NCBI GenBank assembly: GCA_002841355.1
Contig: PHFB01000002.1
Span: 141,816-205,815, forward strand
From: Actinobacteria bacterium HGW-Actinobacteria-1
GTDB lineage: Bacteria; Actinomycetota; Coriobacteriia; Anaerosomatales; Anaerosomataceae
DNA: 64,000 nucleotides
Reading direction: 5' to 3'
Shown here piece after piece: positions 1 through 64,000 of this stretch. The translations under genes and the position numbers were made by a program. Position 1 is the stretch's first letter. Every line of letters begins with the position of its first letter. The notes beneath the pieces were generated by a model that made no database searches, was not told the origin of the DNA, and worked only from the letters and a program-made list of their open reading frames with translations.

Positions 1-1
1 G

Positions 2-1807
2 CTGCCGGCGCTCTCCAAGGCGCTTGGCGGCAAGCTTCGCTACGTGGCGCTCAAGGGGTACGACCACTACCTGTGCCTGCGCAAGTTCCAGCGCGTGCTG
101 GATGGCGCCGACATTGCCGAGGAGGAGACCCGCGCAGCGATCGCGATGCTGCTGGCGTGGGTGAGCCGCTCGAGCTGGGGCGACCTGGACGCCGTGAACC
201 TGCACTGGCCGCAGGGCCTCAAGCGGCAGGTGGGCGCGAGCTTCGTGGACTGCACCAAGAAGCGCTGCCGCTACTACCCCACGCTCTGCTACCTCCACGG
301 CCAGCGCCGCCGCGCGGTGCAGGCGCACATCGTGGTCACCAACCACGCACTCTTCTTCCGCGACCTCATCGCGGCCGGCGGCATCCTGCCTCCGGTGCGC
401 CACTGGATCGTGGACGAGGCGCATGCTGCCGAGGCCGAGGCCCGCGACCAGCTCTCGATGGGCGCCAGCTGGGCCGAGTGCAAGGGCGCCCTTGGCGCTC
501 TGCACACCAAGGGCCGAGGCGGGACGCTCGACGCGCTACGCTCGCGGCTGGCGAAGACCGACAGCGAGAGCGCGCGCGGCAAGATCGACGAGATGCGCGA
601 GGTGGTGGCCGAGGCCGCCGTGATCGCGGACTCGTTCTTCGACTTCCTGAAGGACCTGGGCGCGAACATCGACAGCAGCTACGACCGCACCGAGATCCGC
701 CTCACGCCGCTCGTGCGCGAGCGTGCCGAGTGGGGGCGCGCCGCCGCGGTGGGGCGCTCGCTCGCGAAGCGCCTGGAGCGCGCGGTGAAGCTGGGCAGCG
801 AAGTCGTGACGCTGCTCGAGGAAGCCGGCGAGGAGTTCGTGGACCAGCGATCCGACCTGGCGGGGCAGCTCTCGGGCATTGCGGGACAGCTCGAGGGACT
901 CGTGACGGTGCTCGATGGCGAGGACGACCGCCTGGTGTACAGCGTGACCACCAACCGCCGCCGGGACGCCACCGATGAGACGCTTGCCGCCGCGCTGCTC
1001 GACGTGGGCGAGACCCTTGCCGAGCAACTCTACCCGCGGGTGCGCTCGGTGGTCTTCACGTCGGCGACGATTGCCACCGGCGAGGACTTCTCGCACTTCC
1101 AGCGCAGCGTGGGTCTGGACCGGCTGCCGGATGCCGAGCACCGCACGCTCCGGCTAGCGAGCAGCTACGACTTCGAGCGGCAGATGGCGGTCTTCGTCCC
1201 CACCGGCATCGCCGAGCCCGGCGCGCGCGGGTACCTGGACGACCTGGAGCAGCTGCTCCTTGGCGTGCACCGCTCCATGGGCGGCTCGGTGCTGACGCTC
1301 TTCACCAACCGCCGCGAGATGGAGGAGCTCTTCCGCCGCATCGCCGGCCCGCTTGAGGCCGAGGGCCTGCGCCTGGTGGTGCAATCCGCCGGGACGTCGC
1401 GCAAGCGCGTTGCCGACGAATTCCTGGCCGATGAGCGTGTCTCGCTCTTCGCGACGAAGTCGTTCTGGGAGGGCTTCGACGCCAAGGGCGACACGCTCAG
1501 GTGCGTGGTGATCCCGCGGCTGCCCTTCGGCCAGATCAACGACCCGGTGCTGGAGGAGCGCAAGGAACGCGACCGCGCGTGGTGGGAGCACTACTACCTG
1601 CCCGAGGCGATCCTGGAGCTGAAGCAAGCGGCCGGGCGGCTGATACGCTCAAGCACCGATGAGGGGTGCCTGGTGCTCGCGGACGCGCGGCTGACCGGCG
1701 GCAAGAGCTACGCGGGGCGGTTCCTCGAGGCGCTGCCGGTAAGGGATATCGAGCGCCTGCCGGTCGAGGAAGTGGTGGAGGAGATCGAGAGGCGGTTTGG
1801 GCGGTAG
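2..1807 (+). CDS. DinG/XPD-family ATP-dependent DNA helicase, C-terminal part (cut by window edge)
   Basis: The frame is open from base 2, so the N-terminus with the Walker A motif lies outside the window. Counting from the first internal GTG (base 44), Cys11, Cys70, Cys75 and Cys82 have the spacing of the iron-sulfur cluster of XPD/DinG helicases. A DEAH box follows at residues 124-127. The C-terminal helicase motifs are visible: TLFTNR, then SFWEGFDAKGD, then QAAGRLIRS with the arginine of motif VI. The family unwinds DNA with a 5' overhang or R-loops in repair. It ends at the left border of the cassette array. Family is certain; assignment to DinG rather than another XPD-like helicase is probable. 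Confidence 0.9.
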   Translation: MPALSKALGGKLRYVALKGYDHYLCLRKFQRVLDGADIAEEETRAAIAMLLAWVSRSSWGDLDAVNLHWPQGLKRQVGASFVDCTKKRCRYYPTLCYLHGQRRRAVQAHIVVTNHALFFRDLIAAGGILPPVRHWIVDEAHAAEAEARDQLSMGASWAECKGALGALHTKGRGGTLDALRSRLAKTDSESARGKIDEMREVVAEAAVIADSFFDFLKDLGANIDSSYDRTEIRLTPLVRERAEWGRAAAVGRSLAKRLERAVKLGSEVVTLLEEAGEEFVDQRSDLAGQLSGIAGQLEGLVTVLDGEDDRLVYSVTTNRRRDATDETLAAALLDVGETLAEQLYPRVRSVVFTSATIATGEDFSHFQRSVGLDRLPDAEHRTLRLASSYDFERQMAVFVPTGIAEPGARGYLDDLEQLLLGVHRSMGGSVLTLFTNRREMEELFRRIAGPLEAEGLRLVVQSAGTSRKRVADEFLADERVSLFATKSFWEGFDAKGDTLRCVVIPRLPFGQINDPVLEERKERDRAWWEHYYLPEAILELKQAAGRLIRSSTDEGCLVLADARLTGGKSYAGRFLEALPVRDIERLPVEEVVEEIERRFGR

Positions 1808-1904
1808 GGGGGCGGGTGGCGGTGGCGGCTTACGCGGACTGCGTGTTGCGAGGAGAAGCGTAGCTGTCAGAGACTTACAGCGAAGTGATACGCTGCTGCA
1901 GTGG

Positions 1905-1935
1905 GATGTGCAGACCGCACATCTGGGGGTTAGGC
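1905..1935 (+). other. Hairpin plus GTTAGGC core site at the left border of the cassette array
   Basis: GATGTGC (1905-1911) and GCACATC (1917-1923) form a perfect 7-bp stem. Six bases later comes GTTAGGC (1929-1935), which fits the integron core site GTTRRRY. No matching RYYYAAC box was found upstream, so this is either a truncated attC, an attI-like site or a chance core next to a terminator of the helicase gene. It lies 5 bp before the first cassette start codon, as expected for a recombination point. Confidence 0.5.
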
Positions 1936-1940
1936 ACAAC

Positions 1941-2423
1941 ATGCCATCACGGAAGCTACTCAAGAGTGTTGTCCGGGGGTTCGTCGGAACCTACGTCAGC
2001 CGCTACTCTGATTTCGATGGCTACCTGTTGTTCGGCTTCGGGGTCGACTCGATGCGTGACTTGACCGTCGATCTGACCCGACCAGTCCGCCTTCAGCCCG
2101 CTGAAGACGCTCTCGACGAATGGCAACGGCTCGCGACCTTTAAGTTCCAAGAGCAGTTGTCCAAAGTGGGGCTCCCTATCTCCGTGTTGCAGGAAGCCAC
2201 GCTGCGCATCTGCAGGACCACCGCACGTAGAGGCGCTGTCGTGCTTCGTGGTGTTCCCGTCATGGTGGACGGGTTCGACGTGGACTTCTCTGCACGAGCG
2301 GTGACCGACCTCGGTCGCGTCTACGAGGCCAGCGCGCGCGAATTCATCGCTCCACAGGATCCGGGTCTCTTCGACAGGAGCGGACGATCGAGCGATGTGT
2401 GCCTAACCCGCGCATCCAGCTGA
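1941..2423 (+). CDS. Cassette 1: hypothetical protein
   Basis: A 160-residue soluble protein of unknown function. I chose the ATG six bases after the GTTAGGC core rather than a longer reading frame that would start inside the helicase gene. The last residues (LTRASS) are encoded by the left half of attC and the stop lies inside the stem, so the tail is site-derived and probably not conserved. No catalytic motif is evident; the N-terminal half has an aromatic stretch (YSDFDGYLLFGFG). Expression presumably depends on a promoter at or before the left border. Confidence 0.6.
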   Translation: MPSRKLLKSVVRGFVGTYVSRYSDFDGYLLFGFGVDSMRDLTVDLTRPVRLQPAEDALDEWQRLATFKFQEQLSKVGLPISVLQEATLRICRTTARRGAVVLRGVPVMVDGFDVDFSARAVTDLGRVYEASAREFIAPQDPGLFDRSGRSSDVCLTRASS

Positions 2424-2487
2424 CGGCCAGGAGCGCTAGACTCGTTGAGGGCGCAAAAGCCGCAGCTGATGCGCAAACACGTTAGAT
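2401..2487 (+). other. attC site 1 (87 bp)
   Basis: R'' GCCTAAC (2401-2407) and R' GTTAGAT (2481-2487) are complementary core boxes. The inner arms GCGCATCCAGCTG and CAGCTGATGCGC pair except for one extra C in the left arm. The loop carries TAGACT at 2437-2442. Confidence 0.9.
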
Positions 2488-2506
2488 GCAGCAAGGGGGG
2501 TACGCT

Positions 2507-3511
2507 GTGGATTTTGGGGTCCTGTTCTCTCACGACATTGGGGACTACTTCGTAGGTCGGGAGCACGAGCTCCAGCAGCTTCGCTCGTGGGCCAAAGAAC
2601 CGCGGGCGCGGATTCTAGTCTCCGGGCCTGCCGGCGTTGGCAAGACCGCCCTCGTGAAGGTGTTTGCGCAGCGGAATTCAGACATGTTCCCCGGCGGCGT
2701 TACGTGGATCAGTGCCTCCTCAACAGCCAAGCTGGAGTTGACCAACGATGCCACTGGTCCATCTCTGCTGGTCATTGATGATGCTGAGTACAATCCGGAT
2801 CTCGTCAAGCAGGCCCTGGATCGGCTTGGCGATTCGTCTCAGGTAACAATGGTTGTAATTACCCGGGATGCCACTGTCGTGGTGGACCCTAGCTTCCACG
2901 TGCTAGTCCTGGCAGCCCCGGACTTCGCCTCGATGGTTGAGGCTAGACTCCGCCTGATTCCTGGAGCGCCAACTCCCAAGGACGCTATTGCATTCATGGA
3001 GGCCAACCCCGCCTTCTTCGGGCACCTCCAGCAAGACCCTCGTGCGGCAGCTGGCCTCGCGGATGCACTGCTCCGTGATCAGAAACTTGCACCGCCGTTG
3101 CTTGTGTCCAGGAGTATCGAAGCGTTAAGGGGCGCCTTCGCAAAGATTGACAAGCTGAATCTCACACTGCTCATCGTGGTGACTTTGATGCAGTTCTCGG
3201 GTAGCGCAAGGTCAGAAGCGCGAATACGTTCCGATATCCAGCAAGTACAACGGCACCAGACGCTGATTGAACGAATGCTCGAGGCGGAGACGAGTCGGGG
3301 GAATCCGCATGTGCTGACGGCTGCCGTGCATCTCAGGTCGAGTCCCGAACGCAGGCCAGACAATTCGATCACCGTGCTTCTCTCCGGACAGGAAGTCGAG
3401 GTGCTGGGTGGCGTTGACTCGGGCTGGGTGCTCGTCGAGCACGGGTACGCCGGTCAGTCTGTGGTGCGAGGGTGGGTATTCGCCAAGTACCTGAAACCTG
3501 CTTCTCCTTAG
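2507..3511 (+). CDS. Cassette 2: STAND-like P-loop ATPase with C-terminal SH3-like domain
   Basis: A protein of 334 residues. The GTG at 2507 was chosen because AAGGGGGG ends 7 bp before it; an in-frame ATG at 2486 overlaps the attC core and has no ribosome site. The N-terminus has a Walker A GPAGVGKT (about residue 43) and a Walker B LLVIDD (about residue 87), a layout of NB-ARC/AAA switch ATPases. A hydrophobic run near residue 215 (LTLLIVVTLMQFSG) may be a membrane helix. The last 65 residues read like a bacterial SH3 domain (VHLRSSP ... VEVLGGVDSGWVLV ... GWVFAKYL), often used to bind peptides or cell wall. STAND proteins frequently act in phage sensing; that role here is inference. Confidence 0.7.
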   Translation: MDFGVLFSHDIGDYFVGREHELQQLRSWAKEPRARILVSGPAGVGKTALVKVFAQRNSDMFPGGVTWISASSTAKLELTNDATGPSLLVIDDAEYNPDLVKQALDRLGDSSQVTMVVITRDATVVVDPSFHVLVLAAPDFASMVEARLRLIPGAPTPKDAIAFMEANPAFFGHLQQDPRAAAGLADALLRDQKLAPPLLVSRSIEALRGAFAKIDKLNLTLLIVVTLMQFSGSARSEARIRSDIQQVQRHQTLIERMLEAETSRGNPHVLTAAVHLRSSPERRPDNSITVLLSGQEVEVLGGVDSGWVLVEHGYAGQSVVRGWVFAKYLKPASP

Positions 3512-3519
3512 GCTCGCAC

Positions 3520-3602
3520 ATCTAATGGTTGCGTCGAGAGGACGGCGCAAGCGGTAGAGTGATGTTTGGCATGGGCCGCTTCTCATGCCAAACACACTAG
3601 AG
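3520..3602 (+). other. attC site 2 (degenerate cores)
   Basis: R'' is ATCTAAT (3520-3526) and R' is ACTAGAG (3596-3602), both off consensus. The inner arms GCGTCGAGAGGACGG and CCGCTTCTCATGCC still pair imperfectly and keep the extra C. The loop has TAGAGT at 3555-3560. The site may be poorly recombinogenic. Confidence 0.7.
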
Positions 3603-3619
3603 GCAGCCAAGGGGGGCGC

Positions 3620-4483
3620 ATGGGGGCAGAGGATTCATATCTGTTCGAGGATGACGGGCTGATTCTGCCGCCGGTCGGTGCCTGGACGCGAGAGAAGCAT
3701 CAGAAGGTCGCCTACTACAGCTCGCTCTTCTCAACCAGCATGAAGAACGCCTGGGACTGTCGGGTGTACGTCGAGCTGTTTGCGGGTGCTGGCAAGTCAC
3801 GCATCCGCGAGACAGATGAAGTAATCCCGGGATCCCCGCTCCTAGCACTCGGAATGACTGACCCATACGACAAGTACGTCTTTTGCGAGCACAATCCCGA
3901 GCACATGGCGGCGCTGCAGGCCCGCATCGGGCATCAGTTCGCTGATCGAGACGTCACCTACGTTGCCGGAGACGTGAACGATTCGGTCGATCGACTCCTA
4001 GCCACCCTGCCACAGTTCAGCAAGGACTATCGCGGGTTGACGCTGTGCTTCGTTGATCCGTACAAGATGAGCCAGTTGAGCTTCAGTACGATGTCTCAGT
4101 TGGCTGCTAGTCTCTATGTCGACTTCCTTGTTCTGGTTCCAACGTACATGGACATCCACCGCAACCTGCCGACCTACGCACGCCGCGATTGCCCGACTCT
4201 TGACAACTACCTCGGAACTGATCGGTGGAGAGCCAAGTGGGATGACATGACCCGGCGCAAGAGCGACTTCGGGTTGTTCGTCGCTGACGAACTCGGTCTA
4301 CAGATGAAGACTATGGGCTTCCTATACGATGGCATCGGCGATTTCGAACTCGTTCGCATGGGAAGTGACAACCACTTACCCCTGTACCATCTGGCCTTCT
4401 TCTCAAAGAGCGCACTTGGTTTGCGCTTCTGGCGTGAGACTCGCAAGAATACCAGTCAACCTCGGCTATTCCCGCTGGACTGA
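3620..4483 (+). CDS. tcmP: Cassette 3a: three-Cys-motif partner protein (TcmP family)
   Basis: A protein of 287 residues, starting at the ATG placed after AAGGGGGG. The pattern VYVELFAGAGKSRI, PGSPLLAL, YVFCEHNPEH and LCFVDPYKMSQL matches the TcmP family (TIGR04474). That family has a methyltransferase-like Rossmann core and is found beside a DUF5131/Gp37-Gp68 protein, exactly as here, where the next gene starts 12 bp downstream. The biochemical function is not known to me; the genomic association with mobile and defence loci suggests a nucleic-acid modification or immune role. Confidence 0.8.
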   Translation: MGAEDSYLFEDDGLILPPVGAWTREKHQKVAYYSSLFSTSMKNAWDCRVYVELFAGAGKSRIRETDEVIPGSPLLALGMTDPYDKYVFCEHNPEHMAALQARIGHQFADRDVTYVAGDVNDSVDRLLATLPQFSKDYRGLTLCFVDPYKMSQLSFSTMSQLAASLYVDFLVLVPTYMDIHRNLPTYARRDCPTLDNYLGTDRWRAKWDDMTRRKSDFGLFVADELGLQMKTMGFLYDGIGDFELVRMGSDNHLPLYHLAFFSKSALGLRFWRETRKNTSQPRLFPLD

Positions 4484-4494
4484 AGGGTGAGAAC

Positions 4495-5244
4495 GTGTCG
4501 CAGAGTTCAAAAATCGAGTGGACAGAGTACACCTGGAACCCAGTGACGGGCTGTTCGAAGATCAGTTCTGGCTGCCAGAACTGCTACGCGGAGAGAATGG
4601 CGCTACGTCTCCGTGCCATGGGCACCAAGCGGTATTCTGATGGGTTCGCAGTCCGGACGCATGATGACCTGCTTGATGTCCCCCTCAAGTGGCGCAAGCC
4701 ACGCACGGTATTCGTCAACTCGATGAGCGATCTCTTCCACCCAGATGTGCCGGACGAATTCATCTTCCAGGTGTTTGAGACGATGCGACAGTCGCCGCAG
4801 CACACATTCCAGGTGCTGACCAAACGCTCAGACCGGCTGGTCGAGCTCTCACCCAGGTTGCCATGGTCACACAACGTCTGGATGGGCGTGAGCGTTGAGG
4901 ATGACGCGGCCGTGTCGCGCGTGGACGCGTTGCGCTGCTGTGGGGCTCGTGTGAAGTTCCTATCCTGCGAACCTCTGATTGGGCCTGTGCGCCACTTGAA
5001 TCTGGAAGGGATTGACTGGGTCATAGTCGGGGGAGAATCCGGACCTCGAGCCAGGCCTATGGAGGCCGAATGGGCCCTGTCGATTCGCGATCAGTGCTTG
5101 GCCAATGATGTTCCCTACTTCTTCAAGCAGTGGGGTGGGCGTCAGAAGAAGCGCAATGGACGAGTGCTTGATGGGCGTACGTGGGACGAGATGCCAGGGG
5201 GCGTTCGCGATTCTGTGGCGCATCTAACCCGCGCTTCCAGCTGA
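4495..5244 (+). CDS. Cassette 3b: three-Cys-motif phage Gp37/Gp68-family protein (DUF5131)
   Basis: A protein of 249 residues from GTG, with AAGGGTGAG just upstream. The N-terminus reads KIEWTEYTWNPVTGC and then Cys20-x6-Cys27-x2-Cys30, the three-cysteine signature of this family, which resembles an iron-sulfur or radical-SAM-like cluster site. Further family marks are NSMSDLFHPDVP, FQVLTKRSDRL, WMGVSVED and FKQWGG. It is co-transcribed with tcmP in one cassette, so the pair likely acts together. The final residues (LTRASS) are encoded by attC and the stop is inside the site. Confidence 0.85.
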   Translation: MSQSSKIEWTEYTWNPVTGCSKISSGCQNCYAERMALRLRAMGTKRYSDGFAVRTHDDLLDVPLKWRKPRTVFVNSMSDLFHPDVPDEFIFQVFETMRQSPQHTFQVLTKRSDRLVELSPRLPWSHNVWMGVSVEDDAAVSRVDALRCCGARVKFLSCEPLIGPVRHLNLEGIDWVIVGGESGPRARPMEAEWALSIRDQCLANDVPYFFKQWGGRQKKRNGRVLDGRTWDEMPGGVRDSVAHLTRASS

Positions 5245-5306
5245 CTCACGACAGCGCTAGGCTGAAGCAGCGGTTCGTTCGCAGCTGAAGCGCAAACACG
5301 TTAGAC
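5222..5306 (+). other. attC site 3 (85 bp)
   Basis: R'' ATCTAAC (5222-5228) pairs with R' GTTAGAC (5300-5306). The arms GCGCTTCCAGCTG and CAGCTGAAGCGC match with one extra C. The loop has TAGGCT at 5258-5263. Confidence 0.9.
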
Positions 5307-5337
5307 CCACAGGACGGTCTCGGGGGGAGACAACGAC

Positions 5338-6651
5338 ATGGCGACGCTGTCCGACGATCCGCTTGGCCTCGAGCTTGAGGATTTCGTTGCGGCGCACTTC
5401 GCGGCGCGCGGATGCTATGTCGAGACTGGCATCAAGGAGCGAGACCCCGACGAACTGCTCGAGTTGGATATCGTCTGGACTGACTACGGCGTTGAAGCCT
5501 ACCGGCGGCATGCGGTTGAGGTGAAGTCAGGCGACTGGGGTCTGGGCGATCTGTTCAAGTTCTTCGGCTGGACGCAGTACCTCGGGCTGCCTCCAGGGCA
5601 GTTCTTCTATCGACAGTCGTGCGGGCGGCTGGATCCGGCCAGCTTGAAGCACGTGGCGGACAGATCACAGGTTCTGCCTATACACGTTGAGGCCCTAGAC
5701 CAAGTGGACCAGCACTTCGATGCGCTTGGTCTTGCCCCGCCATCGGACGCTCAACTACCAGAAGTCTGGCGGTTCTCATTCTGGGCACAAAGGCGTTTGC
5801 TCCGCTCACTGGGCGTGGCTATCGGGGCTGACGTGTGTCCTGAGACGGCAAAGGCGGCGAAGCGGTATCACCAGCTTGTGAACGACGCAGTCTTCTTCCT
5901 CCCCGATGTCAGAGACAGTATTGCCCAATTGGTTGAGGCGCACTTCGATCACCAGCAGCTGGGGAAGACCGCGGCTCACGAAATCGACTCCGGCGTAGTT
6001 GATTTCAGTAGCCCTGCCTCAAGCGAGACCTTCACAGCCGCGCTGTTTGGAGGGAGGCACTTCCCCGTGCAGGCATGCCTCTACCTCGCGCATCGTGCCC
6101 GGCTCTACTTGCTCAAGGCGCTCGTTGACTACCAGCTCGCTCGAGATCGGGGTGAGATTGTTGAGCCAACCCTGCGAATCGGCGGTCGGACGATTGACTT
6201 CGCTAGCGGCTCTCTCACCACAGCGATGGCGCATGGAGTGCGGGAGCTCAGCGAAGCATCCGCCTTCCACAGATTCCCCGCGCTCTGGCAGACATTCTTG
6301 TGGGCTTGGGGTGGGTTCATCCTGACTGACAGGCAGGATGAGGAGTTCGCCGCGCTGTCGGCCTCGACCGGCGTACCCGTCGACGAGATACCACTCGCTC
6401 TCACTGCTTTCGACAAGCTGTTTCCCGCTGGAGACGGGTGGTTTCGACAACCGGGGCAAGACGCTCGCAACGTGCTCATGCTAATGCCCGCCGCAATGCG
6501 CGGAATAGGCTCGTTTCACCGACTCCAGCGCGCGGGCGTCGAGGAGTATCGGGAGTTGGGCTTCACTGACTACACCGCCTCACGGATGGCATCTGATCAC
6601 AACAGCGGGGCACGGCTGCTCGACTGTCGAACGGATGAGCTCGCTGACTGA
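5338..6651 (+). CDS. Cassette 4: predicted restriction-endonuclease-fold (PD-(D/E)XK) protein
   Basis: A protein of 437 residues, ATG start after CGGGGGGAGA. The N-terminal 70 residues show a plausible nuclease core: an early acidic helix (LEDFVAAHFAARG), Asp44 in ELDIVW, then Glu61-Val-Lys63 in HAVEVKSGDW, as in PD-(D/E)XK enzymes. The remaining 370 residues are helix-rich and not recognised. No methyltransferase is adjacent, so it is unlikely to be a classical restriction enzyme. Residence in a cassette and the nuclease motif point to an anti-phage or plasmid-targeting role, which is inference. Confidence 0.6.
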   Translation: MATLSDDPLGLELEDFVAAHFAARGCYVETGIKERDPDELLELDIVWTDYGVEAYRRHAVEVKSGDWGLGDLFKFFGWTQYLGLPPGQFFYRQSCGRLDPASLKHVADRSQVLPIHVEALDQVDQHFDALGLAPPSDAQLPEVWRFSFWAQRRLLRSLGVAIGADVCPETAKAAKRYHQLVNDAVFFLPDVRDSIAQLVEAHFDHQQLGKTAAHEIDSGVVDFSSPASSETFTAALFGGRHFPVQACLYLAHRARLYLLKALVDYQLARDRGEIVEPTLRIGGRTIDFASGSLTTAMAHGVRELSEASAFHRFPALWQTFLWAWGGFILTDRQDEEFAALSASTGVPVDEIPLALTAFDKLFPAGDGWFRQPGQDARNVLMLMPAAMRGIGSFHRLQRAGVEEYRELGFTDYTASRMASDHNSGARLLDCRTDELAD

Positions 6652-6666
6652 GAGTGCTGGTCTGGG

Positions 6667-6752
6667 GTCCAACAAGCGCATCCAGCAGACGCGGCAAGCG
6701 CTAGACTTGGTTTAGGGCATCGGCGCGCAGCTGATGCGCAAATGCGTCAGCC
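6667..6752 (+). other. attC site 4 (86 bp)
   Basis: R'' GTCCAAC (6667-6673) fits consensus. R' is GTCAGCC (6746-6752), with one base off. The arms GCGCATCCAGCAG and CAGCTGATGCGC pair with the extra C kept. The loop has TAGACT at 6702-6707. Confidence 0.85.
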
Positions 6753-6811
6753 CCAATCTGGGGATGGGGCCGGCCCATTGAGGGGTCAGTCGATCGTAGG
6801 GGGGATTCGGA

Positions 6812-7993
6812 GTGGCGCAGTACACAGAGTACCTGGATCAGCGTCCGAACATGGACCAGCTCACAGCGATGCGTAAGGAGCAACTCCGTCGCATCAGTGA
6901 GCTGCGCGGCGGTCGCGACGTGATCGTCATCGCGGCCGACTTGCGGGCCACCGGCAATGGCATCAATCCCTCCCTTGAGTACGGTGACATACTTCCCGTT
7001 GCCGACCTGCTCAAGGACTTGAGTGGTCACTCCGCAGACGTCATCCTCGAGACGCCTGGTGGCTCGGGTGAGGTGGCTGAGGAGATTGTACGCATGTTGC
7101 ACGACAAGTACGCGGACGTCGCGTTCATCGTTCCTGGGTGGGCGAAGAGCGCTGGCACCATCATGGTCATGGCAGGCGACGAGATTCTGATGGGCCCCGC
7201 CTCCGCGCTCGGGCCGATCGATGCGCAAATCGGTTGGCAGGGCAAGGTATTCTCCGCGGACGCACTCATTGAGGGGCTGGACAAGATCAAGCGGGAGGTC
7301 GTGGACACAGGCACCCTCAACAAGGCCTACATCCCGATGCTTTCGAATCTCTCGCCCGGAGAACTGCAGCACGCTGAGGACGCCCTTCAGTTCGCCAAAG
7401 ACCTCGTCCGTGATTGGCTCGTTCGGTACAAGTTCAAGGACTGGAATACCCATGCGAGCACGGGGGCTCCAGTCACTGACGAAGAGCGCAACCGGAGGGC
7501 TCGAGAGGTCGCGGACCAACTGTGTGACCAGAGACGTTGGAAGACGCACGGGCGCTCCATACGCATCGAGGATCTGAAGAAGATGCGGGTCAGAATCACG
7601 GACTACACCGAGCAGCCGGATCTCGCTGACGCGATAGATCGCTACGCCGCCCTGCTGCGGATGACGTTCGACTCGAACATCTTCAAGGTGCTTGAGGACG
7701 CAACTCATCAGGTGTATAGGGCTGCAGCGAATCCCGCGATTCAGCCAGGAAGCCCAGCACCCGAGCAGGCTGAGAAGGCGGATATCAACGTCGAATGTGG
7801 GAAGTGCCACTCAAAGCATGTTGTTCAGATTGACCTTCGCCCGGGGCTGCCACTGCAGGACGGGCGTATCGCCTATCCGGCCTCGAACCTGCTCAAGTGC
7901 CCCCGGTGCGGGAATGATATAGACTTGACCGAGGTACGACGCCAGATTGAGCTCATGACCAAGAAGTCGGTCGTCCCCAGGGGAGACGAATGA
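6812..7993 (+). CDS. Cassette 5a: ClpP-like serine protease (SDH protease family) with C-terminal zinc ribbon
   Basis: A protein of 393 residues from GTG, preceded by GTAGGGGGGATT. The crotonase/ClpP fold of the SDPP/SDH_protease family is seen in LETPGGSGEVAEEIVRML, then GWAKSAGTIMVMAGDEILMGP with the likely nucleophile Ser113, then SALGPIDAQI. The C-terminus adds a CxxC pair (ECGKC) and a second one (CPRCGN), a zinc ribbon. There is no signal peptide, so it should act in the cytosol. The next gene overlaps its stop by 4 bp (ATGA), implying a translationally coupled partner. Cassette-borne proteases of this type may be effectors of immune systems; that is inference. Confidence 0.75.
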   Translation: MAQYTEYLDQRPNMDQLTAMRKEQLRRISELRGGRDVIVIAADLRATGNGINPSLEYGDILPVADLLKDLSGHSADVILETPGGSGEVAEEIVRMLHDKYADVAFIVPGWAKSAGTIMVMAGDEILMGPASALGPIDAQIGWQGKVFSADALIEGLDKIKREVVDTGTLNKAYIPMLSNLSPGELQHAEDALQFAKDLVRDWLVRYKFKDWNTHASTGAPVTDEERNRRAREVADQLCDQRRWKTHGRSIRIEDLKKMRVRITDYTEQPDLADAIDRYAALLRMTFDSNIFKVLEDATHQVYRAAANPAIQPGSPAPEQAEKADINVECGKCHSKHVVQIDLRPGLPLQDGRIAYPASNLLKCPRCGNDIDLTEVRRQIELMTKKSVVPRGDE

Positions 7994-8184
7994 TGAATCG
8001 CTTCGAGATCATCTTCCAGCACATGGGTGAGGTCACGGCAGTCGCCGTACAGGATGGCCGCGATGATGCTGACATGGCTGAGATTCTAACGATTCGTGAA
8101 GAATCGGATGCCATCCAGGCAATCATGCGCGTGTCGCGCGAAATCTCGCAGCAGACACATTGCGGCTGCTTCACCTCTTCCTAG
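7990..8184 (+). CDS. Cassette 5b: small protein coupled to the protease
   Basis: A protein of 64 residues overlapping the protease stop by 4 bp (ATGATGA), with GGGGAGACGA as ribosome site. It is acidic in the middle (DGRDDADMAEILTIREESDAIQ) and ends with two cysteines (HCGCFTSS). No family recognised. The coupling suggests a regulator, inhibitor or adaptor of the protease. Confidence 0.55.
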   Translation: MMNRFEIIFQHMGEVTAVAVQDGRDDADMAEILTIREESDAIQAIMRVSREISQQTHCGCFTSS

Positions 8185-8202
8185 CCCGGTCCGTCGCTAG
8201 TT

Positions 8203-8281
8203 GTTAGGCGACCCAGATGGGGCTAACCCGCGGATCAACCCGACTCGCTCCGCTCGCGGGTTATCCGCAAACACGTTAGGC
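8203..8281 (+). other. attC site 5 (61 bp, 8221-8281) preceded by an orphan core
   Basis: R'' GGCTAAC (8221-8227, one base off) pairs with R' GTTAGGC (8275-8281). The arms GCGGATCAACCCG and CGGGTTATCCGC pair with one extra C. It is shorter than the others and lacks the TAGACT loop. A further GTTAGGC at 8203-8209 has no clear R'' partner and may mark the end of a decayed attC or a 70-bp empty cassette. Confidence 0.75.
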
Positions 8282-8343
8282 AGACAGAGTCCGAGCTGGC
8301 TTCAGTGAATCCGGTACCGTTCGCACGGCATTAGGAGGGTGTC

Positions 8344-8529
8344 TTGGCCAAGAACACCGGCAGCGGCAAACGAATCGGATTGCTGCGCAACCGCTTTCAG
8401 AAGTTCAACCCGTTGTCGGGGCTGTGGGACAAGTACGACCGAGGAGGGAACTACGTCGGAACCAAGAAGACCGGCGGTCGGTTCAAGAGCATCGTGGGGC
8501 TGTTCGGACGCAACCCGCGCCGCCCGTGA
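8344..8529 (+). CDS. Cassette 6: small basic protein
   Basis: A protein of 61 residues from TTG, with a strong AGGAGGG 4 bp upstream. It is very rich in Lys, Arg and Gly: a basic N-terminus, then FNPLSGLWDKYD, GGNYVGTKKTGGRFKSI and an Arg-rich tail. Small basic proteins of similar layout (NP-x-TG-x-W ... TG-x-F) are common cassette products of unknown role. No membrane segment. Confidence 0.6.
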   Translation: MAKNTGSGKRIGLLRNRFQKFNPLSGLWDKYDRGGNYVGTKKTGGRFKSIVGLFGRNPRRP

Positions 8530-8585
8530 TTGTGTTTGGGCATAGCAAGGCGCGCCAGTTGGGATCTTGACCTTTCGCCCGGATT

Positions 8586-8747
8586 TCACGGGCTCATCAG
8601 CGGGTTCTCCCCGGAGGCCAGGAATAGCCTCTTTGCAACCGACGACGCAGGCCTTTCTGCGTAGCTTGTCGTACGGTTCGTTACGCGTGAAATCGTCATA
8701 CGCGTTACCTCCACAACTAGGTCGAGTACTACTCCGATGGCCAAACC
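8586..8747 (-). CDS. Possible reverse-oriented small membrane protein
   Basis: Between the basic-protein cassette and the next attC about 350 bp lack a plus-strand gene with normal codon use. The minus strand is open here. Its upper part encodes a hydrophobic stretch (FVFLALPTAAFWPQVL, then LGLAIGVVLDLVVEV) followed by a basic tail that ends at 8586. Good start codons and ribosome sites are lacking, and the true start may lie up to 8830. It may be a real reverse cassette gene or a chance frame. Confidence 0.25.
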   Translation of the reverse strand, partial: GLAIGVVLDLVVEVTRMTISRVTNRTTSYAERPASSVAKRLFLASGENPLMSP

Positions 8748-8886
8748 CAATAACACTTGCGGCCAGAACGCCGCGGTGGGAAGAGCGAGAAACACGAAGC
8801 CTGCACTCGTCAGTTGCAGAAGGCTATTCCTGCAAGACGCTGAAGTCAGCGTTTCGGCGCAGTCATTGTACCAACTTCGAGCTGCT

Positions 8887-8969
8887 GCCCAACAAAGGCA
8901 TCGAGCGGACGGCGTCAGCGCTAGACTGATGCAGGGCGTGGGCCGCCGCTCATGCCTAGAACGTTTGCA
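8887..8969 (+). other. attC site 6 (83 bp)
   Basis: R'' GCCCAAC (8887-8893) fits consensus; R' is GTTTGCA (8963-8969), degenerate. The arms AGGCATCGAGCGG and CCGCTCATGCCT pair with one extra C. The loop has TAGACT at 8922-8927. Confidence 0.8.
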
Positions 8970-8980
8970 GAGAGGGACGA

Positions 8981-9235
8981 GTGTGGGGGGATCCGCTTCT
9001 GGGGCCAGGTGATGACCCACGGCTCAACGCATGCATCAACTACGGGCTCGATCAGTGGTACGTCTACGCTACTGGCTACCGTGCATCTGCAGAAATCATC
9101 CTCGACCGCGTTCGGAAGGCTTCGGGTGGTGGCGACGGCTGGAGGATCGCTTCCCTCTTTGTCGGCCTGAGTGCACTAATGGCGGTTTTCTACTTCCCCA
9201 GCAGAACGATTACTGGCCCAGGGCTGTTCTACTGA
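8981..9235 (+). CDS. Cassette 7: small hypothetical protein with C-terminal hydrophobic segment
   Basis: A protein of 84 residues from GTG, with AGAGAGGG 5 bp upstream in the attC exit. The N-terminal part (DPRLNACINYGLDQWYVYATGYRASAEIILDRV) resembles the start of larger cassette-associated proteins. Then it diverges to a hydrophobic helix (IASLFVGLSALMAVFYF) and stops. It may be a complete small membrane protein or a truncated or frameshifted remnant. Confidence 0.45.
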   Translation: MWGDPLLGPGDDPRLNACINYGLDQWYVYATGYRASAEIILDRVRKASGGGDGWRIASLFVGLSALMAVFYFPSRTITGPGLFY

Positions 9236-9375
9236 GTGCGGCTCTGCAGCCATTCGCCCGGTTGGGGGTTGGGCGCGCGTACGTGGCCCAACGTCGCGGG
9301 ATCAGAAGTGCGGTTGGCGTGGCACTTGCGATTTGGATTGGCGGGGCGCTGGTCGGGGTGGTCGTTTCTGCAGCA

Positions 9376-9444
9376 CACTAATGAGACTGCTGGGAGTGCG
9401 CACCTTGGACTACACTCGGTAAGCATGCGCAGTCGATGTTTGGG
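9376..9444 (+). other. Possible degenerate attC site 7
   Basis: CACTAAT (9376-9382) and GTTTGGG (9438-9444) stand where the core boxes would be. GACTGC and GCAGTC can pair inside. The central CTACACTCGGTAAG is close to CTAGACTCGTTGAG of attC site 1. It ends 8 bp before the next start codon. Weak but consistent with a decayed site. Confidence 0.4.
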
Positions 9445-9451
9445 GGATTCG

Positions 9452-10222
9452 ATGGCGGTCTACCAGGACAAGGCACTAGAACGAGTCTCGAAAGGCCTTC
9501 GCAAATACAAGAGCGTAGCTCAGAAGGCGCGGGCTAATGGGGCCCAAGAGAGCGACACGCGAATGATCGTGTCGTCGATAGTGAGCGATGCTCTTGGATG
9601 GGACGCGTTCGATCATCTGACCGGCGAGTTTCGCATCAAGGGCAACTACGCCGACTTCGTCATCCGTAAGGATGGCAAGCACTTCATCATCATCGAGGTG
9701 AAGTCCGTCTCGACCAACCTGAACGACAAGCACCTCTACCAAGCAGTCTCATATGCGGCGAATCAGGGCGTCGAGTGGGTCATTCTCACAAACGGAGCGG
9801 AGTGGAGGCTCTACCGCGTCCTCTTCAACAAGCCCGTTGAGCACGAATTGGTGTTCGAAGTGAGCTTGCTCGACGAGACAATGAAGCCCAAGGACAAGGC
9901 TGAGCTCATGTACCTGCTGACTCCCGACGCGCAGCGAAAAGATGAGCTGGAGACGTTCTATCAGCGCAAGCGAGCTCTTGCAGGCTCCAATATCGCGAAG
10001 CTGCTTCTGAGCGAGTCTGTACTGACTCGCCTGCGCGCGGAGATCAAGGCTGATTCGGGCAATCGGGTCGCGCTTGATGAGCTCGGCCAGATTCTCGTTG
10101 ACTGCGTCATCCGACCCGAGGCCCAGGGAGATCCGGTCGATAAGCAGCTCAAACGGGTGCAGAAGGCGGCTAAGGCTGCGCCGCGGAAGCAAGCGGCGGC
10201 GTGTGCTCCGGTTGGCGAGTGA
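9452..10222 (+). CDS. PD-(D/E)XK nuclease-like protein, type I restriction HsdR_N-like
   Basis: A protein of 256 residues; the ATG is preceded by TGGGGGATT. The N-terminal 125 residues match the HsdR N-terminal nuclease: Glu33 in a helix, Asp68 in NYADFVI, Glu82-Val-Lys84 in IIIEVKSV, then YQAVSYAANQGVEWVILTNGAEWRLYRV. Full HsdR proteins continue with helicase domains; here only a helical tail ending in a Lys/Arg/Ala-rich stretch is present. No HsdM or HsdS gene is near. It is a stand-alone nuclease-like protein of accessory origin, substrate unknown. Confidence 0.75.
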   Translation: MAVYQDKALERVSKGLRKYKSVAQKARANGAQESDTRMIVSSIVSDALGWDAFDHLTGEFRIKGNYADFVIRKDGKHFIIIEVKSVSTNLNDKHLYQAVSYAANQGVEWVILTNGAEWRLYRVLFNKPVEHELVFEVSLLDETMKPKDKAELMYLLTPDAQRKDELETFYQRKRALAGSNIAKLLLSESVLTRLRAEIKADSGNRVALDELGQILVDCVIRPEAQGDPVDKQLKRVQKAAKAAPRKQAAACAPVGE

Positions 10223-10281
10223 GCGAGAAGTGTGCGGACGCCGAGTGAAACCCCTAGCCACAATGTCGGTCGGAGGCAACC

Positions 10282-10908
10282 TTGGGTGAGCTCGGGAGAA
10301 TCCCTCAGGTTCGACGCGACGGATCCGAACGCTTCCACGCGGGCGGCGATGATCTCGGCTTCGATCTTCTCGGCTTCTGGGAGTGGAGCGTCTCGGACGT
10401 AGTGAGCAACGCCACTCGCGGGCGCCTGGCTGAGTACATCGTCGCCAATGCCATTGGCGCGGCAGGCGGAGTCCGCGATGAGTGGGCTGCGTACGACTTG
10501 ATTGATCCACGCGGCATATCCATCGAGGTCAAGTCGGCTGCGTACATCCAGAGCTGGCACCAGGATCGGCTTTCCACCATCTCGTTCAACTGTCCCAAGT
10601 CGCTCGCGTGGGATCCGGAGACGAATAAGCAGAGCGACATCAAGCGTCGGCAGGCAGAGGTTTACGTGTTCGCGCTTCTGGCCCATCAGGACCAGAGCAC
10701 GCTTGATCCATTCGACCTCTCGCAGTGGGAATTCTACGTGGTCCCAACGGTGACCCTGGACCGACGCGAACGCAGTCAGCATTCAATAACGCTGAAGTCG
10801 CTGCGCGCACTCCACGGCGATCCGGTTGGATTCGCTGACCTCTCGGACGCGATAGCAGAGGCTGCAGGAGTTCACCGGGCCGAATCATCTGGGGAGAACG
10901 GTCAGTAG
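10282..10908 (+). CDS. PD-(D/E)XK nuclease-like protein
   Basis: A protein of 208 residues from TTG, with GGAGG 5 bp upstream. Motif order fits a restriction-endonuclease fold: Glu51 in RGRLAEYIVANAIGA, Asp72 in AYDLIDPRG, Glu82-Val-Lys84 in ISIEVKSAAYIQSW. The second half (YVFALLAHQD ... WEFYVVPT) resembles the wing of such nucleases. It lies between two other nuclease-like genes on the same strand, with short gaps. The target is unknown. Confidence 0.7.
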   Translation: MGELGRIPQVRRDGSERFHAGGDDLGFDLLGFWEWSVSDVVSNATRGRLAEYIVANAIGAAGGVRDEWAAYDLIDPRGISIEVKSAAYIQSWHQDRLSTISFNCPKSLAWDPETNKQSDIKRRQAEVYVFALLAHQDQSTLDPFDLSQWEFYVVPTVTLDRRERSQHSITLKSLRALHGDPVGFADLSDAIAEAAGVHRAESSGENGQ

Positions 10909-10943
10909 GGCGCGGACAGTGTTCGCTGGAACAGGGGGGAAAC

Positions 10944-11663
10944 GTGGGCATTCGGTATTGGCTTGCTACGTACGACTCGAACGCATGGCGCATGTTTATG
11001 GAACTTGAGCGTTCTGCCGTGGGCTCGAAACGACCGAAGCCCTACAGCCCTGGCGACATTCTCCTGACATACGTGCGCGGAGAGGCCGGAACGCCGGGTC
11101 AGTGGACCTCCGGACAGCAGGTCATGGGCGACATGTTCTTCGACGACCAGAAGATCTACCGCGATGGCGTGTGGCCGTATCGTTGGCCGGTCGAGCCTGC
11201 CACGCCTCGCTTCGAGTTCGGCTGCGGTCTGATCGCACGGGATCTCATCGGAGACATGCGGCTGTTTGACGGACTGAGCAGTCGGACCTGGGGATCTGCT
11301 CTTCGCTCAGATGGGCGGGAGATTCCAAGCGAGGACGGCGAGTATCTTATGGACCTCCTCCGATCACTCGCCGGAGATCCGGTTCCTGTACTCATTCGGC
11401 GAACGCCAAGTACTCTCGGGCCCAGGCCAACAGACGGGCATTCGACTCGGCGCGCCGTTACGGTCTCGATGCGCTACGACGTACTGAAGCGCGGCAACTT
11501 CCGATGCGCCAGGTGCGGGCGCACTCCCGCGACTGAGCCGGGGTGCCAGTTGCAGGTGGACCACATCTTTCCGTGGGCGAACGGCGGGGAAACGGTGCTC
11601 GATAACCTGCAGGTGCTGTGTGTGGAGTGCAATGCGGGCAAGTCGAATCGGCATTCGGATTAG
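10944..11663 (+). CDS. HNH endonuclease with N-terminal EVE-like region
   Basis: A protein of 239 residues from GTG after AGGGGGGAA. The N-terminus (IRYWLATYDSNAWRMF, then SPGDILLTYV) looks like an EVE/PUA-type domain that in other proteins reads modified bases. The last 65 residues are a clear HNH nuclease: RYDVLKRGNFRCARCG, the catalytic-loop VDHIFPWANGG, then NLQVLCVECNAGKSNR, with two CxxC zinc pairs. This domain order fits modification-dependent restriction. The EVE call is tentative; HNH is firm. Confidence 0.75.
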   Translation: MGIRYWLATYDSNAWRMFMELERSAVGSKRPKPYSPGDILLTYVRGEAGTPGQWTSGQQVMGDMFFDDQKIYRDGVWPYRWPVEPATPRFEFGCGLIARDLIGDMRLFDGLSSRTWGSALRSDGREIPSEDGEYLMDLLRSLAGDPVPVLIRRTPSTLGPRPTDGHSTRRAVTVSMRYDVLKRGNFRCARCGRTPATEPGCQLQVDHIFPWANGGETVLDNLQVLCVECNAGKSNRHSD

Positions 11664-11721
11664 GTTGGGCGACATCTGACAGCACCCAGGAAGGCGCGGG
11701 TCATACACACGAGGGGGAGTC

Positions 11722-12375
11722 TTGGCGCAATTCATCGGCTCAGTCCAGGAGTTTCATCACTTCATCGGTCCCAGGATTCGCAATGTGATCAATACCGCCG
11801 CTGCATCGCACAGAAGGGCCCTGGGGGGTGTTTGCCAGGACTGTGGGGAAGTCGCGGAGCTGCAGTCGGCGCATGTGCACGGCCACGAGAGGCGGGTTCT
11901 GATTGAGGGAGTGCTGGCCGACTACACGAGACGTGACGGCTGGATCGACTGTGATCTTGGGGAAGTCGAGCGCCGCATCGTCGAGGCGCACATGCCTATT
12001 GAAGCGACATTCAAGTTCATCTGCCACCCGTGTCACGTTGCCTACGACGCAGGCACCCGAGTCCCTCGGACTCGTTCGACCGGGAATGACGGCGAGTTCC
12101 CCAGACTCAGTCGAATCGAGTTGTGGGCGGGTCGCCCGAATCAAGCGAACCACCAAATCATCAGGGCTTTCCTGCACCTCGAGAATCAGGGCCCCGTTCG
12201 GCTTGAGGCACTCAGGAACTACTGTCAGGGCGATCTAGGCATCGTCGGATTCGACGGGAAGTATGCCAGCATGAAGACTGACGCCGGCAACTCGTATGGC
12301 AAGGTCTTCTTCGATGAAGACGGAGTTGTCGACATTTGGCCGATTGTCAGAAGAGAAGTGCAGACCTACTTCTGA
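11722..12375 (+). CDS. Cys/His zinc-binding HNH-like protein
   Basis: A protein of 217 residues from TTG after GAGGGGGAG. It has CQDCGEVAELQSAHVHGHERR and later ICHPCHVAYD, a CxxC ... H ... CxxC layout typical of HNH-like treble-clef folds, although the catalytic histidine cannot be confirmed. The C-terminal half (LHLENQGPVRLEALRNYC) may be a winged helix. It lies in the same nuclease-rich run; function unknown. Confidence 0.55.
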   Translation: MAQFIGSVQEFHHFIGPRIRNVINTAAASHRRALGGVCQDCGEVAELQSAHVHGHERRVLIEGVLADYTRRDGWIDCDLGEVERRIVEAHMPIEATFKFICHPCHVAYDAGTRVPRTRSTGNDGEFPRLSRIELWAGRPNQANHQIIRAFLHLENQGPVRLEALRNYCQGDLGIVGFDGKYASMKTDAGNSYGKVFFDEDGVVDIWPIVRREVQTYF

Positions 12376-12398
12376 CGGGGTTCCTCGTGCGGATGCCG

Positions 12399-12418
12399 GC
12401 TCAGCATATTGTCTGAGC
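12399..12418 (+). terminator. Small hairpin after the HNH-like gene
   Basis: GCTCAG and CTGAGC form a 6-bp stem with an 8-base loop. No T-run follows, so termination is weak or absent. Confidence 0.3.
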
Positions 12419-12451
12419 AGTCTTGAGCTCCTCGAGAGTTGGGATTATTCA

Positions 12452-13135
12452 ATGACCAAGATACTGGCATTTACGTCGGGGCCAGAAGACTGGCAGGCGC
12501 TGTTGGCTGATCCTGTGAAGCATTGGCGAAAGGGCTACTCGGCTCGCACGCTCGCTCACTCATGGGAAGCGGCGGACGGTTTGCCGCCCGAAGTTGCGGT
12601 AGCGCTTGCTGGCGCGAGCGACCCGGTGCTTGAGGGCATCGAACCGGTCCTCGCAATCCCCGAGTTCAAGGTGCCGCTCCCGGGAGGCGTACGCGCATCT
12701 CAGAACGACATCTTCGTTCTCGCGCGATCGCTGGCCGGCCCAATCTCGATCGTCGTCGAAGGGAAGGTGGCTGAGTCTTTCGGACCTAGGCTTGGCGAAT
12801 GGTTTGCGACACCCTCGGATGGCAAGAAGAGGCGACTGAGCTTCCTGTTGAAGACACTTGGGCTATCGGCACGCCCCGAGGACGGGATCCGCTATCAACT
12901 CTTACACAGGACGGCGTCAGCAATTCTTGCTGGCGAGCAGTTCAGGGCGACCGCCGCAGTGATGCTCGTGCACTCATTCAGCCAAGAGATGGCCGGCTGG
13001 GAGGACTACCGGGCGTTCACTCGGCTGTTCGGGGTAGAGGCTCAGGTCGGAGTAGTTCAGAAGCTGGGAGATGGGTCATCAATCCCGCTCTTCGGGTGTT
13101 GGGTTGTCGGGGACCCGGCCTTCCTTGAAGCGTAG
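12452..13135 (+). CDS. DUF6946-like protein
   Basis: A protein of 227 residues from ATG with a weak ribosome site. The central part PEFKVPLPGGVRASQNDIFVLAR, then ISIVVEGKVAESFG and LLHRTASAILAGEQFRA, matches my memory of the DUF6946 family. The Asn-Asp ... Glu-Gly-Lys pattern could be a PD-(D/E)XK variant active site. It sits in a run of nuclease-like genes. The family name is from recall, not search. Confidence 0.6.
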   Translation: MTKILAFTSGPEDWQALLADPVKHWRKGYSARTLAHSWEAADGLPPEVAVALAGASDPVLEGIEPVLAIPEFKVPLPGGVRASQNDIFVLARSLAGPISIVVEGKVAESFGPRLGEWFATPSDGKKRRLSFLLKTLGLSARPEDGIRYQLLHRTASAILAGEQFRATAAVMLVHSFSQEMAGWEDYRAFTRLFGVEAQVGVVQKLGDGSSIPLFGCWVVGDPAFLEA

Positions 13136-13171
13136 AGACACTTCCGGGCCGTGTCATGAACGGGGGACAGG

Positions 13172-13882
13172 GTGAGGGTCGCCACATGGAACCTGCAGCG
13201 GTGTAGCCCGCATTCGCGGTCTCGGCTACCGAGGATTCTTGATTGGATGAAGAGCATCGGCCCGGACGTGTGGGTACTCACAGAGACCTACCGCGACCTC
13301 AGCCCTGGGCCTGCTTACTCGCTCGTCGCTTGCTCGGCAGACGCGCCGGATCGACGTTTCGAGCAGGGTGAGTGCTGGACCGCCATCTGGTCGCGACTTC
13401 CTGCCGAGATCCACGAGCTAGCTGGCGATCGTGAAAGATGCGCGGCCGCTGTCGTGGTTGGGTTGCCCATCGTCGGCACGGTGCTTCCTTGGCTCGCGGA
13501 CTCGAGGGACTCGTTTCGAGGCGCAGACGCATTCTGCGCGCGATTGGCGGAGCAAGCGCAGGAGTGGAGTCGGCTTCAGGCTGAGTTCGGCTGCATCTGC
13601 GTTGCGGGTGATTTCAACCAGGACTTGCTTGAATCGGGGCACTACTACGGCTCGAACCGAGGGCGCGCCGCTCTCAGGGATACGCTTCACGAGGCGGGAC
13701 TTGAGTGCATCACAGCGCCACCGAACGATCCGCTTGGGGCGGTTGGCCTCGCCTGCATTGATCACATCTGCGTCGGAGGTGTTGGGGCAGGCGGGCTTGG
13801 CGTATGGCCTCCGTCAGGGCAACTCGACCGGAAGGTCTCGGATCACCATGGCTTCCATGTTGAGGTTGAACGCATCACGTGA
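13172..13882 (+). CDS. Endonuclease/exonuclease/phosphatase (EEP) family protein
   Basis: A protein of 236 residues from GTG. The EEP fold is clear: RVATWNLQRCS (metal-binding Asn), DVWVLTETY (Glu), CVAGDFNQDLL (Asp and Asn), IDHICV (Asp-His) and a final SDHHGFHV (Asp-His-His). All catalytic positions are present, so a metal-dependent phosphodiesterase or nuclease activity is likely. The substrate cannot be read from sequence; members cut DNA, RNA or lipids. Confidence 0.8.
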   Translation: MRVATWNLQRCSPHSRSRLPRILDWMKSIGPDVWVLTETYRDLSPGPAYSLVACSADAPDRRFEQGECWTAIWSRLPAEIHELAGDRERCAAAVVVGLPIVGTVLPWLADSRDSFRGADAFCARLAEQAQEWSRLQAEFGCICVAGDFNQDLLESGHYYGSNRGRAALRDTLHEAGLECITAPPNDPLGAVGLACIDHICVGGVGAGGLGVWPPSGQLDRKVSDHHGFHVEVERIT

Positions 13883-13963
13883 CGGCAAGAGCTTGTCGCA
13901 CGCATGTCACAGCAGTCTGATGTACTACGAACGAGAATCCAGCTCATACCGAGGGGAGTGCGC

Positions 13964-14884
13964 GTGCAGGGTCGAGAGCATCTCGCAATAGGTATGGTCG
14001 CAACCGGAACGGTCTTGTGGGGCGCGCACGCGGTCGGCCTCCCTCTGGAGCCTGGGCCGGTCGTCGCGGGAGTTGTGCTGGCGGGTGTCGGATCGCTTGC
14101 GCCAGACATCGACCAGCCGCAGTCGATGATCAGCAATGGAATCCCGGCGACCCTATTCGCGCTGGGAGTCTGTATGGCGGCTGGGGCTCCGTTGATGAAG
14201 ATGATGGCGGCGCGGAATGATGTGTGGTCCGCAGTGTTCTCCGGCCTGGGGCAATTCGCCGCTCCTCTCGTTCCGGTGGGGCTACTATTCATCCTGTTGG
14301 CGCTCGTCATGCTGTTTGCTTCCCGTGCAGTTCGTGCGCAGTTCAAGCATCGTGGAGAAATGCACTCGCTTACACTCGCCGGGGCCGGGATCATACTCGG
14401 GCTGCTCATGTGCGCAGTGCTCCGTCTGCCGGCCTGGGTTGGGATCCTCTTCAGTCTCGGCTGGGTCAGTCATCTGGTCGCCGACGCAACTACACCAGCA
14501 GGATTGAGCGAACTCTTCTGGCCGTTCGAGGTTCCAGGTGTCGTGCTCGGACGCGGAGTCGCGGCGACCTTGCTGATCCTCGTGATGGTTCTCGGTCTGG
14601 CCGGCTGGGTACAGGCGTCGGGCGCGATGCTAAGCTCACTAGCGCACGGCGCAGCTCCGGCAACTGGGAATGTGGCACTGGCTCGCGAGCGACTCGCGGA
14701 GGCCTCGCCGGAGATTGAAGCGTCGCTCGTAAAGCCGGACGAGCCAATAATCGAAGCAGTTGGCGCGAACACCTCGTATACCTGGGAGCGACTTCAGAAG
14801 ACGACTGATGGCGCGGTCTTGGTCAGGACCATAACGTTGACTTTGGATTCCACAGGCAACGTAGTGGGAGTCGATCAGCGCTGA
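13964..14884 (+). CDS. YdjM-like membrane-bound metal-dependent hydrolase
   Basis: About 306 residues, GTG start after GAGGGG (an in-frame GTG 6 bp earlier is possible). Motifs of the YdjM/PF04307 family are visible: REHLAIG near the start, GSLAPDIDQPQS, HRGEMHSL with paired His, and SHLVADATTPAGLSELFWPF. Five or six hydrophobic helices lie between. Members are integral membrane proteins; E. coli YdjM is SOS-regulated. The hydrophilic C-terminus (about 75 residues) is extra. Confidence 0.75.
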   Translation: MQGREHLAIGMVATGTVLWGAHAVGLPLEPGPVVAGVVLAGVGSLAPDIDQPQSMISNGIPATLFALGVCMAAGAPLMKMMAARNDVWSAVFSGLGQFAAPLVPVGLLFILLALVMLFASRAVRAQFKHRGEMHSLTLAGAGIILGLLMCAVLRLPAWVGILFSLGWVSHLVADATTPAGLSELFWPFEVPGVVLGRGVAATLLILVMVLGLAGWVQASGAMLSSLAHGAAPATGNVALARERLAEASPEIEASLVKPDEPIIEAVGANTSYTWERLQKTTDGAVLVRTITLTLDSTGNVVGVDQR

Positions 14885-14916
14885 ACGCGCGACGCGGCCG
14901 ACGGGGAGACATCTCG

Positions 14917-15510
14917 ATGACCCAACAGGGCCGACTGACAGAGTGGAACGACGACCGGGGGTTCGGGTTCATCGAGCCGCTCGGCGGTGGCCCTCGCGTC
15001 TTCGCGCACGTCAGCGAGTTCCCGCGGGACAAGCGCCGACCAGAACCGCTGGACCTCGTCACGTACGACGTCTCGCATGACGAGCGAGGTCGCCTTCGCG
15101 CTTCGCGGGTGCGTTTCCTGACTCCGACGAGTGCCCGGAACGTGCATTACCAGAAGCATGAGAGTGGCAAACCGCAAGGCGTTCTCGGTGCCGTCGCTGT
15201 CGCGGCGGCCTTCCTCGTATTGCTGGCTCTCGTGGCGCCTTCGCTAGTCTTTGGGATCTACGCTGGCGCCAGCGCGCTTCTCTTCGCGATCTACTACATC
15301 GACAAGACCGAAGCGCAGCGCGGCGGGGAGCGAGTTCCCGAGAACATGCTGCATCTGTTCGCTGTCCTCGGAGGATGGCCGGGTGCGCTCATTGCTCGGC
15401 ATCTCTTCCGGCACAAGACGCGGAAGCAGCCGTTCCGAACCATCTTCTGGGGCACCGTCGCGATGAACTGTGCCGGACTCGTCTACGTGGTCTTCGCGCT
15501 TCGCGCCTGA
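14917..15510 (+). CDS. Cold-shock domain fused to DUF1294 membrane protein
   Basis: A protein of 197 residues. The N-terminus is a cold-shock domain with RNP-like motifs (RLTEWNDDRGFGFIEP, VFAHVSEF). After a linker come hydrophobic helices and the DUF1294 signature (IYYIDKTEAQRGG ... PENMLHLFAVLGGWPGALIARHLFRHKTRK). This fusion is known in many bacteria. It should bind single-stranded nucleic acid at the membrane. It closes the co-oriented accessory region. Confidence 0.85.
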   Translation: MTQQGRLTEWNDDRGFGFIEPLGGGPRVFAHVSEFPRDKRRPEPLDLVTYDVSHDERGRLRASRVRFLTPTSARNVHYQKHESGKPQGVLGAVAVAAAFLVLLALVAPSLVFGIYAGASALLFAIYYIDKTEAQRGGERVPENMLHLFAVLGGWPGALIARHLFRHKTRKQPFRTIFWGTVAMNCAGLVYVVFALRA

Positions 15511-15541
15511 TGCTGTTGTAACGTCCCCAGAAACAAAAGAC

Positions 15542-15562
15542 GAGGTCAGATGCCCTGACCTC
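15542..15562. terminator. Hairpin closing the accessory region
   Basis: GAGGTCAG and CTGACCTC form a perfect 8-bp stem with a 5-base loop. The A-rich left flank becomes T-rich on the minus strand, so it may act better in that direction. Confidence 0.5.
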
Positions 15563-15651
15563 TACTAACACCATAGCACGATTCGGCCTCGATTTCGAGT
15601 CCTGTATTCGCCTCGGAAGCGGTGTATAACAACGTATCCGAGGTGATGCGA

Positions 15652-16230
15652 ATGATTATTCCATTCGGAGAAGACCCCACGCAGATCCAGCGTGCGGTGG
15701 CGTTGCAGGAGCTGGAATCCTGCAACCCGGTGATCGCCAAGCACGGCCTGGTTCTCTCGGCAGAGGATACGCAGGCGCTCGTGAGGGGGCGGCGCGACGC
15801 GCTCAAGAGCGCCGGGCGCATCGAGTTCGGCGGCGGCGTAGTGAAGGACCTGGTGCTGTCGTTCGCGAGCTCGCCGTATGTGTCGCAGGAGACGTTTGTG
15901 GAGACCGTGCTCGACCTGCAGGAGCTCTTCTACGAGGTCAAGAACGAGTCGCTCGAGCAGATCACCGACGACGAGCTCATCGCGAAGATGCGCGCGCTTT
16001 TCGATGACGTCGCGAGCGGGGACCTGGGCTACCTGGAGGAGGCGCTGCTTGAGGGCCTGGCGCGGCACGTGCGCGAGGAGAGCCTAGGCGATCCGGACGC
16101 CGCAGACCCGGATGCCGATACCGCCGCCATGAACGCGGCGACGCTGGCGTACCACCGCTACAACGTCTCGGACTGGGTGGATGAGACGTACTCGCCCCCG
16201 TGGGAGGGCTCGAGTTGGCTCGACGAATAG
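15652..16230 (+). CDS. DUF6323-like protein
   Basis: A protein of 192 residues. The ATG at 15652 follows GAGGTGATG; a GTG 30 bp earlier is in frame. It is acidic, helical and soluble (GLVLSAEDTQALVRGRRDALKSAGRIEFGGG). It precedes a DUF6179-like gene by 10 bp, a pairing seen in anaerobic Gram-positive genomes. Function unknown. Confidence 0.65.
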   Translation: MIIPFGEDPTQIQRAVALQELESCNPVIAKHGLVLSAEDTQALVRGRRDALKSAGRIEFGGGVVKDLVLSFASSPYVSQETFVETVLDLQELFYEVKNESLEQITDDELIAKMRALFDDVASGDLGYLEEALLEGLARHVREESLGDPDAADPDADTAAMNAATLAYHRYNVSDWVDETYSPPWEGSSWLDE

Positions 16231-16240
16231 GAGGCGCCCG

Positions 16241-17152
16241 ATGACCGATGAGAACGCGGCCGCAGCGTCGCAGCTGTCGCGCGCGACGGGCGCGGACGAC
16301 CTCGCGACGGCCGCCGAGATCGACGCCTTCCAGCGCGCCTTCCTCCGGCTGCTCGAGCGGCGGAGCGCGATCTACACGATGGGCGACAGCACCTCGGTGC
16401 CCGCGCACACCGCGGCCGACATCCTGTTGTCGGTCTGCTTCGTCCTCGGCATCGATCCCGGGGATCCCGAGGTGCCGGAGCGGCTGCTGCACGTGAACCT
16501 GGAGGACGAGTTCCGCCGCCGGCTCGCGGAGGTCGAGCGCAAGGTGGCTCTTGCCGGCGAGCTCTGGCAGGCCGCCGTCGCGACGACGCCGCCGATTCCG
16601 AGCACCGCGCTGCGTGACACGCTCGCGGCCATCGGCGACTTCCCGCGCGCGTACGACTTCCGCTCCATGGCGCACGAGATCCCGGTGATGTTCGACTACC
16701 CGCTCTGCCATCCGGTGCCCGAGACGCTCCTCGGCGTGGAGTACATCAACGATTACCTGCGGCGCCTGCTCACCGAGTTCGACTTCCCAAGCCGCTACCC
16801 CGCCGAGGCGTGCGTGCGCGTGCTTTCGCGTAGCAGTCCGGACTTCGTCGACCTGCTCGTGAACCTCTACGAGCCGGTCGCCACGAACGCGATCGGTCGG
16901 GCGCTTCTCGGCGCGGATCCGACGTCGCTCGAGTTCGCCGAGGACGAGCGCGCCGAGCTCGTGCGGCTGCTGGGGCGGGCGAGTGCGCGCGAGCGGGAGC
17001 GCATGCTGCGCGAGGCCGTGCAGGCGACGTGCGACGCGCTCGGGATCGGGGATGCGGGCGCTCGCGAGTACCTCTCGGCACTGGCCGCCGAGCTGCCGCC
17101 GCGCATCGAGGTCGCGCTGAGTCCGGGGGAGCTACGCGGCGTGTTCGTGTAG
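16241..17152 (+). CDS. DUF6179-like protein
   Basis: A protein of 303 residues, ATG after TAGGAGGCG. It is helical and soluble, with no catalytic motif seen. It contains FDYPLCHPVPETLLGVEYINDYL, by which I associate it with DUF6179. It forms an operon with the DUF6323-like gene upstream and converges on the large surface-protein gene 30 bp away. Confidence 0.65.
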   Translation: MTDENAAAASQLSRATGADDLATAAEIDAFQRAFLRLLERRSAIYTMGDSTSVPAHTAADILLSVCFVLGIDPGDPEVPERLLHVNLEDEFRRRLAEVERKVALAGELWQAAVATTPPIPSTALRDTLAAIGDFPRAYDFRSMAHEIPVMFDYPLCHPVPETLLGVEYINDYLRRLLTEFDFPSRYPAEACVRVLSRSSPDFVDLLVNLYEPVATNAIGRALLGADPTSLEFAEDERAELVRLLGRASARERERMLREAVQATCDALGIGDAGAREYLSALAAELPPRIEVALSPGELRGVFV

Positions 17153-17182
17153 GGGCGCGCTAGGGAGTCGGGTTCTCTTGTC

Positions 17183-19519
17183 TCAGGGCACCAACTGCCT
17201 GCACTGCGTGATCACGTCATCGGAAACCACAACCGCACCTCCGAAGATGTAGATCTCGCGCAGCGCATCCGTGTGGTGGGTCAGGAAGCCGGCGGCGTTC
17301 GTATCCAGCGCGGTCTTCTTGGTGAGCAGCAGCACCCCTCGCTCGTACCCGCACGCTGCGCCTCCGGCAAGCGCGTCGGGGAAGTTGTCGCCGATTGCCA
17401 GCCCGACGAACTCGCCTGCCGTGAAGTCGGCGCCCATCGCCCACTCGGCCACAGCAGCAGCGGTCGCGTAGCGATCCGCTCCCTCGGCACGATCGATGTC
17501 AGTGACTTCCGGCGCGATTTCGTCGTAGACGTCCGCCGATACCGCGCTCGTGCTACCAGCGATCAGGGCGTTCTCGTAGTCGTACGCCACCAGGGCGCCC
17601 TTGACGGTGGCGGGCAGGCTTGTTGGCCGCGTCAGCAACACGGGTCCCGGTGCATCGCGGAGCGCCGCAAGCGGCGCGAGCGCGAGAGCGTCGGGGAAGG
17701 CGTCTCCGCGTGCGACCCAGCAGAACCGCGTCAGGTCATGGCCAAGAGACGATCCCACTGCTGCCATGTAGTCCGCCACGGCGCGCGAGGTCGCGTATCG
17801 GTCCGTGCCTGCGATGCGCGTCACGTCGATTCCCATGGCGATGAGCGCGGTCTCGACCTCGGGCCCCACGACGGTTGTCCCGCCGACGATGATCGCCTCG
17901 CGTATGTCTTGGCCCGTGAGGGCGTTCTTCACCGAGTCCGGTATGCCGTGAGTATCCGTGAGAAGCACAGGCGCATGGAACGCGCCCGCGAGTCCCGATG
18001 CACACAGGGCGTCAGGAAAGTTGCGCCCAGTCGCGATGATGGCGACCGGAGACTCGTTGTATCGGTCACCGATGGCGGCGACCGACGTGGAGTAGCGGTC
18101 GCTCCCGGCGAGCCGTCCGATCGTGGTTCCGTACTCGAAGTGGCCCATGTCTACCCGCGCCACCGTGTCGGAGTCGGGGCCGTCCTTGGGGCGGAGCAGA
18201 CTCTCGAAATCGCTGTTGAGCACCGAGTTCGGATTCCCCGCGTCGATACAGGGCGAGTCCAGGGCGAGCCGCGATATGTACGGGCTCACCTGCGTGAAGT
18301 GTGGATCCGTGCCCGTTAGATTGCCCATGCCGGTAAACGTCTCGTTCAGGTACGAGTACGTGATGGTGATATCGGTGAAGGCCGAGTTCGGTGGAACATC
18401 GTCGCCGCCGTTGTTGTTGAAGATCGACGACTCGACTGTGACGGGCTGATCGGCGTTGAGGTCGTAGATGTCGATCGCACCGGGCGAGGCACCGCCGGAG
18501 CCACGATTGCCCGTGAAGGTGCAGCCGTCGATGCGTGCCGACGCGTTGTAGGCCCGCACGCCGCCGCCGCGTCCGGTGCTGATGTTGTCCTCTATCCGGC
18601 AGTTCTCAAACGTCGTTGAGTACCCCGCCGAGTACAGCCAAACACCACCGCCCTGGTCTGCGGTATTTCCCGCCAGGCGGGTCTGCAAGATCTCCACCAT
18701 GCCGTCCGGGTTGATGACCGCGATCCCGCCCCCGTCTCCGTTAGGCGCATCCCCGTTCACGATTTCGCAGCGGTGTATCCGCGCGTGCGCTCCCGTTATC
18801 GCAATCGACCCGCCACCGTTGGTGCTCACTGCCGAGGCGCCGTTGTTGATGAAGAAGCAGCGGTAGATGTAGGGATTGGCTCCGCCCGACACATAGATCG
18901 CACCGCCGCTCTGGGCGGCCTCGTTCCCGTGGAAGGAGCTGTTGAAGATGAGCGGTCTGCAGAACGAGTACATGCCTTTATCGATATAGATCGCTCCGCC
19001 GTTTTGGGATACGCCGTTGTCGTAGAACTCGCAGGCGCTGATCACCGGGGCATCGGACTCCAGGGCGCCGATGATCTGGACCGCCCCACCCTCGATTCCG
19101 CCGCCACCGCGTATCTGAACGCCCTCAAGCCGCGTGTTGGCGTCCGCTCCCTGGATGAAGAAGACGGGGCCGCTCGGCCCTCCAACGCCCCAGATGACGG
19201 TGCGCCCAAGGCCGGCACCGATGATCTGCACTCCCGGCGGCACGTCGATCGTACTCGGCGGGTAGTAGGTGCCTGGTGCGATTCGAATGACGTCACCGTA
19301 GACGGTCGCGACGGTCATCGCCTTTTCGATGGTCGCATACGGATTCGCGAGCGTTCCTGTGCCGGTCACGTCGCTGCCGGTGGCAGCGTTCACGCGGATC
19401 GTCATCGGGTCCCGCATCGGTGAGGCCGAGGTGCCGATAGGCGTGAACGACACCAGCGTCAACGACAGTGCGAGACTGAGTCCGACTCGGCCACACGCCC
19501 GGATGATGCCACGGTGCAT
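17183..19519 (-). CDS. Secreted beta-helix protein with three cell-wall-binding repeats (CWB2)
   Basis: A protein of 778 residues. The ATG at 19519 follows AAGGGGGTGG and begins a signal peptide (RVGLSLALSLTLVSF, Ala-Ser-Ala-like site). Then comes a DUF1565/right-handed parallel beta-helix region with repeated GGAIYI, NNGGGI and ENNIS-like turns. The C-terminal third holds three CWB2 repeats (RLAGSDRYSTSVA, RIAGTDRYATSRA, RAEGADRYATAAA, each followed by FPDAL and GG), which anchor proteins to the Gram-positive wall. It is probably an adhesin or polysaccharide-binding surface protein. The upstream 250 bp hold divergent promoters. Confidence 0.88.
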   Translation of the reverse strand: MHRGIIRACGRVGLSLALSLTLVSFTPIGTSASPMRDPMTIRVNAATGSDVTGTGTLANPYATIEKAMTVATVYGDVIRIAPGTYYPPSTIDVPPGVQIIGAGLGRTVIWGVGGPSGPVFFIQGADANTRLEGVQIRGGGGIEGGAVQIIGALESDAPVISACEFYDNGVSQNGGAIYIDKGMYSFCRPLIFNSSFHGNEAAQSGGAIYVSGGANPYIYRCFFINNGASAVSTNGGGSIAITGAHARIHRCEIVNGDAPNGDGGGIAVINPDGMVEILQTRLAGNTADQGGGVWLYSAGYSTTFENCRIEDNISTGRGGGVRAYNASARIDGCTFTGNRGSGGASPGAIDIYDLNADQPVTVESSIFNNNGGDDVPPNSAFTDITITYSYLNETFTGMGNLTGTDPHFTQVSPYISRLALDSPCIDAGNPNSVLNSDFESLLRPKDGPDSDTVARVDMGHFEYGTTIGRLAGSDRYSTSVAAIGDRYNESPVAIIATGRNFPDALCASGLAGAFHAPVLLTDTHGIPDSVKNALTGQDIREAIIVGGTTVVGPEVETALIAMGIDVTRIAGTDRYATSRAVADYMAAVGSSLGHDLTRFCWVARGDAFPDALALAPLAALRDAPGPVLLTRPTSLPATVKGALVAYDYENALIAGSTSAVSADVYDEIAPEVTDIDRAEGADRYATAAAVAEWAMGADFTAGEFVGLAIGDNFPDALAGGAACGYERGVLLLTKKTALDTNAAGFLTHHTDALREIYIFGGAVVVSDDVITQCRQLVP

Positions 19520-19709
19520 GATGCCACCCCCTTGTTGCTGCGATCCGCCCGATGCTGCGCTTGCGGCGCGCAAAGCTGGCTCCCCTGACGTCATTTCCTT
19601 TCCCCGGCTTTCGGGCGCTGAATCCCTCGGAAACACCCTCGGGTCGGGAAGGGGCCTAACTGATTCGCGTGCGAGAATCAACGCAGAATTGAAATAGTTA
19701 AGTCAGCGC

Positions 19710-19738
19710 TTGACTTTCTCAATTCATGGTCGTACGAT
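19710..19738 (+). promoter_or_regulatory. Promoter of the DUF2089 operon
   Basis: TTGACT (19710-19715) and TACGAT (19733-19738) are separated by 17 bp and lie 32 bp before the start codon. Confidence 0.65.
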
Positions 19739-19770
19739 ACCTCCGAAAGCACTACGTGGAGGTGAACGCT

Positions 19771-20145
19771 ATGAGCAATGAATGGCATGAGTTGACGGAC
19801 CTCACGGGAGATCGACCCTTCGTCATCACGCGGGTTCGGCTCGACAAGAGCGGCGTGGCGATCGAAGGCGAGTTCGAGGTTCCGCCGCTTGCCCGCCTGA
19901 CGTACGAAGACCAGGTGTTCGTGAGCGAGTTCGTGCGCAGCCACGGCTCGATCAAGGACATGGAGAAGGCGTTCGGCGTCAGCTACCCAACCATCAAGAA
20001 CCGGCTGAACCGCATCGCCGGCCAGTTGAGCCCGGTGCAGGTCGTCGTGCAGGCACCGGTGCCAGCCACCGACGAAGATCCGCTCGGCATGCTCGAGCGC
20101 GGAGAGATCTCGGCCGCAGAAGCTGCGGAGAGGTTGAAGCGCTGA
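19771..20145 (+). CDS. DUF2089-family helix-turn-helix protein with SHOCT-like tail
   Basis: A protein of 124 residues, ATG after GTGGAGGTG. It has a helix-turn-helix (FVRSHGSIKDMEKAFGVSYPTIKNRLNRI) as in DUF2089 but without the usual N-terminal zinc ribbon. The tail (DPLGMLERGEISAAEAAERL) resembles the SHOCT-like/YvlB N-terminal motif, which recurs in the third gene of the operon. It is probably the transcription regulator of this small envelope operon. Confidence 0.7.
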   Translation: MSNEWHELTDLTGDRPFVITRVRLDKSGVAIEGEFEVPPLARLTYEDQVFVSEFVRSHGSIKDMEKAFGVSYPTIKNRLNRIAGQLSPVQVVVQAPVPATDEDPLGMLERGEISAAEAAERLKR

Positions 20146-20426
20146 TGTTCCCGCCGATGCTCCTCTACCTGCGCATCGCTGCGCCGGACCGCTCTCGAGG
20201 CGGGATATGGCTGCCGCTCTTACTCGTGTGGCTGCTCCTGCTCCCGCTTGTGGTGCTGGTGCTGGTGCTCGCGCTTGTGGCCGACATCGTGCTCTTCGTT
20301 CTCGGCCAGAAGTATCACTACTACACGCTGCTCCTGCTGCGCGCCTTCGGGCTGCTCGGCGCAACGCGGGGGATGATCGTGCACATCACATCGGACAAGA
20401 CCAACGTTGATATGGAACTCGTGTAA
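20145..20426 (+). CDS. Small membrane protein
   Basis: A protein of 93 residues overlapping the preceding stop by 1 bp (TGATG). One long Leu/Val-rich hydrophobic span (residues about 22-55) is followed by a basic hinge and a short soluble tail (GMIVHITSDKTNVDMELV). Translationally coupled to the DUF2089 gene. Unknown function, probably envelope-stress related. Confidence 0.65.
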   Translation: MFPPMLLYLRIAAPDRSRGGIWLPLLLVWLLLLPLVVLVLVLALVADIVLFVLGQKYHYYTLLLLRAFGLLGATRGMIVHITSDKTNVDMELV

Positions 20427-20441
20427 GGAAAGGTGAGAACC

Positions 20442-20881
20442 ATGAGTGAAGACCGTGCCCGCATCCTGAACATGCTGGCGGAAGGCAAGATCAATGCCGA
20501 GGAGGCCGAGCGGCTGCGCTCGATGCGCGCACCACGGCACCGGCGGCGACAGTCCCGGGGCTCTCGGCGATCAAGGGCGATCCCGCTCCGCTGATCAACG
20601 CGTTGCCGAAGTTCCTGCACGTGAAGGTCGACGGCGACGAGGGCGAGAAGGTCGACGTGAAGATCCCGCTGGCGCTTGTGCGCTCGGGGCTGAAGCTGAC
20701 GTCGCTCATCCCGCCGCAGGCGATGGAGCAGCTGAACTCGCAGATGGCCGAGAGTGGCATGTCGATCGACTTCAACAACTTCAAGCCGGAGGACATCGAC
20801 GAGCTCATCGAGGCGCTACGCGAGATGGAGATCAACGTCGACGGCTCCAAGGGCGAGAAGGTGCGTGTCTACGCGGAGTAG
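20442..20881 (+). pseudogene. SHOCT-like/YvlB-type protein gene with a frameshift
   Basis: The ATG follows AAGGAAAGGTGAG. The first 25 residues (EDRARILNMLAEGKINAEEAERL) are the SHOCT-like motif. Then the frame runs into a Arg-rich stretch and stops near 20592. A second frame, open from about 20522, continues the expected protein (ARTTAPAATVPGLSAIKGDP ... LPKFLHVKVDGDEGEKVDVKIP ... GEKVRVYAE). Removing two bases at about 20514-20520 (CTGCGCTCGAT to CTGCTCGAT) restores one 144-residue protein. Either a true recent lesion, a slippage or a sequencing error. A terminator follows. Confidence 0.7.
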
Positions 20882-20905
20882 CACGCAGGGAGCACGACAA
20901 TTCGA

Positions 20906-20935
20906 CGGGCCGAGCGAACTGCTCGGCCCGTCTTT
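20906..20935 (+). terminator. Rho-independent terminator
   Basis: CGGGCCGAGC and GCTCGGCCCG form a perfect 10-bp stem with a 5-base loop, followed by TCTTT. Confidence 0.85.
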
Positions 20936-20966
20936 GCGTGTGCAGAAAGTCGCGAAAAGAATGTTG

Positions 20967-21010
20967 TTGACACACCAGAACATCACGTGTCAGAATGTGC
21001 TGACACGTGA
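20967..21010 (+). promoter_or_regulatory. Promoter and ArsR operator palindrome
   Basis: A TTGACA -35 box (20967-20972) is followed after 18 bp by CAGAAT (20991-20996). The perfect inverted repeat TCACGTGTCAG-N6-CTGACACGTGA (20983-21010) covers the -10 box and ends just before the ribosome site, an autorepression layout. Confidence 0.75.
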
Positions 21011-21019
21011 GGAGGAATT

Positions 21020-21355
21020 ATGACGGACGACCGAACAGGCGATCAGTTGCTCCAGATGCTGAGCGCCCTCGCGAACCCTCATCGTCTGCGGATCCTCTCT
21101 GCACTGAGAGACCGCGAGAGCTACGTCAGTGAGTTGGCGCGGGAACTTGGCATCGGGCGGCCGCTGCTGCACATGCATCTGCAAGTACTGGAAAAGGCGG
21201 GGCTCGTGGTCGGACGCCACGAGATCTCTGAGGATGGAAAAGCGCTTCGCTTCTTCACGGTGACGGAATTCGATGAGCATCTGACGCCAGAGCGCATCAG
21301 TGCTGCGACGAAGACCCTCACTGCCGAGAGCGAGACACAAGGGAGGAGCAAGTAA
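21020..21355 (+). CDS. ArsR-family transcriptional regulator
   Basis: A protein of 111 residues, ATG after GAGGAGGAA. The winged helix is clear (LLQMLSALANPHRLRILSAL, then YVSELARELGIGRPLLHMHLQVLEKAGLV). It lacks the ELCVCDL metal site of classical ArsR, so it likely responds to another signal. It overlaps the next gene by 1 bp and probably controls the following small membrane proteins through the palindrome. Confidence 0.85.
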   Translation: MTDDRTGDQLLQMLSALANPHRLRILSALRDRESYVSELARELGIGRPLLHMHLQVLEKAGLVVGRHEISEDGKALRFFTVTEFDEHLTPERISAATKTLTAESETQGRSK

Positions 21356-21624
21356 TGGAATGGTTCAGTGGATATCTGGGGTTCGCTGTCGTGATCGTAG
21401 TGTTCTTCGTCGTCGCCTCGGCGGGTATGCCGTCGCATCGTCGGCACCAGATCAAGATGGCCGAGATCAAGGCTAGCAGCGGCGAGCAGTTCGAGGCGCT
21501 CAACGCCGAGTACAACAAACTCGCGCAGGAGACGCGCGAGGCGCAGGCCACCATGCAGGCCGACATCGCGGCGATCCGCGCGTCGGTCGAGTCGATAGAG
21601 AAGATGATGAGAGATGTCGGATAA
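21355..21624 (+). CDS. Small membrane protein with coiled coil
   Basis: A protein of 89 residues. It has one N-terminal membrane helix (LGFAVVIVVFFVVASAG), then a soluble coiled-coil (EQFEALNAEYNKLAQETREAQ ... VESIEKMMRDVG). Coupled to the ArsR gene (TAATG). This layout resembles small proteins co-expressed with PspC/ArsR-like regulators, but no function is known. Confidence 0.7.
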   Translation: MEWFSGYLGFAVVIVVFFVVASAGMPSHRRHQIKMAEIKASSGEQFEALNAEYNKLAQETREAQATMQADIAAIRASVESIEKMMRDVG

Positions 21625-21669
21625 GAGACTGGCCACAGCGATGCGCGGACGCAGCTTGGGGGCCGTGTG

Positions 21670-21843
21670 ATGGACAGCCCATTCTTCGTCCCAATCGCGA
21701 CCATGCTCGGCGGACTCGGTACGTGGGTCGCGTACCTGATCGCTCGCGCGGCCAGCGCGACGGTTAAGGCCTGGCCCGCGCAGGTCTCGGCGGGTGCTGC
21801 CCTCGTGGCCGGCGGACTGATCGCCTTCTCGGCCTACGCTTGA
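21670..21843 (+). CDS. Small hydrophobic protein (57 residues)
   Basis: ATG at 21670 overlaps the stop of an 18-codon reading frame (21614-21670), suggesting re-initiation. Two membrane helices are predicted by eye (FVPIATMLGGLGTWVAYLIA and VSAGAALVAGGLIAFSAYA). Member of the ArsR operon. Confidence 0.5.
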   Translation: MDSPFFVPIATMLGGLGTWVAYLIARAASATVKAWPAQVSAGAALVAGGLIAFSAYA

Positions 21844-21864
21844 TTCAAGGCTGAAGGACCGGCC

Positions 21865-22005
21865 GTGGGCCAGGTCGTTCGGTTCGTGCTCCTGCTTGTT
21901 CTGTCGGCGCTCGCCTACTGGAAGGTCGGGACTCCGGCCGCGCTCGTACTGCTCGTTGCCGCGGTCGTTCCGGGAATCCTCGGCGTCATAGCGTTTATGG
22001 GGTAG
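21865..22005 (+). CDS. Small hydrophobic protein (46 residues)
   Basis: GTG after GAAGGA. Nearly all hydrophobic (VVRFVLLLVLSALAYWKVG, then PAALVLLVAAVVPGILGVIAF), two membrane helices. Last gene before the hairpin at 22005-22021. Confidence 0.5.
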   Translation: MGQVVRFVLLLVLSALAYWKVGTPAALVLLVAAVVPGILGVIAFMG

Positions 22006-22021
22006 CGGGCTGTCGGCCCGC
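22005..22021 (+). terminator. Hairpin between the ArsR operon and DUF4386 gene
   Basis: GCGGGC and GCCCGC form a 6-bp stem with a TGTCG loop, followed by TTGAAG. Weak. Confidence 0.4.
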
Positions 22022-22042
22022 TTGAAGAGGGAAGTGACTGGC

Positions 22043-22753
22043 ATGTCTTCGAAGATCACCGATCGCCTGGCGCGCAGCACCGTAGCCAGGATCACGGGCG
22101 GGCTCTACATCGCCTACATCCTGGGGATGATTCTCGCCGATGTGCTCGGCCACATCGGCCGGGGCACCGTGGAGCAGGTGTACCAGGCGATCGTCACGAA
22201 CCCCGCGTCGTTCCGGGCCGGGCTTGTCGTGAACTTGTTCTCGGCGTTGCTGTTCCTCCTGGTCGCGTGGGGGCTCTACGTTCTGCTGCGTCCGGTCGAC
22301 AAGAACCTGGCGTTGCTCTTCCTGCTGCTCAACGCCGTGGGCGTGGCCATACACTGCGTGAGCTCGTTCCCGCTCATCTCGGCGCTCTTGCAGGGCGACG
22401 CGGTCAGCGGCATGCAGGGCTTCTCGGCGGCACAGCTTGAGGGTATGGCGCACCTGTCGATCAACACGTACAAGACGGGCTTCGTCACGGCACAACTGTT
22501 CTTCAGCACGTGGCTCTTCCCGCTTGGGTATCTGGTGTACAAGTCGAAGTTCCTGCCGAAGTTCCTGGGCGTGCTGCTCATGCTCGACGGAGTCGGCTGT
22601 ATGATCTGGTTCTTGCAGGGCATACTTGCGCCAGACTTGCGAGCAATCACGTACCCCGGGCTTGCGGTCAGCTTCCTTGCCGAGGTCGGGTTGGCGATCT
22701 GGCTGCTTGTCATGGGCGTGAAGGCCAAGGGCACCAAGAAAGCGAGCGTCTGA
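22043..22753 (+). CDS. DUF4386-family membrane protein
   Basis: A protein of 236 residues; the ATG at 22043 follows AGAGGGAAG. Six hydrophobic helices and the family marks ITGGLYIAYILGMI, LFSALLFLLVAWGLYVLLRPVD and WLFPLGYLVYKSKFLPKFLGVLL are visible. Role unknown. It is coupled to the asparaginase gene by a 1-bp overlap. Confidence 0.8.
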   Translation: MSSKITDRLARSTVARITGGLYIAYILGMILADVLGHIGRGTVEQVYQAIVTNPASFRAGLVVNLFSALLFLLVAWGLYVLLRPVDKNLALLFLLLNAVGVAIHCVSSFPLISALLQGDAVSGMQGFSAAQLEGMAHLSINTYKTGFVTAQLFFSTWLFPLGYLVYKSKFLPKFLGVLLMLDGVGCMIWFLQGILAPDLRAITYPGLAVSFLAEVGLAIWLLVMGVKAKGTKKASV

Positions 22754-23760
22754 TGAGCGACAGCGTGCTCGTGCTGCATACGGGCGGGACGATCGGGATG
22801 GTCGTCACGCCCGAGGGCGACGCGCCCGCCGCCGAGGCGCTCGCGCCGCACCTCTCGGCCATTGTGGAGGCATCGTGCGGGGAGCTGCCGCCGATCGCAT
22901 TTTGCGAGCTCGACCGGCTGATCGATTCCTCGAATGCGACGCCGGAAACGTGGTGCACGATCGCGAGCATGCTCTACGACCGCCGAGACGAGCACGCCGG
23001 TTTCGTGGTGCTGCACGGCACCGACACGATGGCGTACACCGCCTCGGCACTCTCGTTCCTGCTGCCGGCGTTCGGCAAGCCGGTGGTCGTGACCGGCTCG
23101 CAGATCCCGATCTCCCGCGCGCGCAGCGATGGGCGTCAGAACCTGGTGGCGGCGCTACAGGTGGCAGCGATGCCGGAGCTTGCCGAGGTGAGCCTGCTCT
23201 TTGGCGAGGTACTGCTGCGCGGTAACCGCGCCATGAAGGTCGACGCTTCCGGCTTCGACGCATTCGACTCGCCGAGATTCCCGCCGCTCGCGGAGATCGG
23301 CGTCGAGATCGCGGTGAACCGCTCGGTCGTGCGCGCGCCCGCAGGTGAGCCCGGGCTGCTCGCCGGGCGACTCGGGCAGGTCGCCGCGGTGCGGCTGTTC
23401 CCGGGCTTCTCGGCATCGATTCTGGCGAACATCTGCCGGCCGCCACTGCAGGGACTCATCATCGAGGCGTACGGTGCCGGCAACGGCCCCGCAGACGACC
23501 GCGAGTTCCTCTCGGCGATCGAGCGTGCGGTGGCGCAGGGCATCGTGGTGGTCGTGGTGACGCAGTGCCTGCGCGGAGCCGTGCGCCCTGGCGCCTATGC
23601 GACCGGCTCGGCGCTCATGCGCGCGGGAGCGGTGCCGGGCTTCGACATGACCACCGAGGCGGCGCTCACGAAGCTCGCGGTGCTGCTCGGCAGAGGGCTC
23701 GATACGGCGACCGTCGCCGGGCTCATGCAGGAGGACCTCGCGGGCGAGCTAACGCGGTAG
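22753..23760 (+). CDS. ansA: L-asparaginase (type I)
   Basis: A protein of 335 residues; the ATG overlaps the previous stop (TGATG). Catalytic threonines are seen in VLHTGGTIGMV (TGGTI) and VVLHGTDTMAYTASALSF (HGTDT), with GSQIPISRARSDGRQNL as the further family block. It hydrolyses asparagine to aspartate and ammonia. No signal peptide, so cytoplasmic. Confidence 0.88.
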   Translation: MSDSVLVLHTGGTIGMVVTPEGDAPAAEALAPHLSAIVEASCGELPPIAFCELDRLIDSSNATPETWCTIASMLYDRRDEHAGFVVLHGTDTMAYTASALSFLLPAFGKPVVVTGSQIPISRARSDGRQNLVAALQVAAMPELAEVSLLFGEVLLRGNRAMKVDASGFDAFDSPRFPPLAEIGVEIAVNRSVVRAPAGEPGLLAGRLGQVAAVRLFPGFSASILANICRPPLQGLIIEAYGAGNGPADDREFLSAIERAVAQGIVVVVVTQCLRGAVRPGAYATGSALMRAGAVPGFDMTTEAALTKLAVLLGRGLDTATVAGLMQEDLAGELTR

Positions 23761-23856
23761 GGGCAGCCTGCGATCCGCGGAATCATCAGCACCGCTGCAT
23801 GCGAACTTGCGGTATGGTCAGTGCTTCAATCCGCGCACCCCAAGGAGCGACCGCGA

Positions 23857-24288
23857 GTGACTGACGACACGAACCTGGACGTTGCGGCCGCCCGCGCTGC
23901 CCTTGGGCGCTGCGAGCCCGACCCGGTGCTGGCCGAGCGCGGGATCCCGCTTCCGAGCCGAAGCCAGGCCGCGTGGACGCTGCTGGAGCTCTACATCGGC
24001 GATATCGCATCCGGGAAGCGTGCGCCCGAGGAAGGCATGCGCCTCATCGGCGACGAGGTGATCCGGCCGGCCGGGATGGCGTACAGCACGTACAAGGCGC
24101 CCGGCGAGTCGCACGACATCGGCGCGCTGCTCGCGCTTGAGGACGAGTACGACGACATCCGCCGCCACGAGCTGCGCGCTGGAAGCGCTGACCGGCGTCG
24201 TCCGGGAGTCGACGCGCGGGTAGTGCAGGAAGCCCGTGAGTGGATGGAGCGCAACAGCGGCCGAGGTGGCGCCCCGAAGCTCTTCTGA
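23857..24288 (+). CDS. Hypothetical soluble protein
   Basis: A protein of 143 residues from GTG, with AAGGAG 9 bp upstream. Helical and acidic, no recognised motif. An internal segment (WTLLELYIGDIASGKRAPEEGMRLIGDEV) may be a helical pair. Converges with the DUF1295 gene. Confidence 0.6.
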   Translation: MTDDTNLDVAAARAALGRCEPDPVLAERGIPLPSRSQAAWTLLELYIGDIASGKRAPEEGMRLIGDEVIRPAGMAYSTYKAPGESHDIGALLALEDEYDDIRRHELRAGSADRRRPGVDARVVQEAREWMERNSGRGGAPKLF

Positions 24289-24306
24289 GCGCCGACGGGC
24301 CGCTCG

Positions 24307-25185
24307 CTACTTCGCCTTGCGGCCGAGCCACGGCACCAGCACCGGCGTTGTGCGCTTGTACTCCTCGTAGTCGTCCTGGCCGCCCCAGCGCTCCTCGGCG
24401 CTCTTCTCCAGCAGAGGCACGCCGCTGACTCTCGTGAGCAGCAGATACACGAAGACCGGCGAGATGAGGGTCGCGTACCGCCAGCCGCCAAGGACGGGGA
24501 AGGCGATGATCGCGACGCCGGTCCAGAGCACGATCTCGCCGAAGTAGTTGGGGTGGCGGGAAAGCGCCCACAGTCCCGAGCGGATGAAGCGCCCCTTGTT
24601 CGCGGGGTCGGCTCGGAACTGGCCCTTCTGGCGATCGGCCGTCGCCTCAAGCCCGAAGCCGATCAGCCACACGCACAGGCCGACAACAGCGAACGCATCC
24701 AGCCCGCCTGCACCGCCGGTAACGGCGCCGAGAGCGGCCGCCAGCGTGAGGCTCACCCACAGTCCCTGCAGCGTCCACGTCATGAGGAAGTTGGGGAGCG
24801 ATTGCTTGATCGAGTCGAAGCGCACGTCTTTGCCCGCGCGGCGCACGCGACGGAACAGGAACGTACCGAGGCGCCCTGCCCACACGACTACGAGCGCCAG
24901 CAGCAGCAACGAGCGTGCCCCCACAGCTCCGCTCGCGAACACGGCGAACGCCATCACCGAGACGTACGTCACCGCTCCGGTTATGTCGAAGTAGCGCTCG
25001 GTGTGCATGAGAAACGACGGCACGAACACGAGCCACTGCACGAGAAACGCGATACCCACCGCGACCGCAAAGACCGGCGCGCCGCCGATCATGGCGCCTC
25101 CCTGGGAGCCAGCCCACGCGATGGCGGCTCCGATCACGACGGCTGCTACCGTGCCCGCTATGGCGGTTGCTCGCTTGTCGGCCAT
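24307..25185 (-). CDS. DUF1295 (steroid 5-alpha-reductase-like) membrane protein
   Basis: A protein of 292 residues; the ATG at 25185 follows AGAAGGAG. About seven membrane helices. The C-terminal family signature is clear: DRQKGQFRADPANKGRFI, then GLWALSRHPNYFGEIVLWTGV and a terminal Trp-Gly-Gln-Asp-Asp-Tyr-Glu-Glu-Tyr block. Members are NADPH-dependent reductases or lipid-modifying enzymes by homology; the substrate is unknown. Confidence 0.85.
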   Translation of the reverse strand: MADKRATAIAGTVAAVVIGAAIAWAGSQGGAMIGGAPVFAVAVGIAFLVQWLVFVPSFLMHTERYFDITGAVTYVSVMAFAVFASGAVGARSLLLLALVVVWAGRLGTFLFRRVRRAGKDVRFDSIKQSLPNFLMTWTLQGLWVSLTLAAALGAVTGGAGGLDAFAVVGLCVWLIGFGLEATADRQKGQFRADPANKGRFIRSGLWALSRHPNYFGEIVLWTGVAIIAFPVLGGWRYATLISPVFVYLLLTRVSGVPLLEKSAEERWGGQDDYEEYKRTTPVLVPWLGRKAK

Positions 25186-25291
25186 GAGTACTCCTTCTGG
25201 GTCGTGCGCCGTCTTGCGCAAGGTTAGCGACGGTCGGTGGATGGAAATCTCTACTTATGAAGCGTCCTGTCGTTCCGGAATGGAGTGGCGC

Positions 25292-26152
25292 ATGGCAGTC
25301 CGTATCGTGACCGACTCGGCCAGCAGCATCAGTGACGCCGATATCGAGCGGCTGTCCATCACGACTATTCCCCTCTTGGTGTTCGTTGACGGCCGGGCCA
25401 TTCCCGAGGAGCAGCTGCGCGCGCCGGACTTCTTCATGAAGCTTGCCGACATGCCGGCGCTCCCGCGCACATCGCAGCCGTCACCCGAGGAGTTCGCCGA
25501 GGCCTTCCGGCGCATCGTGGACGGCGGCGACGAGGTTCTCGCGGTCCTCATCTCGGCGGGTATGAGCGGCACGGTACAGTCGGCGTCGTTGGCCGCAGCC
25601 ATGGTCCGTTCCGAGCGACCCGACGCTCACATCGAGGTCGTGGACAGCCGCTCGAACAGCCTGGAGGAGGGCTTCGCGGTACTCGCGGCCGCCGAGGCCG
25701 CCGCGAGCGGGAAGCCGCTTGCAGAGTGTGCCCGCGCTGCCACCGAGATGACCCGGCGCACGCGCTTCTTCTTCACGCCGCGAAGCCTTGAGTACCTGCG
25801 CCGGGGCGGGCGTATCTCGGCTGCTGCGGGACTGCTCGGCGTGGCGCTGCGAATCGCTCCGATCCTCACCGCCGAGAAGGGCGCGACTGGCGTGGCCGGC
25901 GCGGCGAGGAACAGCCATATGGCCTGGAAGAGAATCGGCGCGCTGATGCGCCGCGATGTCGAGAAGTTCGGTCTCCGACAGGCTGCGGTGCAGTTCTTTG
26001 GCAACGGCGGCGACGCGGAGCGCTTTGTAGCCGAGGTCGTCGCACCGATCGTCGAACGTGTTGTGCCGGTGGTGCCGCTGCATCCGGTCGTCGGTCTGCA
26101 TGTGGGGCCGGCCGTGGGCGTCGTGTACGAGACCGAGCGGCCGATGCGGTAG
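25292..26152 (+). CDS. DegV-family fatty-acid-binding protein
   Basis: A protein of 286 residues. VRIVTDSASSIS near the start, then LPRTSQPSPEEF, VLISAGMSGTVQSA, VVDSRSNSLEEGF and LEYLRRGGRIS are the canonical DegV blocks that bind a fatty acid. In other bacteria these are FakB subunits that hand host or recycled fatty acids to the FakA kinase. FakA is not in the window. Confidence 0.9.
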   Translation: MAVRIVTDSASSISDADIERLSITTIPLLVFVDGRAIPEEQLRAPDFFMKLADMPALPRTSQPSPEEFAEAFRRIVDGGDEVLAVLISAGMSGTVQSASLAAAMVRSERPDAHIEVVDSRSNSLEEGFAVLAAAEAAASGKPLAECARAATEMTRRTRFFFTPRSLEYLRRGGRISAAAGLLGVALRIAPILTAEKGATGVAGAARNSHMAWKRIGALMRRDVEKFGLRQAAVQFFGNGGDAERFVAEVVAPIVERVVPVVPLHPVVGLHVGPAVGVVYETERPMR

Positions 26153-26178
26153 ACCACACGCGCCTGGCGCCGGGACGT

Positions 26179-26184
26179 TAGACT
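26179..26184 (+). promoter_or_regulatory. Probable -10 box TAGACT
   Basis: TAGACT stands 33 bp before the aminotransferase start codon and lies in a GC-rich leader. Similar hexamers (TAGAAT 33741, TAGACT 36749, TACACT 59704) precede other genes here, suggesting the local -10 consensus. Confidence 0.4.
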
Positions 26185-26217
26185 GGACACTGACGACTCC
26201 CGAGCGAAGGACGACCC

Positions 26218-27414
26218 ATGACGTTCCAGGTAGACGCGGTCCGAGCGGCATTTCCGGCGCTCCGCGAAGGCGCAGCTCACTTTGACGCACCCGGCGGCAC
26301 GCTCATGCCGACCGTGGTAGCCGAGGCCGTCCGCGACACGATGGTGTCGGCGACCTGCCAGCGCGGGACGATCACGCCCGCCGAGCGCCGCACCGACGCC
26401 ATCGTGCTCGGCGCGCGTGCTGCGATCGCGGACCTGCTCGGCGTGGAGGCGGGCGGCGTCGTTTTCGGACGCAGCATGACGCAGCTCACCTTCGACTTCG
26501 CCCGCACCCTCGCGCAGACGTGGGCTCCCGGCGACGAGGTCGTCGTCTCTCGGCTGGATCACGACGCGAACATCCGTCCGTGGGTGTATGCCGCTACGCA
26601 CGCCGGCGCGACCGTGCGCTATGTCGAGTTCGACCCGGCGAACGGTGAGGTCACCGCTGACGATGTGGAGCGGCAGCTAAGCAAGCGAACCCGTCTGGTC
26701 GCCATCACCGCGGCGTCCAACCTTATCGGCACACGCCCCGCAATCCGCGAGATTGCAGAGCGCGTACACGCACGCGGCGCGCTCCTGTATGTGGACGGCG
26801 TGCACAACACACCGCATGCGTTCGTCGATGTGCCCGAGATGGGCGCCGACGTCTATGTGTGTTCGCCGTACAAGTTCTGCGGCCCGCACCACGGCGTGCT
26901 GGTCGCCGCACCGTCGCTCCTTGAGACGCTGTCGCCCGAGAAGCTGCTGCCCTCGACGAACACCGTGCCCGAGCGGTTCGAGCTCGGGACGCCTTCGTGG
27001 GAGCTCATGGCCGGCACGGCCGCCGCGGTCGACTTCCTTGCGAGCTTCGGCGAGCCGGCACCGACGCGTCGCGAGCAGCTCCGCGGCGCGATGGCCGCGC
27101 TGGCCGCGCACGAGGACGCGCTGCGACACGCGCTTGAGGCGGGCCTGGCAGCGCACTCGCGGATCACCATCTATTCTCGGGCGCAGGTGCGCACGCCGAC
27201 GCTGCTCTTCACGATGGACGGGATGGAGCCGCTTGAGGTCACGAGGCGACTCGCTGAGTCCAACATCAACGCGCCAGCGGGCTCGTTCTACGCGCTTGAG
27301 GCATCGCGTGCGCTCGGGCTTGGCGATGCCGGCGGCGTCCGTCTCGGCCTGGCTCCGTACAACTGTGCCGAGGATGTCGATCGCGTGCTGGAGGCGCTCG
27401 ACGCGATCATTTAG
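26218..27414 (+). CDS. Class V aminotransferase / cysteine-desulfurase-like protein
   Basis: A protein of 398 residues, ATG start. Pyridoxal-phosphate fold marks are HFDAPGGTLMP, VVVSRLDHDANIRPW, YVDGVHNTPHAFVDVPEMGADV and CSPYKFCGPHHG, where Lys is the Schiff-base residue. The sequence best fits the VC1184-like subfamily (TIGR01976). The active-site Cys loop of true IscS is not evident, so it need not be a desulfurase. Confidence 0.85.
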   Translation: MTFQVDAVRAAFPALREGAAHFDAPGGTLMPTVVAEAVRDTMVSATCQRGTITPAERRTDAIVLGARAAIADLLGVEAGGVVFGRSMTQLTFDFARTLAQTWAPGDEVVVSRLDHDANIRPWVYAATHAGATVRYVEFDPANGEVTADDVERQLSKRTRLVAITAASNLIGTRPAIREIAERVHARGALLYVDGVHNTPHAFVDVPEMGADVYVCSPYKFCGPHHGVLVAAPSLLETLSPEKLLPSTNTVPERFELGTPSWELMAGTAAAVDFLASFGEPAPTRREQLRGAMAALAAHEDALRHALEAGLAAHSRITIYSRAQVRTPTLLFTMDGMEPLEVTRRLAESNINAPAGSFYALEASRALGLGDAGGVRLGLAPYNCAEDVDRVLEALDAII

Positions 27415-27426
27415 CGCACGGAAAGC

Positions 27427-27454
27427 GTGCCGTGGTTGCGACACCGGACGGCAC
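27427..27454. terminator. Hairpin between convergent genes
   Basis: GTGCCGT and ACGGCAC form a 7-bp stem with a 14-base loop between the convergent aminotransferase and membrane protein genes. No T-run. Confidence 0.4.
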
Positions 27455-27474
27455 GGGTACCTCTCGGTAGCGGG

Positions 27475-27900
27475 CTAGCCGCCGAAAACGCCCGTAACTG
27501 CGCAGGTTCCGAACGCGAGCAGGCCGATGATGAGCGAGGCCAGGTAGAAGAAGAGCCCGCCCTTCCCGAAGCTCCACATGCGCACGTTGCCCTTGCTCTT
27601 GCCCACGAAGAACATGACGGGGAAGACGACGAAGAGCACGACCTGGAAGAGCCCCAGAATGCTGAAGTACGCCGCGAACGCGTCTCCGATGACCGTTGCG
27701 AGCAGGCCGCTCACCATCCCGGTTACGGTGTAGGCGATGATCGGCGTGACGAGCCCGAGCATGAGGAACCCGATATCCGTCTTAGGCTTGGGCACAGGAT
27801 TCGGCGCTGGCGATGTCATCGGTGCCGGCGGCGCCATGGGCTGCTCGGGAACCGGTGTTTCCGGGGTGCTTCCGTTCTCGGGAAGATTGGTCTCGTCCAT
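27475..27900 (-). CDS. Membrane protein with Pro-rich N-terminus
   Basis: A protein of 141 residues; the ATG at 27900 follows TGGAGGGGG. Residues 1-40 are Pro-rich and disordered (PEQPMAPPAPMTSPAPNPVP). Three or four membrane helices follow. Last gene of the minus-strand radical SAM operon, one base from the Lgt-like stop. No family recognised. Confidence 0.65.
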   Translation of the reverse strand: MDETNLPENGSTPETPVPEQPMAPPAPMTSPAPNPVPKPKTDIGFLMLGLVTPIIAYTVTGMVSGLLATVIGDAFAAYFSILGLFQVVLFVVFPVMFFVGKSKGNVRMWSFGKGGLFFYLASLIIGLLAFGTCAVTGVFGG

Positions 27901-27901
27901 G

Positions 27902-28675
27902 TTAGGAACCCCCTCCAGCAGAACTGGCTGCTTTCCTGTATACACCCTTGAGCACGTATGCAATCACGACTCCGAGTGACACAACCTGATAATACGTCAG
28001 TCCCATCATCCATACAGGATTGACTCTGATGAACTCGATGAGGAACCGCCAGCCGAAGTACGTGATCATGAAGAGGCGGAAGAGCTCGCCCGGCGCGAAG
28101 CGATCCTTCATGAGCTGCGCGAACACGAACAGGCCGAGAACGAACGCCGCCTCGTACAGCTGCGTCGGGTTGCGGAGCACGCCGTCGCCGAAATTCGTGC
28201 CCCACGGGAGCGACGTCGGGACGCCGTAGCAGCACCCCGCGAAGAAGCAGCCGATGCGCCCGAAGAAGATGCCGGCGGTGAGCGACGGAACGAGGTAGTT
28301 TCCGAGGCGCTGCTTGATGCCGAGCTTGCGCTTGACCAGCCAGACGGCAAGCACGCCGCCGATGATGCCGCCCACGATCGTGCGTCCCGAGAGCCAGACC
28401 GCCGGTTGCAGCGGGTCGGCGAGTATCTGCCGATAGCTCACGATCCACATCGGCAGCTTGGAACCGAGCACGCCGCCAACGACTGCCGCGAGCGCGATGT
28501 AGAGGCCGTTGTTCCCGACCGCCTTGTCCTTGGTGTTGTAGCGGTAGAGCAGTACCGCCACCACCAGGCCGAGCGTCACGAAGAACGAGTACGTGGCCAC
28601 AGGCTGTCCACCGATCGTGAACAGAACGGGTCGCACACCCCAGAGGTCGGGGTGCGAATGGAGGTCCGGGATCAC
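27902..28675 (-). CDS. Lgt-family diacylglyceryl transferase paralogue with altered active site
   Basis: A protein of 257 residues; GTG at 28675 overlaps the upstream stop (GTGA). It has the seven-helix Lgt layout with GRIGCFFAGCCYG and FGWRFLIEFIRV. The canonical Lgt signature GRIGNF has Asn where Cys stands here, and the region that carries the essential HGG histidine reads SGRTIVGGIIGG, with Val in its place. These changes suggest a diverged lipid transferase rather than housekeeping Lgt. It sits in an operon with a radical SAM enzyme, a methyltransferase and DUF4395. Confidence 0.8.
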   Translation of the reverse strand: MIPDLHSHPDLWGVRPVLFTIGGQPVATYSFFVTLGLVVAVLLYRYNTKDKAVGNNGLYIALAAVVGGVLGSKLPMWIVSYRQILADPLQPAVWLSGRTIVGGIIGGVLAVWLVKRKLGIKQRLGNYLVPSLTAGIFFGRIGCFFAGCCYGVPTSLPWGTNFGDGVLRNPTQLYEAAFVLGLFVFAQLMKDRFAPGELFRLFMITYFGWRFLIEFIRVNPVWMMGLTYYQVVSLGVVIAYVLKGVYRKAASSAGGGS

Positions 28676-29112
28676 CGCTTCCCCGTGATCGCGCAGCAGC
28701 CGCCACCCTTGGTGAGGCACCCGTAGAGCTTGTATGCCGGGCATGCGCCGAGGGCGCTCGCGGTCTTGAGGGCGGCAAACGCGATCACGAAGTAGATCGC
28801 GAGCGGGCTGTCGCGCAGCACGAGTGACAGGCAGATGAGCGCCAGAAGTGCGCCAAGGCCGTGGGCGACTCGCATCGCCTTCACGTCGAGCACGACGTCT
28901 TTCGAGGGGATGAACCGTCCGAACGTCTGCGTGTAGATCCACACCATTGGCGCGCGGTGGACTTTGAGCGCCCACGACAGCGCCATGATCACGAACACCG
29001 CACCGAGAAGATACGCCCTGGCGCCTTCAACGAAGAGCGCCCCCCACACCATGAGCGCCACGCCGTAGCGACAGAACAGGAACGCGTTGCGCTGGATCGT
29101 CACGTTCTCCAC
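28672..29112 (-). CDS. DUF4395-family membrane protein
   Basis: A protein of 146 residues; GTG at 29112 starts 2 bp after the ICMT-like stop. It has four hydrophobic helices and the block VDLNV-like NVTIQRNAFLFCRYGVA, then YTQTFGRFIPSKDVVLDVKAMRVAHG. The C-terminus has a Cys/Gly motif (GACPAYKLYGCLTKGGGCCAI). DUF4395 is of unknown function. Position between a methyltransferase and an Lgt paralogue suggests a lipid role. Confidence 0.75.
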   Translation of the reverse strand: MENVTIQRNAFLFCRYGVALMVWGALFVEGARAYLLGAVFVIMALSWALKVHRAPMVWIYTQTFGRFIPSKDVVLDVKAMRVAHGLGALLALICLSLVLRDSPLAIYFVIAFAALKTASALGACPAYKLYGCLTKGGGCCAITGKR

Positions 29113-29114
29113 GA

Positions 29115-29747
29115 CTACACCCCTACTCTCGGGAAGAACATCCCGGTCTTGGCCCGGTACCGTACGAACTGCTCGCCGAACGCCTCGAGCAAGAGCGCAT
29201 CTTCCTTCTTGCCCCGGACGTACATCATCGGGACGAACACGCTGAACGTGAGCACGAGCGACAACACGTTTGAGTAGACCATCGAGCCACCCACGCACAT
29301 CCAGATGAGCGAAGCATACAGCGGATGGCGCACGATGGCGTACGGACCGGTGGTGGCAAGCGTATGGCCCTCGTAGATCTTGATCTGGTTGGCCCACCGC
29401 GACTTGAGAACCACTCGGCCCCACACGTTGAACGCCGCGCCGATGACGATCACCAGGAGTCCGACGATGACCATCACCTCGCGCGCGGGTCCGGTCACTA
29501 CAAAGACGACCAGCTGCAGCTTCAGCACGATGTAGTACAGGACGAAGAACGCGGTCATGCTGCCGGTTTCCACGAAGCTGCGGTCGCTCTTCTCCACCTG
29601 CTTGCTCTGGTGGTGGTATGCGCGGAAATCCGCAACGACTGCGGCACCCACCAGTAGGAACGCGAGGAACGTCACCACGTTCGCCGCGATCGCTAACGGC
29701 GGCTGCGACAGCAGCGGTGCGTCCTTGAGCGTGTCGAGCAGGTTCAC
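29115..29747 (-). CDS. ICMT-like membrane methyltransferase
   Basis: A protein of 210 residues with five membrane helices. The family signature is GHTLATTGPYAIVRHPLYASLIWMCVG, then a charged region and FGEQFVRYRAKTGMFFP. The isoprenylcysteine carboxyl methyltransferase/PEMT superfamily uses S-adenosylmethionine to methylate lipids or prenyl groups. The start overlaps the radical SAM stop by 4 bp, so the two are coupled. Confidence 0.82.
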   Translation of the reverse strand: MNLLDTLKDAPLLSQPPLAIAANVVTFLAFLLVGAAVVADFRAYHHQSKQVEKSDRSFVETGSMTAFFVLYYIVLKLQLVVFVVTGPAREVMVIVGLLVIVIGAAFNVWGRVVLKSRWANQIKIYEGHTLATTGPYAIVRHPLYASLIWMCVGGSMVYSNVLSLVLTFSVFVPMMYVRGKKEDALLLEAFGEQFVRYRAKTGMFFPRVGV

Positions 29748-31111
29748 GTCTGGCTCCGGTGCAGCATGTTATACGCCGAGAAGGGGATGCGCTTCAGGTC
29801 GGGCGTGATGATGTGCACGCACTCCTTCTTGATGGATTTCGCATCGAAGTTGTAGCGGTCGATGAACGACGAGATGGTGATCCGGAAGGTGTTCTTGTCG
29901 ATGAAGTCGGCCCGCTGCCGTGGCGTCCACTTCAGGTACTCCTCGGGCAGGATCGACATGATCTCGTCTTTGAGCCGGAAGCAGTCGCATGCGATGCCTT
30001 TGGTGAGCGACTTCGTGATGGCGTTCTTCACCAGATCCTCGGCACGGAAGTCCATGGTGTTGTCGATGAGCTCCACGTAGTTGTCGAGCTTGATCTTGCT
30101 CGTGACCGGCACGAAGCCGCTGCCGTTGCGCACTGCGTACGTGACGGCGACGCGGTCCACATCGCAGGGCAGCGGCACGATATCCTCGCGCTTGAACTGG
30201 CCGTCGGTCTGCCGCTCGATCTCACGCCGGATGCCCGAGAGGGTCACGCGGTTCTCGATGTTCTCGGCGGGACCGCGCCCGAAGAAGGCGACCGGCTGGA
30301 AGTTCACACCGCGCACGTAGTCGGAGTCCATGCCGAAGCGAACGATGTCGCCGATCTGCGTGTCGTTCACACCTCGGACGATCGTCGCCACCAGGGTGAT
30401 GGGCACCTCGGCGGTCTGAAGGTTCTCGATCGCGGCAAGCTTCGTCTCCAGGAGCTTGCGGCCGCGAAGCTTCTGGTAGACGCGCTCCTTCAGGCCGTCG
30501 AACTGCAGGTACACCTCGAAGCCGGGCGTGAGTGAGCGCAGGAACGTCGCGAAGGCGCGGTCCTCGGCAATGCGCAGACCGTTGGTGTTGAGCATCACGT
30601 ACTTGAAGCGCTTGCGCTTTGCGAGGGTGAGAATCGCTTCGATCTCGGGGTGCGTGGTCGGCTCGCCGCCGCCGATCTGCAGGATCTCCGGCTTGCCGCC
30701 CTCGCGTGCCTTGTAGAAGTCCATCATGCGCTCGATCTGCTCGAGCGGCAGGTGCTCGCCGGTGCCCGAGCTGGCGTAGCAGACGGGGCAGCCCAGGTCG
30801 CACGCGTGGGTGACCTCGATGAGGCCGATGCAGGTGTGCTGCTCGTGATCCGGACAGAGGCCGCAGTCGTACGGGCAACCGTCGCGGATGGGTGTCTCGG
30901 CCTTCGCGCGGTTCCCGGGCTTGTCGTAGCGGTGCTTCTCGAAGAGGTAGCTCGCGTCCTCTTCGAAGAGCGCCAGTTCCTCGCCGTGCGTGCGGCACGT
31001 CTTCAGGAGGTATGCGCTCCCGTTCTTGATGATGATCTTGGCGTCACAGAGTTCCTGGCACGTGCTGCAGAAGCTCCGGGTGGCGTCGTGGAACACGTAG
31101 TCTCTGAGCAT
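29744..31111 (-). CDS. Radical SAM enzyme resembling the MJ0619/Tes family
   Basis: A protein of 455 residues; the ATG at 31111 follows GGAAGCGGG. The S-adenosylmethionine cluster motif is Cys104-x3-Cys108-x2-Cys111 (CDLGCPVCYA). Extra N-terminal cysteines occur at 15, 18, 22, 39 and at 79, 83, 86, 94 (CPYDCGLCPDHEQHTC), and more near residue 388 (ACDCF). This layout, with IEVTHACDLGCPVC and GGGEPTTHPEIE, fits the family of archaeal MJ0619, later shown to be a tetraether lipid synthase (Tes). Bacterial relatives are linked to membrane-spanning lipids. First gene of a lipid-like operon; the exact reaction is inference. Confidence 0.8.
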   Translation of the reverse strand: MLRDYVFHDATRSFCSTCQELCDAKIIIKNGSAYLLKTCRTHGEELALFEEDASYLFEKHRYDKPGNRAKAETPIRDGCPYDCGLCPDHEQHTCIGLIEVTHACDLGCPVCYASSGTGEHLPLEQIERMMDFYKAREGGKPEILQIGGGEPTTHPEIEAILTLAKRKRFKYVMLNTNGLRIAEDRAFATFLRSLTPGFEVYLQFDGLKERVYQKLRGRKLLETKLAAIENLQTAEVPITLVATIVRGVNDTQIGDIVRFGMDSDYVRGVNFQPVAFFGRGPAENIENRVTLSGIRREIERQTDGQFKREDIVPLPCDVDRVAVTYAVRNGSGFVPVTSKIKLDNYVELIDNTMDFRAEDLVKNAITKSLTKGIACDCFRLKDEIMSILPEEYLKWTPRQRADFIDKNTFRITISSFIDRYNFDAKSIKKECVHIITPDLKRIPFSAYNMLHRSQT

Positions 31112-31357
31112 GCAGCCCGCTTCCGAAAGTGGGGTGATTGCGCGCGTTCCAGGCGACGAACTGCCTTCCGCCTCAACAGTAGCGACGATGGTAGGCGCGG
31201 TAAAGCACCGGAGTGCCTGGCGCGCGTGACCTTCTCCGGGAGCCCGATGCAAGCGATACTTGCGGAAGTGACAACGCGACTGGGTAGAGCGCGATTATCC
31301 GCAATGCCGATACTCACTGAGGAATCGCATATCTCAGCGGGCATAAGGAGCGGCTTC

Positions 31358-32065
31358 ATGGACTTCGAGATCGGTCAGCGGTTGGCGGCACGCAGACGGG
31401 CGCGCGGACTTTCGCAGGAAGAGCTCGCCGCCAATCTTGGCGTGAGCAGGCAGGCGGTCTCCAACTGGGAGCGCGCCGAGACCGCACCCGACACCGACAA
31501 CCTCATCGCGCTCGCGAACCTCTACGGCATCACGCTCGACGAGCTCCTCAATCACGAGGCGAATACGATCGCTCCCGACGCAGACGCGCCAAACGGCGCC
31601 GTCCCCGTACCCCGAAACCTCAAGGCAGACGCGATCGCGTATGTTCTCGCGATCGCGCTCTCTGTGGTGTTCTATTACGTGGTCGCCCCGCCGCTCCTGT
31701 TCTCAACTGTCGATGACATCACGGAGATCTTCGGGATCGGAATCTCCCCGGCCATGGCACTCACCTGGATACTTGCCGAGGCGATCTTCGTGCTCGTGCC
31801 GTATCTGCTGCTCGCGCCCATCGCCGCGCTCACGCGCTCGCGCTCGCGCATGTTGTGGGTGGTGCCGGCAGCTGTCCTCGCCCTATCGATCGGCGCGTCT
31901 GTGGCGTGGGCGGCATTCGCCGGTGCACCCGCTATCGAGTTCTCCGGCATCGGCGGGGCACTTGCGTCAAGCGTCGTGATCAAGACGGACGTCATCGCAA
32001 GCATCGCCGGTTGTGCGCTGGCTGCGACAATCGCACGGCGCCGTCGCAGCGACACCAACAACTAA
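31358..32065 (+). CDS. XRE-family regulator with C-terminal membrane helices
   Basis: A protein of 235 residues; the ATG follows AAGGAG. The N-terminus is a helix-turn-helix (QRLAARRRARGLSQEELAANLGVSRQAVSNWERAET). After residue 85 come four hydrophobic helices, so it is a membrane-anchored regulator, of a type that in Firmicutes responds to membrane or nutrient signals. It is divergent from the radical SAM operon, with a 246-bp gap, and could regulate it. Confidence 0.8.
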   Translation: MDFEIGQRLAARRRARGLSQEELAANLGVSRQAVSNWERAETAPDTDNLIALANLYGITLDELLNHEANTIAPDADAPNGAVPVPRNLKADAIAYVLAIALSVVFYYVVAPPLLFSTVDDITEIFGIGISPAMALTWILAEAIFVLVPYLLLAPIAALTRSRSRMLWVVPAAVLALSIGASVAWAAFAGAPAIEFSGIGGALASSVVIKTDVIASIAGCALAATIARRRRSDTNN

Positions 32066-32128
32066 GGCTGCGCGCCTGCCGTCGCTGTGGTGTCCTTGCT
32101 CTGCAGGGTGGACAGCAGAGGGGGAGCC

Positions 32129-32611
32129 ATGTCCGACGAACTGGCGTACGAAGTTCCCGCAACGGTGCCAGCCGAGCAGGCCGAACTGCGGCCCGCGCCG
32201 CTCGCGGTGCTTTTGTTGCTGTTCGGTGCGGTGCCGCTTGTGCTGGTGCTGCAACTTGTCGCGATTGTGGCCGCGGCGCTCGTTCTACCGCTCTTCGACC
32301 TGGCGCCCGTTGCCGCGGTGATCGTGGCGTTCATCGCCTCTCCATGGCGGGGCGTTGCCGCGAAGTGGCTCAAGGTGGCGAAAGTACTCGCTCTCGTGAT
32401 GCTCGCAGAGTGGGTGCCCGTCTGGGTGCTGGTGGGAACGCTTCTCGCCGGAGCCCCGATGCCCGATTGGTTCGGCGACGCGTTCGCATACACCGGCATC
32501 ATCTACCTTGCCGAGTCGGCCGCCTTGCTCGTGCTTGTTGCCATCGGGTCGGTTGCGTCGATCGTCGGCATTCTGCGGGCGAAACGGGAACTTCGACAGG
32601 AAACTGCTTGA
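32129..32611 (+). CDS. Hypothetical membrane protein
   Basis: A protein of 160 residues; the ATG follows AGGGGGAG. Four hydrophobic helices. No recognised family. It stands 64 bp after the XRE gene on the same strand. Confidence 0.6.
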   Translation: MSDELAYEVPATVPAEQAELRPAPLAVLLLLFGAVPLVLVLQLVAIVAAALVLPLFDLAPVAAVIVAFIASPWRGVAAKWLKVAKVLALVMLAEWVPVWVLVGTLLAGAPMPDWFGDAFAYTGIIYLAESAALLVLVAIGSVASIVGILRAKRELRQETA

Positions 32612-32665
32612 CATACGAGTTTCCGTGTAGGAAACTGTGAACGTAGTGAGTTTCCGAGCGGGAAT
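32599..32665 (+). promoter_or_regulatory. TetR promoter with AGTTTCC operator boxes
   Basis: TTGACA at 32608-32613 is a -35 candidate. AGTTTCC-N5-GGAAACT (32618-32636) is a perfect palindrome, with a further AGGAAACT at 32599 and AGTTTCC at 32649. The same heptamers occur before the next operon member (33259 and 33279). Confidence 0.65.
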
Positions 32666-32676
32666 GGGTCGATGTC

Positions 32677-33216
32677 ATGAACGCAGCACAGCAACAGATC
32701 GTAGACGCCTTCGAAAGGCAGGTTCGCGCCGTCGGTTATGCCAAGGCGAACCTGGATGAGATCGCACGCGATCTCAAGATCTCGAAGAAGACGATCTACG
32801 TGCACTTCGACGGCAAGCGCGATATCTACGCACACGTCGTCGCTCGGCAAGCCCTCGCCGAGAAGAAGCGTCTTGCCGCCGCGGTCGCCCCGCTGCCCGA
32901 CTTCTCGGCACGAGTGGAGGCGGTGATGCGATCGGTGTTGGATATGGCCCGCACGCATGTGGAGGAGACGAGCGCGGATGAGTGGCTTCACGAGTACGAG
33001 ATCGCCGCGGATGCGTTCCGAAAGGCGACCGGTGACCTGCTGCGCGAGCTGGTGCAGGGTGGAATGGATGCCGGCGAGTTCAGGAGTGGGGACGCGGAGC
33101 TGGTCGAGAAGATGGCCACGGCGGTCGTCGTCGAGTACCTCATGCTGGTGAACGCCGACCCCACGTACAACCGTGACACGGAGCTGCTGGAGCGCCTCGG
33201 CAACTTCATCCGCTAG
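32677..33216 (+). CDS. TetR-family transcriptional regulator
   Basis: A protein of 179 residues from ATG. The N-terminal helix-turn-helix is typical (AFERQVRAVGYAKANLDEIARDLKISKKTIYVHFDGKRDIY). The ligand domain is helical and not diagnostic. The AGTTTCC palindromes around its own promoter and before the next gene are the likely operators. Confidence 0.85.
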   Translation: MNAAQQQIVDAFERQVRAVGYAKANLDEIARDLKISKKTIYVHFDGKRDIYAHVVARQALAEKKRLAAAVAPLPDFSARVEAVMRSVLDMARTHVEETSADEWLHEYEIAADAFRKATGDLLRELVQGGMDAGEFRSGDAELVEKMATAVVVEYLMLVNADPTYNRDTELLERLGNFIR

Positions 33217-33258
33217 GAACCCGGGCCGCGTTTGCGCGCGGCCTTTGTCAGGCCCTAT

Positions 33259-33285
33259 GGAAACTCAGAACACGCGCAGTTTCCG
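33259..33285 (+). promoter_or_regulatory. Second TetR-type operator
   Basis: GGAAACT (33259-33265) and AGTTTCC (33279-33285) repeat the heptamers of the TetR promoter in the inverse order, just before the ribosome site of the next gene. Confidence 0.55.
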
Positions 33286-33307
33286 TCACAACGAAGGAGT
33301 GTTTGGA

Positions 33308-33724
33308 ATGAGCAAGGTGTTCTCGATCGTTCTGCTGCTCGTGGGTGCGCAGGTGAATCTCAGCGCACTTGTTCCTGCGGCGCCCGGTCAGGCTCCGCCT
33401 CCGCTGTTCACGGGTGGCGGCTTCCTGTGGCCGTTCTTCGCCGATACGCGCGGGCTGCTGCACGCCGGCGCACTTCGCGACACGATCACGCCGATCCTCG
33501 GCATCACCGCGGCGGTCTGCTTCCTCGCCGCAGCGGCAGCGGTTTTCGGCTGGTGGGTGCCGGCGTCGTGGTTCCAGTGGCTTGTCATCGGCGGCGCGGC
33601 TGCGTCAATCGTGTTGCAGATCGCGTGGCTCTCGGGATGGGCGGTCCTGCCGCTGCTCGTAGACGTCCTGCTGCTGTGGGCGGTACTCGGCATGCACGTG
33701 ACGGTTGCGGGTTTGCGCGGATAG
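33308..33724 (+). CDS. Membrane protein, probable TetR target
   Basis: A protein of 138 residues; the ATG follows GAAGGAG. Four membrane helices (LLLVGAQVNLSAL, LGITAAVCFLAAAAAVFGWW, WLVIGGAAASIVLQIAWL, LLVDVLLLWAVLGMHV). No family recognised. The AGTTTCC boxes in its leader tie it to the upstream TetR. Confidence 0.65.
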   Translation: MSKVFSIVLLLVGAQVNLSALVPAAPGQAPPPLFTGGGFLWPFFADTRGLLHAGALRDTITPILGITAAVCFLAAAAAVFGWWVPASWFQWLVIGGAAASIVLQIAWLSGWAVLPLLVDVLLLWAVLGMHVTVAGLRG

Positions 33725-33803
33725 GTGGGCGGCTGCGCGCTAGAATGGGGCTGGCGCGCAGCGCTGCTCGGCCACCTGCTACCAACCACGAAAGGCGCGA
33801 CAC

Positions 33804-34061
33804 ATGCGCATCTACGACGCCGACTCCGATCGCACGCTCGGCAGCATCGAGCTCTTCCTCACGCACACCGACATCGAGGAGCTGATCGACGTGCTGCGCG
33901 GGCTGCAGACCGACGACGTTGGCAGTCGGGTGCAGATGGTGGAACCCGCGCCGGTGGAGCCCGAGTACGCCCGAGACATCACACTCTCGCTGTACGACGA
34001 GGGCGAAGCCCCTGCCGAGTGGAGCGAGCGCGACGCAGAGGTAGTGCTCGAGGACCGCTAG
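33804..34061 (+). CDS. Small soluble hypothetical protein
   Basis: A protein of 85 residues from ATG, acidic, alpha/beta by eye (IYDADSDRTLGSIELFLTHTDIEELIDVLRGL). TAGAAT at 33741 is a possible -10 box. Confidence 0.6.
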   Translation: MRIYDADSDRTLGSIELFLTHTDIEELIDVLRGLQTDDVGSRVQMVEPAPVEPEYARDITLSLYDEGEAPAEWSERDAEVVLEDR

Positions 34062-34181
34062 GGCCCGCATGGCTCCACAAGAGACAAGAAGCCAGTGCTA
34101 GGGTTAAGCTTCGACAAGGTGCGCATCTCGGCACCGTTTGCAGGGGGCAGTCAGCACGCATACGAAGGGGGATCTACGCTG

Positions 34182-34586
34182 ATGGGAGCTATGCCGATCA
34201 ACATCGTCATCGGACTCGTCGCACTTCTGGTCGCGCTCGTCATGTACTCGATCGGTAGTATCTCGGCGTTCCGCGCGAAAGCCGTGAGCCGCCGCAATGT
34301 GACCTTCCTGCTCATCGGTCTTGCGTTCGACGTGCTCGCCACCGCGATGATGGCGATCGCTGCCGGCGGTCTCGACCTCTCGCCGCTGGCTGACCTGCTT
34401 CACACGATCGTGGCATTCGTGGCGCTCTTCGGCATGCTCGCCGCTGCCATCATGGGCAATCAGGCGTTGGCGAACGGCAACAGCAAGCTCAACGCGTCGG
34501 TCGCCAAGTGGGTGCTCGCACCTTGGGCGCTTTGGGTGTTCGTGTTCGTATGGGGCATGATCAGCCGAGGCTCGCAGCGCCTGTAG
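34182..34586 (+). CDS. Four-helix membrane protein, HsmA-like
   Basis: A protein of 134 residues; the ATG at 34182 follows AAGGGGGA (another ATG lies 9 bp later). Four helices; the pattern VMYSIG ... FLLIGLAFDVLATAMM ... LHTIVAFVALFGMLAAAIMG resembles the HsmA/TIGR03987 family. Function unknown. Confidence 0.55.
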   Translation: MGAMPINIVIGLVALLVALVMYSIGSISAFRAKAVSRRNVTFLLIGLAFDVLATAMMAIAAGGLDLSPLADLLHTIVAFVALFGMLAAAIMGNQALANGNSKLNASVAKWVLAPWALWVFVFVWGMISRGSQRL

Positions 34587-34611
34587 CGGGTTCGGTACTT
34601 CTTGCGACGTC

Positions 34612-34655
34612 AGGCGACCGCCTGCGGTGGGAGACTCCCCCGCAGGCGGTCGTGT
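34612..34655. terminator. Bidirectional terminator hairpin
   Basis: GCGACCGCCTGCGG and CCGCAGGCGGTCG pair as a long GC-rich stem between convergent genes, with a TGGGAGACTCCC loop. No clear T-run. Confidence 0.7.
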
Positions 34656-34662
34656 CGCATAG

Positions 34663-36600
34663 CTATTTCAGCTTCGCGGCGATTGCGTTCTTTACCGTGT
34701 CGCTGACCACAGTCGTACCGCCGAACACGTCCATGCGGCCGATCTCGTACTCATGTGCCGTGAGGAACGTGTTGACGCTACCGGGAACACTCGTAGGTGC
34801 GGTGAGCAACAACGGGCTGCCATAGCACGCCATTGCCGCACCGCCGCCAAGGGCATCCGGGAAGTTCAGCCCGGTCGCCACGCCAAGTGTGTCGAGGTCG
34901 ATCCAGCGGGCTTCGAGACCGCCCTCGATGACCGCCGCAGCCGTTGCATACCGATCGGCCCCGTACCACCGCTCGATCGGGTGTGGATCTGCGCCGTTTG
35001 CAGCCATGAGCGACTCAAGCGTTCCCTGGACACCACTGCTGACGACATTGGTGCCTCCGACGATCACGCCGGACGTGATGTTCAGGTCATCCACGACAGC
35101 ACTGATGGTTGCCGGTACCGAGGTGGACGGCACCAGCAGGACAGGCGCCATCGCGCCTGCAGCTACCGGCCCGACCGCTAGCGCGTCGGGGAAGTTGTCG
35201 CCGCGCGCGAAGAAGGCACGCGTTGGCTTGTATGAGCCCTTGGCCATGACGTTGATCGCGCGTGCAACCGCAGCCGAGGTCTCATACCTGTTTGCGCCAG
35301 CGATTCGCTCGGCTGGAATCATCGAGTCGTCGCCGAATTGATTCATCATCGAGTACGAGACAGCCGCGTCGCCGCCTATGACGATCATCAAGCCCACATT
35401 GAGCCGATTGATCTCGGCCGCCGTCTCTACTGGCATCGAGTACCTTCGCACCAGCAGAAGGGGCGCGCCGAGTGCCCGCGCATATGCTGCCGCACACAGC
35501 GCGTCAGGGAAGTTCTCTCCAGTGCACAACACAACGTACTCCGACCGCGAGAAGTAGGCCGCGCTCACCGCAGCCGCGGTCGCGTACCGGTTGCCGCCGT
35601 ATGTGCGCGCTACCTCTCTCGTGCCGGTGCCAAGCCAGACGTCGTAATCCAGTACCGCGGACTCGCGCTGGTAGGCAAGGCGACGGCCGAAGAGACTCGG
35701 GAATATCTCATCGTCGGTGGTTCCAGCGACGTTGGTCACCGAATCGCCGAGCACTTTGAAGAAGACGTGCTCGTCGCCACCCTGATCTGTCTGCCACGAC
35801 ACGCCCTTGTGGAAGACGACAGGATTCGACTCGTTGTACACCGAGTCGGGGTTGACGTCTGTTGCACCCGTCATCCGCACATCGATGACGCGGGCGTCTT
35901 CATTGTCGTCGGAGACCGTCACCGCGATCCGGTCGCCATGCATCTGGATCGAGTTGATCGTCGTGCCGAATTCGGATGCGTACTGCGATGTGAGCCCGTT
36001 CGTGTCCCGCCCCGGGCGGAACGTGTACACGGTTCTGTCCTCAACCCAGGCGATCACCCCGTTGTCCACGTCATGATGGAGAACCGTGTTCGCGTCGGGC
36101 ACCTGTGCCGTGATTCCTCGGCCAAGGTCTCGGTACCAGAGGGTGTCGTCGGAATCGTTTCGCCACACCACGAGATTGCCATCCACCGCGGGCTCGACTT
36201 CATCTGCCGAGGTCGACGCAAGTGCGTAGTTTGAGGCGTGCATCAAATCCGAGAGCCAGACGTCCTCGTTGCCCGCCGCATCTGACTGATACACGATGCG
36301 CTGGGACGAAACGTCGGCAGCCCCCTGGTCCCCGTCATCACCCGTTCCGCCGATGTACGAGGTCGTTCCTGTCTTGAGATCCCGGACGCCGATTCGGCTC
36401 GTGGAACCCGGAATCAGCGGAGTGCCCGAAGTCCATGTGATTAGGTTGCCGTTGATGCGGGGCCGCACCTGATTGCTGGCGCCGGTTGCGACGCTCGCTG
36501 TGGTGAACGGCACGGCGATGCCGCTGGCGACTCCGGTGAGCGACATCACCACCGCGAACACGACGAAGGACGAGACGAATCGCGAGCGGAAGTGGTTCAT
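34663..36600 (-). CDS. Secreted beta-propeller-like protein with cell-wall-binding repeats (CWB2)
   Basis: A protein of 645 residues with a signal peptide (SSFVVFAVVMSLTGVASGIA). Residues about 40-320 have repeating VVW-x-N/D, WLSDL, IAWVEDRTVYTF and RLAYQRES strands, as in a TolB-like propeller. The last 320 residues carry three CWB2 repeats (NRYATAAAV, NRYETSAAV, DRYATAAAV, with FPDAL and GG turns). It is probably a wall-attached surface protein. It resembles the first CWB2 protein only in the C-terminal anchor. Confidence 0.85.
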   Translation of the reverse strand: MNHFRSRFVSSFVVFAVVMSLTGVASGIAVPFTTASVATGASNQVRPRINGNLITWTSGTPLIPGSTSRIGVRDLKTGTTSYIGGTGDDGDQGAADVSSQRIVYQSDAAGNEDVWLSDLMHASNYALASTSADEVEPAVDGNLVVWRNDSDDTLWYRDLGRGITAQVPDANTVLHHDVDNGVIAWVEDRTVYTFRPGRDTNGLTSQYASEFGTTINSIQMHGDRIAVTVSDDNEDARVIDVRMTGATDVNPDSVYNESNPVVFHKGVSWQTDQGGDEHVFFKVLGDSVTNVAGTTDDEIFPSLFGRRLAYQRESAVLDYDVWLGTGTREVARTYGGNRYATAAAVSAAYFSRSEYVVLCTGENFPDALCAAAYARALGAPLLLVRRYSMPVETAAEINRLNVGLMIVIGGDAAVSYSMMNQFGDDSMIPAERIAGANRYETSAAVARAINVMAKGSYKPTRAFFARGDNFPDALAVGPVAAGAMAPVLLVPSTSVPATISAVVDDLNITSGVIVGGTNVVSSGVQGTLESLMAANGADPHPIERWYGADRYATAAAVIEGGLEARWIDLDTLGVATGLNFPDALGGGAAMACYGSPLLLTAPTSVPGSVNTFLTAHEYEIGRMDVFGGTTVVSDTVKNAIAAKLK

Positions 36601-36767
36601 CGTTCCCCCTTAGAACCGTCCACAGTATGTGGACGTTTGCCCCGGGTTTCCTTTACCCGCATGAAGCGGTTTCTCCACGGTGCAAGTGTCGCGACGGTCT
36701 CGTGTCTTGCGCTGCGACGGTCGCATCACGCGCCCCGCTCGGTCGCGGTAGACTGGTTGTTCGGGTG

Positions 36768-36962
36768 ATGAACGGCGAAGGGACCGAGGTGTCCAAGGTC
36801 TGGTGCAAGTACTGCGTGAAGTACCCGGAGCGGAATCGCCAGCCCGGGACGGGCATGTGCGTCTCGCCTGCCAGCAACCGGTCGCCCGACTCACGGCCTT
36901 GCGAGCCGCAGCTCACGCTCGCGGGTCGTATCCGCAAGCTCCTCGGGCGGCCGATCGGATGA
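36768..36962 (+). CDS. Small cysteine-containing protein
   Basis: Up to 64 residues (a GTG at 36789 gives 57). It has WCKYCVKYPERN and later CVSPASN and PCEPQ, possibly a zinc site. It overlaps the exonuclease start (TGATGA region, 36959). A TAGACT box lies at 36749. Probably real but uncertain. Confidence 0.45.
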   Translation: MNGEGTEVSKVWCKYCVKYPERNRQPGTGMCVSPASNRSPDSRPCEPQLTLAGRIRKLLGRPIG

Positions 36963-37519
36963 CGTCGGACACGTGGGTCGCCATCGACTTCGAGACAGCG
37001 ACGGCTTCGCGTGACTCGGCGTGTGCTCTTGGCATCGCGGTCATCGAAGGTGGCGTGGTCTCAGCCACCGCCTCATGGCTGATCAGGCCACCAGGCAACC
37101 GCTACGATCCTCGCAACATCGGTGTCCACGGCATAACGCCGTCGCAGACGCTGCTGGCGCCAAGCTACGCCGAGCTCTACGGCGTGATCGAGCCGTTCCT
37201 GGCGGGCCGCTATGTGCTTGCGCACTCGGCCAGCTTTGATGTCTCGGTTCTGCGCGCGGTGCATGATCACTACCGCATTCCGCTGCCGAACACGCACTAC
37301 GCATGCTCGGTCGCGATGGCTCGCCGAGCATTCCCGCACCTGCACAACCACAAGCTGCCGACCGTGTGCGACCATTGCGGCATCGAGCTCCGGCATCACG
37401 ACGCGGCTTCCGACGCTATCGCATGCGCACGAATTGCGCTCAACTGCCGCGATGCCGTCGGCGCGATCAGCGTGCATGACACAATCGCCGAACTCGGGGT
37501 GCGCGTGCAACGCGTTTAG
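36959..37519 (+). CDS. DEDD 3'-5' exonuclease (DnaQ/RNase T-like)
   Basis: A protein of 186 residues. Exonuclease motifs are in order: VAIDFETATASR (ExoI, Asp and Glu), LAHSASFDVSVL (ExoII, Asp), and HHDAASDAIACARIAL (ExoIII, His and Asp). It is a stand-alone proofreading-type nuclease, with a variant Ser in place of the usual Asn of ExoII (SASFD). Likely DNA or RNA 3'-end trimming. Confidence 0.85.
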   Translation: MTSDTWVAIDFETATASRDSACALGIAVIEGGVVSATASWLIRPPGNRYDPRNIGVHGITPSQTLLAPSYAELYGVIEPFLAGRYVLAHSASFDVSVLRAVHDHYRIPLPNTHYACSVAMARRAFPHLHNHKLPTVCDHCGIELRHHDAASDAIACARIALNCRDAVGAISVHDTIAELGVRVQRV

Positions 37520-37528
37520 GCTAGCTCG

Positions 37529-38236
37529 CTAGACCTTGATCGCATCCAACTGCTTGTCGAGGGCGTCCAGCTGCTTGAGCGTGGCATCGAGGTGCTTCAC
37601 CGCATCCTCGACCCACTTTTCCTCGGTGACGCGATTCTCCTCAGCGGCCGCGGCGAGGAGTGCCTTGAGTGCGTCGTTCGTCTGGGCGCCGAAATCGCCC
37701 GTCAGCAGCGCGAACTCCTTCGTCCACAGCTCGCCCATCTCGTTCACCATGTACGCCGAGGTGGGAACCTTGTAGGAACTCTCGCTCTCGATGGTCTTGC
37801 GCAGTCCCGGGATTTCCGCGCGCATCTGCCGGCTCTGCAGTCGGAGGAACTCGACGATCTGTCGCTTCGCCTCGACTGTCTCGGTCTCTGCGACCGAGTG
37901 ATCCGTCACGATAGTGATGAACGGCGTGGCTTCGAACCCACCGGCGGGCTTCGCGAGAATCGAACGCGCGATGTACGTATGCTTCGCGAGTTCCTGGCGC
38001 TTCGCGATCGCGCCGTCGGGGTCCGATGCGTCCGGCATCTTGAGCGCTTTGATGTAGAGGTCGAACGCCGCTTGTGCATCGCCAGCCGCCATTGCGGCAT
38101 CTGCATCGGCAACGGCCGCCGCGAAAGCGCCCGTCTCGGCGGGCGCGGGCTCTTGTGTGGCTGACTTCGCGCAGCCGCCAAGCATGACTGAACACAGAAC
38201 GAGCGCGACGAAGAAGACCCCGGTCGAACGTGACAT
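37529..38236 (-). CDS. Lipoprotein of unknown function
   Basis: A protein of 235 residues; the ATG at 38236 follows TGGGGGG. It has a lipoprotein signal (VFFVALVLCSVMLGGC, lipobox LGGC) then a helical, Ala/Asp/Glu-rich domain. A C-terminal coiled coil (HLDATLKQLDALDKQLDAIKV) ends the protein. It could bind wall components; unknown. Confidence 0.75.
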   Translation of the reverse strand: MSRSTGVFFVALVLCSVMLGGCAKSATQEPAPAETGAFAAAVADADAAMAAGDAQAAFDLYIKALKMPDASDPDGAIAKRQELAKHTYIARSILAKPAGGFEATPFITIVTDHSVAETETVEAKRQIVEFLRLQSRQMRAEIPGLRKTIESESSYKVPTSAYMVNEMGELWTKEFALLTGDFGAQTNDALKALLAAAAEENRVTEEKWVEDAVKHLDATLKQLDALDKQLDAIKV

Positions 38237-38393
38237 GTATCCCCCCAGCATCGAATGGCACTTCGTGCAGACTATCATGCTGGCGCGACATGAACCGTCG
38301 GGGCGGTACGGCGTATTCCGAGCGCTTGCCGACCCCTCGTCAAGCACCAGGCGCGAGACCGGGATCGGCCCGCCTGGCGTCATGGTTGCGAGC

Positions 38394-39080
38394 CTACGCT
38401 GCGGCCGCGCCCTCCGACGCGACCGCAGCAGCAGCGAACATCCCCTGGCGGGTCACCCAGCGCTCGACCAGGATCCGGATGGGGAGCACGGTCACGGCGA
38501 CCCAGACGGGCCAGAACCAGAAGTCGGTCGCCGTTGCGATGTTCATCACCATGGCGACGAAGCACGCGCCAGCCCACAACCCCAGCGCCTTCACAAGTCG
38601 CGGCTGGTAGACGAGCTTGCGCGTCTCGGTGGTGTCCGGGTCTGCGACATACGCGGCGTACGCGGTGCGGATCCAGTACGCGGCTGCGCCGAGGATGACG
38701 AACAGCACGAGGCCGGCGCCGGGCTCGATCGTGTGCGTTATGGCGCCCAGCACCGTACAGAAGAGCATGAATGCGGCGTCGAGGCCGATCGCTGCGAGCG
38801 TCACATGGAAGTCGAGGCGTGCCGCCTGCACGTGTGCGGTCGGGACCGGCAGAACAAGGGGCGCTCCACCCGCAGGTGTGAACTCGGCCACCAGCTCCGA
38901 GAGATCGCCAAGCGACGCAATCGCGATTCCGAGTGCCTCATCGGGCGATTTGCCCTCGGCCACCAGGTCGGCGACCTTCGCGGTGAGGTCGGCGATAAGC
39001 TCCTCCTGCTGCTCGAGCATCTCCGGGGTCTCGGCCGCGCCTTGGAAGGCGCCCTTCACGTAGTACTTGATCGCTTCCAT
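38394..39080 (-). CDS. PadR-coupled membrane protein with permease-prefix-like N-terminus
   Basis: A protein of 228 residues. The first 60 residues (QQEELIADLTAKVADLVAEGKSPDEALGIAIASLGDL) look like the permease prefix domain seen next to PadR genes. Four to six membrane helices follow. The start overlaps the PadR stop by 1 bp, so it is the regulator's coupled membrane partner. Confidence 0.75.
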   Translation of the reverse strand: MEAIKYYVKGAFQGAAETPEMLEQQEELIADLTAKVADLVAEGKSPDEALGIAIASLGDLSELVAEFTPAGGAPLVLPVPTAHVQAARLDFHVTLAAIGLDAAFMLFCTVLGAITHTIEPGAGLVLFVILGAAAYWIRTAYAAYVADPDTTETRKLVYQPRLVKALGLWAGACFVAMVMNIATATDFWFWPVWVAVTVLPIRILVERWVTRQGMFAAAAVASEGAAAA

Positions 39081-39433
39081 TACGACTCCTTCTCGCCCTC
39101 GCCTGAGACCAGTCGGTCGATCAGCGTTCGCGCACGTTTCCAGTCTTCAAGGTTGCGGCGGTACGCCGCCTTGCCGTCATCGGTGATCGCGTAGTACTTG
39201 CGACGAGCGCCCTGCGAACCCTCGCCCCAATACGACCGAATGAGTCCCGCGGGTTCCATCCGCCGAAATGCCGAGTAGAGCGTGGGCTCTTTGAGCTCAT
39301 ACTCGCCGTCCGAGAGCAGCGCGACTTGCTTGCACAGGTCGTAGCCGTAGCGGTCTTCGCCGGAGAGCAGGCCGAGGATGATGGTGTCGATGTGTCCTCT
39401 GATCAGATCGCTTGAGATCGGTGTGTCGCCCAT
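39080..39433 (-). CDS. PadR-family transcriptional regulator
   Basis: A protein of 117 residues; the ATG at 39433 follows GGAGGTG. Winged-helix marks: GHIDTIILGLLSGEDRYGYDLCKQV, then YELKEPTLYSAFRRMEPAGLIRSYWGEG and RRKYYAITDDGKAAYR. It heads a two-gene minus-strand operon. A TACTA-N12-TAGTA repeat upstream (39469-39490) is a possible operator. Confidence 0.88.
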   Translation of the reverse strand: MGDTPISSDLIRGHIDTIILGLLSGEDRYGYDLCKQVALLSDGEYELKEPTLYSAFRRMEPAGLIRSYWGEGSQGARRKYYAITDDGKAAYRRNLEDWKRARTLIDRLVSGEGEKES

Positions 39434-39468
39434 GTGGTCACCTCCAATGGCTGTAGTGTGCGGCAGAG

Positions 39469-39490
39469 TACTATGTCTGTCAAGGTAGTA
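39469..39490 (-). promoter_or_regulatory. Possible PadR operator
   Basis: TACTA and TAGTA are inverted with a 12-base spacer, 36 bp before the padR start. Confidence 0.35.
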
Positions 39491-39598
39491 TGTGAGGTGA
39501 AGCTCAACACGCTTCGTACATGAACACGGCTTGAACATTCCTGACTGCCCGTGGTGATGGTCGCTACAATCAACACGACCCCGACCGTGGAGCCGTCC

Positions 39599-40324
39599 GT
39601 GTCCGAGCGCATCCTCATCGTCGAAGATGAGCAGCCGATCATCGATCTGCTGCGCCTTGTGCTGGAGCGCGAGGGTCTTGTCGACGTCGCCGAGGCCAAA
39701 ACGGTCGCGGATGCGCTTGCGTCCGCCGGCGCAGAGCCGCCGGCGCTCGTCGTACTCGATGTCATGCTGCCCGACGGCGATGGCTTCTCGCTCGCGGCCC
39801 GTCTCAGGCAGATCACCTCTGCGCCAATCCTGTTCCTCACTGCCCGCAGTGGCGACCTCGACAAGCTCACGGGTTTCGGCGTGGGTGGCGACGACTACGT
39901 CACGAAGCCGTTCAACCCGCTTGAGGTGGTCGCGCGCATCAAGGCGCAGTTGCGTCGCTCGGCGGCATCGTGCTCCGCGTCCGATGCAGGCGCTACCGAG
40001 GTGTTCGACTGGGGCGGCTTCCGTCTTTGCGAGGCTGAGGGCGTCCTCGAGGTCGATGGCCGACAGGTGGCGATTCCCGCCCGAGAGTTCCAGTTGTTGG
40101 CGTATCTGTGTCGCAATCCCGGTCGCGTGTTCTCCAAGCGCCAGTTGTACCGTCAAGTGTGGGGCGAGGAGTCGCTCGGCGAATCCGATGACAACACCGT
40201 GCAGGTGCACATCCACCGTTTGCGCGAGAAGATCGAGCCCCTGCCCGGGCAACCGCTCTACCTGGTGACGATGCGTGGTCTTGGCTACAAGCTCATGCCG
40301 CCCAACGGAGTTGAGCGCCGATGA
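39599..40324 (+). CDS. OmpR-family response regulator
   Basis: A protein of 241 residues from GTG. The receiver domain has the acidic pair ILIVEDE, phospho-acceptor Asp in VVLDVMLPDGDGF, Thr in LFLTARS and Lys in VTKPFNPLE. The DNA-binding domain is OmpR-type (FQLLAYLCRNPGRVFSKRQLYRQVWGE ... TVQVHIHRLREKIE). The stop overlaps the kinase start (ATGA). Confidence 0.92.
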   Translation: MSERILIVEDEQPIIDLLRLVLEREGLVDVAEAKTVADALASAGAEPPALVVLDVMLPDGDGFSLAARLRQITSAPILFLTARSGDLDKLTGFGVGGDDYVTKPFNPLEVVARIKAQLRRSAASCSASDAGATEVFDWGGFRLCEAEGVLEVDGRQVAIPAREFQLLAYLCRNPGRVFSKRQLYRQVWGEESLGESDDNTVQVHIHRLREKIEPLPGQPLYLVTMRGLGYKLMPPNGVERR

Positions 40325-41808
40325 GGCTCGAAGGTCGCCTGAGCGGGCATTTCCTTGGGCGCGTGGCGCTGCTTGTTGGCGGTCTCGGATTCGTCTTCTT
40401 GCTGTGGCTGGGCGGGTTGGCCTTCTCGGCGTTCCAGACTCGCGAAGCCGCCGCCCCGCCTTCGGACATTCTGCGTACCGCGGCAGAAGTCACCCGCGTG
40501 ACCTCCGATACCGTGACGCTTGATGCCGAGACGGTCGCCGCTGTGACGGAAGGCGGGTACTGGCTACAGGTGCTCGATGAGCGCGGCGACGAAGTCACCC
40601 GGGTCGCGGCGCCCGCCGACGTACCTACCCACTTCACGCCAGGCGGACTGGTGCTTGCGCGGCAGAACCCGCGCACGATCGGTCAGGCGAAAGTCTCTAC
40701 GTGGGTCGAGACCATAGGTGGGCGAGAGATAACCTTCGTTCTCGGTCAGGAGATCGGTCCTGAGCCTGCCGGTCCCGACATCTACGTGGGCGCCGACCGA
40801 CCGGTCTCGCAGCGAACGTTGTGGCTGATGATGGTGCTGCTGCTTGGCGGAGGCGCCGCGGCGGTTCTCGGCTCGGCCTGGCTCTTCGGGCGGGGGCTTG
40901 CGCGACCGCTCGTGCACATGATGACGTGGCTCTCAGCGTTGGCCGAGGGTGATTTCGCCGAGCCGCTTGATCGCAGGGGCGTTCCCGCCAGCCGACTTGG
41001 TCCCGGCGGACCCCGCAGGCGGCAATACCGTACGTACCGCGAGGTCTTCGACTCGCTTGACTCCCTCACGAACGTGCTTCGTTCAACAGCCGAGGAACGT
41101 CAGAGGCTAGAGGACGCGCGCAATGAGTGGATCGCCGGCGTGAGCCACGATCTTCGCACCCCGCTCACGTCTATCCAGGGGTACGCTGACGTGCTGGCGA
41201 GCGAGTACGAGTTCGATGCCACCGAGGTACGGCGACAGGCGGACGTGATCGCACGGCAGGCCGACCACATGGACGCGCTGCTCGACGACCTCAATCTCTC
41301 ATTCCGGCTGCGCGCCGACGCCCTGCCCCTCGCGTTTGAGCGCGTGGATCTCGTCGAGCTCGTGCGGGAGATGGCGGTTGAGCTCGCAAATGACCCGCGT
41401 GCCGCCGGCCGAGAGGTGCTCTTCGCCGAACCCGCCGGTGGGGGAGCGCTGAGCGCCGAGGTCGACCCATCGATGCTGCGACGCTCGGTGATGAACCTGC
41501 TCGTGAACGCTGCAGTGCACAACCCGGCTGGCACGACCGTTACGGTCACACTCGGCCGTGAGGGGAGCGATGCGCTCATCGAAGTCGCCGATGACGGCAT
41601 CGGCATGACCGCCGAGACGCGCGAACGACTTTTCGACCGCTACTTCCGTGGAACGTCCACGAGCGATGACGCCGAAGGCACCGGTCTTGGCATGGCAATA
41701 GCGCGTCAGATCGTGGTGGCACATGGCGGCACCATCGAGGTATCGAGCGAGCCTGACGCTGGCACGCGTGTGCTTGTGAGGGTGCCTCTCGCTGCACGCA
41801 CGAGTTAA
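40321..41808 (+). CDS. Sensor histidine kinase
   Basis: A protein of 495 residues. One helix at the N-terminus and a second near residue 165 flank a 135-residue extracellular sensor; a HAMP-like region follows. The H-box has the phospho-His (GVSHDLRTPLTSIQGY), and the ATPase has N (SVMNLLVNAAVHNP), G1 (EVADDGIGM) and G2 (GTGLGMAIAR) boxes. It works with the regulator upstream and probably controls the ABC exporter downstream. Confidence 0.92.
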   Translation: MRLEGRLSGHFLGRVALLVGGLGFVFLLWLGGLAFSAFQTREAAAPPSDILRTAAEVTRVTSDTVTLDAETVAAVTEGGYWLQVLDERGDEVTRVAAPADVPTHFTPGGLVLARQNPRTIGQAKVSTWVETIGGREITFVLGQEIGPEPAGPDIYVGADRPVSQRTLWLMMVLLLGGGAAAVLGSAWLFGRGLARPLVHMMTWLSALAEGDFAEPLDRRGVPASRLGPGGPRRRQYRTYREVFDSLDSLTNVLRSTAEERQRLEDARNEWIAGVSHDLRTPLTSIQGYADVLASEYEFDATEVRRQADVIARQADHMDALLDDLNLSFRLRADALPLAFERVDLVELVREMAVELANDPRAAGREVLFAEPAGGGALSAEVDPSMLRRSVMNLLVNAAVHNPAGTTVTVTLGREGSDALIEVADDGIGMTAETRERLFDRYFRGTSTSDDAEGTGLGMAIARQIVVAHGGTIEVSSEPDAGTRVLVRVPLAARTS

Positions 41809-41845
41809 GGTCGAGTTCAACCCCCGTTCCCCGCGACTTCAAGCC

Positions 41846-41880
41846 GTCGCATCACCCTTGTGTCATGGAGGTGATGCGAC
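41846..41880 (+). promoter_or_regulatory. Hairpin that can sequester the ABC-transporter ribosome site
   Basis: GTCGCATCACC (41846-41856) and GGTGATGCGAC (41870-41880) are perfectly complementary over 11 bp. The right arm holds the end of the GGAGGTG ribosome site and abuts the GTG start at 41881. Confidence 0.6.
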
Positions 41881-42792
41881 GTGAAAGATCATGTCGTGGC
41901 TACAACGGCGCTGACGAAGCGCTATGGGAACTGCAACGTCGTGGACGAACTTGACCTGCGCGTTGAGCGCGGACAGATCTACGGGTTCCTCGGCCTGAAC
42001 GGCGCGGGGAAGACGACGACCATCCGAATGCTCATGGGTCTCATCCACCCGACATCCGGCTTCGTTCGCTTGTTCGACCGGCCCGTTCCCGCCGAGCGCA
42101 TGAAGGTGATGCGTCGAGTGGGCGCGCTCGTGGAAAGCCCGAGCTACTACGCGCACCTGAGCGGGCGGGAGAACCTGCGGATCATCGCGACCATTCTTGA
42201 CGTGCCCGAGAAGCGCATCGACGAGGTGCTCTCTATCGTGCGGCTCTCGGCGGATGCGGGACGCAAGGCAGGCGACTACTCGCTTGGCATGAAGCAGCGG
42301 CTGGGAATCGCGTCGGCACTTCTGGGCTCACCGGAAATCGTGGTGCTGGACGAACCGACCAACGGTCTCGATCCCGCCGGCATCCACGAGATACGTGACC
42401 TCATCCGCGCAATGCCGAGAGAACACGGCATCACGGTGCTGGTCTCGAGCCACCTGCTTGCCGAAATCGACCAGATGGCGACATCGGTTGGAGTCATCCA
42501 CAGCGGCCGGTTGCTCTTTCAGGGACCGATCGAGGATCTGCGTGCGCGGAGTCAGGGCCACGTGCGTCTCGAAGTCGACCGGCCTGAGGTTGCAGTAGCG
42601 CTTGCTGGCGGATTGCCGGTGCGAGCGGCGACCGACGGTGCACTCGAGCTCGCATCAGTGGTGCCCGGGGACGCGGCGCGGCTCGTCTCGGCGCTGGTGG
42701 GCGGCGGCGTGTCCGTCTATCGCGTGGAAGAGCGGCAGCGCACGCTCGAGGAGATATTCCTCGAGCTCACAAGTGAGGGGGCGGCGGCATGA
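41881..42792 (+). CDS. ABC transporter ATP-binding protein, BcrA/lantibiotic-immunity type
   Basis: A protein of 303 residues. Walker A GLNGAGKTTT, signature YSLGMKQRLGIA, Walker B IVVLDEPTNGLDP and the switch SSHLLAEID are present. The C-terminal 80 residues are the usual accessory domain. With two permease genes in the same run and an upstream two-component system, this fits exporters that remove or resist peptide antibiotics. Confidence 0.9.
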   Translation: MKDHVVATTALTKRYGNCNVVDELDLRVERGQIYGFLGLNGAGKTTTIRMLMGLIHPTSGFVRLFDRPVPAERMKVMRRVGALVESPSYYAHLSGRENLRIIATILDVPEKRIDEVLSIVRLSADAGRKAGDYSLGMKQRLGIASALLGSPEIVVLDEPTNGLDPAGIHEIRDLIRAMPREHGITVLVSSHLLAEIDQMATSVGVIHSGRLLFQGPIEDLRARSQGHVRLEVDRPEVAVALAGGLPVRAATDGALELASVVPGDAARLVSALVGGGVSVYRVEERQRTLEEIFLELTSEGAAA

Positions 42793-43610
42793 GCAGGCTG
42801 GCATCTGCGCCGCGTGCCGTCGCATCCGCGTCCGCTCGGGCTTCCGCGATCGGCCTGATCGCCGCCGACTGGCGTCGGATGCGCGGCACGTGGATTCTGC
42901 CGCTCACGGTGCTCGGTCCGCTCGGCGTGACGCTTCTGGGTGTGATTCTATTCCTGCTGCGCGGCGAGTACATGCTCAAGCCGTTCCTGGCGGGGGAGGT
43001 GAGCGGCTGGCGCGTGGCGATCGACCAGCTCGGGATGGTGCACATCTTCGCGCTCGGTCTGGGCGCCGCGCTCATAGCGTCGATGATAGTAGACGTAGAG
43101 CACCGCTCGGACATCTGGAAGCAGCTCTTCGGGATGCCGGTCTCACGCGCGAAGACGTATGTGGTGAAGTTCGCGTGGGCCGCCGTGCTGTTGGCGGTCT
43201 CCTCGGCTCTTATGTCGGTGGGGTATGCGGCGATCATGGTGTGGCAGGACCTGGGACCGTTGCCGTGGGCCGACCTTGCGCGGGCCGCGTGGCTGCCTTG
43301 GGTGGCGGCACTGCCGCTGCTTGCCCTGCAGCTGTTGCTTTCCACTGCGATCAAGAACCAGGCAGTCCCGTTGGCAGCGGGGATCGTGGCGCCCATGTTT
43401 GGGATGGGGATGTCACGAATTCCTGCATGGATGCCATGGCGTCTCATGACTGAGGCCATGACGTCGGTTGCCGGCGGCGCCGCGGCGGGTGGACCAGGAG
43501 AGGCTCTTACGTGGTACTCGCAGTCGCAGGTCGTCTCGGCAAGCGGACTGTCGATCTTGGTGCTCGTGACGCTCGGTGCGGCGATGCTCGCCCACCGGGA
43601 GATTCGATAG
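42789..43610 (+). CDS. ABC-2-type permease, first subunit
   Basis: A protein of 273 residues overlapping the ATPase by 4 bp (ATGA). Six membrane helices with the permease pattern EHRSDIWKQLFGMPVSRAKTYVVKF. It likely pairs with the next permease as in BcrB/NisE-G systems. Confidence 0.85.
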   Translation: MSRLASAPRAVASASARASAIGLIAADWRRMRGTWILPLTVLGPLGVTLLGVILFLLRGEYMLKPFLAGEVSGWRVAIDQLGMVHIFALGLGAALIASMIVDVEHRSDIWKQLFGMPVSRAKTYVVKFAWAAVLLAVSSALMSVGYAAIMVWQDLGPLPWADLARAAWLPWVAALPLLALQLLLSTAIKNQAVPLAAGIVAPMFGMGMSRIPAWMPWRLMTEAMTSVAGGAAAGGPGEALTWYSQSQVVSASGLSILVLVTLGAAMLAHREIR

Positions 43611-43623
43611 AGAGGTTCGTGTG

Positions 43624-44361
43624 ATGTTGAGGATGCTCAAGGTCGAACTCATGAAGATGCAGTGGTGGCTCGTCGGGCTGCTGGCGATAGGTGGACCCGC
43701 TTTGGCGGTGCTGTTGGGAGTGAACCCCGGTGCCGAGACTGGAGCTGAGGCGTGGAAGCTCGCCTACGGATATGCGACGGTGCGGTACTCGTGGCTGTTC
43801 TACCCGCTGCTCGCAGGCGTCTTCGCTGCGCTCGTGTGCCGACCCGAGCACGTTGGCGGCGGCTGGAAGCAGCTGCTCGCTCTGCCGGTATCGCGCACGA
43901 CGGTCTACGGCGCGAAACTGGTGACGCTGGCGGGCATTCTCGCGGTGACGAATCTTGCGTTTGGCGCAGTATTCGTCGCCGCCGGGATGGTCTCGGGGCT
44001 TGGAGCGGGCGTTCCGTGGTCGGTGATCGGGATGTCGATGCTAGCCGGGTGGGTTGCCGTGCTGCCTCTCGCGGCGGTGCAGCTATGGGTCTCAAGCCGC
44101 TGGAAGAGCTTCGGAGCGGCGCTCGCGCTCAACGTGTGCCTCACGCTCCCAGCAATCTTCGCTGCGCAGTCTCACGAGTTCGGTCCCTGGTACCCGTGGG
44201 CGCAGCCGCTCCTGGCGATGTCGCCCTTTGCGAGCGATCAGACGGGCAGCACGGCGCTCAACGTCGCCCCGATGACGCTGTGGGTCGTAATCGTTGGCGG
44301 GTTTGTCGTGTCGCTGATCGGTGGTCTTGTGACCTTCGCGAGGGCGGACGTGAGGCAGTAG
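43624..44361 (+). CDS. ABC-2-type permease, second subunit
   Basis: A protein of 245 residues from ATG at 43624. It has six helices and the same motif (EHVGGGWKQLLALPVSRTTVYGAKLVTL) as the first permease, so the two are paralogues. Completes the ATPase plus two permease exporter. Confidence 0.85.
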   Translation: MLRMLKVELMKMQWWLVGLLAIGGPALAVLLGVNPGAETGAEAWKLAYGYATVRYSWLFYPLLAGVFAALVCRPEHVGGGWKQLLALPVSRTTVYGAKLVTLAGILAVTNLAFGAVFVAAGMVSGLGAGVPWSVIGMSMLAGWVAVLPLAAVQLWVSSRWKSFGAALALNVCLTLPAIFAAQSHEFGPWYPWAQPLLAMSPFASDQTGSTALNVAPMTLWVVIVGGFVVSLIGGLVTFARADVRQ

Positions 44362-44419
44362 GCGCGAGCGCTGCACCTCCTGTCGTTACCCGCCCTCGTG
44401 CTGCGGGAAGTATCCCCCC

Positions 44420-44905
44420 ATGAGACAGCGGACGATACTCGTGCTCGGTCTTGTCCTGGTTGTTCTCGGCGCTGCGGGGATGGCTGCTGTATGGCTGCTT
44501 GGCGTCCCGGCTGCTCCAAGCGCGCCGAGCGGTGACTTCACCTCGCTCGGCGAGCAGATCTACTTCACCGGAGCCGATGCTGCAGGTCCGATCCCGCGCT
44601 CCGGCGGTCCTGGTGGCATGATGGGAGGCCGCGCGTGCGCGGGCTGTCATGGTGCCGACGGTCGCGGCGGCTCCTTCGGCATGATGTCCAACGTGGAAGT
44701 GCCCGATATCCGCTACTCGGCGCTGACATCGCCCCACGCCGAGGATGACCCACCCATGCCCGCCTGGACCGATGCCGACATAGCTCGCGCCATTCGCGAC
44801 GGGGTGGAGCCCAATGGCGAATCGCTCGATGCATTCATGCCGAGATGGGATATGACAGACGACGACCTGAACGCGGTCATCGCGTACTTGAAGGAGCTGG
44901 GCTAG
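44420..44905 (+). CDS. Membrane-anchored monohaem cytochrome c-like protein
   Basis: A protein of 161 residues. An N-terminal helix (ILVLGLVLVVLGAAGMAAVWLLG) is followed by the haem site GRACAGCHGADGRGG. A Met-rich region (GGMMGGR, FGMMSNVEV) and C-terminal MPRWDMTDDDLNAVIAYLKEL match small c-type cytochromes of oxidative or copper-related operons. It lies 2 bp before a SHOCT protein and the CopB-type pump, so copper handling or electron transfer is suggested. Confidence 0.82.
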   Translation: MRQRTILVLGLVLVVLGAAGMAAVWLLGVPAAPSAPSGDFTSLGEQIYFTGADAAGPIPRSGGPGGMMGGRACAGCHGADGRGGSFGMMSNVEVPDIRYSALTSPHAEDDPPMPAWTDADIARAIRDGVEPNGESLDAFMPRWDMTDDDLNAVIAYLKELG

Positions 44906-44907
44906 CA

Positions 44908-45195
44908 ATGATGAACCAGGGATACGGCTACGGCGGCGGCATGTCGAGCGGATTCGGCCTCAGTGAGATCCTCTTCCTCGTCTTCGGCGCGCTGGTCGTT
45001 GCGGGCATCGTGGTGCTCATAGTCTGGGCGGTTCGCAGCTCACACGGTCAGGGCACGACGACGACGGGATCGGGAGCCACCGCGGGTCCGTCCGTCGGTC
45101 ACGACGAGGCTGTCGCGATTGCCAGGCGTCGCCTTGCCACCGGTGAGATCACCAAGGAGCAGTACGACGAGATCATGACCGCGCTCGGCGGGTAG
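44908..45195 (+). CDS. SHOCT-domain small membrane protein
   Basis: A protein of 95 residues; the ATG is tightly packed after the cytochrome stop. It has a Gly/Tyr-rich start, one helix (ILFLVFGALVVAGIVVLIVWAV) and the SHOCT motif at the end (IARRRLATGEITKEQYDEIMTAL). Common beside copper pumps. Confidence 0.8.
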   Translation: MMNQGYGYGGGMSSGFGLSEILFLVFGALVVAGIVVLIVWAVRSSHGQGTTTTGSGATAGPSVGHDEAVAIARRRLATGEITKEQYDEIMTALGG

Positions 45196-45198
45196 TCT

Positions 45199-47169
45199 AT
45201 GGAAGACCATTCGGCGCACCAGCAACACGGCGGTCGTCACACAGGTCACTCGGTAGCTGACTTCAGGCGCCGCTTCTGGATCAGCCTCGCGGTGACGGTT
45301 CCCGTCATCCTCATCTCGCCGAACCTACCGCTCATACCTGGCGGACAGCTCATCTCGGTGCCCGGGTCTTCCTGGGTTCTGCTCGCACTCGCGACGTTCC
45401 TGTACGTCTTCGGCGGCAAGCCGTTCCTTCTCGGCATGGTGCGAGAGCTGCGGGAACGCACGCCGGGGATGATGACGCTCGTCGCGGTCGCGATCAGCGT
45501 CGCGTACCTCTACAGCACCGCCACAGTGTTGGGCGTTCCGGGCATGCCCTTCTTCTGGGAACTCGCAACACTCGTTGACATCATGCTGTTGGGGCATTGG
45601 ATCGAGATGCGCTCGGTGGGTGATGCCTCGAAGGCGCTGGAGTCGCTCGCCAAGCTCATGCCCTCCGAAGCGCACCTTCGCGGTCAGGATGGCGCGACGG
45701 TGGACGTTCCGCTTGAGTCGCTCTCCGTCGGTGACGTCGTTGTCGTGCGACCGGGCGAGAAGGTTCCCGCCGATGGCGACGTGCTGGAGGGTGCCTCCTC
45801 GGTCGATGAGTCCATGCTCACCGGCGAGTCGGTGCCGGTGCCCAAGGACGCGGGCGACGAGGTGATCGGCGGTGCCGTCAACGGCGAGGGCATGCTGGTG
45901 GTCACCGTCCGGCGTACGGGCGCCGAGTCGTTCCTCGCACAAGTGGTCGATCTCGTCCGAGAAGCACAGGCATCCAAGTCCAAGACGCAGGACCTGGCCG
46001 ATCGTGCCGCGATGTGGCTCACGTTCGTAGCGCTTGGCGGCGGCACCATCACCTTCGCAGCGTGGATGGCCCTCGGCCGGCCGTTCTCGTACGCGATGGA
46101 GCGCGCGGTCACCGTGATGGTCATCGCATGCCCGCACGCGCTTGGGCTGGCGATCCCTCTGGTTGTGGCGGTCTCGACCGCGCTTGGCGCGCGCGGCGGC
46201 CTCCTCGTGCGCGATCGAGCTGCGTTCGAGCGGGCTCGCTTGATCGACGCCGTCATCTTCGACAAGACCGGCACGCTCACCGAAGGCCGCTTCGGCGTCG
46301 CTGAGGTGCTGCCGCTTAACGACATGGCCGCCGACGACCTCCGCACCCTGGCGGCTTCCGTGGAGCAGTACTCGGAGCACCCGATTGCGCGTGCCATTGC
46401 GGCTGACGTGCGACCGCGTGCCGCGGTGACCGGTTTCGAAGCGCTGCCGGGAAAGGGCGCACAGGCACGCGTGGACGGGCGCGACGTTGCGGTGGTGAGT
46501 CCCGGTTACCTTGCCGAAAACGGCATCGCCGTCCCGAATGCCGCCGGCGAGCTCTTCTCGGGCGGCCGCACGGTCGTGTTCGTGCTTCGCGATGGCGGGC
46601 TTCTCGGCGCGATCGCACTCTCCGACGTGGTGCGGCCTGAGTCCGGCGTCGCCATCAGCCGCCTACACGAGTTGGGCGTCGAGACGATCATGCTCACCGG
46701 CGACAACGAGACGGTGGCCGCTCGCGTTGCCGCCGACCTCGGCATCGAGCGCTACTTCGCGGGCGTGCTTCCCGCCGAGAAGGCCGCCACTATCGAGCGC
46801 GTGCGTGCTGAAGGAAAGACCGTCGCCATGGTAGGTGACGGCGTCAACGACGCGCCGGCGCTTGCCTCGGCGGACGTGGGCATCGCAATCGGCGCGGGAA
46901 CCGATGTCGCCGTCGCGACTGCTGACGTGGTGCTCGTGCGGAGCAATCCGGCTGATGTGGCTGCGGTCATCGAGCTGTCGCGTGCGACGTACGGCAAGAT
47001 GCAGCAGAACCTCGCGTGGGCGACCGGCTACAACGTCATCGCGATCCCGCTTGCCGCAGGGGTGCTCGTCGGCCTCGGCATCGTGCTCAGCCCGGCGGTT
47101 GGCGGGCTGCTCATGTCGGCATCCACCGTGATCGTCGCAGTGAACGCCCGCACGCTTCGGGTCCGCTAG
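45199..47169 (+). CDS. copB: CopB-type heavy-metal P-type ATPase
   Basis: A protein of 656 residues. The N-terminus is His-rich ([16 protein letters not shown]) instead of a CxxC metal domain. The transmembrane metal motif is CPH ([13 protein letters not shown]), typical of the CopB subgroup. The catalytic Asp is in DKTGTLTEG, with TGES and [12 protein letters not shown] also present. It exports copper or silver ions at the cost of ATP. The gene symbol reflects the subgroup; orthology is inferred. Confidence 0.88.
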
Positions 47170-48119
47170 CCCTCCTGGGGGCCCAGCTGCCCGAGTGCTC
47201 CCTGCGCGACCTCGCGAACCGCCGCACGCACTTTCTCGGTCTCGATCGCGTCGATCGTGCCGAGGCCTGCCGCCACGCGGCGTGCCACCCACGTTGCCGA
47301 GGAGTACGGCACTTCGGCGAAGACCGCACCGTTCTCCTTCATGTTGAACGTTGCGCCGGGCCAGTCGCGCTCTTCGGTGTGACGCGCGACCGGCGAAAGC
47401 CGCAGCACCGCGACCGGCAGTCCTTCGCCCCCGGGCGTGACGCTTGCGCTGACCGCCGCCGGACGCTCGAAGTGTTCTCCGGTGGTCTCGGCATCGCGGA
47501 TGCGATCGAGGCGGAACGTGCGCACCTCGCCCGCGCTCTCGCAGTGCGCGTTCACGTACCATGCGCCGCGCTCGTTCGCGAGCGCATGCGGGCAGATGAC
47601 GCGCTCGGAGTGCACGCCGCTTCCCGCCGAGAAGTACCCGATGCGCACCTTCGTGCCGGACTCGATCGCCTCGGCGAGAAGCGCGTAGATGCCGGCGACC
47701 GGCGCGCTTGCGTCGCCGGCCCGTAGCGTCGCGGCAAGCTCGGCCGGGTCGAGTTCAGCCGAGGCGGCCGAGAGCAGCTTCCCTACGAGCGGGTCGTCGG
47801 CGGCGTAGCCAGCGGCCTCGAGGGCTGCGACGAGCGCGCGCGCCTCACGGGGAGCGAGCCGCACCGGACGGTCGAGCGCCGGTGGTGCGACGTAGACGGT
47901 GACGGTGTCGTCGTCGATAGCGAGGTCGATCATCTCGTCGGGCGTGAACGGCGGGACGCCGCAGTATGAAAGCGCGGTGAGGTCGGCCGCGACCTCGGCT
48001 ACCGTGGCGCCCACGGAGGCGGCGAGATCGGCGAGCTTGAGCGTGGAGCCCTGCTTAAGGTACGGCAGCAGCGCCAGCATACGACGCGTGTGCATCGCGG
48101 TGTTCTTCCTAGCGCTCAT
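47166..48119 (-). CDS. WYL-domain regulator, PafC-like
   Basis: A protein of 317 residues; the ATG at 48119 overlaps the next gene's stop. A helix-turn-helix ([39 protein letters not shown]) precedes a WYL domain ([50 protein letters not shown]). In Actinobacteria PafB and PafC form a pair that controls DNA-damage genes. No proteasome genes are near here. Confidence 0.82.
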
Positions 48120-49077
48120 GGCGTGCAAGCACCTCCTGAAGTCCCATACGGAACGTGTTGACCACGCCGGGCGGCTCGAGCGGGACGACGCCGGGTCCGT
48201 GCTCCACGCACCATGCCGCCAGCCCGCGCGCGTCCGCGGCCTGAACACGCCAGAGCGCGGTGCCGTCCGGTTGCACCTCGATCTCGCCCGTGCCGCCGGA
48301 GAGTCTCGGCGCTCGCCATGCGTCCTCGGCCGAGAACCGCACGATTGCCTCGAACGGCTCGGCGCCGTACTGGAACGGATGGAGTGAGTACTCGGCGACC
48401 GCGAACCAGTCGGGGCGCTCGAAATCCGGCGTCTTGGGCTGCAGCGGGTTCATCCGGACGCGCGCGGCGCGCTTGAGCGCGTAGACGCGGATCTCACCGA
48501 TCGATGTGTCGAGTCCCACCAGATACCAGCGGCCTTCTCGGAAGAAGATGCCGTACGGTGCGACCTCGTGCAGTCGGGACTCGCCTCTGGCGTTCGTGTA
48601 GTCGAAGGTGAGGAACTTGCGTGCTGCGATCGCCTCGGCTGCGATGGCCGCCGAGGAGCCTTGCGCGCGCGGGTCCTCATCGGCAAGCGCTGTCGCGACG
48701 GCGATGGGAGCCGGGGCGCCCTGGCCGAGCTTGGCGAGCGCGATCGTGAGGTCCTCGGCGAAGGGGAACGCCTCGTCGGTCGCAAGTGCCGCAACGGCCG
48801 TGCGGATGGTGGCCGTCTCCTCGGCGGAAAGCGTCACGGCTGTGGCGAAGGTGCCGGCGCGGTCGATGCGGTACGCCTCATACTCGTCCACCTCGATGGC
48901 GATGCCTGCCGCGCGCAGCGCCTCTTTGTCGCGTTCGAACATGCGAAGGAATGCGGCGTCATCCTGGTCATCGGGATAGCCGAGACCTTCGGCCCGAAGT
49001 TCCTCGGCTGAAACGAAGCGCGGCGTCTTGGCAAGGAAGAGCGCCAGGTTGACGAGGCGCTCGCCGGGATCAGACAC
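48109..49077 (-). CDS. WYL-domain regulator, PafB-like
   Basis: A protein of 322 residues. An N-terminal helix-turn-helix (RLVNLALFLAKTPRFVSAEELRAE ... FLRMFERDKEALRAAGI) is followed by a WYL core (FDYTNARGESRLHEVAPYGIFFREGRWYLVGLDTSIGEIRVYALKRA). First gene of the pair, overlapping PafC-like by 11 bp. Confidence 0.82.
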   Translation of the reverse strand: MSDPGERLVNLALFLAKTPRFVSAEELRAEGLGYPDDQDDAAFLRMFERDKEALRAAGIAIEVDEYEAYRIDRAGTFATAVTLSAEETATIRTAVAALATDEAFPFAEDLTIALAKLGQGAPAPIAVATALADEDPRAQGSSAAIAAEAIAARKFLTFDYTNARGESRLHEVAPYGIFFREGRWYLVGLDTSIGEIRVYALKRAARVRMNPLQPKTPDFERPDWFAVAEYSLHPFQYGAEPFEAIVRFSAEDAWRAPRLSGGTGEIEVQPDGTALWRVQAADARGLAAWCVEHGPGVVPLEPPGVVNTFRMGLQEVLARHER

Positions 49078-49159
49078 GGTTCCTCCACGTGATCGGTGAA
49101 GCGGACTACCCGATTCTACCGCCCACGGAGCCCGGTGCGGAAACTGCCCAAGAAAAGAG

Positions 49160-49188
49160 GACGAGGTGCGCGGGGGGAGCGCACCTCG
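49160..49188. terminator. Hairpin in the leader before the kinase-like gene
   Basis: ACGAGGTGCGC and GCGCACCTCGT form an 11-bp stem with a 7-base loop. The left flank is A-rich, so a T-run is on the minus strand. It sits in the 299-bp gap between the WYL genes and the kinase-like gene. Confidence 0.5.
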
Positions 49189-49290
49189 TTAGTGAGAATC
49201 GGCGATTCCCTGTCCATGAGGGGGGAGGAGCGGACAGGTCGCACAACCCTCGTACCGCATCGTAGCAACACAGGTGCCAGAGTTTCCATA

Positions 49291-49329
49291 CCGTTCGTTA
49301 AGAAAAGCACAGACTTGCTGTACGAACGG
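49291..49329 (+). promoter_or_regulatory. Inverted repeat before the kinase-like gene
   Basis: CCGTTCGT (49291-49298) and ACGAACGG (49322-49329) are perfect inverted repeats with a 23-base spacer. It is 47 bp upstream of the start codon, so a regulator site is possible. Confidence 0.35.
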
Positions 49330-49376
49330 CGGCACGCTACAACAGACAGGGGGACAAAGCGTAAGGGGAACCGCGT

Positions 49377-50921
49377 GTGAGACGTCGCGTCGTGAAGCGC
49401 ATCATCGAGAACGAGCCGGACCGGAGCGAGCGGATGCTTCAGGCCGCGGTTGACACGCTCCGCGAGGCGCTTGGGGCGCGCGTGGTCCACGGGTTCTCGT
49501 TGGGTCGTGACGGGGAATTGCACGGCGTGGCCGTGTCCCCAGCCGGGCGCCCGCGTCCGGCGAACATCGCCCCTAAGGATCACCCCGAATCCGTCTCGAT
49601 ACTGTGCAAGGGTGCCGCCGGTGTTCTCGAGACATGGTCTGACCCCGACTACCCAGAATGTTCAGCGCTTCTCGTGCCCTGGTGGTCCGAGGAAGGCCCC
49701 GTTGGAGCCGCGCTTGCCGTCATCGATCAGATCCCTGATGCGGTAGCGCTTAGACTGGCGGCTGCTCACGGCGCTTCGGTCGGCTCACGCATCGCCGCCG
49801 AGCGGTTCTTCGCCTCGGAGTTGCTTCGTCTCGGCATGCTCGAGCAACTGAGCACGCTGCTTGAAGCGGCATTCGCGTCCACATCGGACGCGGTCGTGCA
49901 GATCGATCTGGATGGCGTGATACGCCGGTGGAACGCCGCCGCCGAACAGCTCTACGGGTGGCGCGCCGATGAGGTCATCGGTAAGTCGGTGTCGACGCTC
50001 GACGCAGGATGGACCCGCTTCGCGAGGAGTCGGATTCGCGAGACCGCGCTTGACGGCCGCTCTTCTGAGCGAGAGATGATCCAGTGTGACAAGAACGGCA
50101 CGCGGCTGCCTGTTCGCATGACCCTGCTGCCGCTCTTCGATGAGACCGGAAACGCCAGCTCGGTGGTGGCCATCGCACGTCCGACCGGGCACCCCGCCGG
50201 GAGCGATGGTCGTCGCACGGCTGCAACCGATCTGACGGACGTGATGGTGCGCGAGATAACGGGTCCTCTTACGGCCGTCATCGGCTACGCCGATCTACTC
50301 TCCCGTTCTGCCATCCAGGAGGACGCCGAGCAGCGCGCGCGTGTCACCCGGGGATTGCGCGCCCGGTGCGAGGAGCTCGCCCGTCTCCTCGAAGACTTCA
50401 TGTTGCTCTCGCGCCTGGGCGGCAAGACGCTGGAGCCTGAAGTCGTCGACCTGGCCGAGCTTTGCAGGACGCTCGTCACCCGCAACGCTGCCGAGAACCG
50501 TGATGCTCGTGCGCGGGCGACGGCCGTTCTCGGCGAAGGACTTGCGAGGGCCGATCGCCGGAGTGCGGAGGCGTCCGTGCGCGGTCTGCTGCGATGCGTT
50601 TCGCAGCAGTGCAGCGCCGACGCCAACGTCGAGTTCCGAGTTTCGACGAACGGCACTACCGCCACCGTGCACGTTGACGTCCGCGAGCCCGACGCGGCCG
50701 CTGCGGCCGATCTCGCCGAGCGCCTCGAGGACTTGATCGATCACGAGCGGACCGGCGAGCAGGGTCTTGGCCTGCAGGTGGCCCGGCTGGTAGCCGAGGC
50801 GCACGGGGGCACACTCACGGTCGTGCCTGCGGCTCCGTTCTCCTCGTTCACGCTCGAACTGCCCGCGCACATGCCGCTCGGCCCTGCTGAGGAGGAGCGA
50901 TGGAAATCGACGATGGTGTGA
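49377..50921 (+). CDS. PAS-domain histidine-kinase-like protein lacking the phospho-accepting His
   Basis: A protein of 514 residues from GTG. Residues about 20-150 look GAF-like, about 160-280 are a PAS domain (DAVVQIDLDGVIRRWNAAAEQLYGWRADEVIG). The dimerisation region reads VMVREITGPLTAVIGYADLL; where kinases have SHELRTPL, here the H is Arg. The N-box is also unlike the family (no Asn in SVRGLLRCVSQQC), while the G2 box (GEQGLGLQVARLVAEAHGG) is kept. It is probably a catalytically dead sensor, co-transcribed with an anchored coiled-coil protein. Confidence 0.75.
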   Translation: MRRRVVKRIIENEPDRSERMLQAAVDTLREALGARVVHGFSLGRDGELHGVAVSPAGRPRPANIAPKDHPESVSILCKGAAGVLETWSDPDYPECSALLVPWWSEEGPVGAALAVIDQIPDAVALRLAAAHGASVGSRIAAERFFASELLRLGMLEQLSTLLEAAFASTSDAVVQIDLDGVIRRWNAAAEQLYGWRADEVIGKSVSTLDAGWTRFARSRIRETALDGRSSEREMIQCDKNGTRLPVRMTLLPLFDETGNASSVVAIARPTGHPAGSDGRRTAATDLTDVMVREITGPLTAVIGYADLLSRSAIQEDAEQRARVTRGLRARCEELARLLEDFMLLSRLGGKTLEPEVVDLAELCRTLVTRNAAENRDARARATAVLGEGLARADRRSAEASVRGLLRCVSQQCSADANVEFRVSTNGTTATVHVDVREPDAAAAADLAERLEDLIDHERTGEQGLGLQVARLVAEAHGGTLTVVPAAPFSSFTLELPAHMPLGPAEEERWKSTMV

Positions 50922-51853
50922 CCGTTCCGGGTGCTTCAACCACACCACCGAAGCCACGCAAAGCACTGCGTGTCGCGCTGGTGCTGGTCGCCGTCACCGT
51001 CGTGGGCGCTGCCGCCCTCATCGGCGTGGGACGCCTGTCCAACGCAAGCAGCGCGCGCGGCAATCTCGACAACGCGATCGAGAAGCTCTCCGCTGCCGAG
51101 CCGGGCGTGCTGCAGGTGGACAACGCCGTACGAAGCGAGATCACCTCGGCGCTTGTTCCGGCCTCGACCGAGGCGCTTGACGTCTCGGCGGAGGCCAGTA
51201 GCGACCTCAATGACGCGCTGGCGTACCTGGACGAAGCGGTCTCAGGGCTCTCGAACGGCGATGCGGTGTTGGCCGCCGCGGTTCGAGACGCGGTGCTCTC
51301 ACGCAAGACGATGCTCTCCGAGGCGGACAGCGTGCTGAAGGTCGATATGCGCGCGGGCGCAGTGCTCGATGCAGCGCGCGAAGCGTGGACGCTTGCGGCC
51401 GAGGCAGGGACGCTCACGGTGAACGCTGCGACCGAGTACAACAAGCACACCAAGGCCGGCGTCGAGGCGTCTACCAAGGCCTCGAACGAAGCCACCGCGA
51501 AGCTCAGAGCCGCACGCTCGCTACTCGACACCGTGACCGCGGGATTCCCCGAGGCGGACATGTCGCCGTTCACGAGCTACATCGATGCGCGCCTGAAGCT
51601 TCTCGACAGCTCCCGGAAGATAGACTCGACGTGGCTCGCGGGCAAGGTTGAGGACGCCAACAAGCTCCTAGACGCGTACAACGCCGAGGAGAAGAAGATC
51701 GTGGCCCAGGCGACGGCGCTCACCACGACGCCGGCAGGCGCTCTTGCCGACGCATACGAGACGCTCACGAAAGACGCGATCGCGCGGTACTTCGAGGCGC
51801 GAGACGCCGCGCGGGCGGCGGACGACCGGGTGAAGGCTGCAGCCGCGCAGTGA
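50900..51853 (+). CDS. Single-pass membrane protein with long helical extracellular domain
   Basis: A protein of 317 residues overlapping the kinase-like gene by 22 bp. One helix (ALRVALVLVAVTVVGAAALIGVG) then about 260 residues of Ala/Glu/Asp/Lys-rich helix, likely coiled coil. No family recognised. The overlap suggests co-function with the sensor-like protein. Confidence 0.65.
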   Translation: MEIDDGVTVPGASTTPPKPRKALRVALVLVAVTVVGAAALIGVGRLSNASSARGNLDNAIEKLSAAEPGVLQVDNAVRSEITSALVPASTEALDVSAEASSDLNDALAYLDEAVSGLSNGDAVLAAAVRDAVLSRKTMLSEADSVLKVDMRAGAVLDAAREAWTLAAEAGTLTVNAATEYNKHTKAGVEASTKASNEATAKLRAARSLLDTVTAGFPEADMSPFTSYIDARLKLLDSSRKIDSTWLAGKVEDANKLLDAYNAEEKKIVAQATALTTTPAGALADAYETLTKDAIARYFEARDAARAADDRVKAAAAQ

Positions 51854-51884
51854 CACACTGCGCGTAAACAAACGAGGAGGATGC

Positions 51885-52628
51885 ATGGACACGGCTTTCT
51901 GGTCCGCATGGTGGTGGCCGGCGCTTACGGCGACGCTCGGATTCGTGTACGTCGGTTTGCTCGTGAAGCAGTGGTACGAGCGCCGCAAGCCCCATCAGCT
52001 GGCCTGGGCGGTCGGCTTCCTGTTCTATGCGGTCGCGGCCGTCATGGAGGCAGTCTCTGAGCTGACCGGGACGTGGGATCCAACCGTGTATCGCATCTAC
52101 ATGGTGCTTGCCGCGTCGATGGTCGGGTTTCTCGGTCTGGGCACGCTCTATCTCATCACCAAGAAGAAGACGCTCGGCAACATCTACCTGGTGTTCAACC
52201 TGATCGCACTCGGCGTGTTCCTCTACGGCGTCTTTACGACCACGCTCATCACCGAGAACCTGGTCGCCGGCATCACGGTCGGCGGCTCGGCGCTTGGTGA
52301 GAGCATGTCGTTTCCGCGCGCGATGAGCTTCGCGTTCAACATCCCGGGTTCGCTTCTGTTGCTTGGCGGCTCGGCGTGGTCGGTCGTGAAGTTCTGGCCC
52401 AAGCCCGAGTACCGCTACCGCTCGTGGGCGAACGTGCTCATCTTCGTGGGAACCCTCATCATCGCGGGCGCCGGCTCCATGGCGCGGGCGGGTCAGACCG
52501 TTGGCCTGTATCCGGGCGAGATGGTTGCCTCCGCGCTGTTGCTTTGGGGCTTCCTGAAGGCCGGCACGCTGCAGAAGGGCGCCGAGGCGATCAAGGCGCG
52601 TCGGGCGGGCGATCAGCCCTCCTCGTAA
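51885..52628 (+). CDS. Seven-helix membrane protein
   Basis: A protein of 247 residues from ATG after GAGGAGG. Seven hydrophobic helices are evident (ALTATLGFVYVGLLV to MVASALLLWGFLKAG). No known family recognised. Its stop overlaps the convergent Crp/Fnr gene by 16 bp. Confidence 0.65.
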   Translation: MDTAFWSAWWWPALTATLGFVYVGLLVKQWYERRKPHQLAWAVGFLFYAVAAVMEAVSELTGTWDPTVYRIYMVLAASMVGFLGLGTLYLITKKKTLGNIYLVFNLIALGVFLYGVFTTTLITENLVAGITVGGSALGESMSFPRAMSFAFNIPGSLLLLGGSAWSVVKFWPKPEYRYRSWANVLIFVGTLIIAGAGSMARAGQTVGLYPGEMVASALLLWGFLKAGTLQKGAEAIKARRAGDQPSS

Positions 52629-53329
52629 CCGCTTCCAAGGCGCGCAAGCGCTCCAACATCGAACACGATGACGTCGGCGCCCCTCACGGCGACGACGTCA
52701 TCGTCGCGTAGGCGGGCGAACGCGCGTGATAGCGTTTCGGGAACCGTGCCGAGCGACGCCGCCAGCTCGGCCTTGCTCATGCCGAGTGAGACCTTCAGCC
52801 CCTCGGGGGTCGCTTCGCCAACGGCGAGCGCACGCTGGAAGAGGTAGCGAGCGAGGCGACCGGGGACGTCGAGCGCGAGCGTCTGTACGACGGCCGTGAG
52901 GTTCACGACCCGTGATGCGAGGTCGGCGATGAGGCTGCGGGCGACGACGGGTTCCTCGGCCATGAGGGCGAAGAGCGCCTCGCGGTCGAGCCAGGCGACG
53001 GTCGCGTCGGTGGCGGCCTCGACGTTCGCGGGGTTGCGTCCGCCCGCGAGCGCGGCGACGGCCACGAACGGCTCGCCGGACTCCACCGTCTCGAGCGTGA
53101 TGCTGCGGCCATCCGCCTGCAGGTGGAAGACGCGCGCCTTCCCCGAGACGATCACGCCGAGCCGCCCTGCGGGCTCGCCCTCGACCGCGAGTTGCGTCCC
53201 GCGCGTCGCTTGCTGCACCTGCGCGGCAAGCGCGAGTCGCGCAATCGCGTCCGCACTTGCGGCGCGCCACAACCGGCATGCGGTGAACGCGGCCAGTACG
53301 TCGGGTCGGGGGGTTTCGCTCGGCACCAT
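52613..53329 (-). CDS. Crp/Fnr-family regulator, HcpR-like by context
   Basis: A protein of 238 residues; the ATG at 53329 follows GAGGAGG. It has a cyclic-nucleotide-binding-type beta roll (QLAVEGEPAGRLGVIVSGKARVFHLQADGRSI ... EPFVAVAALAGG) and a helix-turn-helix (GMSKAELAASLGTVPETLSRAFARLRDDDVV). No N-terminal Cys cluster as in FNR. It is divergent from the NOSP-ferredoxin-Hcp operon with a TTGAC-N4-GTCAA site between, as for HcpR, a nitrosative-stress regulator. The HcpR role is inferred. Confidence 0.85.
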   Translation of the reverse strand: MVPSETPRPDVLAAFTACRLWRAASADAIARLALAAQVQQATRGTQLAVEGEPAGRLGVIVSGKARVFHLQADGRSITLETVESGEPFVAVAALAGGRNPANVEAATDATVAWLDREALFALMAEEPVVARSLIADLASRVVNLTAVVQTLALDVPGRLARYLFQRALAVGEATPEGLKVSLGMSKAELAASLGTVPETLSRAFARLRDDDVVAVRGADVIVFDVGALARLGSGYEEG

Positions 53330-53359
53330 GAGCCTCCTCGGCAAAGTCACCTGCCGATT

Positions 53360-53401
53360 TTGACATGAGTCAAGGTTCGCCGCGAACCGTGGGGGTACAG
53401 T
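53360..53401 (+). promoter_or_regulatory. Crp/Fnr-type operator and promoter
   Basis: TTGACATGAGTCAA (53360-53373) is a perfect TTGAC-N4-GTCAA palindrome. A -10-like TACAGT is at 53396-53401, so its start would be near 53408, 41.5 bp from the palindrome centre, the class II FNR activation geometry. A second palindrome GGTTCG-N3-CGAACC lies at 53374-53388. Confidence 0.65.
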
Positions 53402-53442
53402 CTGCCCAGTCGAGGAAAGGAATGTGCGTGGGGGAATCCAGC

Positions 53443-53874
53443 ATGGCCGAGAAGTTCCAGGCGCGTATGGCGGACAAACAGGTCCGCAAAGACACGCGCA
53501 CCCTTGGCGATTTCGTTGGCATCTACTGCAAGGGCAACCACAGCGACCGTGTTCGCACCCCGCTTGTGAGCGACGCTGCTGTCCTTGGCGTGTACGACTC
53601 GGGCACTCCGGTGCTGTGCGACGAATGTGCCGAGCATCTCCGCTATGCCGAGAAGCGCCGCGCGTTCTGCCCTAAGGACCCAAAGCCATTCTGTGCCCAT
53701 TGCGACACGCACTGCTACAAGTCTGACGAGCGTGCGTGGCAGCAGCAGATGATGCGCTTCAGCGGGCCCCGCTCGGCGCTCCACGGCTACGCGATCGAAG
53801 GCATCAAACACGCGCTCGAAGCGCGCAAGTACCGCAAACAGGCCGGCACGTCCGGCGCGAGGAAGGAATCCTGA
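53443..53874 (+). CDS. NOSP (nitrous-oxide-stimulated promoter)-family zinc protein
   Basis: A protein of 143 residues; the ATG at 53443 follows TGGGGGA (an in-frame GTG at 53428 is possible). Cysteines occur as GIYCKGNH, LCDECAEHLRYAEKRRAFCPKDPKPFCAHCDTHCYK, matching the NOSP family. It is overlapped by the ferredoxin gene (TGATG). Role unknown; associated with nitrosative or anaerobic respiration genes. Confidence 0.8.
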   Translation: MAEKFQARMADKQVRKDTRTLGDFVGIYCKGNHSDRVRTPLVSDAAVLGVYDSGTPVLCDECAEHLRYAEKRRAFCPKDPKPFCAHCDTHCYKSDERAWQQQMMRFSGPRSALHGYAIEGIKHALEARKYRKQAGTSGARKES

Positions 53875-54260
53875 TGACCACCACCATCACCCGACAGATC
53901 GTCCACATCGACGAAGCGCTCTGCACCGGCTGCGGCCTGTGTGTGTCGCCATGCGCCGAGGGCGCCATCGTCATCGAGAACGGCAAGGCGAAGGTCGTGC
54001 GCGAAGAACTGTGCGATGGCGCCGGGTTCTGCCTGGGCGTCTGCCCCACCGGTGCGCTCACCATTAAGACGCGCGAGACGGTGCCCTTCGATCACGAGGC
54101 CGCCGAGGAGATCGTGGCCGAGAAGCTCAAGACGTACATCCCGCAGGCGTGCTACGTGTGCGGTACGGACGAGGATCATGCGCCGCTTCTGCCGGTGCGC
54201 ACCCAAGGGAATAGCACCTGGGTGTGCACGCGGTGCTTGCCTTCGCTGATTCACGGGTAA
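53874..54260 (+). CDS. 4Fe-4S ferredoxin
   Basis: A protein of 128 residues. Two four-iron cluster motifs are CTGCGLCVSPC and CDGAGFCLGVCP (the second a variant CxxxGxCxxxCP), followed by extra cysteines (ACYVCGTDE, WVCTRCLP), perhaps a zinc or third site. It overlaps the NOSP gene and likely hands electrons to Hcp downstream. Confidence 0.85.
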   Translation: MTTTITRQIVHIDEALCTGCGLCVSPCAEGAIVIENGKAKVVREELCDGAGFCLGVCPTGALTIKTRETVPFDHEAAEEIVAEKLKTYIPQACYVCGTDEDHAPLLPVRTQGNSTWVCTRCLPSLIHG

Positions 54261-54471
54261 GGGGTGGGGGCGCGACGCTTCGCGGTACAGATCTCCGGCT
54301 CAAACAGTCCTCGCCGGGGGCCCTCGGCGGCGCGAACGCTTCGCGTTCTCGCCACCTTCCCCGGCTGCGGAACTCGCCGGAGACCCGCACCGCAAATCGT
54401 CGCGACAGCGCCTCACGCAACAGAGGCAGACAACACGTGCCCATCCGGGTTGGAAAAAGGAGTGAAGACCT

Positions 54472-56109
54472 ATGTTCTGCAATCAATGTGAACAGACCAA
54501 CAAAGGTGTTGGGTGCACGACCGTTGGGGTGTGCGGCAAGACCGCTGATGTGGCGGCGCTGCAGGACCTCGTGGTGCACCAGGTGAAGGGGATCGCGGCG
54601 ATCGCGGTCGCTGGCGCGAAGGTCGGCGTCGTCGATCACGACGCCGATGTGTACACCACGCAGGCGCTCTTCACCACGGTCACCAACGTCGACTTCGACG
54701 CCGAGCATCTGGCGGGTGTCATCCGCGAGGGCGCGGCCGTAAAGGCAGCGCTGCTGGCGAAGGTCGAAGCAGCCGGTGGCGTCGTGGATGCAAGCGACCC
54801 GGCGGTCGCGTTCGGGCCGTCAAGCGACCTCGCGGAGCTTGTCGCGCAGGGCGAAGCCGTGGGGCTCTTCTCGGACCGCAGGCGTGACGAGAACGTGCAG
54901 GCGCTGCAGCAGACCGCCGTTTACGGCCTCAAGGGCATCGCGGCGTACGCGGACCACGCGCGCGTCCTCGGTCACGAAAACCCGGACGTCTACGCGTTCA
55001 TGCACGAGCTCTTGGCAGCGCTCTCCGACACGAGCCTCGACCTGAACGACTGGGTCGCGCTCACGCTCAAGACCGGCGAGGTCAACCTGTGGGTCATGGA
55101 GCTGCTCGACGCGGCGAACACCGGCGCGTACGGGCATCCGGTTCCCACCTCGGTCCCGCTCGGCCATCGTCCCAACAAGGCGATCGTGGTCTCGGGACAT
55201 GACCTCAAGGATATCAAGGAGCTCCTGGAGCAGACCGAGGGCCTTGGCATCGACATCTACACGCACGGCGAGATGCTGCCGGCGCACGGCTACCCGGAGC
55301 TCAAGAAGTACCCGCACTTCTACGGGCACTACGGCACGGCGTGGCAGAACCAGCGCAAGGAGTTCGACGCATTCCCGGGCGCCATCCTCATGACGACCAA
55401 CTGCATCCAGAACCCGCGTGACACGTACGCCGACAACATCTTCGCGACAGGCCGAGTGGCGCACCCGAACGCGATCCACGTCGACAACGGCGACTTCAAG
55501 GCCGTCATCGACCGCGCACTCGAGCTCCCCGGCTTCACCGACGAGTTTGACGGCGGCTCCGTCATGGTCGGCTTCGGCCGCAACGCGGTGCTCTCGGTGG
55601 CCCCGACCGTCATCGAGGCCGTGAAGTCCGGCGCAATCAAGCACTTCTTCCTCGTGGGTGGATGCGACGGCGCCAAGCCGGGTCGCAGCTACTACACCGA
55701 CTTCGTGGAGGAGGCTCCTGCCGACACGATCGTCCTCACGCTCGCGTGCGGGAAGTTCCGCTTCTTCGACAAGCAGCTTGGTGACATCGGCGGCATCCCG
55801 CGCCTGCTCGACGTGGGCCAGTGCAACGACGCCTACAGCGCCATCAAGATCGCCGTCGCGCTTGCCGAGGCGTTCGAGGTCGGCGTGAACGAGTTGCCGC
55901 TTTCGATGATCCTGTCGTGGTACGAGCAGAAGGCTGTCGCGATCCTGCTGACGCTGCTCCACCTCGGCATCACCGACATCCGCCTCGGACCCACCCTGCC
56001 GGCGTTCATCACGCCCGCGGTGCTCCAGGTGCTCGTCGACAACTTCGATATCAAGCCGATCGGTGCCACCGCTGCCGAGGACCTCGCAACGATCCTCGGT
56101 GCGGCGTGA
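54472..56109 (+). CDS. hcp: Hybrid-cluster protein / hydroxylamine reductase
   Basis: A protein of 545 residues; the ATG follows AAAAAGGAG. The N-terminal cluster motif is CNQCEQTNKGVGCTTVGVCGK. Cluster-binding blocks HGEMLPAHGYPELKKY, TTNCIQNP, LVGGCDGAKPGRSYYTDF, LACGKFRF and GQCNDAYSAIKIAVALA are all intact. Hcp reduces NO or hydroxylamine in anaerobes. A 211-bp gap to the ferredoxin gene holds only small hairpins and no clear second operator. Confidence 0.95.
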   Translation: MFCNQCEQTNKGVGCTTVGVCGKTADVAALQDLVVHQVKGIAAIAVAGAKVGVVDHDADVYTTQALFTTVTNVDFDAEHLAGVIREGAAVKAALLAKVEAAGGVVDASDPAVAFGPSSDLAELVAQGEAVGLFSDRRRDENVQALQQTAVYGLKGIAAYADHARVLGHENPDVYAFMHELLAALSDTSLDLNDWVALTLKTGEVNLWVMELLDAANTGAYGHPVPTSVPLGHRPNKAIVVSGHDLKDIKELLEQTEGLGIDIYTHGEMLPAHGYPELKKYPHFYGHYGTAWQNQRKEFDAFPGAILMTTNCIQNPRDTYADNIFATGRVAHPNAIHVDNGDFKAVIDRALELPGFTDEFDGGSVMVGFGRNAVLSVAPTVIEAVKSGAIKHFFLVGGCDGAKPGRSYYTDFVEEAPADTIVLTLACGKFRFFDKQLGDIGGIPRLLDVGQCNDAYSAIKIAVALAEAFEVGVNELPLSMILSWYEQKAVAILLTLLHLGITDIRLGPTLPAFITPAVLQVLVDNFDIKPIGATAAEDLATILGAA

Positions 56110-56432
56110 GCGAGTTCGAGACCGTTGAGACTCCGGAGACGGCGGCCCCTTCGCGGGGCCGCCGGATTCTGGTTCGCGTGCTTCTCGGCATAGGCTGGAC
56201 GATCGCGACGCTCGTGGCGCTCGGCATCGTGCTGTATCTCTTCGGCGGCATGTGGGTGCGCACGCCCGAGATGCGCGCTGCGTATAGCGACCTTGTGGCG
56301 AGCGGGCAGCAGCCGGCCATCGAGCGCACGCTGGTCGTTCCGATCCCCGGTTGCGTGTGCCACAGCGACGACCCCGTGCTGCAGGCGCAGCACTCAACGC
56401 GGCATATCCGCGACTGCTTCACCTGCCACTAG
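56106..56432 (+). CDS. Membrane-anchored c-type haem protein
   Basis: A protein of 108 residues; GTG overlaps the Hcp stop (GTGA). One helix (VLLGIGWTIATLVALGIVLYLFGG) and an outside domain with VCH (CVCHSDD) and, as the very last residues, a haem motif CFTCH. The terminal CxxCH is unusual. The overlap suggests it delivers electrons to or from Hcp across the membrane, which is inference. Confidence 0.7.
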   Translation: MSEFETVETPETAAPSRGRRILVRVLLGIGWTIATLVALGIVLYLFGGMWVRTPEMRAAYSDLVASGQQPAIERTLVVPIPGCVCHSDDPVLQAQHSTRHIRDCFTCH

Positions 56433-56493
56433 CGCGAAGGGTCCGATCGCGGTGTAAGCTTGATCGACGTGTCGGTCTTGGCCGAGGAGTGAA

Positions 56494-57882
56494 GTGCTCA
56501 AACGCGTGCGAGAGCTGCTGTTGATCGCCTCCGCGGTCGGTCTCGCGCTGATCGCGTTCTCGCTTGCCGCGCACTCATCGTTCGCCGTTGGGCCTGTGAC
56601 CGTCGGCGCTACATTCCACCCGGGCGTCGGTCGCACCAGGCTTGCACTGCCGCCATTCGGCTCCGTCGACGCACGCACGCACGACGCACCGGTGCGTGTT
56701 GAGCTGCGCCTCGAGGACGTCGCCATCACCGAAGTCCAGCGCTGGGTTGCCGAGGGTGTGCCCACCGGAGACACCCTCGACACCCTGCGCTCACAACTCA
56801 TGTCGGGCCTCAGGCTCACGTACGCGCTGGGAGTCATCGCCGCGGCATTCACCTGCGGCCTTGTCCTGCTCGCGGCGCGGATGAAGCCACGCAGGGCAGC
56901 ACTCGTGATCGGTACGCTTACGGTGGCGATGATAGTGGTGGGCGTGTGGGGAGCGCTCGCGTTCGACGAGCGGGCATTCTCACAGCCGACGTATCGCGGA
57001 GCGCTCACGTACGCGCCCGGACTCGTATCCACCGTGCAGGCGCGCCTCGTGAACGTCGGCGAGCTGCGGGACACCGTGCGCGCGGTCGCGGGAGATCTGG
57101 CCTCCTACTACGGCACGTCGCAGGTCTTCGCTTCGGGCGGGGCGATGCCGAACACCATTCGCGTGCTGCACATCTCGGACACGCACCTCGACCCTGTGGG
57201 CGGGGAGCTCGCCATCCAGCTCGCGGACGCCTTCGACGTCGCGTTCGTGCTCCACACTGGCGACATCAACGTATACGGAACCTCTTTTGAGGCTTCGGCC
57301 GCGGTCGCAGCGCTGGATACGTCTCGGCCGCTCGTGTTCGTGCCCGGCAATCATGACTCGCCCGAGATCACGCGCGCTCTCGCCGGGCTTGAAGGCGTCA
57401 CGGTGCTGGAGAACACGTCGACCGTGGTCGCCGACCTGCGCGTGTTCGGAGCGCCCGATCCGGTCAGCCGAGACTTCAGCGTTGAGCCGGACAAGCAGCA
57501 GATGGCTCTGCTGGCCGAGAAGGCAGCCGCCTCCCTGAGGGCGGCGATCTCATCCGCCGGCAAGAAGCCCGATATCATCGCGGTGCACAACCCTGCGATG
57601 CAGCAACCGTTCGCAGGCCTGGCACCGATTGTCCTGAGCGGCCACACGCACACGCCAGCGCTCGTCTTCCGTGACGACACCTGGTGGCTGAACGCCGGGA
57701 CGACAGGGGGAGTTGCGTTTGGTGGCCCCGACGGTTCGCAGACTGCCTACTCGGCAGCGGTGCTCTACTTCTCCGACTCGCTGCCGCACAGGCTGGTCGC
57801 CATCGATCGCATCGAGGTCAATGGTGTGACGCGTGAGACGTCGCTCAAGCGCACGACGATCGAGCCCGAGCCAGCACCGTAG
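56494..57882 (+). CDS. Membrane metallophosphoesterase
   Basis: A protein of 462 residues from GTG after GAGGAG. Helices at residues 1-28 and 105-155 anchor it. The phosphoesterase core has DTHLDP (VLHISDTHLD), GDINVYG (HTGDIN), GNHDSPE, VHNPA and SGHTHTPA, the complete five-motif set, so it is catalytically plausible. Outer domain residues 30-105 are unassigned. The substrate is unknown. Confidence 0.85.
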   Translation: MLKRVRELLLIASAVGLALIAFSLAAHSSFAVGPVTVGATFHPGVGRTRLALPPFGSVDARTHDAPVRVELRLEDVAITEVQRWVAEGVPTGDTLDTLRSQLMSGLRLTYALGVIAAAFTCGLVLLAARMKPRRAALVIGTLTVAMIVVGVWGALAFDERAFSQPTYRGALTYAPGLVSTVQARLVNVGELRDTVRAVAGDLASYYGTSQVFASGGAMPNTIRVLHISDTHLDPVGGELAIQLADAFDVAFVLHTGDINVYGTSFEASAAVAALDTSRPLVFVPGNHDSPEITRALAGLEGVTVLENTSTVVADLRVFGAPDPVSRDFSVEPDKQQMALLAEKAAASLRAAISSAGKKPDIIAVHNPAMQQPFAGLAPIVLSGHTHTPALVFRDDTWWLNAGTTGGVAFGGPDGSQTAYSAAVLYFSDSLPHRLVAIDRIEVNGVTRETSLKRTTIEPEPAP

Positions 57883-57993
57883 CATGAGCGTCCTGAACCC
57901 CGCGTCACGAGGCCGCCCCTGCGGTATCATTACCGGAAGAACGCCCGCGCCGCCGCACGGCGCGCCGATACCGCCGCTACCGCTGGAGGAGCG

Positions 57994-59685
57994 ATGCCGC
58001 AGCTCATCGAGCACGTGCAGCACCTTGCCGAGACGATCGGCCCGCGCCCGGCGACGACCGATGCCGAGGTAGAAGCCGCCAATTACATCGACGACGTCTT
58101 CCGTGCTCGCGGCCTTGAGGTCGAGCACCAGGAGTTCGACTGCCCCCGCACGTACGCATGGGCGTTCGTTGCGTATCACTTCCTTACGCTGGGCGCGGCC
58201 GTTCTGTCGCGCTGGTTCGGCTGGCCAGCGTTCCTGATAGCGGTCGCCTCGGCGGTGCTCATGTGGTTCGATCTCGACACGCGTTGGGGACTCAGCAATC
58301 TCATGCCGAAGGGGCCGAGCCAGAATGTGATTGCTCGGCACGTCCCGAAGGCTCGACGCAACGAGCGCATCAAGCGGGTCGTGATCGTCGCGCACTACGA
58401 TTCGGCCAAGTCGTCGCTCGCGTTCAGCCCCGGCATGGTGAAGAACTTCGGTCTCACCTTCGCGCTCATGAAGTGGCTTACCTTCGTCACGCCAGCCGTC
58501 ATCTTCGTCTCGGCGCTGCCCTGGACGAAGGGGTGGAAGCCGTGGAGCTGGTACGCAACCCTCGCGGTTGCCGCCTACCTGCTCATCCCGCTCTTCATCA
58601 ACGTCCACCGCGAGCTGTTCATGCACGCGGTGGACGGTGCGAACGACAACGCTTCGGGCGTCGCGGCGATGCTCGGCGTCATGGAGCTCACGGTGCCCGA
58701 GCCCGAGTCGGAGCCGTCGCGCTACGTGCCAGAGCCGCCGGTGCGGCGCACCCCCGAGGTCGCGGTCGAAGCCGACGTCGTCCTCGACGACGCGCTGCTC
58801 TCGTATACGCCTATCGCGCCAGCCGCCGATGAGATCCGGCGCTCGTCGCTCGGCAGCTTCGGCGATGTCGATTGGGATGCCGAGGAGCCTGCGCGTCCAT
58901 CGTCCGGTCAGGCGAGTTTCGACCTTGGCGACACTGCCGGCTGGGACGTGCTTGCCGATGAACCCCGACCTGCGGCGCCCGCGCCTACGCCAGCACCCAC
59001 CGAGCCCGAGCGGGCCGAGAAGCACGGCCTGCGCGATTGGCTTGGCCTGGGAGGCAACTTCGACGCGCGTCATGAAGGCAAGCGCATCGGCCATTGGGAG
59101 AATTTCAGCGACGAAGATGACGATGACGGATTCGGCGTCAAAGGCGGAACCGCCGGCGACGCAGCATTCGAGGACCCGGAATTCGCAGCCAGCGAGGCAG
59201 CCCGCATCAGGCGCCGCGTTACCACCGGCATCGACCGTGCTCTTACGGAGAAGGAAGTCTGGTTCGTCGCAACCGGTGCCGAGGAAGTGGGCACGTGTGG
59301 CATGCAGGCATTCCTCAAGGAGTACGAAGAGGACCTGCGTGACGCGCTCATCATCAACCTCGACAACATCGGTACGGGCGCGCTGCACTGGGTCACGAGC
59401 GAGGGCATGGCACGCCGCTACCATTGCGACCGACGGCTTGCCTCCTCGGCGAAGCGCGTGGCCCGAGAAGAGGACCTGCCGGTACGCGGTCGCGAGTACC
59501 GCGGCTTGTCCACCGACGCGACGCCTGCGCTCGCCCGCGGGTTCAAGGCGATGAGCGTGATGGCATTCGACATCAACGGACGTCTTCCGAACTGGCATTG
59601 GCGGACTGACACGACCGACAACGTGAACCCCGAGAACCTCGAGCTTGCAGCCACGTTCGTGGCGAAGCTGATCCGCGAACTCTAG
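57994..59685 (+). CDS. Membrane M28-family metallopeptidase with large insertion
   Basis: A protein of 563 residues. The M28 metal ligands are His134 and Asp136 (VAHYDSA), Asp214 (VDGANDNASG), Glu430-Glu431 (ATGAEEVG), Asp457 (INLDNIG), and a C-terminal His (NWHWRTD). Two hydrophobic spans lie before His134 (residues 54-92) and two between Asp136 and Asp214 (155-205). Between Asp214 and the Glu pair is an acidic, Pro-rich, probably disordered insert of about 170 residues (240-405). This is a zinc aminopeptidase-like enzyme with membrane anchoring. Confidence 0.82.
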   Translation: MPQLIEHVQHLAETIGPRPATTDAEVEAANYIDDVFRARGLEVEHQEFDCPRTYAWAFVAYHFLTLGAAVLSRWFGWPAFLIAVASAVLMWFDLDTRWGLSNLMPKGPSQNVIARHVPKARRNERIKRVVIVAHYDSAKSSLAFSPGMVKNFGLTFALMKWLTFVTPAVIFVSALPWTKGWKPWSWYATLAVAAYLLIPLFINVHRELFMHAVDGANDNASGVAAMLGVMELTVPEPESEPSRYVPEPPVRRTPEVAVEADVVLDDALLSYTPIAPAADEIRRSSLGSFGDVDWDAEEPARPSSGQASFDLGDTAGWDVLADEPRPAAPAPTPAPTEPERAEKHGLRDWLGLGGNFDARHEGKRIGHWENFSDEDDDDGFGVKGGTAGDAAFEDPEFAASEAARIRRRVTTGIDRALTEKEVWFVATGAEEVGTCGMQAFLKEYEEDLRDALIINLDNIGTGALHWVTSEGMARRYHCDRRLASSAKRVAREEDLPVRGREYRGLSTDATPALARGFKAMSVMAFDINGRLPNWHWRTDTTDNVNPENLELAATFVAKLIREL

Positions 59686-59703
59686 CCCCGGGCGACTGCG
59701 TGC

Positions 59704-59709
59704 TACACT
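59704..59709 (+). promoter_or_regulatory. Probable -10 box TACACT
   Basis: TACACT stands 50 bp before the GGDEF gene and fits the local -10 pattern TA-G/C-A-C/A-T. Confidence 0.35.
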
Positions 59710-59758
59710 CAGTCGTCGCGTGTGCCGTGCCGGGGGCGCTACTTGTACGGAGGGTCGT

Positions 59759-61009
59759 TTGAAGCAAAGCAAGCTCGCGAAGGCGTTCGCTCGCACTGCG
59801 GTCGTCTCGTGGCGTGAACACCCCACTCAGTACGATATCGAGGCCCTGCGCGGCAATATCGAGCGCGTTGGTCTCGTCATCCGCGTGCGCTGGGCGATTG
59901 TCGCCGCGCTGGCGGTCTTCTCGGTGGTCGCTGCGTTCGTCTACGCGCAGGAGGTGCCGTTCCGGCAATTCGTGCAGAACATGACGATTCCGGCGTTCGC
60001 GCTGTGCTTCGTGCTCAGCTACAACACCTTCTACCAGATGACGTACCGCAAGGTCGGTAACGTCGCGTTCCTGAACCAGGCACAGCTCATCTTCGACATC
60101 ATCGTCACGTCGATGCTCGTGTACTACAGCGGCGGAGTGTACTCGTGGTTCTCCTCGATGTACCTGCTCTTCATCCTCGAAGGCGCCTTCATCCTGCCGA
60201 AGAGATGGCACGTATGGATGCTTGTCGTGTTCTCGGCGCTGCTCTACGGTTTCGTCGTCGGCTCCGAGTACCTCGGCTGGATTCCGCACATCGACATGCC
60301 GTTCGTGACGAATCACCTGCAGTCGAACGCTACCTACGTGATGGTTCGCTATCTGTGGAAGGTCACGATGTACGGTGGCGCCGGCACGATCGGTATTCTG
60401 ATGATGCAGCGCATCCACCTCCGCGAGAAGGAACTGCGCGAAAGCTCGTTTGTTGATGAGACTACCGGGCTGTTCAACCGCCCGTACTTCCACCGCGTGC
60501 TCTCGAACGAGATCGAACGCGCGCGCCGCGGAGGTCGCGATCTTGCGATCATGATCGCCGACGTGCACAAGTTCGCCGAGCTCAACCGCGTCTTCGGTCT
60601 CGATGTCGGCGATGAGATCCTGGCTGCGTTGGGCGGCGTGCTTCGCGAAGTCTCGCACGACGAGAGCCTCGATGAGGCGCACGAGCTGCATGTGGCGTGC
60701 CGCGTCGGTGGCGAGGAGATGGCCATCATCGTGCCGCAGTACTCGCGCTACGAGGGAGAGGTCGCGCCTGCCCGCGAGCGCGTGACCGTAATGGCCGAGG
60801 CGTTCCGCTCGCGCGTCGAGGCGATGCGCGTTCGCGGCCTAAGCGTGACCGTGAGCGTCGGTGTGGCTGTGTTCCCGGATGACGGCGACACGTTCGACAC
60901 GCTCGTCGATGCGGCCGATCATGCGCTCTTCGAGGCATCTGCCGCCGGCGGCAACCGTGTCGTAAGCGCCTCCGAGCTTGTCCCGGACCACGAGGACGAC
61001 GAGCTGTGA
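59759..61009 (+). CDS. Membrane GGDEF diguanylate cyclase-like protein
   Basis: A protein of 416 residues from TTG after GGAGGG. Five or six helices (residues 40-215) precede a GGDEF domain: DETTGLFNRPYFHRVL, IMIADVHKFAELN, and the active motif RVGGEEM, where the usual GGDEF is GGEEM, a variant that often remains active. The SVGVAVFPDDG and AADHALFEASAAGGNRV blocks follow. It likely makes cyclic di-GMP. Confidence 0.85.
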   Translation: MKQSKLAKAFARTAVVSWREHPTQYDIEALRGNIERVGLVIRVRWAIVAALAVFSVVAAFVYAQEVPFRQFVQNMTIPAFALCFVLSYNTFYQMTYRKVGNVAFLNQAQLIFDIIVTSMLVYYSGGVYSWFSSMYLLFILEGAFILPKRWHVWMLVVFSALLYGFVVGSEYLGWIPHIDMPFVTNHLQSNATYVMVRYLWKVTMYGGAGTIGILMMQRIHLREKELRESSFVDETTGLFNRPYFHRVLSNEIERARRGGRDLAIMIADVHKFAELNRVFGLDVGDEILAALGGVLREVSHDESLDEAHELHVACRVGGEEMAIIVPQYSRYEGEVAPARERVTVMAEAFRSRVEAMRVRGLSVTVSVGVAVFPDDGDTFDTLVDAADHALFEASAAGGNRVVSASELVPDHEDDEL

Positions 61010-61677
61010 ACGCCGCACCTAATCGGCGTCATGCGCTCGTTGCGGTTGCGGCGACCATAGTCGCCCTCGGGCTTTCCGTCTCGATACTGCTCATGCCGTG
61101 GTTCACCTACGTGGCGGTTCCGCCCTCTGGTGCAATGGAGCTCACCGGGCTATCCGAGGTGGAAGTGCGAGAGGTCGCCGAGCACGTGAGGTACTTCGTC
61201 ACCCACGCGGATGCCCCGCCGCTGCCAGCGACGATCAACGACGGTCCCGGGTTCGATGAATCCACAGTTGCGCACCTCGTTGACGTGCGGAAGGTGATCA
61301 TCACAGCGCGCTGGATCACACTCCTCGCCACGATCCTTCTCGGCGTGGTGGCTGCCGAGGCGCTGTCGCGTGGTGAGCTCAAGGGAGTCTCGGGCGGGCT
61401 CAGGACCGCAGGGTGGACGTCTGCCGGACTGGTCGCGTTACTCGGTATCGTGGGAGTCTCCGATTTCGATAGCTTCTTCTCGGCATTCCACGGCGTCTTC
61501 TTCAAGGCGGGGACCTGGACGTTCCCGTCCGACGCGATGATTATCCGGGTGTTTCCGCTGCCGTTCTGGACGGTTGCGACCGCCTCGTGGGCCGCTGCGG
61601 CACTCCTGCTCTCGGCCTTGCTCGTTCTTGCGGGCGTTATGGGTAAAAGGGTCTCAAGGGACCTGCCTGTCAATTAA
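61006..61677 (+). CDS. DUF1461/TIGR01906 membrane protein
   Basis: A protein of 223 residues; GTG overlaps the GGDEF stop (GTGA). Four helices and a large outside loop (FDESTVAHLVDVRKVI). The family (TIGR01906, DUF1461) is of unknown function and found in anaerobic Gram-positives. Confidence 0.8.
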   Translation: MNAAPNRRHALVAVAATIVALGLSVSILLMPWFTYVAVPPSGAMELTGLSEVEVREVAEHVRYFVTHADAPPLPATINDGPGFDESTVAHLVDVRKVIITARWITLLATILLGVVAAEALSRGELKGVSGGLRTAGWTSAGLVALLGIVGVSDFDSFFSAFHGVFFKAGTWTFPSDAMIIRVFPLPFWTVATASWAAAALLLSALLVLAGVMGKRVSRDLPVN

Positions 61678-61679
61678 TG

Positions 61680-61707
61680 TTCACAAAGCGTCGAATACGT
61701 GTACACT
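61680..61707 (+). promoter_or_regulatory. Promoter of the DUF5679 gene
   Basis: TTCACA (61680-61685) and TACACT (61702-61707) are 16 bp apart. The leader of about 90 bases contains CCTTCGGGGAAGG and GCCCCCGGTCGGGGGGC hairpins, which could attenuate. Confidence 0.55.
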
Positions 61708-61799
61708 TTCCTTCGGGGAAGGCTTTCACAGTGGTGTTTTGCCCCCGGTCGGGGGGCTGGGGTTGTAGCATCCGTCGCGCAATGGAGGTGAGCGGTCTA

Positions 61800-61946
61800 G
61801 TGGCTGCCAAAGAAGGTTACTGCGTGAAGTGCAAGGAGAAGCGCGAGATCAAGGACGCGCAGGAGATCACGATGAAGAACGGCCGTCCGGCAACGCAGGG
61901 CCTGTGCCCGACGTGCGGGACCAAGATCTTCAAGATCGGCAAGTAA
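61800..61946 (+). CDS. DUF5679 small zinc-ribbon protein
   Basis: A protein of 48 residues from GTG, with GGAGGTGAG upstream. CVKCKEKREIKDAQEITMKNGRPATQGLCPTCGTKIFKIGK gives two CxxC pairs of a zinc ribbon, the DUF5679 signature. Function unknown; common in Actinobacteria and Chloroflexi. Confidence 0.85.
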   Translation: MAAKEGYCVKCKEKREIKDAQEITMKNGRPATQGLCPTCGTKIFKIGK

Positions 61947-61975
61947 CCAGCACTTCGCGATTGCAGAACGTCGCT

Positions 61976-62007
61976 CGGGCACCGCTTCCCAACAGGGACG
62001 GTGCCCG
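61976..62007 (+). terminator. Terminator after the DUF5679 gene
   Basis: CGGGCACCG and CGGTGCCCG form a 9-bp stem with a 14-base loop, followed by TTCGCGTT. Confidence 0.65.
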
Positions 62008-62043
62008 TTCGCGTTCAGGCGGCGGGCGGCATGAAACTGCCTA

Positions 62044-62072
62044 TTGACGCTACTATGGGGCAGGAATAGTCT
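62044..62072 (+). promoter_or_regulatory. Promoter of the Trk operon
   Basis: TTGACG (62044-62049) and TAGTCT (62067-62072) are 17 bp apart, 62 bp before the first TrkA start. Confidence 0.6.
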
Positions 62073-62134
62073 GCGTAAATGCTTTCATTCAGACGGAGCC
62101 GAAACGCGGATCCGCGAACTGGGGGTCACAGGCA

Positions 62135-62776
62135 GTGAATATCGTCGTCGTGGGATGCGGGCGCGTTGGGTCGCAGCTCGCAACGCTCCTCTCGGTCGAG
62201 GGGCACAACGTCGTCGTGATCGACCGGGACGAGGATGCATTCCGTCGTCTCGGCAGCACCTTCAACGGCGTGACGATCAAGGGTCTCGGCTTCGACGAGG
62301 AAGTGCTCGAGGAAGCCGGCCTCCGAGAGGCCGATGCGTTCGCGGCCGTCACTAACCTCGATAACACCAACCTGATGGCAGCCGAGGTCGCCCGTAAACT
62401 CTTCGGCGTGAAGCACGTCGTCGCGCGCCTCTACAACCCCGTACGCGAGCGCACCTACCAGCAGCTCAACCTCGACTATGTCTGCGGCACCACGCTCGTG
62501 GCCGAGACACTCATGGAGAAGATCAAGTCCGGACACGGACATCACCTCAGCACGGTCGGTGACGTCGAGGTCATCGAGTTCAAGTGCTCGGAGCACGCAG
62601 AGGGCAAGCGCATCCGCGATATCGAGATCGATCACGGGTTCCGGATCGCAGCGGTCCTGCGCGGCTCGTCGACGTTCATTCCGAAGGAAGACACCATCGT
62701 CAAGTCCGGCGACATCATGATCGCCGCGGTCAAGGACGAGGCCTTCGGCAAAGTCGCTCGATACATGGAGGAGTAG
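62135..62776 (+). CDS. trkA: TrkA/KtrA-type potassium-uptake regulatory subunit, first copy
   Basis: A protein of 213 residues from GTG. The Rossmann fold is clear (IVVVGCGRVGSQLATLL ... VVVIDRD), followed by an RCK_C domain (GKRIRDIEIDHGFRIAAVLR ... VKSGDIMIAAV). It gates the membrane subunit encoded downstream in response to nucleotides. Confidence 0.9.
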   Translation: MNIVVVGCGRVGSQLATLLSVEGHNVVVIDRDEDAFRRLGSTFNGVTIKGLGFDEEVLEEAGLREADAFAAVTNLDNTNLMAAEVARKLFGVKHVVARLYNPVRERTYQQLNLDYVCGTTLVAETLMEKIKSGHGHHLSTVGDVEVIEFKCSEHAEGKRIRDIEIDHGFRIAAVLRGSSTFIPKEDTIVKSGDIMIAAVKDEAFGKVARYMEE

Positions 62777-62778
62777 CC

Positions 62779-63444
62779 GTGTACGTCGTGGTCAACGGAG
62801 GCGGCAAGGTCGCCTCATACCTGGCTCGCACGCTGCTTGAAGGCGGTCATGCTGTGGCGCTGATCGAGAAGCGCGAGGATGTCGTCCACAAGCTCTCATC
62901 CGAGTTGCCGGGAAGCCCGCTGATCATCCAGGGCGACGGTTGCGATGCGGCGTATCAGGAGGATGCGGGCGTGTCTCGGGCAGACGTCTTCGTCGCCGCA
63001 ACCGGTGACGACGACGATAACCTCGTCTCGTGTCAGCTCGCGAAGGTTGCGTTCGGTGTTCCGAGAACCGTCTCCCGCGTTAACAACCCCAAGAACGAGC
63101 GCATCTTCAACGCGCTGGGCATAGAAGCCATCTCGTCCACCACGATCATCTCCCGGATGATCGAGGAAGAAGCGACGATTGGCGACATCCGCACCCTTAC
63201 GAGCCTTCGCCGCGGCAACATGGCGATCGTGGAGATCGAACTGCCGACCGACCGCTGCGTTGTGTGCGGCAAGAAGGTAGCGGCACTCAACCTCCCGGTG
63301 GACTGCATTCTGGTCGCACTCATTCGCAACGACGAGGTCATCACCGTACATGGCGACACCGAGCTCGACGCAGGTGACGTCGTCATCGCCTTCACCAAGA
63401 CCGAGCATGAAGCCAAGCTCAAGCGGGCGCTCACGGGGGTATAG
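62779..63444 (+). CDS. TrkA-type subunit, second copy
   Basis: A protein of 221 residues from GTG, 2 bp after the first copy. It starts YVVVNGGGKVASYLART with the GxGxxxA nucleotide site, and an RCK_C domain closes it (VDCILVALIRNDEVITVHGDTELDAGDVVIAF). An inserted CVVCGKK pair is unusual. The two copies are separate half-size subunits rather than one fused TrkA. Confidence 0.85.
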   Translation: MYVVVNGGGKVASYLARTLLEGGHAVALIEKREDVVHKLSSELPGSPLIIQGDGCDAAYQEDAGVSRADVFVAATGDDDDNLVSCQLAKVAFGVPRTVSRVNNPKNERIFNALGIEAISSTTIISRMIEEEATIGDIRTLTSLRRGNMAIVEIELPTDRCVVCGKKVAALNLPVDCILVALIRNDEVITVHGDTELDAGDVVIAFTKTEHEAKLKRALTGV

Positions 63445-63448
63445 GTCG

Positions 63449-63601
63449 ATGGCACAGCATAAGCACGCCGAGCGCGGAATCACGCGCCTCGAGCGGTGGC
63501 CCCTCTACATTGGCGGCATCCTCACCGAGACGCTCTACGTGCTCGGGCTCACGGGCGCGGCGCTCCTGATGGCCGTGATCGCGATGGCGATCTGGCGATG
63601 A
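63449..63601 (+). CDS. Small single-pass membrane protein
   Basis: A protein of 50 residues, ATG 4 bp after the second TrkA stop. A basic start (MAQHKHAERGITRLERWP) and one helix (YVLGLTGAALLMAVIAMAIW). It overlaps the TrkH start by 4 bp (ATGA), so it belongs to the transport operon. Confidence 0.7.
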   Translation: MAQHKHAERGITRLERWPLYIGGILTETLYVLGLTGAALLMAVIAMAIWR

Positions 63602-64000
63602 TTCTCCGTCCACGCAAGCAGGATCATCTGCTTATCGGCAAGTACACCGGAAAGATCGTCACCGGTGTTGGCCTGTTGATGGTCATTCCGCTCATCACGT
63701 CCATCGTGTTCCAGGAATGGGACACAGCTATCGACTTCGTGATCAGCATCTCGGCGTGCCTCATCTTCGGGTTGGGCACGCAGCTGGTGTGTCGCACCGA
63801 GCGAGACCTCAACTGGAGCCACGGCCTCGTTGTTGCCTCGGGCTCGTGGATTGTCGCGACGATCCTCGGCGCGTTGCCGCAGTGGCTTTCGGGTCATGAG
63901 GGTTCGTATCTAGATGCCATGTTCGATGTCATGAGCGGCTACACCACGACCGGGCTATATTTGCTTCAGGACCTCGACCACATCTCCCGCGGTCTGAATA
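63598..64000 (+). CDS. trkH: TrkH/KtrB-type potassium-transporter membrane subunit (cut by window edge)
   Basis: At least 134 residues from ATG; the frame is open at the right edge. Three helices precede a pore region (DAMFDVMSGYTTTGLYLLQDLDHIS) with the Thr-Thr-Gly filter-like triplet of the Trk/Ktr family. Full members have about 450-500 residues, so most of the gene is missing. Works with the two TrkA subunits. Confidence 0.85.
   Translation, partial: MILRPRKQDHLLIGKYTGKIVTGVGLLMVIPLITSIVFQEWDTAIDFVISISACLIFGLGTQLVCRTERDLNWSHGLVVASGSWIVATILGALPQWLSGHEGSYLDAMFDVMSGYTTTGLYLLQDLDHISRGLN

Follow-up and report, generated by a model that had tools for sequence, protein, structure and literature searches.

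Does a gene cassette that joins a Tes-like radical SAM (rSAM) enzyme to an Lgt paralogue make a membrane lipid, or does it attach a lipid to a protein? The question is raised by five tightly packed genes, read one after another from the sequence on the minus strand (31111 to 27475) of the window, the 64-kb stretch of DNA analysed here. The initial annotation described four overlapping genes (radical SAM, ICMT, DUF4395 and Lgt paralogue) as an operon that could build or cap membrane-spanning lipids. All four are present on that strand with overlapping or abutting ends (4 nt of overlap between rSAM and ICMT, and 4 nt between DUF4395 and the Lgt-like gene), and the unit includes a small membrane protein gene (gene 5, 27900 to 27475) that had been left undescribed. 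We hypothesized that these genes form a complete protein-lipidation system of their own, with gene 5 as the acceptor, a reading to which we give a probability of roughly 0.45.

The cassette and its distribution

The features of the cassette, in gene order, are:

29744..31111, minus strand: Tes-superfamily radical SAM enzyme (455 aa, ATG start; PF04055 and PF23545; 7tol match; AlphaFold model; 25-sequence alignment A1)
29115..29747, minus strand: ICMT-like membrane methyltransferase (210 aa; invariant RHPLY...N...R...E; PF04140, 8.8e-13)
28672..29112, minus strand: DUF4395 membrane protein (helical; GTG start; PF14340; invariant Cys and His86)
27902..28675, minus strand: Lgt paralogue (257 aa; PF01790, 134.8 bits; A2 profile against E. 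coli Lgt 5azb, 5.8e-21)
28367..28387, minus strand: GRTIVGG in the Lgt paralogue, replacing GMSFHGG of E. coli Lgt (His103 to Val101, Met100 to Arg98)
28229..28261, minus strand: GRIGCFFAGCC in the Lgt paralogue (Arg143 retained as R140, Asn146 to C143)
27475..27900, minus strand: gene 5, small membrane protein and proposed lipid acceptor (141 aa)
27502..27513, minus strand: F-G-T-C lipobox-like site of gene 5 (Cys133, the sole invariant residue of the family in alignment A5)

The cassette is a real, portable unit. At least eight phyla have it, generally with the gene order unchanged: Actinomycetota, Bacillota, Acidobacteriota, Omnitrophota, Thermodesulfobacteriota, Kiritimatiellota, Hydrogenedentota and Patescibacteria, one host being a recoded Gracilibacterium. 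Because the order rSAM-ICMT-DUF4395-Lgt is kept across phyla, the grouping reflects more than chance. Among the 69 genomes of the window's order, rSAM, cassette-type Lgt and gene 5 occurred together in the same four and in none of the others; these four are not independent, three being from one genus, where the cassette is patchy (three of five genomes). The co-occurrence that the initial annotation had asked about was thus borne out, and its lipid-type operon is real and co-conserved, with a Tes-superfamily enzyme and a non-housekeeping Lgt paralogue. Contamination was ruled out as the source, since the cassette is carried on a 479-kb contig and recurs in two congeneric genomes and in one further genome of the order.

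Gene 5 adjoins all readable cassettes but one (L059, with none in the vicinity). Cassettes of Moranbacteria, Hydrogenedentota and Pontiellaceae lack DUF4395, and in one Patescibacterium it is fused to ICMT. Both the cassette lacking gene 5 and those lacking DUF4395 count against a lipidation system. The literature search found no paper joining these genes; subscription journals were outside its scope, so absence is unproven.

The radical SAM enzyme and its membrane partners

The rSAM protein contains a Radical_SAM domain (78 bits) and an HMPTM zinc ribbon. Against PDB 7tol, the structure of MjTes, it gave E = 3.5e-73 as a single sequence and 4.8e-101 as a family profile. Each of the 11 ligands that Tes uses for its rubredoxin, N-auxiliary and RS clusters (C9/C12/C33/H36, C73/C77/C80/H83 and C98/C102/C105) has an aligned counterpart in the window protein, and in A1 the cysteines and H89 do not vary. 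The cysteine layout had been called Tes/MJ0619-like, which is right, except that the two names were treated as two proteins and belong to one. The AlphaFold model matched 7tom with Z 47.4 (rmsd 2.9 over 433 residues), while the next family reached Z 20.5. This predicted fold and the conserved clusters point to lipid-tail chemistry by the cassette enzyme.

Judged from its sequence, the enzyme belongs to the Tes superfamily but is not Tes, because it falls in a separate clade, lacks Tyr459 and Met439 and scores under the NCBIfam Tes cut-off (NF045702, 304.8 bits against 450). Tyr459, which is strictly conserved in archaeal Tes, is replaced by Ile434, and the labile ligand Met439 by Ser414; none of the aligned cassette rows had Tyr or Met at these respective positions. 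In a tree from a short search without bootstrap, the cassette enzymes formed a clade of their own (SH-aLRT 96) and MjTes joined seven acidobacterial rows (99).

The ICMT-like protein scored 48.9 bits on PF04140 (cut-off 24), with R140, H141, P142, Y144 and E182 invariant, and its family profile (A4) matched Methanosarcina ICMT (4a2n) at 6.8e-23. It fell below the cut-off of the equivalog NF040696 (79.4 against 160 bits). DUF4395 of the window scored 24.1 bits, slightly below the cut-off of 24.5, and its relatives 42-59 bits. Residues C16, C126, C134, C141, C142 and His86 are invariant (numbering of the aligned stretch beginning at 29118). Its model (pLDDT 88.7) gave generic helix-bundle matches in fold searches, with no Foldseek E below 0.001 and a best match to VIA at Z 9.8.

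A different reading of these data is that the cassette builds or caps a free lipid of the membrane, one that spans it or has its tails coupled in some other way, with gene 5 as an accessory subunit, scaffold or sensor, and with the Lgt-like protein giving its diacylglyceryl group to a lipid acceptor. Enzymes of the ICMT/PEMT type methylate lipids too, which would suit such a pathway, as would an rSAM enzyme with the predicted fold and clusters of MjTes. Bacterial Tes homologues have been proposed for brGDGT synthesis (PMC8941075), and Mss makes membrane-spanning lipids in bacteria (PMC13274423). However, the separate clade without Tyr459 and Met439 argues against this, and presence in three of five genomes of a genus would be odd for a bulk membrane lipid. 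We regard a free lipid as a possible but doubtful product, second to protein lipidation. An operon for membrane-spanning lipids, as first put forward, is not supported in that form, the resemblance to Tes being one of superfamily only.

The Lgt paralogue and the cysteine of gene 5

On PF01790 the Lgt paralogue lies well over the gathering score of 24.9, and it falls below the cut-off of the NCBIfam lgt equivalog (TIGR00544, 74.7 against 118.9 bits). A PDB phmmer search with the single sequence gave no match; only the family profile found 5azb. A canonical Lgt is encoded elsewhere in the genome (254 bits, motifs GGMSFHGG and GRITN), so the objection that the housekeeping enzyme might be missing does not apply, and the paralogue probably acts on a new substrate, as the initial annotation suggested. 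Equivalents of E. coli Y26, G99, R143, G154, Y235, R239, E243 and R246 are retained; in alignment A2, Y29, R140, R210, E214 and R217 are invariant and Y206 near-invariant.

The changes of His to Val and Asn to Cys noted earlier are present and family-wide (H103 to V, N146 to C). Position H103 is Val, Leu or Ile in all rSAM-associated paralogues with a readable motif, and the natural variants Y, W and F are absent. As H103 is essential in E. coli Lgt, the paralogue may lack transfer to cysteine altogether. The residue lies at the proposed lipobox-binding site of Lgt (PMC4728403). The signature G[KR][ST]I[VLI]GG around this position was shared by Lgt proteins encoded next to rSAM genes of three distinct Tes-like clades, and several of these operons also encode a small membrane protein that has a Cys where a helix ends. 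The change of Asn to Cys is not special: GRxGC...GCC also occurs in a class of Lgt paralogues that is common and has no known rSAM gene beside it, which rules it out as a hallmark, and the same change is reported for Leptospira Lgt (PMC13251419). It is the His103 context that is distinctive.

Gene 5 of the window matched no Pfam family above cut-off. In alignment A5 a single column, that of the Cys, is invariant; the Gly two positions before it is nearly so, and most members share 13-28% identity with the window copy. The motif reads G-[AGSTVLP]-C in most sequences, usually G-[AGST]-C, and lies where the last helix ends, close to the C-terminus. A Cys lies within the last 18 residues of all 26 sequences (shuffles: mean 5.0, maximum 12), and GxC occurs in 24 of the 26 (shuffles: mean 0.5, maximum 4). 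From charge and hydropathy, the only basis for the topology, the Cys is predicted to be extracytoplasmic, at the outer end of the last helix, where Lgt works, because the loop preceding that helix is net positive (25 of 26 sequences) and the tail neutral. Some cassettes carry two or three copies of gene 5, with three in the TGA=Gly Gracilibacterium, which fits a substrate and not an enzyme. The lipobox pattern [LVI][ASTVI][GAS]C ends an N-terminal signal, and here the site is on the C-terminal helix. The gene 5-type tail has one real match in its own genome and one or a few in other cassette genomes, which rules out a broad CTERM sorting system with many same-tailed proteins.

The lipobox-like invariant Cys of gene 5 suggests that the target is a protein, in place of or along with bulk membrane lipid. 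A free lipid as the product would leave unexplained why this is the sole fixed residue of gene 5 and why the Lgt-type pairing recurs in three clades. The lipidation reading is favoured by the excess of the gene 5 Cys over shuffles, by the phosphatidylglycerol (PG)-site residues of Lgt kept while H103 is lost, and by the signature in three rSAM clades.

Under the lipidation reading, the last helix of gene 5 would run from the cytoplasm to the outside and end in a lipobox-like G-x-Cys, a site resembling an ordinary lipoprotein signal yet C-terminal in a small polytopic protein. The Lgt paralogue, its PG-handling residues kept and its peptide-recognition site presumably rebuilt, would move a glycerolipid onto this Cys. 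The Tes-like enzyme would perform radical chemistry on lipid tails at the cytoplasmic face (C-C coupling or another modification of sp3 carbons). It could do so with the donor lipid ahead of transfer or with the lipid once bound. The ICMT-like enzyme may methylate the lipid or the lipidated product, assisted by DUF4395. ICMT and rSAM could not easily act on a finished lipoprotein, since they need cytosolic SAM and the Cys is predicted outside, which weighs against this reading. The genes, their linkage and the conserved residues are seen directly in the data; lipidation of the Cys, the kind of lipid, the succession of steps and all catalytic roles are inferred.

Other roles for the Cys were weighed. 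Founding members of the ICMT family act on an S-lipidated C-terminal cysteine, and this raises a bacterial CAAX-like processing in which the Lgt paralogue lipidates gene 5, a protease trims its tail, the ICMT-like enzyme methylates the new C-terminal lipid-Cys and the rSAM enzyme tailors the lipid. The tails after the Cys are short (4-14 residues), with C+4 endings in cassettes L038, L041, L050 and L060, an Rce1-like CPBP gene adjoins gene 5 in L057, and a related idea has been proposed for MYXO-CTERM (PMC11980579). We find this route improbable, as most loci have no protease in the cassette and the Cys is predicted outside, away from the cytosolic SAM of ICMT. Gene 5 could instead be a RiPP-like precursor modified directly by the rSAM enzyme, for example by a thioether at Cys, the other three proteins being further tailoring or export factors. 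A small, divergent, multi-copy partner with one invariant Cys beside an rSAM gene has that appearance, and SkfB, a peptide maturase, is the next sequence match after Tes. The fold is that of Tes, however, far above the peptide maturases (Z about 20), and the Cys is predicted to lie on the opposite side of the membrane from a cytosolic Fe-S enzyme; such a precursor is distinctly unlikely. The invariant cysteines of DUF4395 and C143/C148/C149 of the Lgt-like protein might form with that of gene 5 a thiol or metal relay for redox or metal handling, with no lipid transfer. This seems very improbable: gene 5 keeps its Cys in several cassettes without DUF4395, and the retained PG-binding arginines of Lgt and the G-x-C lipobox-like context would go unexplained.

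If true, protein lipidation by the cassette would be a second, specialised Cys-lipidation route in bacteria beside the housekeeping Lgt-LspA pathway, one that modifies the C-terminal end of a polytopic protein and is tied to radical lipid chemistry. Such chemistry has so far been linked to archaeal tetraethers and bacterial membrane-spanning lipids. The cassette suggests an undescribed way of attaching a special lipid to a protein. In its fullest form the proposal is speculative, and we consider it rather unlikely as a whole: a horizontally mobile pathway in which an Lgt paralogue anchors a dedicated membrane protein, at a C-terminal lipobox, to a radical C-C-coupled and possibly membrane-spanning lipid. 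Protein lipidation would thereby gain a new class, and bacterial C-terminal Cys signals a candidate lipidator, with a bearing on which enzyme lipidates MYXO-CTERM and similar sorting signals. The idea is directly testable through named genes in isolates of Clostridium, Alkalibaculum and Youngiibacter. As a caution for genome searches for makers of the palaeothermometer lipids, not all bacterial Tes homologues would be brGDGT synthases.

Comparison with known systems

With Tes/GDGT-MAS the cassette enzyme shares the full-length predicted fold (32% identity), the rubredoxin site, the N-auxiliary and radical-SAM cluster ligands, Gln268 and Arg275. It differs in its clade, in Ser for Met439 and Ile/Val for Tyr459, in its C-terminal cluster (CC to EC, PFC to PFS), in cysteines of its own (C316, C377, C431) and in its partners Lgt, ICMT and DUF4395. 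Its best NCBIfam match is the TrsS radical SAM (seleno)protein (NF045646), at 343.5 bits under a cut-off of 490, whereas a true TrsS from the same order scores 652 bits; TrsS rows form another clade, with no Lgt neighbour among the rows examined. The Mss/Ger pathway, compared by description only, likewise uses a radical SAM enzyme to couple lipid tails, and the available part of that description mentions no Lgt or target-protein partner. The ICMT-like enzyme has the family's catalytic RHPxY...E motifs but no known prenylated partner here, unlike protein-S-isoprenylcysteine O-methyltransferase.

MYXO-CTERM/myxosortase and other CTERM systems also have a C-terminal signal with an invariant extracytoplasmic cysteine, as predicted for gene 5, and for MYXO-CTERM an Lgt-like lipidation step has been proposed, the enzyme not being identified (PMC11980579). 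There the order is Cys, helix and basic C-terminal cluster, on many targets, whereas in gene 5 the Cys follows the helix (lipobox topology), the tails are neutral and the window's genome holds one target; the cassettes have one to three targets per genome and no protease, and radical SAM and ICMT as partners. To canonical Lgt the paralogue is related by family (PF01790) and by the retained PG-site residues Y26, R143, Y235, R239, E243 and R246. It is additional to that enzyme, differs at H103 and N146, and has a proposed dedicated target at a C-terminus.

The cassette and its distribution

The four genes named in the initial annotation were confirmed: all are there, closely spaced on the minus strand, with two of the junctions overlapping by 4 nt and the third leaving a 2-nt gap. 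The coordinates given there already enclosed a fifth gene (27900-27475), which the description omitted; it encodes a small membrane protein and is called gene 5 here.

Cassette genes
31111-29744, minus strand, radical SAM protein
29747-29115, minus strand, ICMT-like protein
29112-28672, minus strand, DUF4395 protein
28675-27902, minus strand, Lgt paralogue
27900-27475, minus strand, gene 5, starting 1 nt past the Lgt stop

The cassette comes from an actinomycetote that has not been cultured (genome 2.44 Mb, 98% complete). Its nearest named relatives are the MAG 1MN72D_65_13 and HGW-Actinobacteria-6, with 98% and 84% identity in the radical SAM protein. A divergently transcribed gene at about 31355-32065 (plus strand), starting roughly 250 bases ahead of the cassette, encodes an XRE-type helix-turn-helix regulator with C-terminal membrane helices that may control the cassette. 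A DUF1295 membrane protein (24307-25221, minus strand; 209 bits), encoded 2.3 kb past the cassette, bears a weak likeness to ICMT-type methyltransferases.

Searching genome contigs with this radical SAM sequence as query yielded 34 loci. Nearly all those with sufficient flanking DNA displayed the order radical SAM, ICMT, DUF4395, Lgt, which was seen in Actinomycetota, Clostridium, Alkalibaculum, Youngiibacter, Syntrophomonas, Omnitrophota, Acidobacteriota, Desulfobulbaceae, and Peribacteraceae. Co-occurrence across genomes was borne out: the cassette is kept as a unit, mostly in one gene order, in several phyla. Cassettes of Moranbacteria, Pontiellaceae, and Hydrogenedentota are without DUF4395, one Patescibacterium has an ICMT-DUF4395 fusion, and at locus L059 the ICMT and DUF4395 genes lie about 1 kb apart with other sequence between. 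In a Gracilibacterium (L066:7716-11537, code 25, TGA=Gly) the gene order is rearranged, three copies of gene 5 (FGGC, FGGC, and LGGC) flank the radical SAM gene, and the Lgt is partly masked in the database record.

Among the 69 genomes of the host's order, any relative was found in five and the cassette in four. Because identity between phyla is about 50% and presence is patchy, the sequences suggest horizontal transfer of the cassette. The radical SAM protein, the cassette-type Lgt, and gene 5 occupy an identical set of genomes in the order (G000, G309, G310, and G344); three of these four belong to one genus, so they are not four independent cases. Cassette-type Lgts scored 340-354 bits and every other Lgt in the order at most 138 bits.

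The radical SAM enzyme and the Lgt paralogue

The radical SAM enzyme had been described as Tes-like, after the archaeal tetraether lipid synthase; its Tes-type cysteine layout held and its predicted fold is that of Tes, while identification as Tes itself is not supported. Its family profile matched MjTes (MJ0619) at 4.8e-101, and its AlphaFold model (pLDDT 86.5) matched 7tom with Z 47.4 across 433 residues, the next families reaching Z of about 20. The MjTes ligands described for the rubredoxin iron, the N-terminal auxiliary cluster, and the radical-SAM cluster (PMC9433317) all align in the window protein. However, where archaeal Tes strictly conserves Tyr459 the window protein has Ile, the labile ligand Met439 is Ser, and the C-terminal cluster region carries another cysteine set. 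NCBIfam scores were below cut-off for both Tes (305/450) and TrsS (343/490). In a tree of 98 rows (short search, SH-aLRT support) the cassette proteins formed a single clade (support 96), outside which lay both TrsS and MjTes, the latter clustering with seven acidobacterial proteins. Taken together, these data make Tes-like lipid-tail chemistry a fair inference but do not support calling the cassette enzyme Tes. For brGDGT synthesis the seven acidobacterial proteins (L151-L156 and L158; SH-aLRT 99) are stronger candidates than the cassette enzyme, because the HY motif with Tyr459 is retained in L152 and L154, the two of them that were aligned in detail.

The Lgt gene was correctly recognized as a diverged paralogue: the genome also has a canonical Lgt, encoded on a different contig, and the cassette protein has another residue instead of H103 and Cys instead of N146. 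It matched E. coli Lgt in the PDB by profile only (5.8e-21), and it retains equivalents of Y26, G99, R143, G145, G154, Y235, R239, E243, and R246. The paper on the E. coli structure assigns the handling of phosphatidylglycerol to R143 and R239 and places H103 at the proposed binding site of the lipobox peptide (PMC4728403); naturally occurring Lgts have been reported that carry Y, W, or F at position 103 and C at position 146 (PMC13251419). Since the phosphatidylglycerol residues are kept, H103 sits at the proposed lipobox site, and natural variants exist, we read the changes as probably altered peptide recognition rather than lost transfer chemistry.

In three distinct clades of Tes-like radical SAM enzymes the neighboring Lgts are marked by the motif G[KR][ST]I[VLI]GG: that of the cassette, one that is acidobacterial/clostridial (about 445-483 bits), and one that is actinobacterial. 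No Lgt was seen within 1.5 kb of the TrsS- and MjTes-group radical SAM rows. An acidobacterial Lgt (L190, G1031:C52:14130-14789) has the radical-SAM-type signature GGKTIVGA, and no Tes-like radical SAM was found in its genome, an exception in the sample. The Cys at N146 was rejected as a diagnostic mark, as GRxGC-GCC is shared by numerous Lgt paralogues of acidobacteria that have no known radical SAM neighbor; these widespread paralogues (L191, L193-L195, and L197-L206) carry GRxGC and GCC[WYF]G. The host genome has a third, different Lgt paralogue outside the window (L027:6450-7289; GFSLYGG, TGCFLRGCC), which adjoins a large ORF (7300-9858) with a subtilase-like reading; no radical SAM partner was seen beside it. 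In another actinobacterial Tes-like clade, a membrane protein that looks by eye like MauE/DoxX (L159:5768-6334) precedes the radical SAM gene.

Gene 5 and the proposed mechanism

Gene 5 (about 84-175 aa) follows Lgt in all readable cassettes except L059, the only one with readable downstream DNA where it was not found. BLAST found no cross-phylum link among gene 5 proteins, most of which share 13-28% identity with the window copy. The sole invariant residue in an alignment of 26 sequences is a Cys that lies 4-14 residues before the C-terminus and has Gly at position -2 in over 90% of the sequences. All 26 have Cys among the last 18 residues (shuffle mean 5.0) and 24 have GxC (mean 0.5, maximum 4; 2000 shuffles), and in 25 the loop that leads into the last helix carries a net positive charge. 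The same pattern occurred in 3 of 52 other small hydrophobic ORFs of the same flanks, a control set that excludes six gene 5 copies absent from the alignment; two of the three were DUF4395. In gene 5 the Cys comes at the end of the last helix. The positive-inside rule predicts that this helix runs outward and leaves the Cys outside, like a lipoprotein signal. Gene 5 is present twice in Youngiibacter, Peribacteraceae, and Moranbacteria, and three times in the Gracilibacterium. Judged by its divergent body, one fixed modifiable residue, and varying copy number, it looks like a substrate. Sister operons encode other small membrane proteins with Cys at a helix end (for example LLLLAIC in L101, LLNAAC in L133 and L135, LVGGVC in L140, LLFGAC in L023) or, in L134, N-terminal SGLC/IGMC.

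The most likely hypothesis, at a probability of roughly 45%, has the Lgt paralogue attach a glycerolipid to the cysteine of gene 5 and the Tes-like enzyme modify the tails of that lipid at the cytoplasmic face. The ICMT-like enzyme keeps its catalytic motifs in the alignment and matches MaICMT (6.8e-23); it would methylate the lipid or the product, assisted by DUF4395. The radical SAM and methyltransferase steps would precede transfer, because both need cytosolic SAM (a topology argument). The earlier interpretation, an operon building or capping membrane-spanning lipids, is partly supported, the important addition being a protein target; that the product is a free membrane-spanning lipid seems unlikely. 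A CAAX-like route with carboxyl methylation as its last step would fit an Rce1-like (CPBP, PF02517) protease gene directly after gene 5 (L057:11579-12268), and is considered quite improbable. A homologue of this protease is encoded in DNA flanking the L056 cassette (cluster C24), and a link of both genes to CAAX-like processing is possible. For direct modification of the peptide we see very little likelihood, and a thiol relay is the most improbable of the readings considered.

Comparison with known systems

A literature search found no publication on this gene set. The closest published idea is the Lgt-like enzyme proposed, and not identified, for MYXO-CTERM proteins, whose topology, however, is the reverse of that of gene 5 (PMC11980579). 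The proposed working of the cassette resembles lipoprotein diacylglyceryl transfer, whereas by their membership tests it falls outside Lgt equivalogs, Tes, and CTERM sorting. We read the cassette as a candidate variant within bacterial cysteine lipidation; a categorically new system is less likely.
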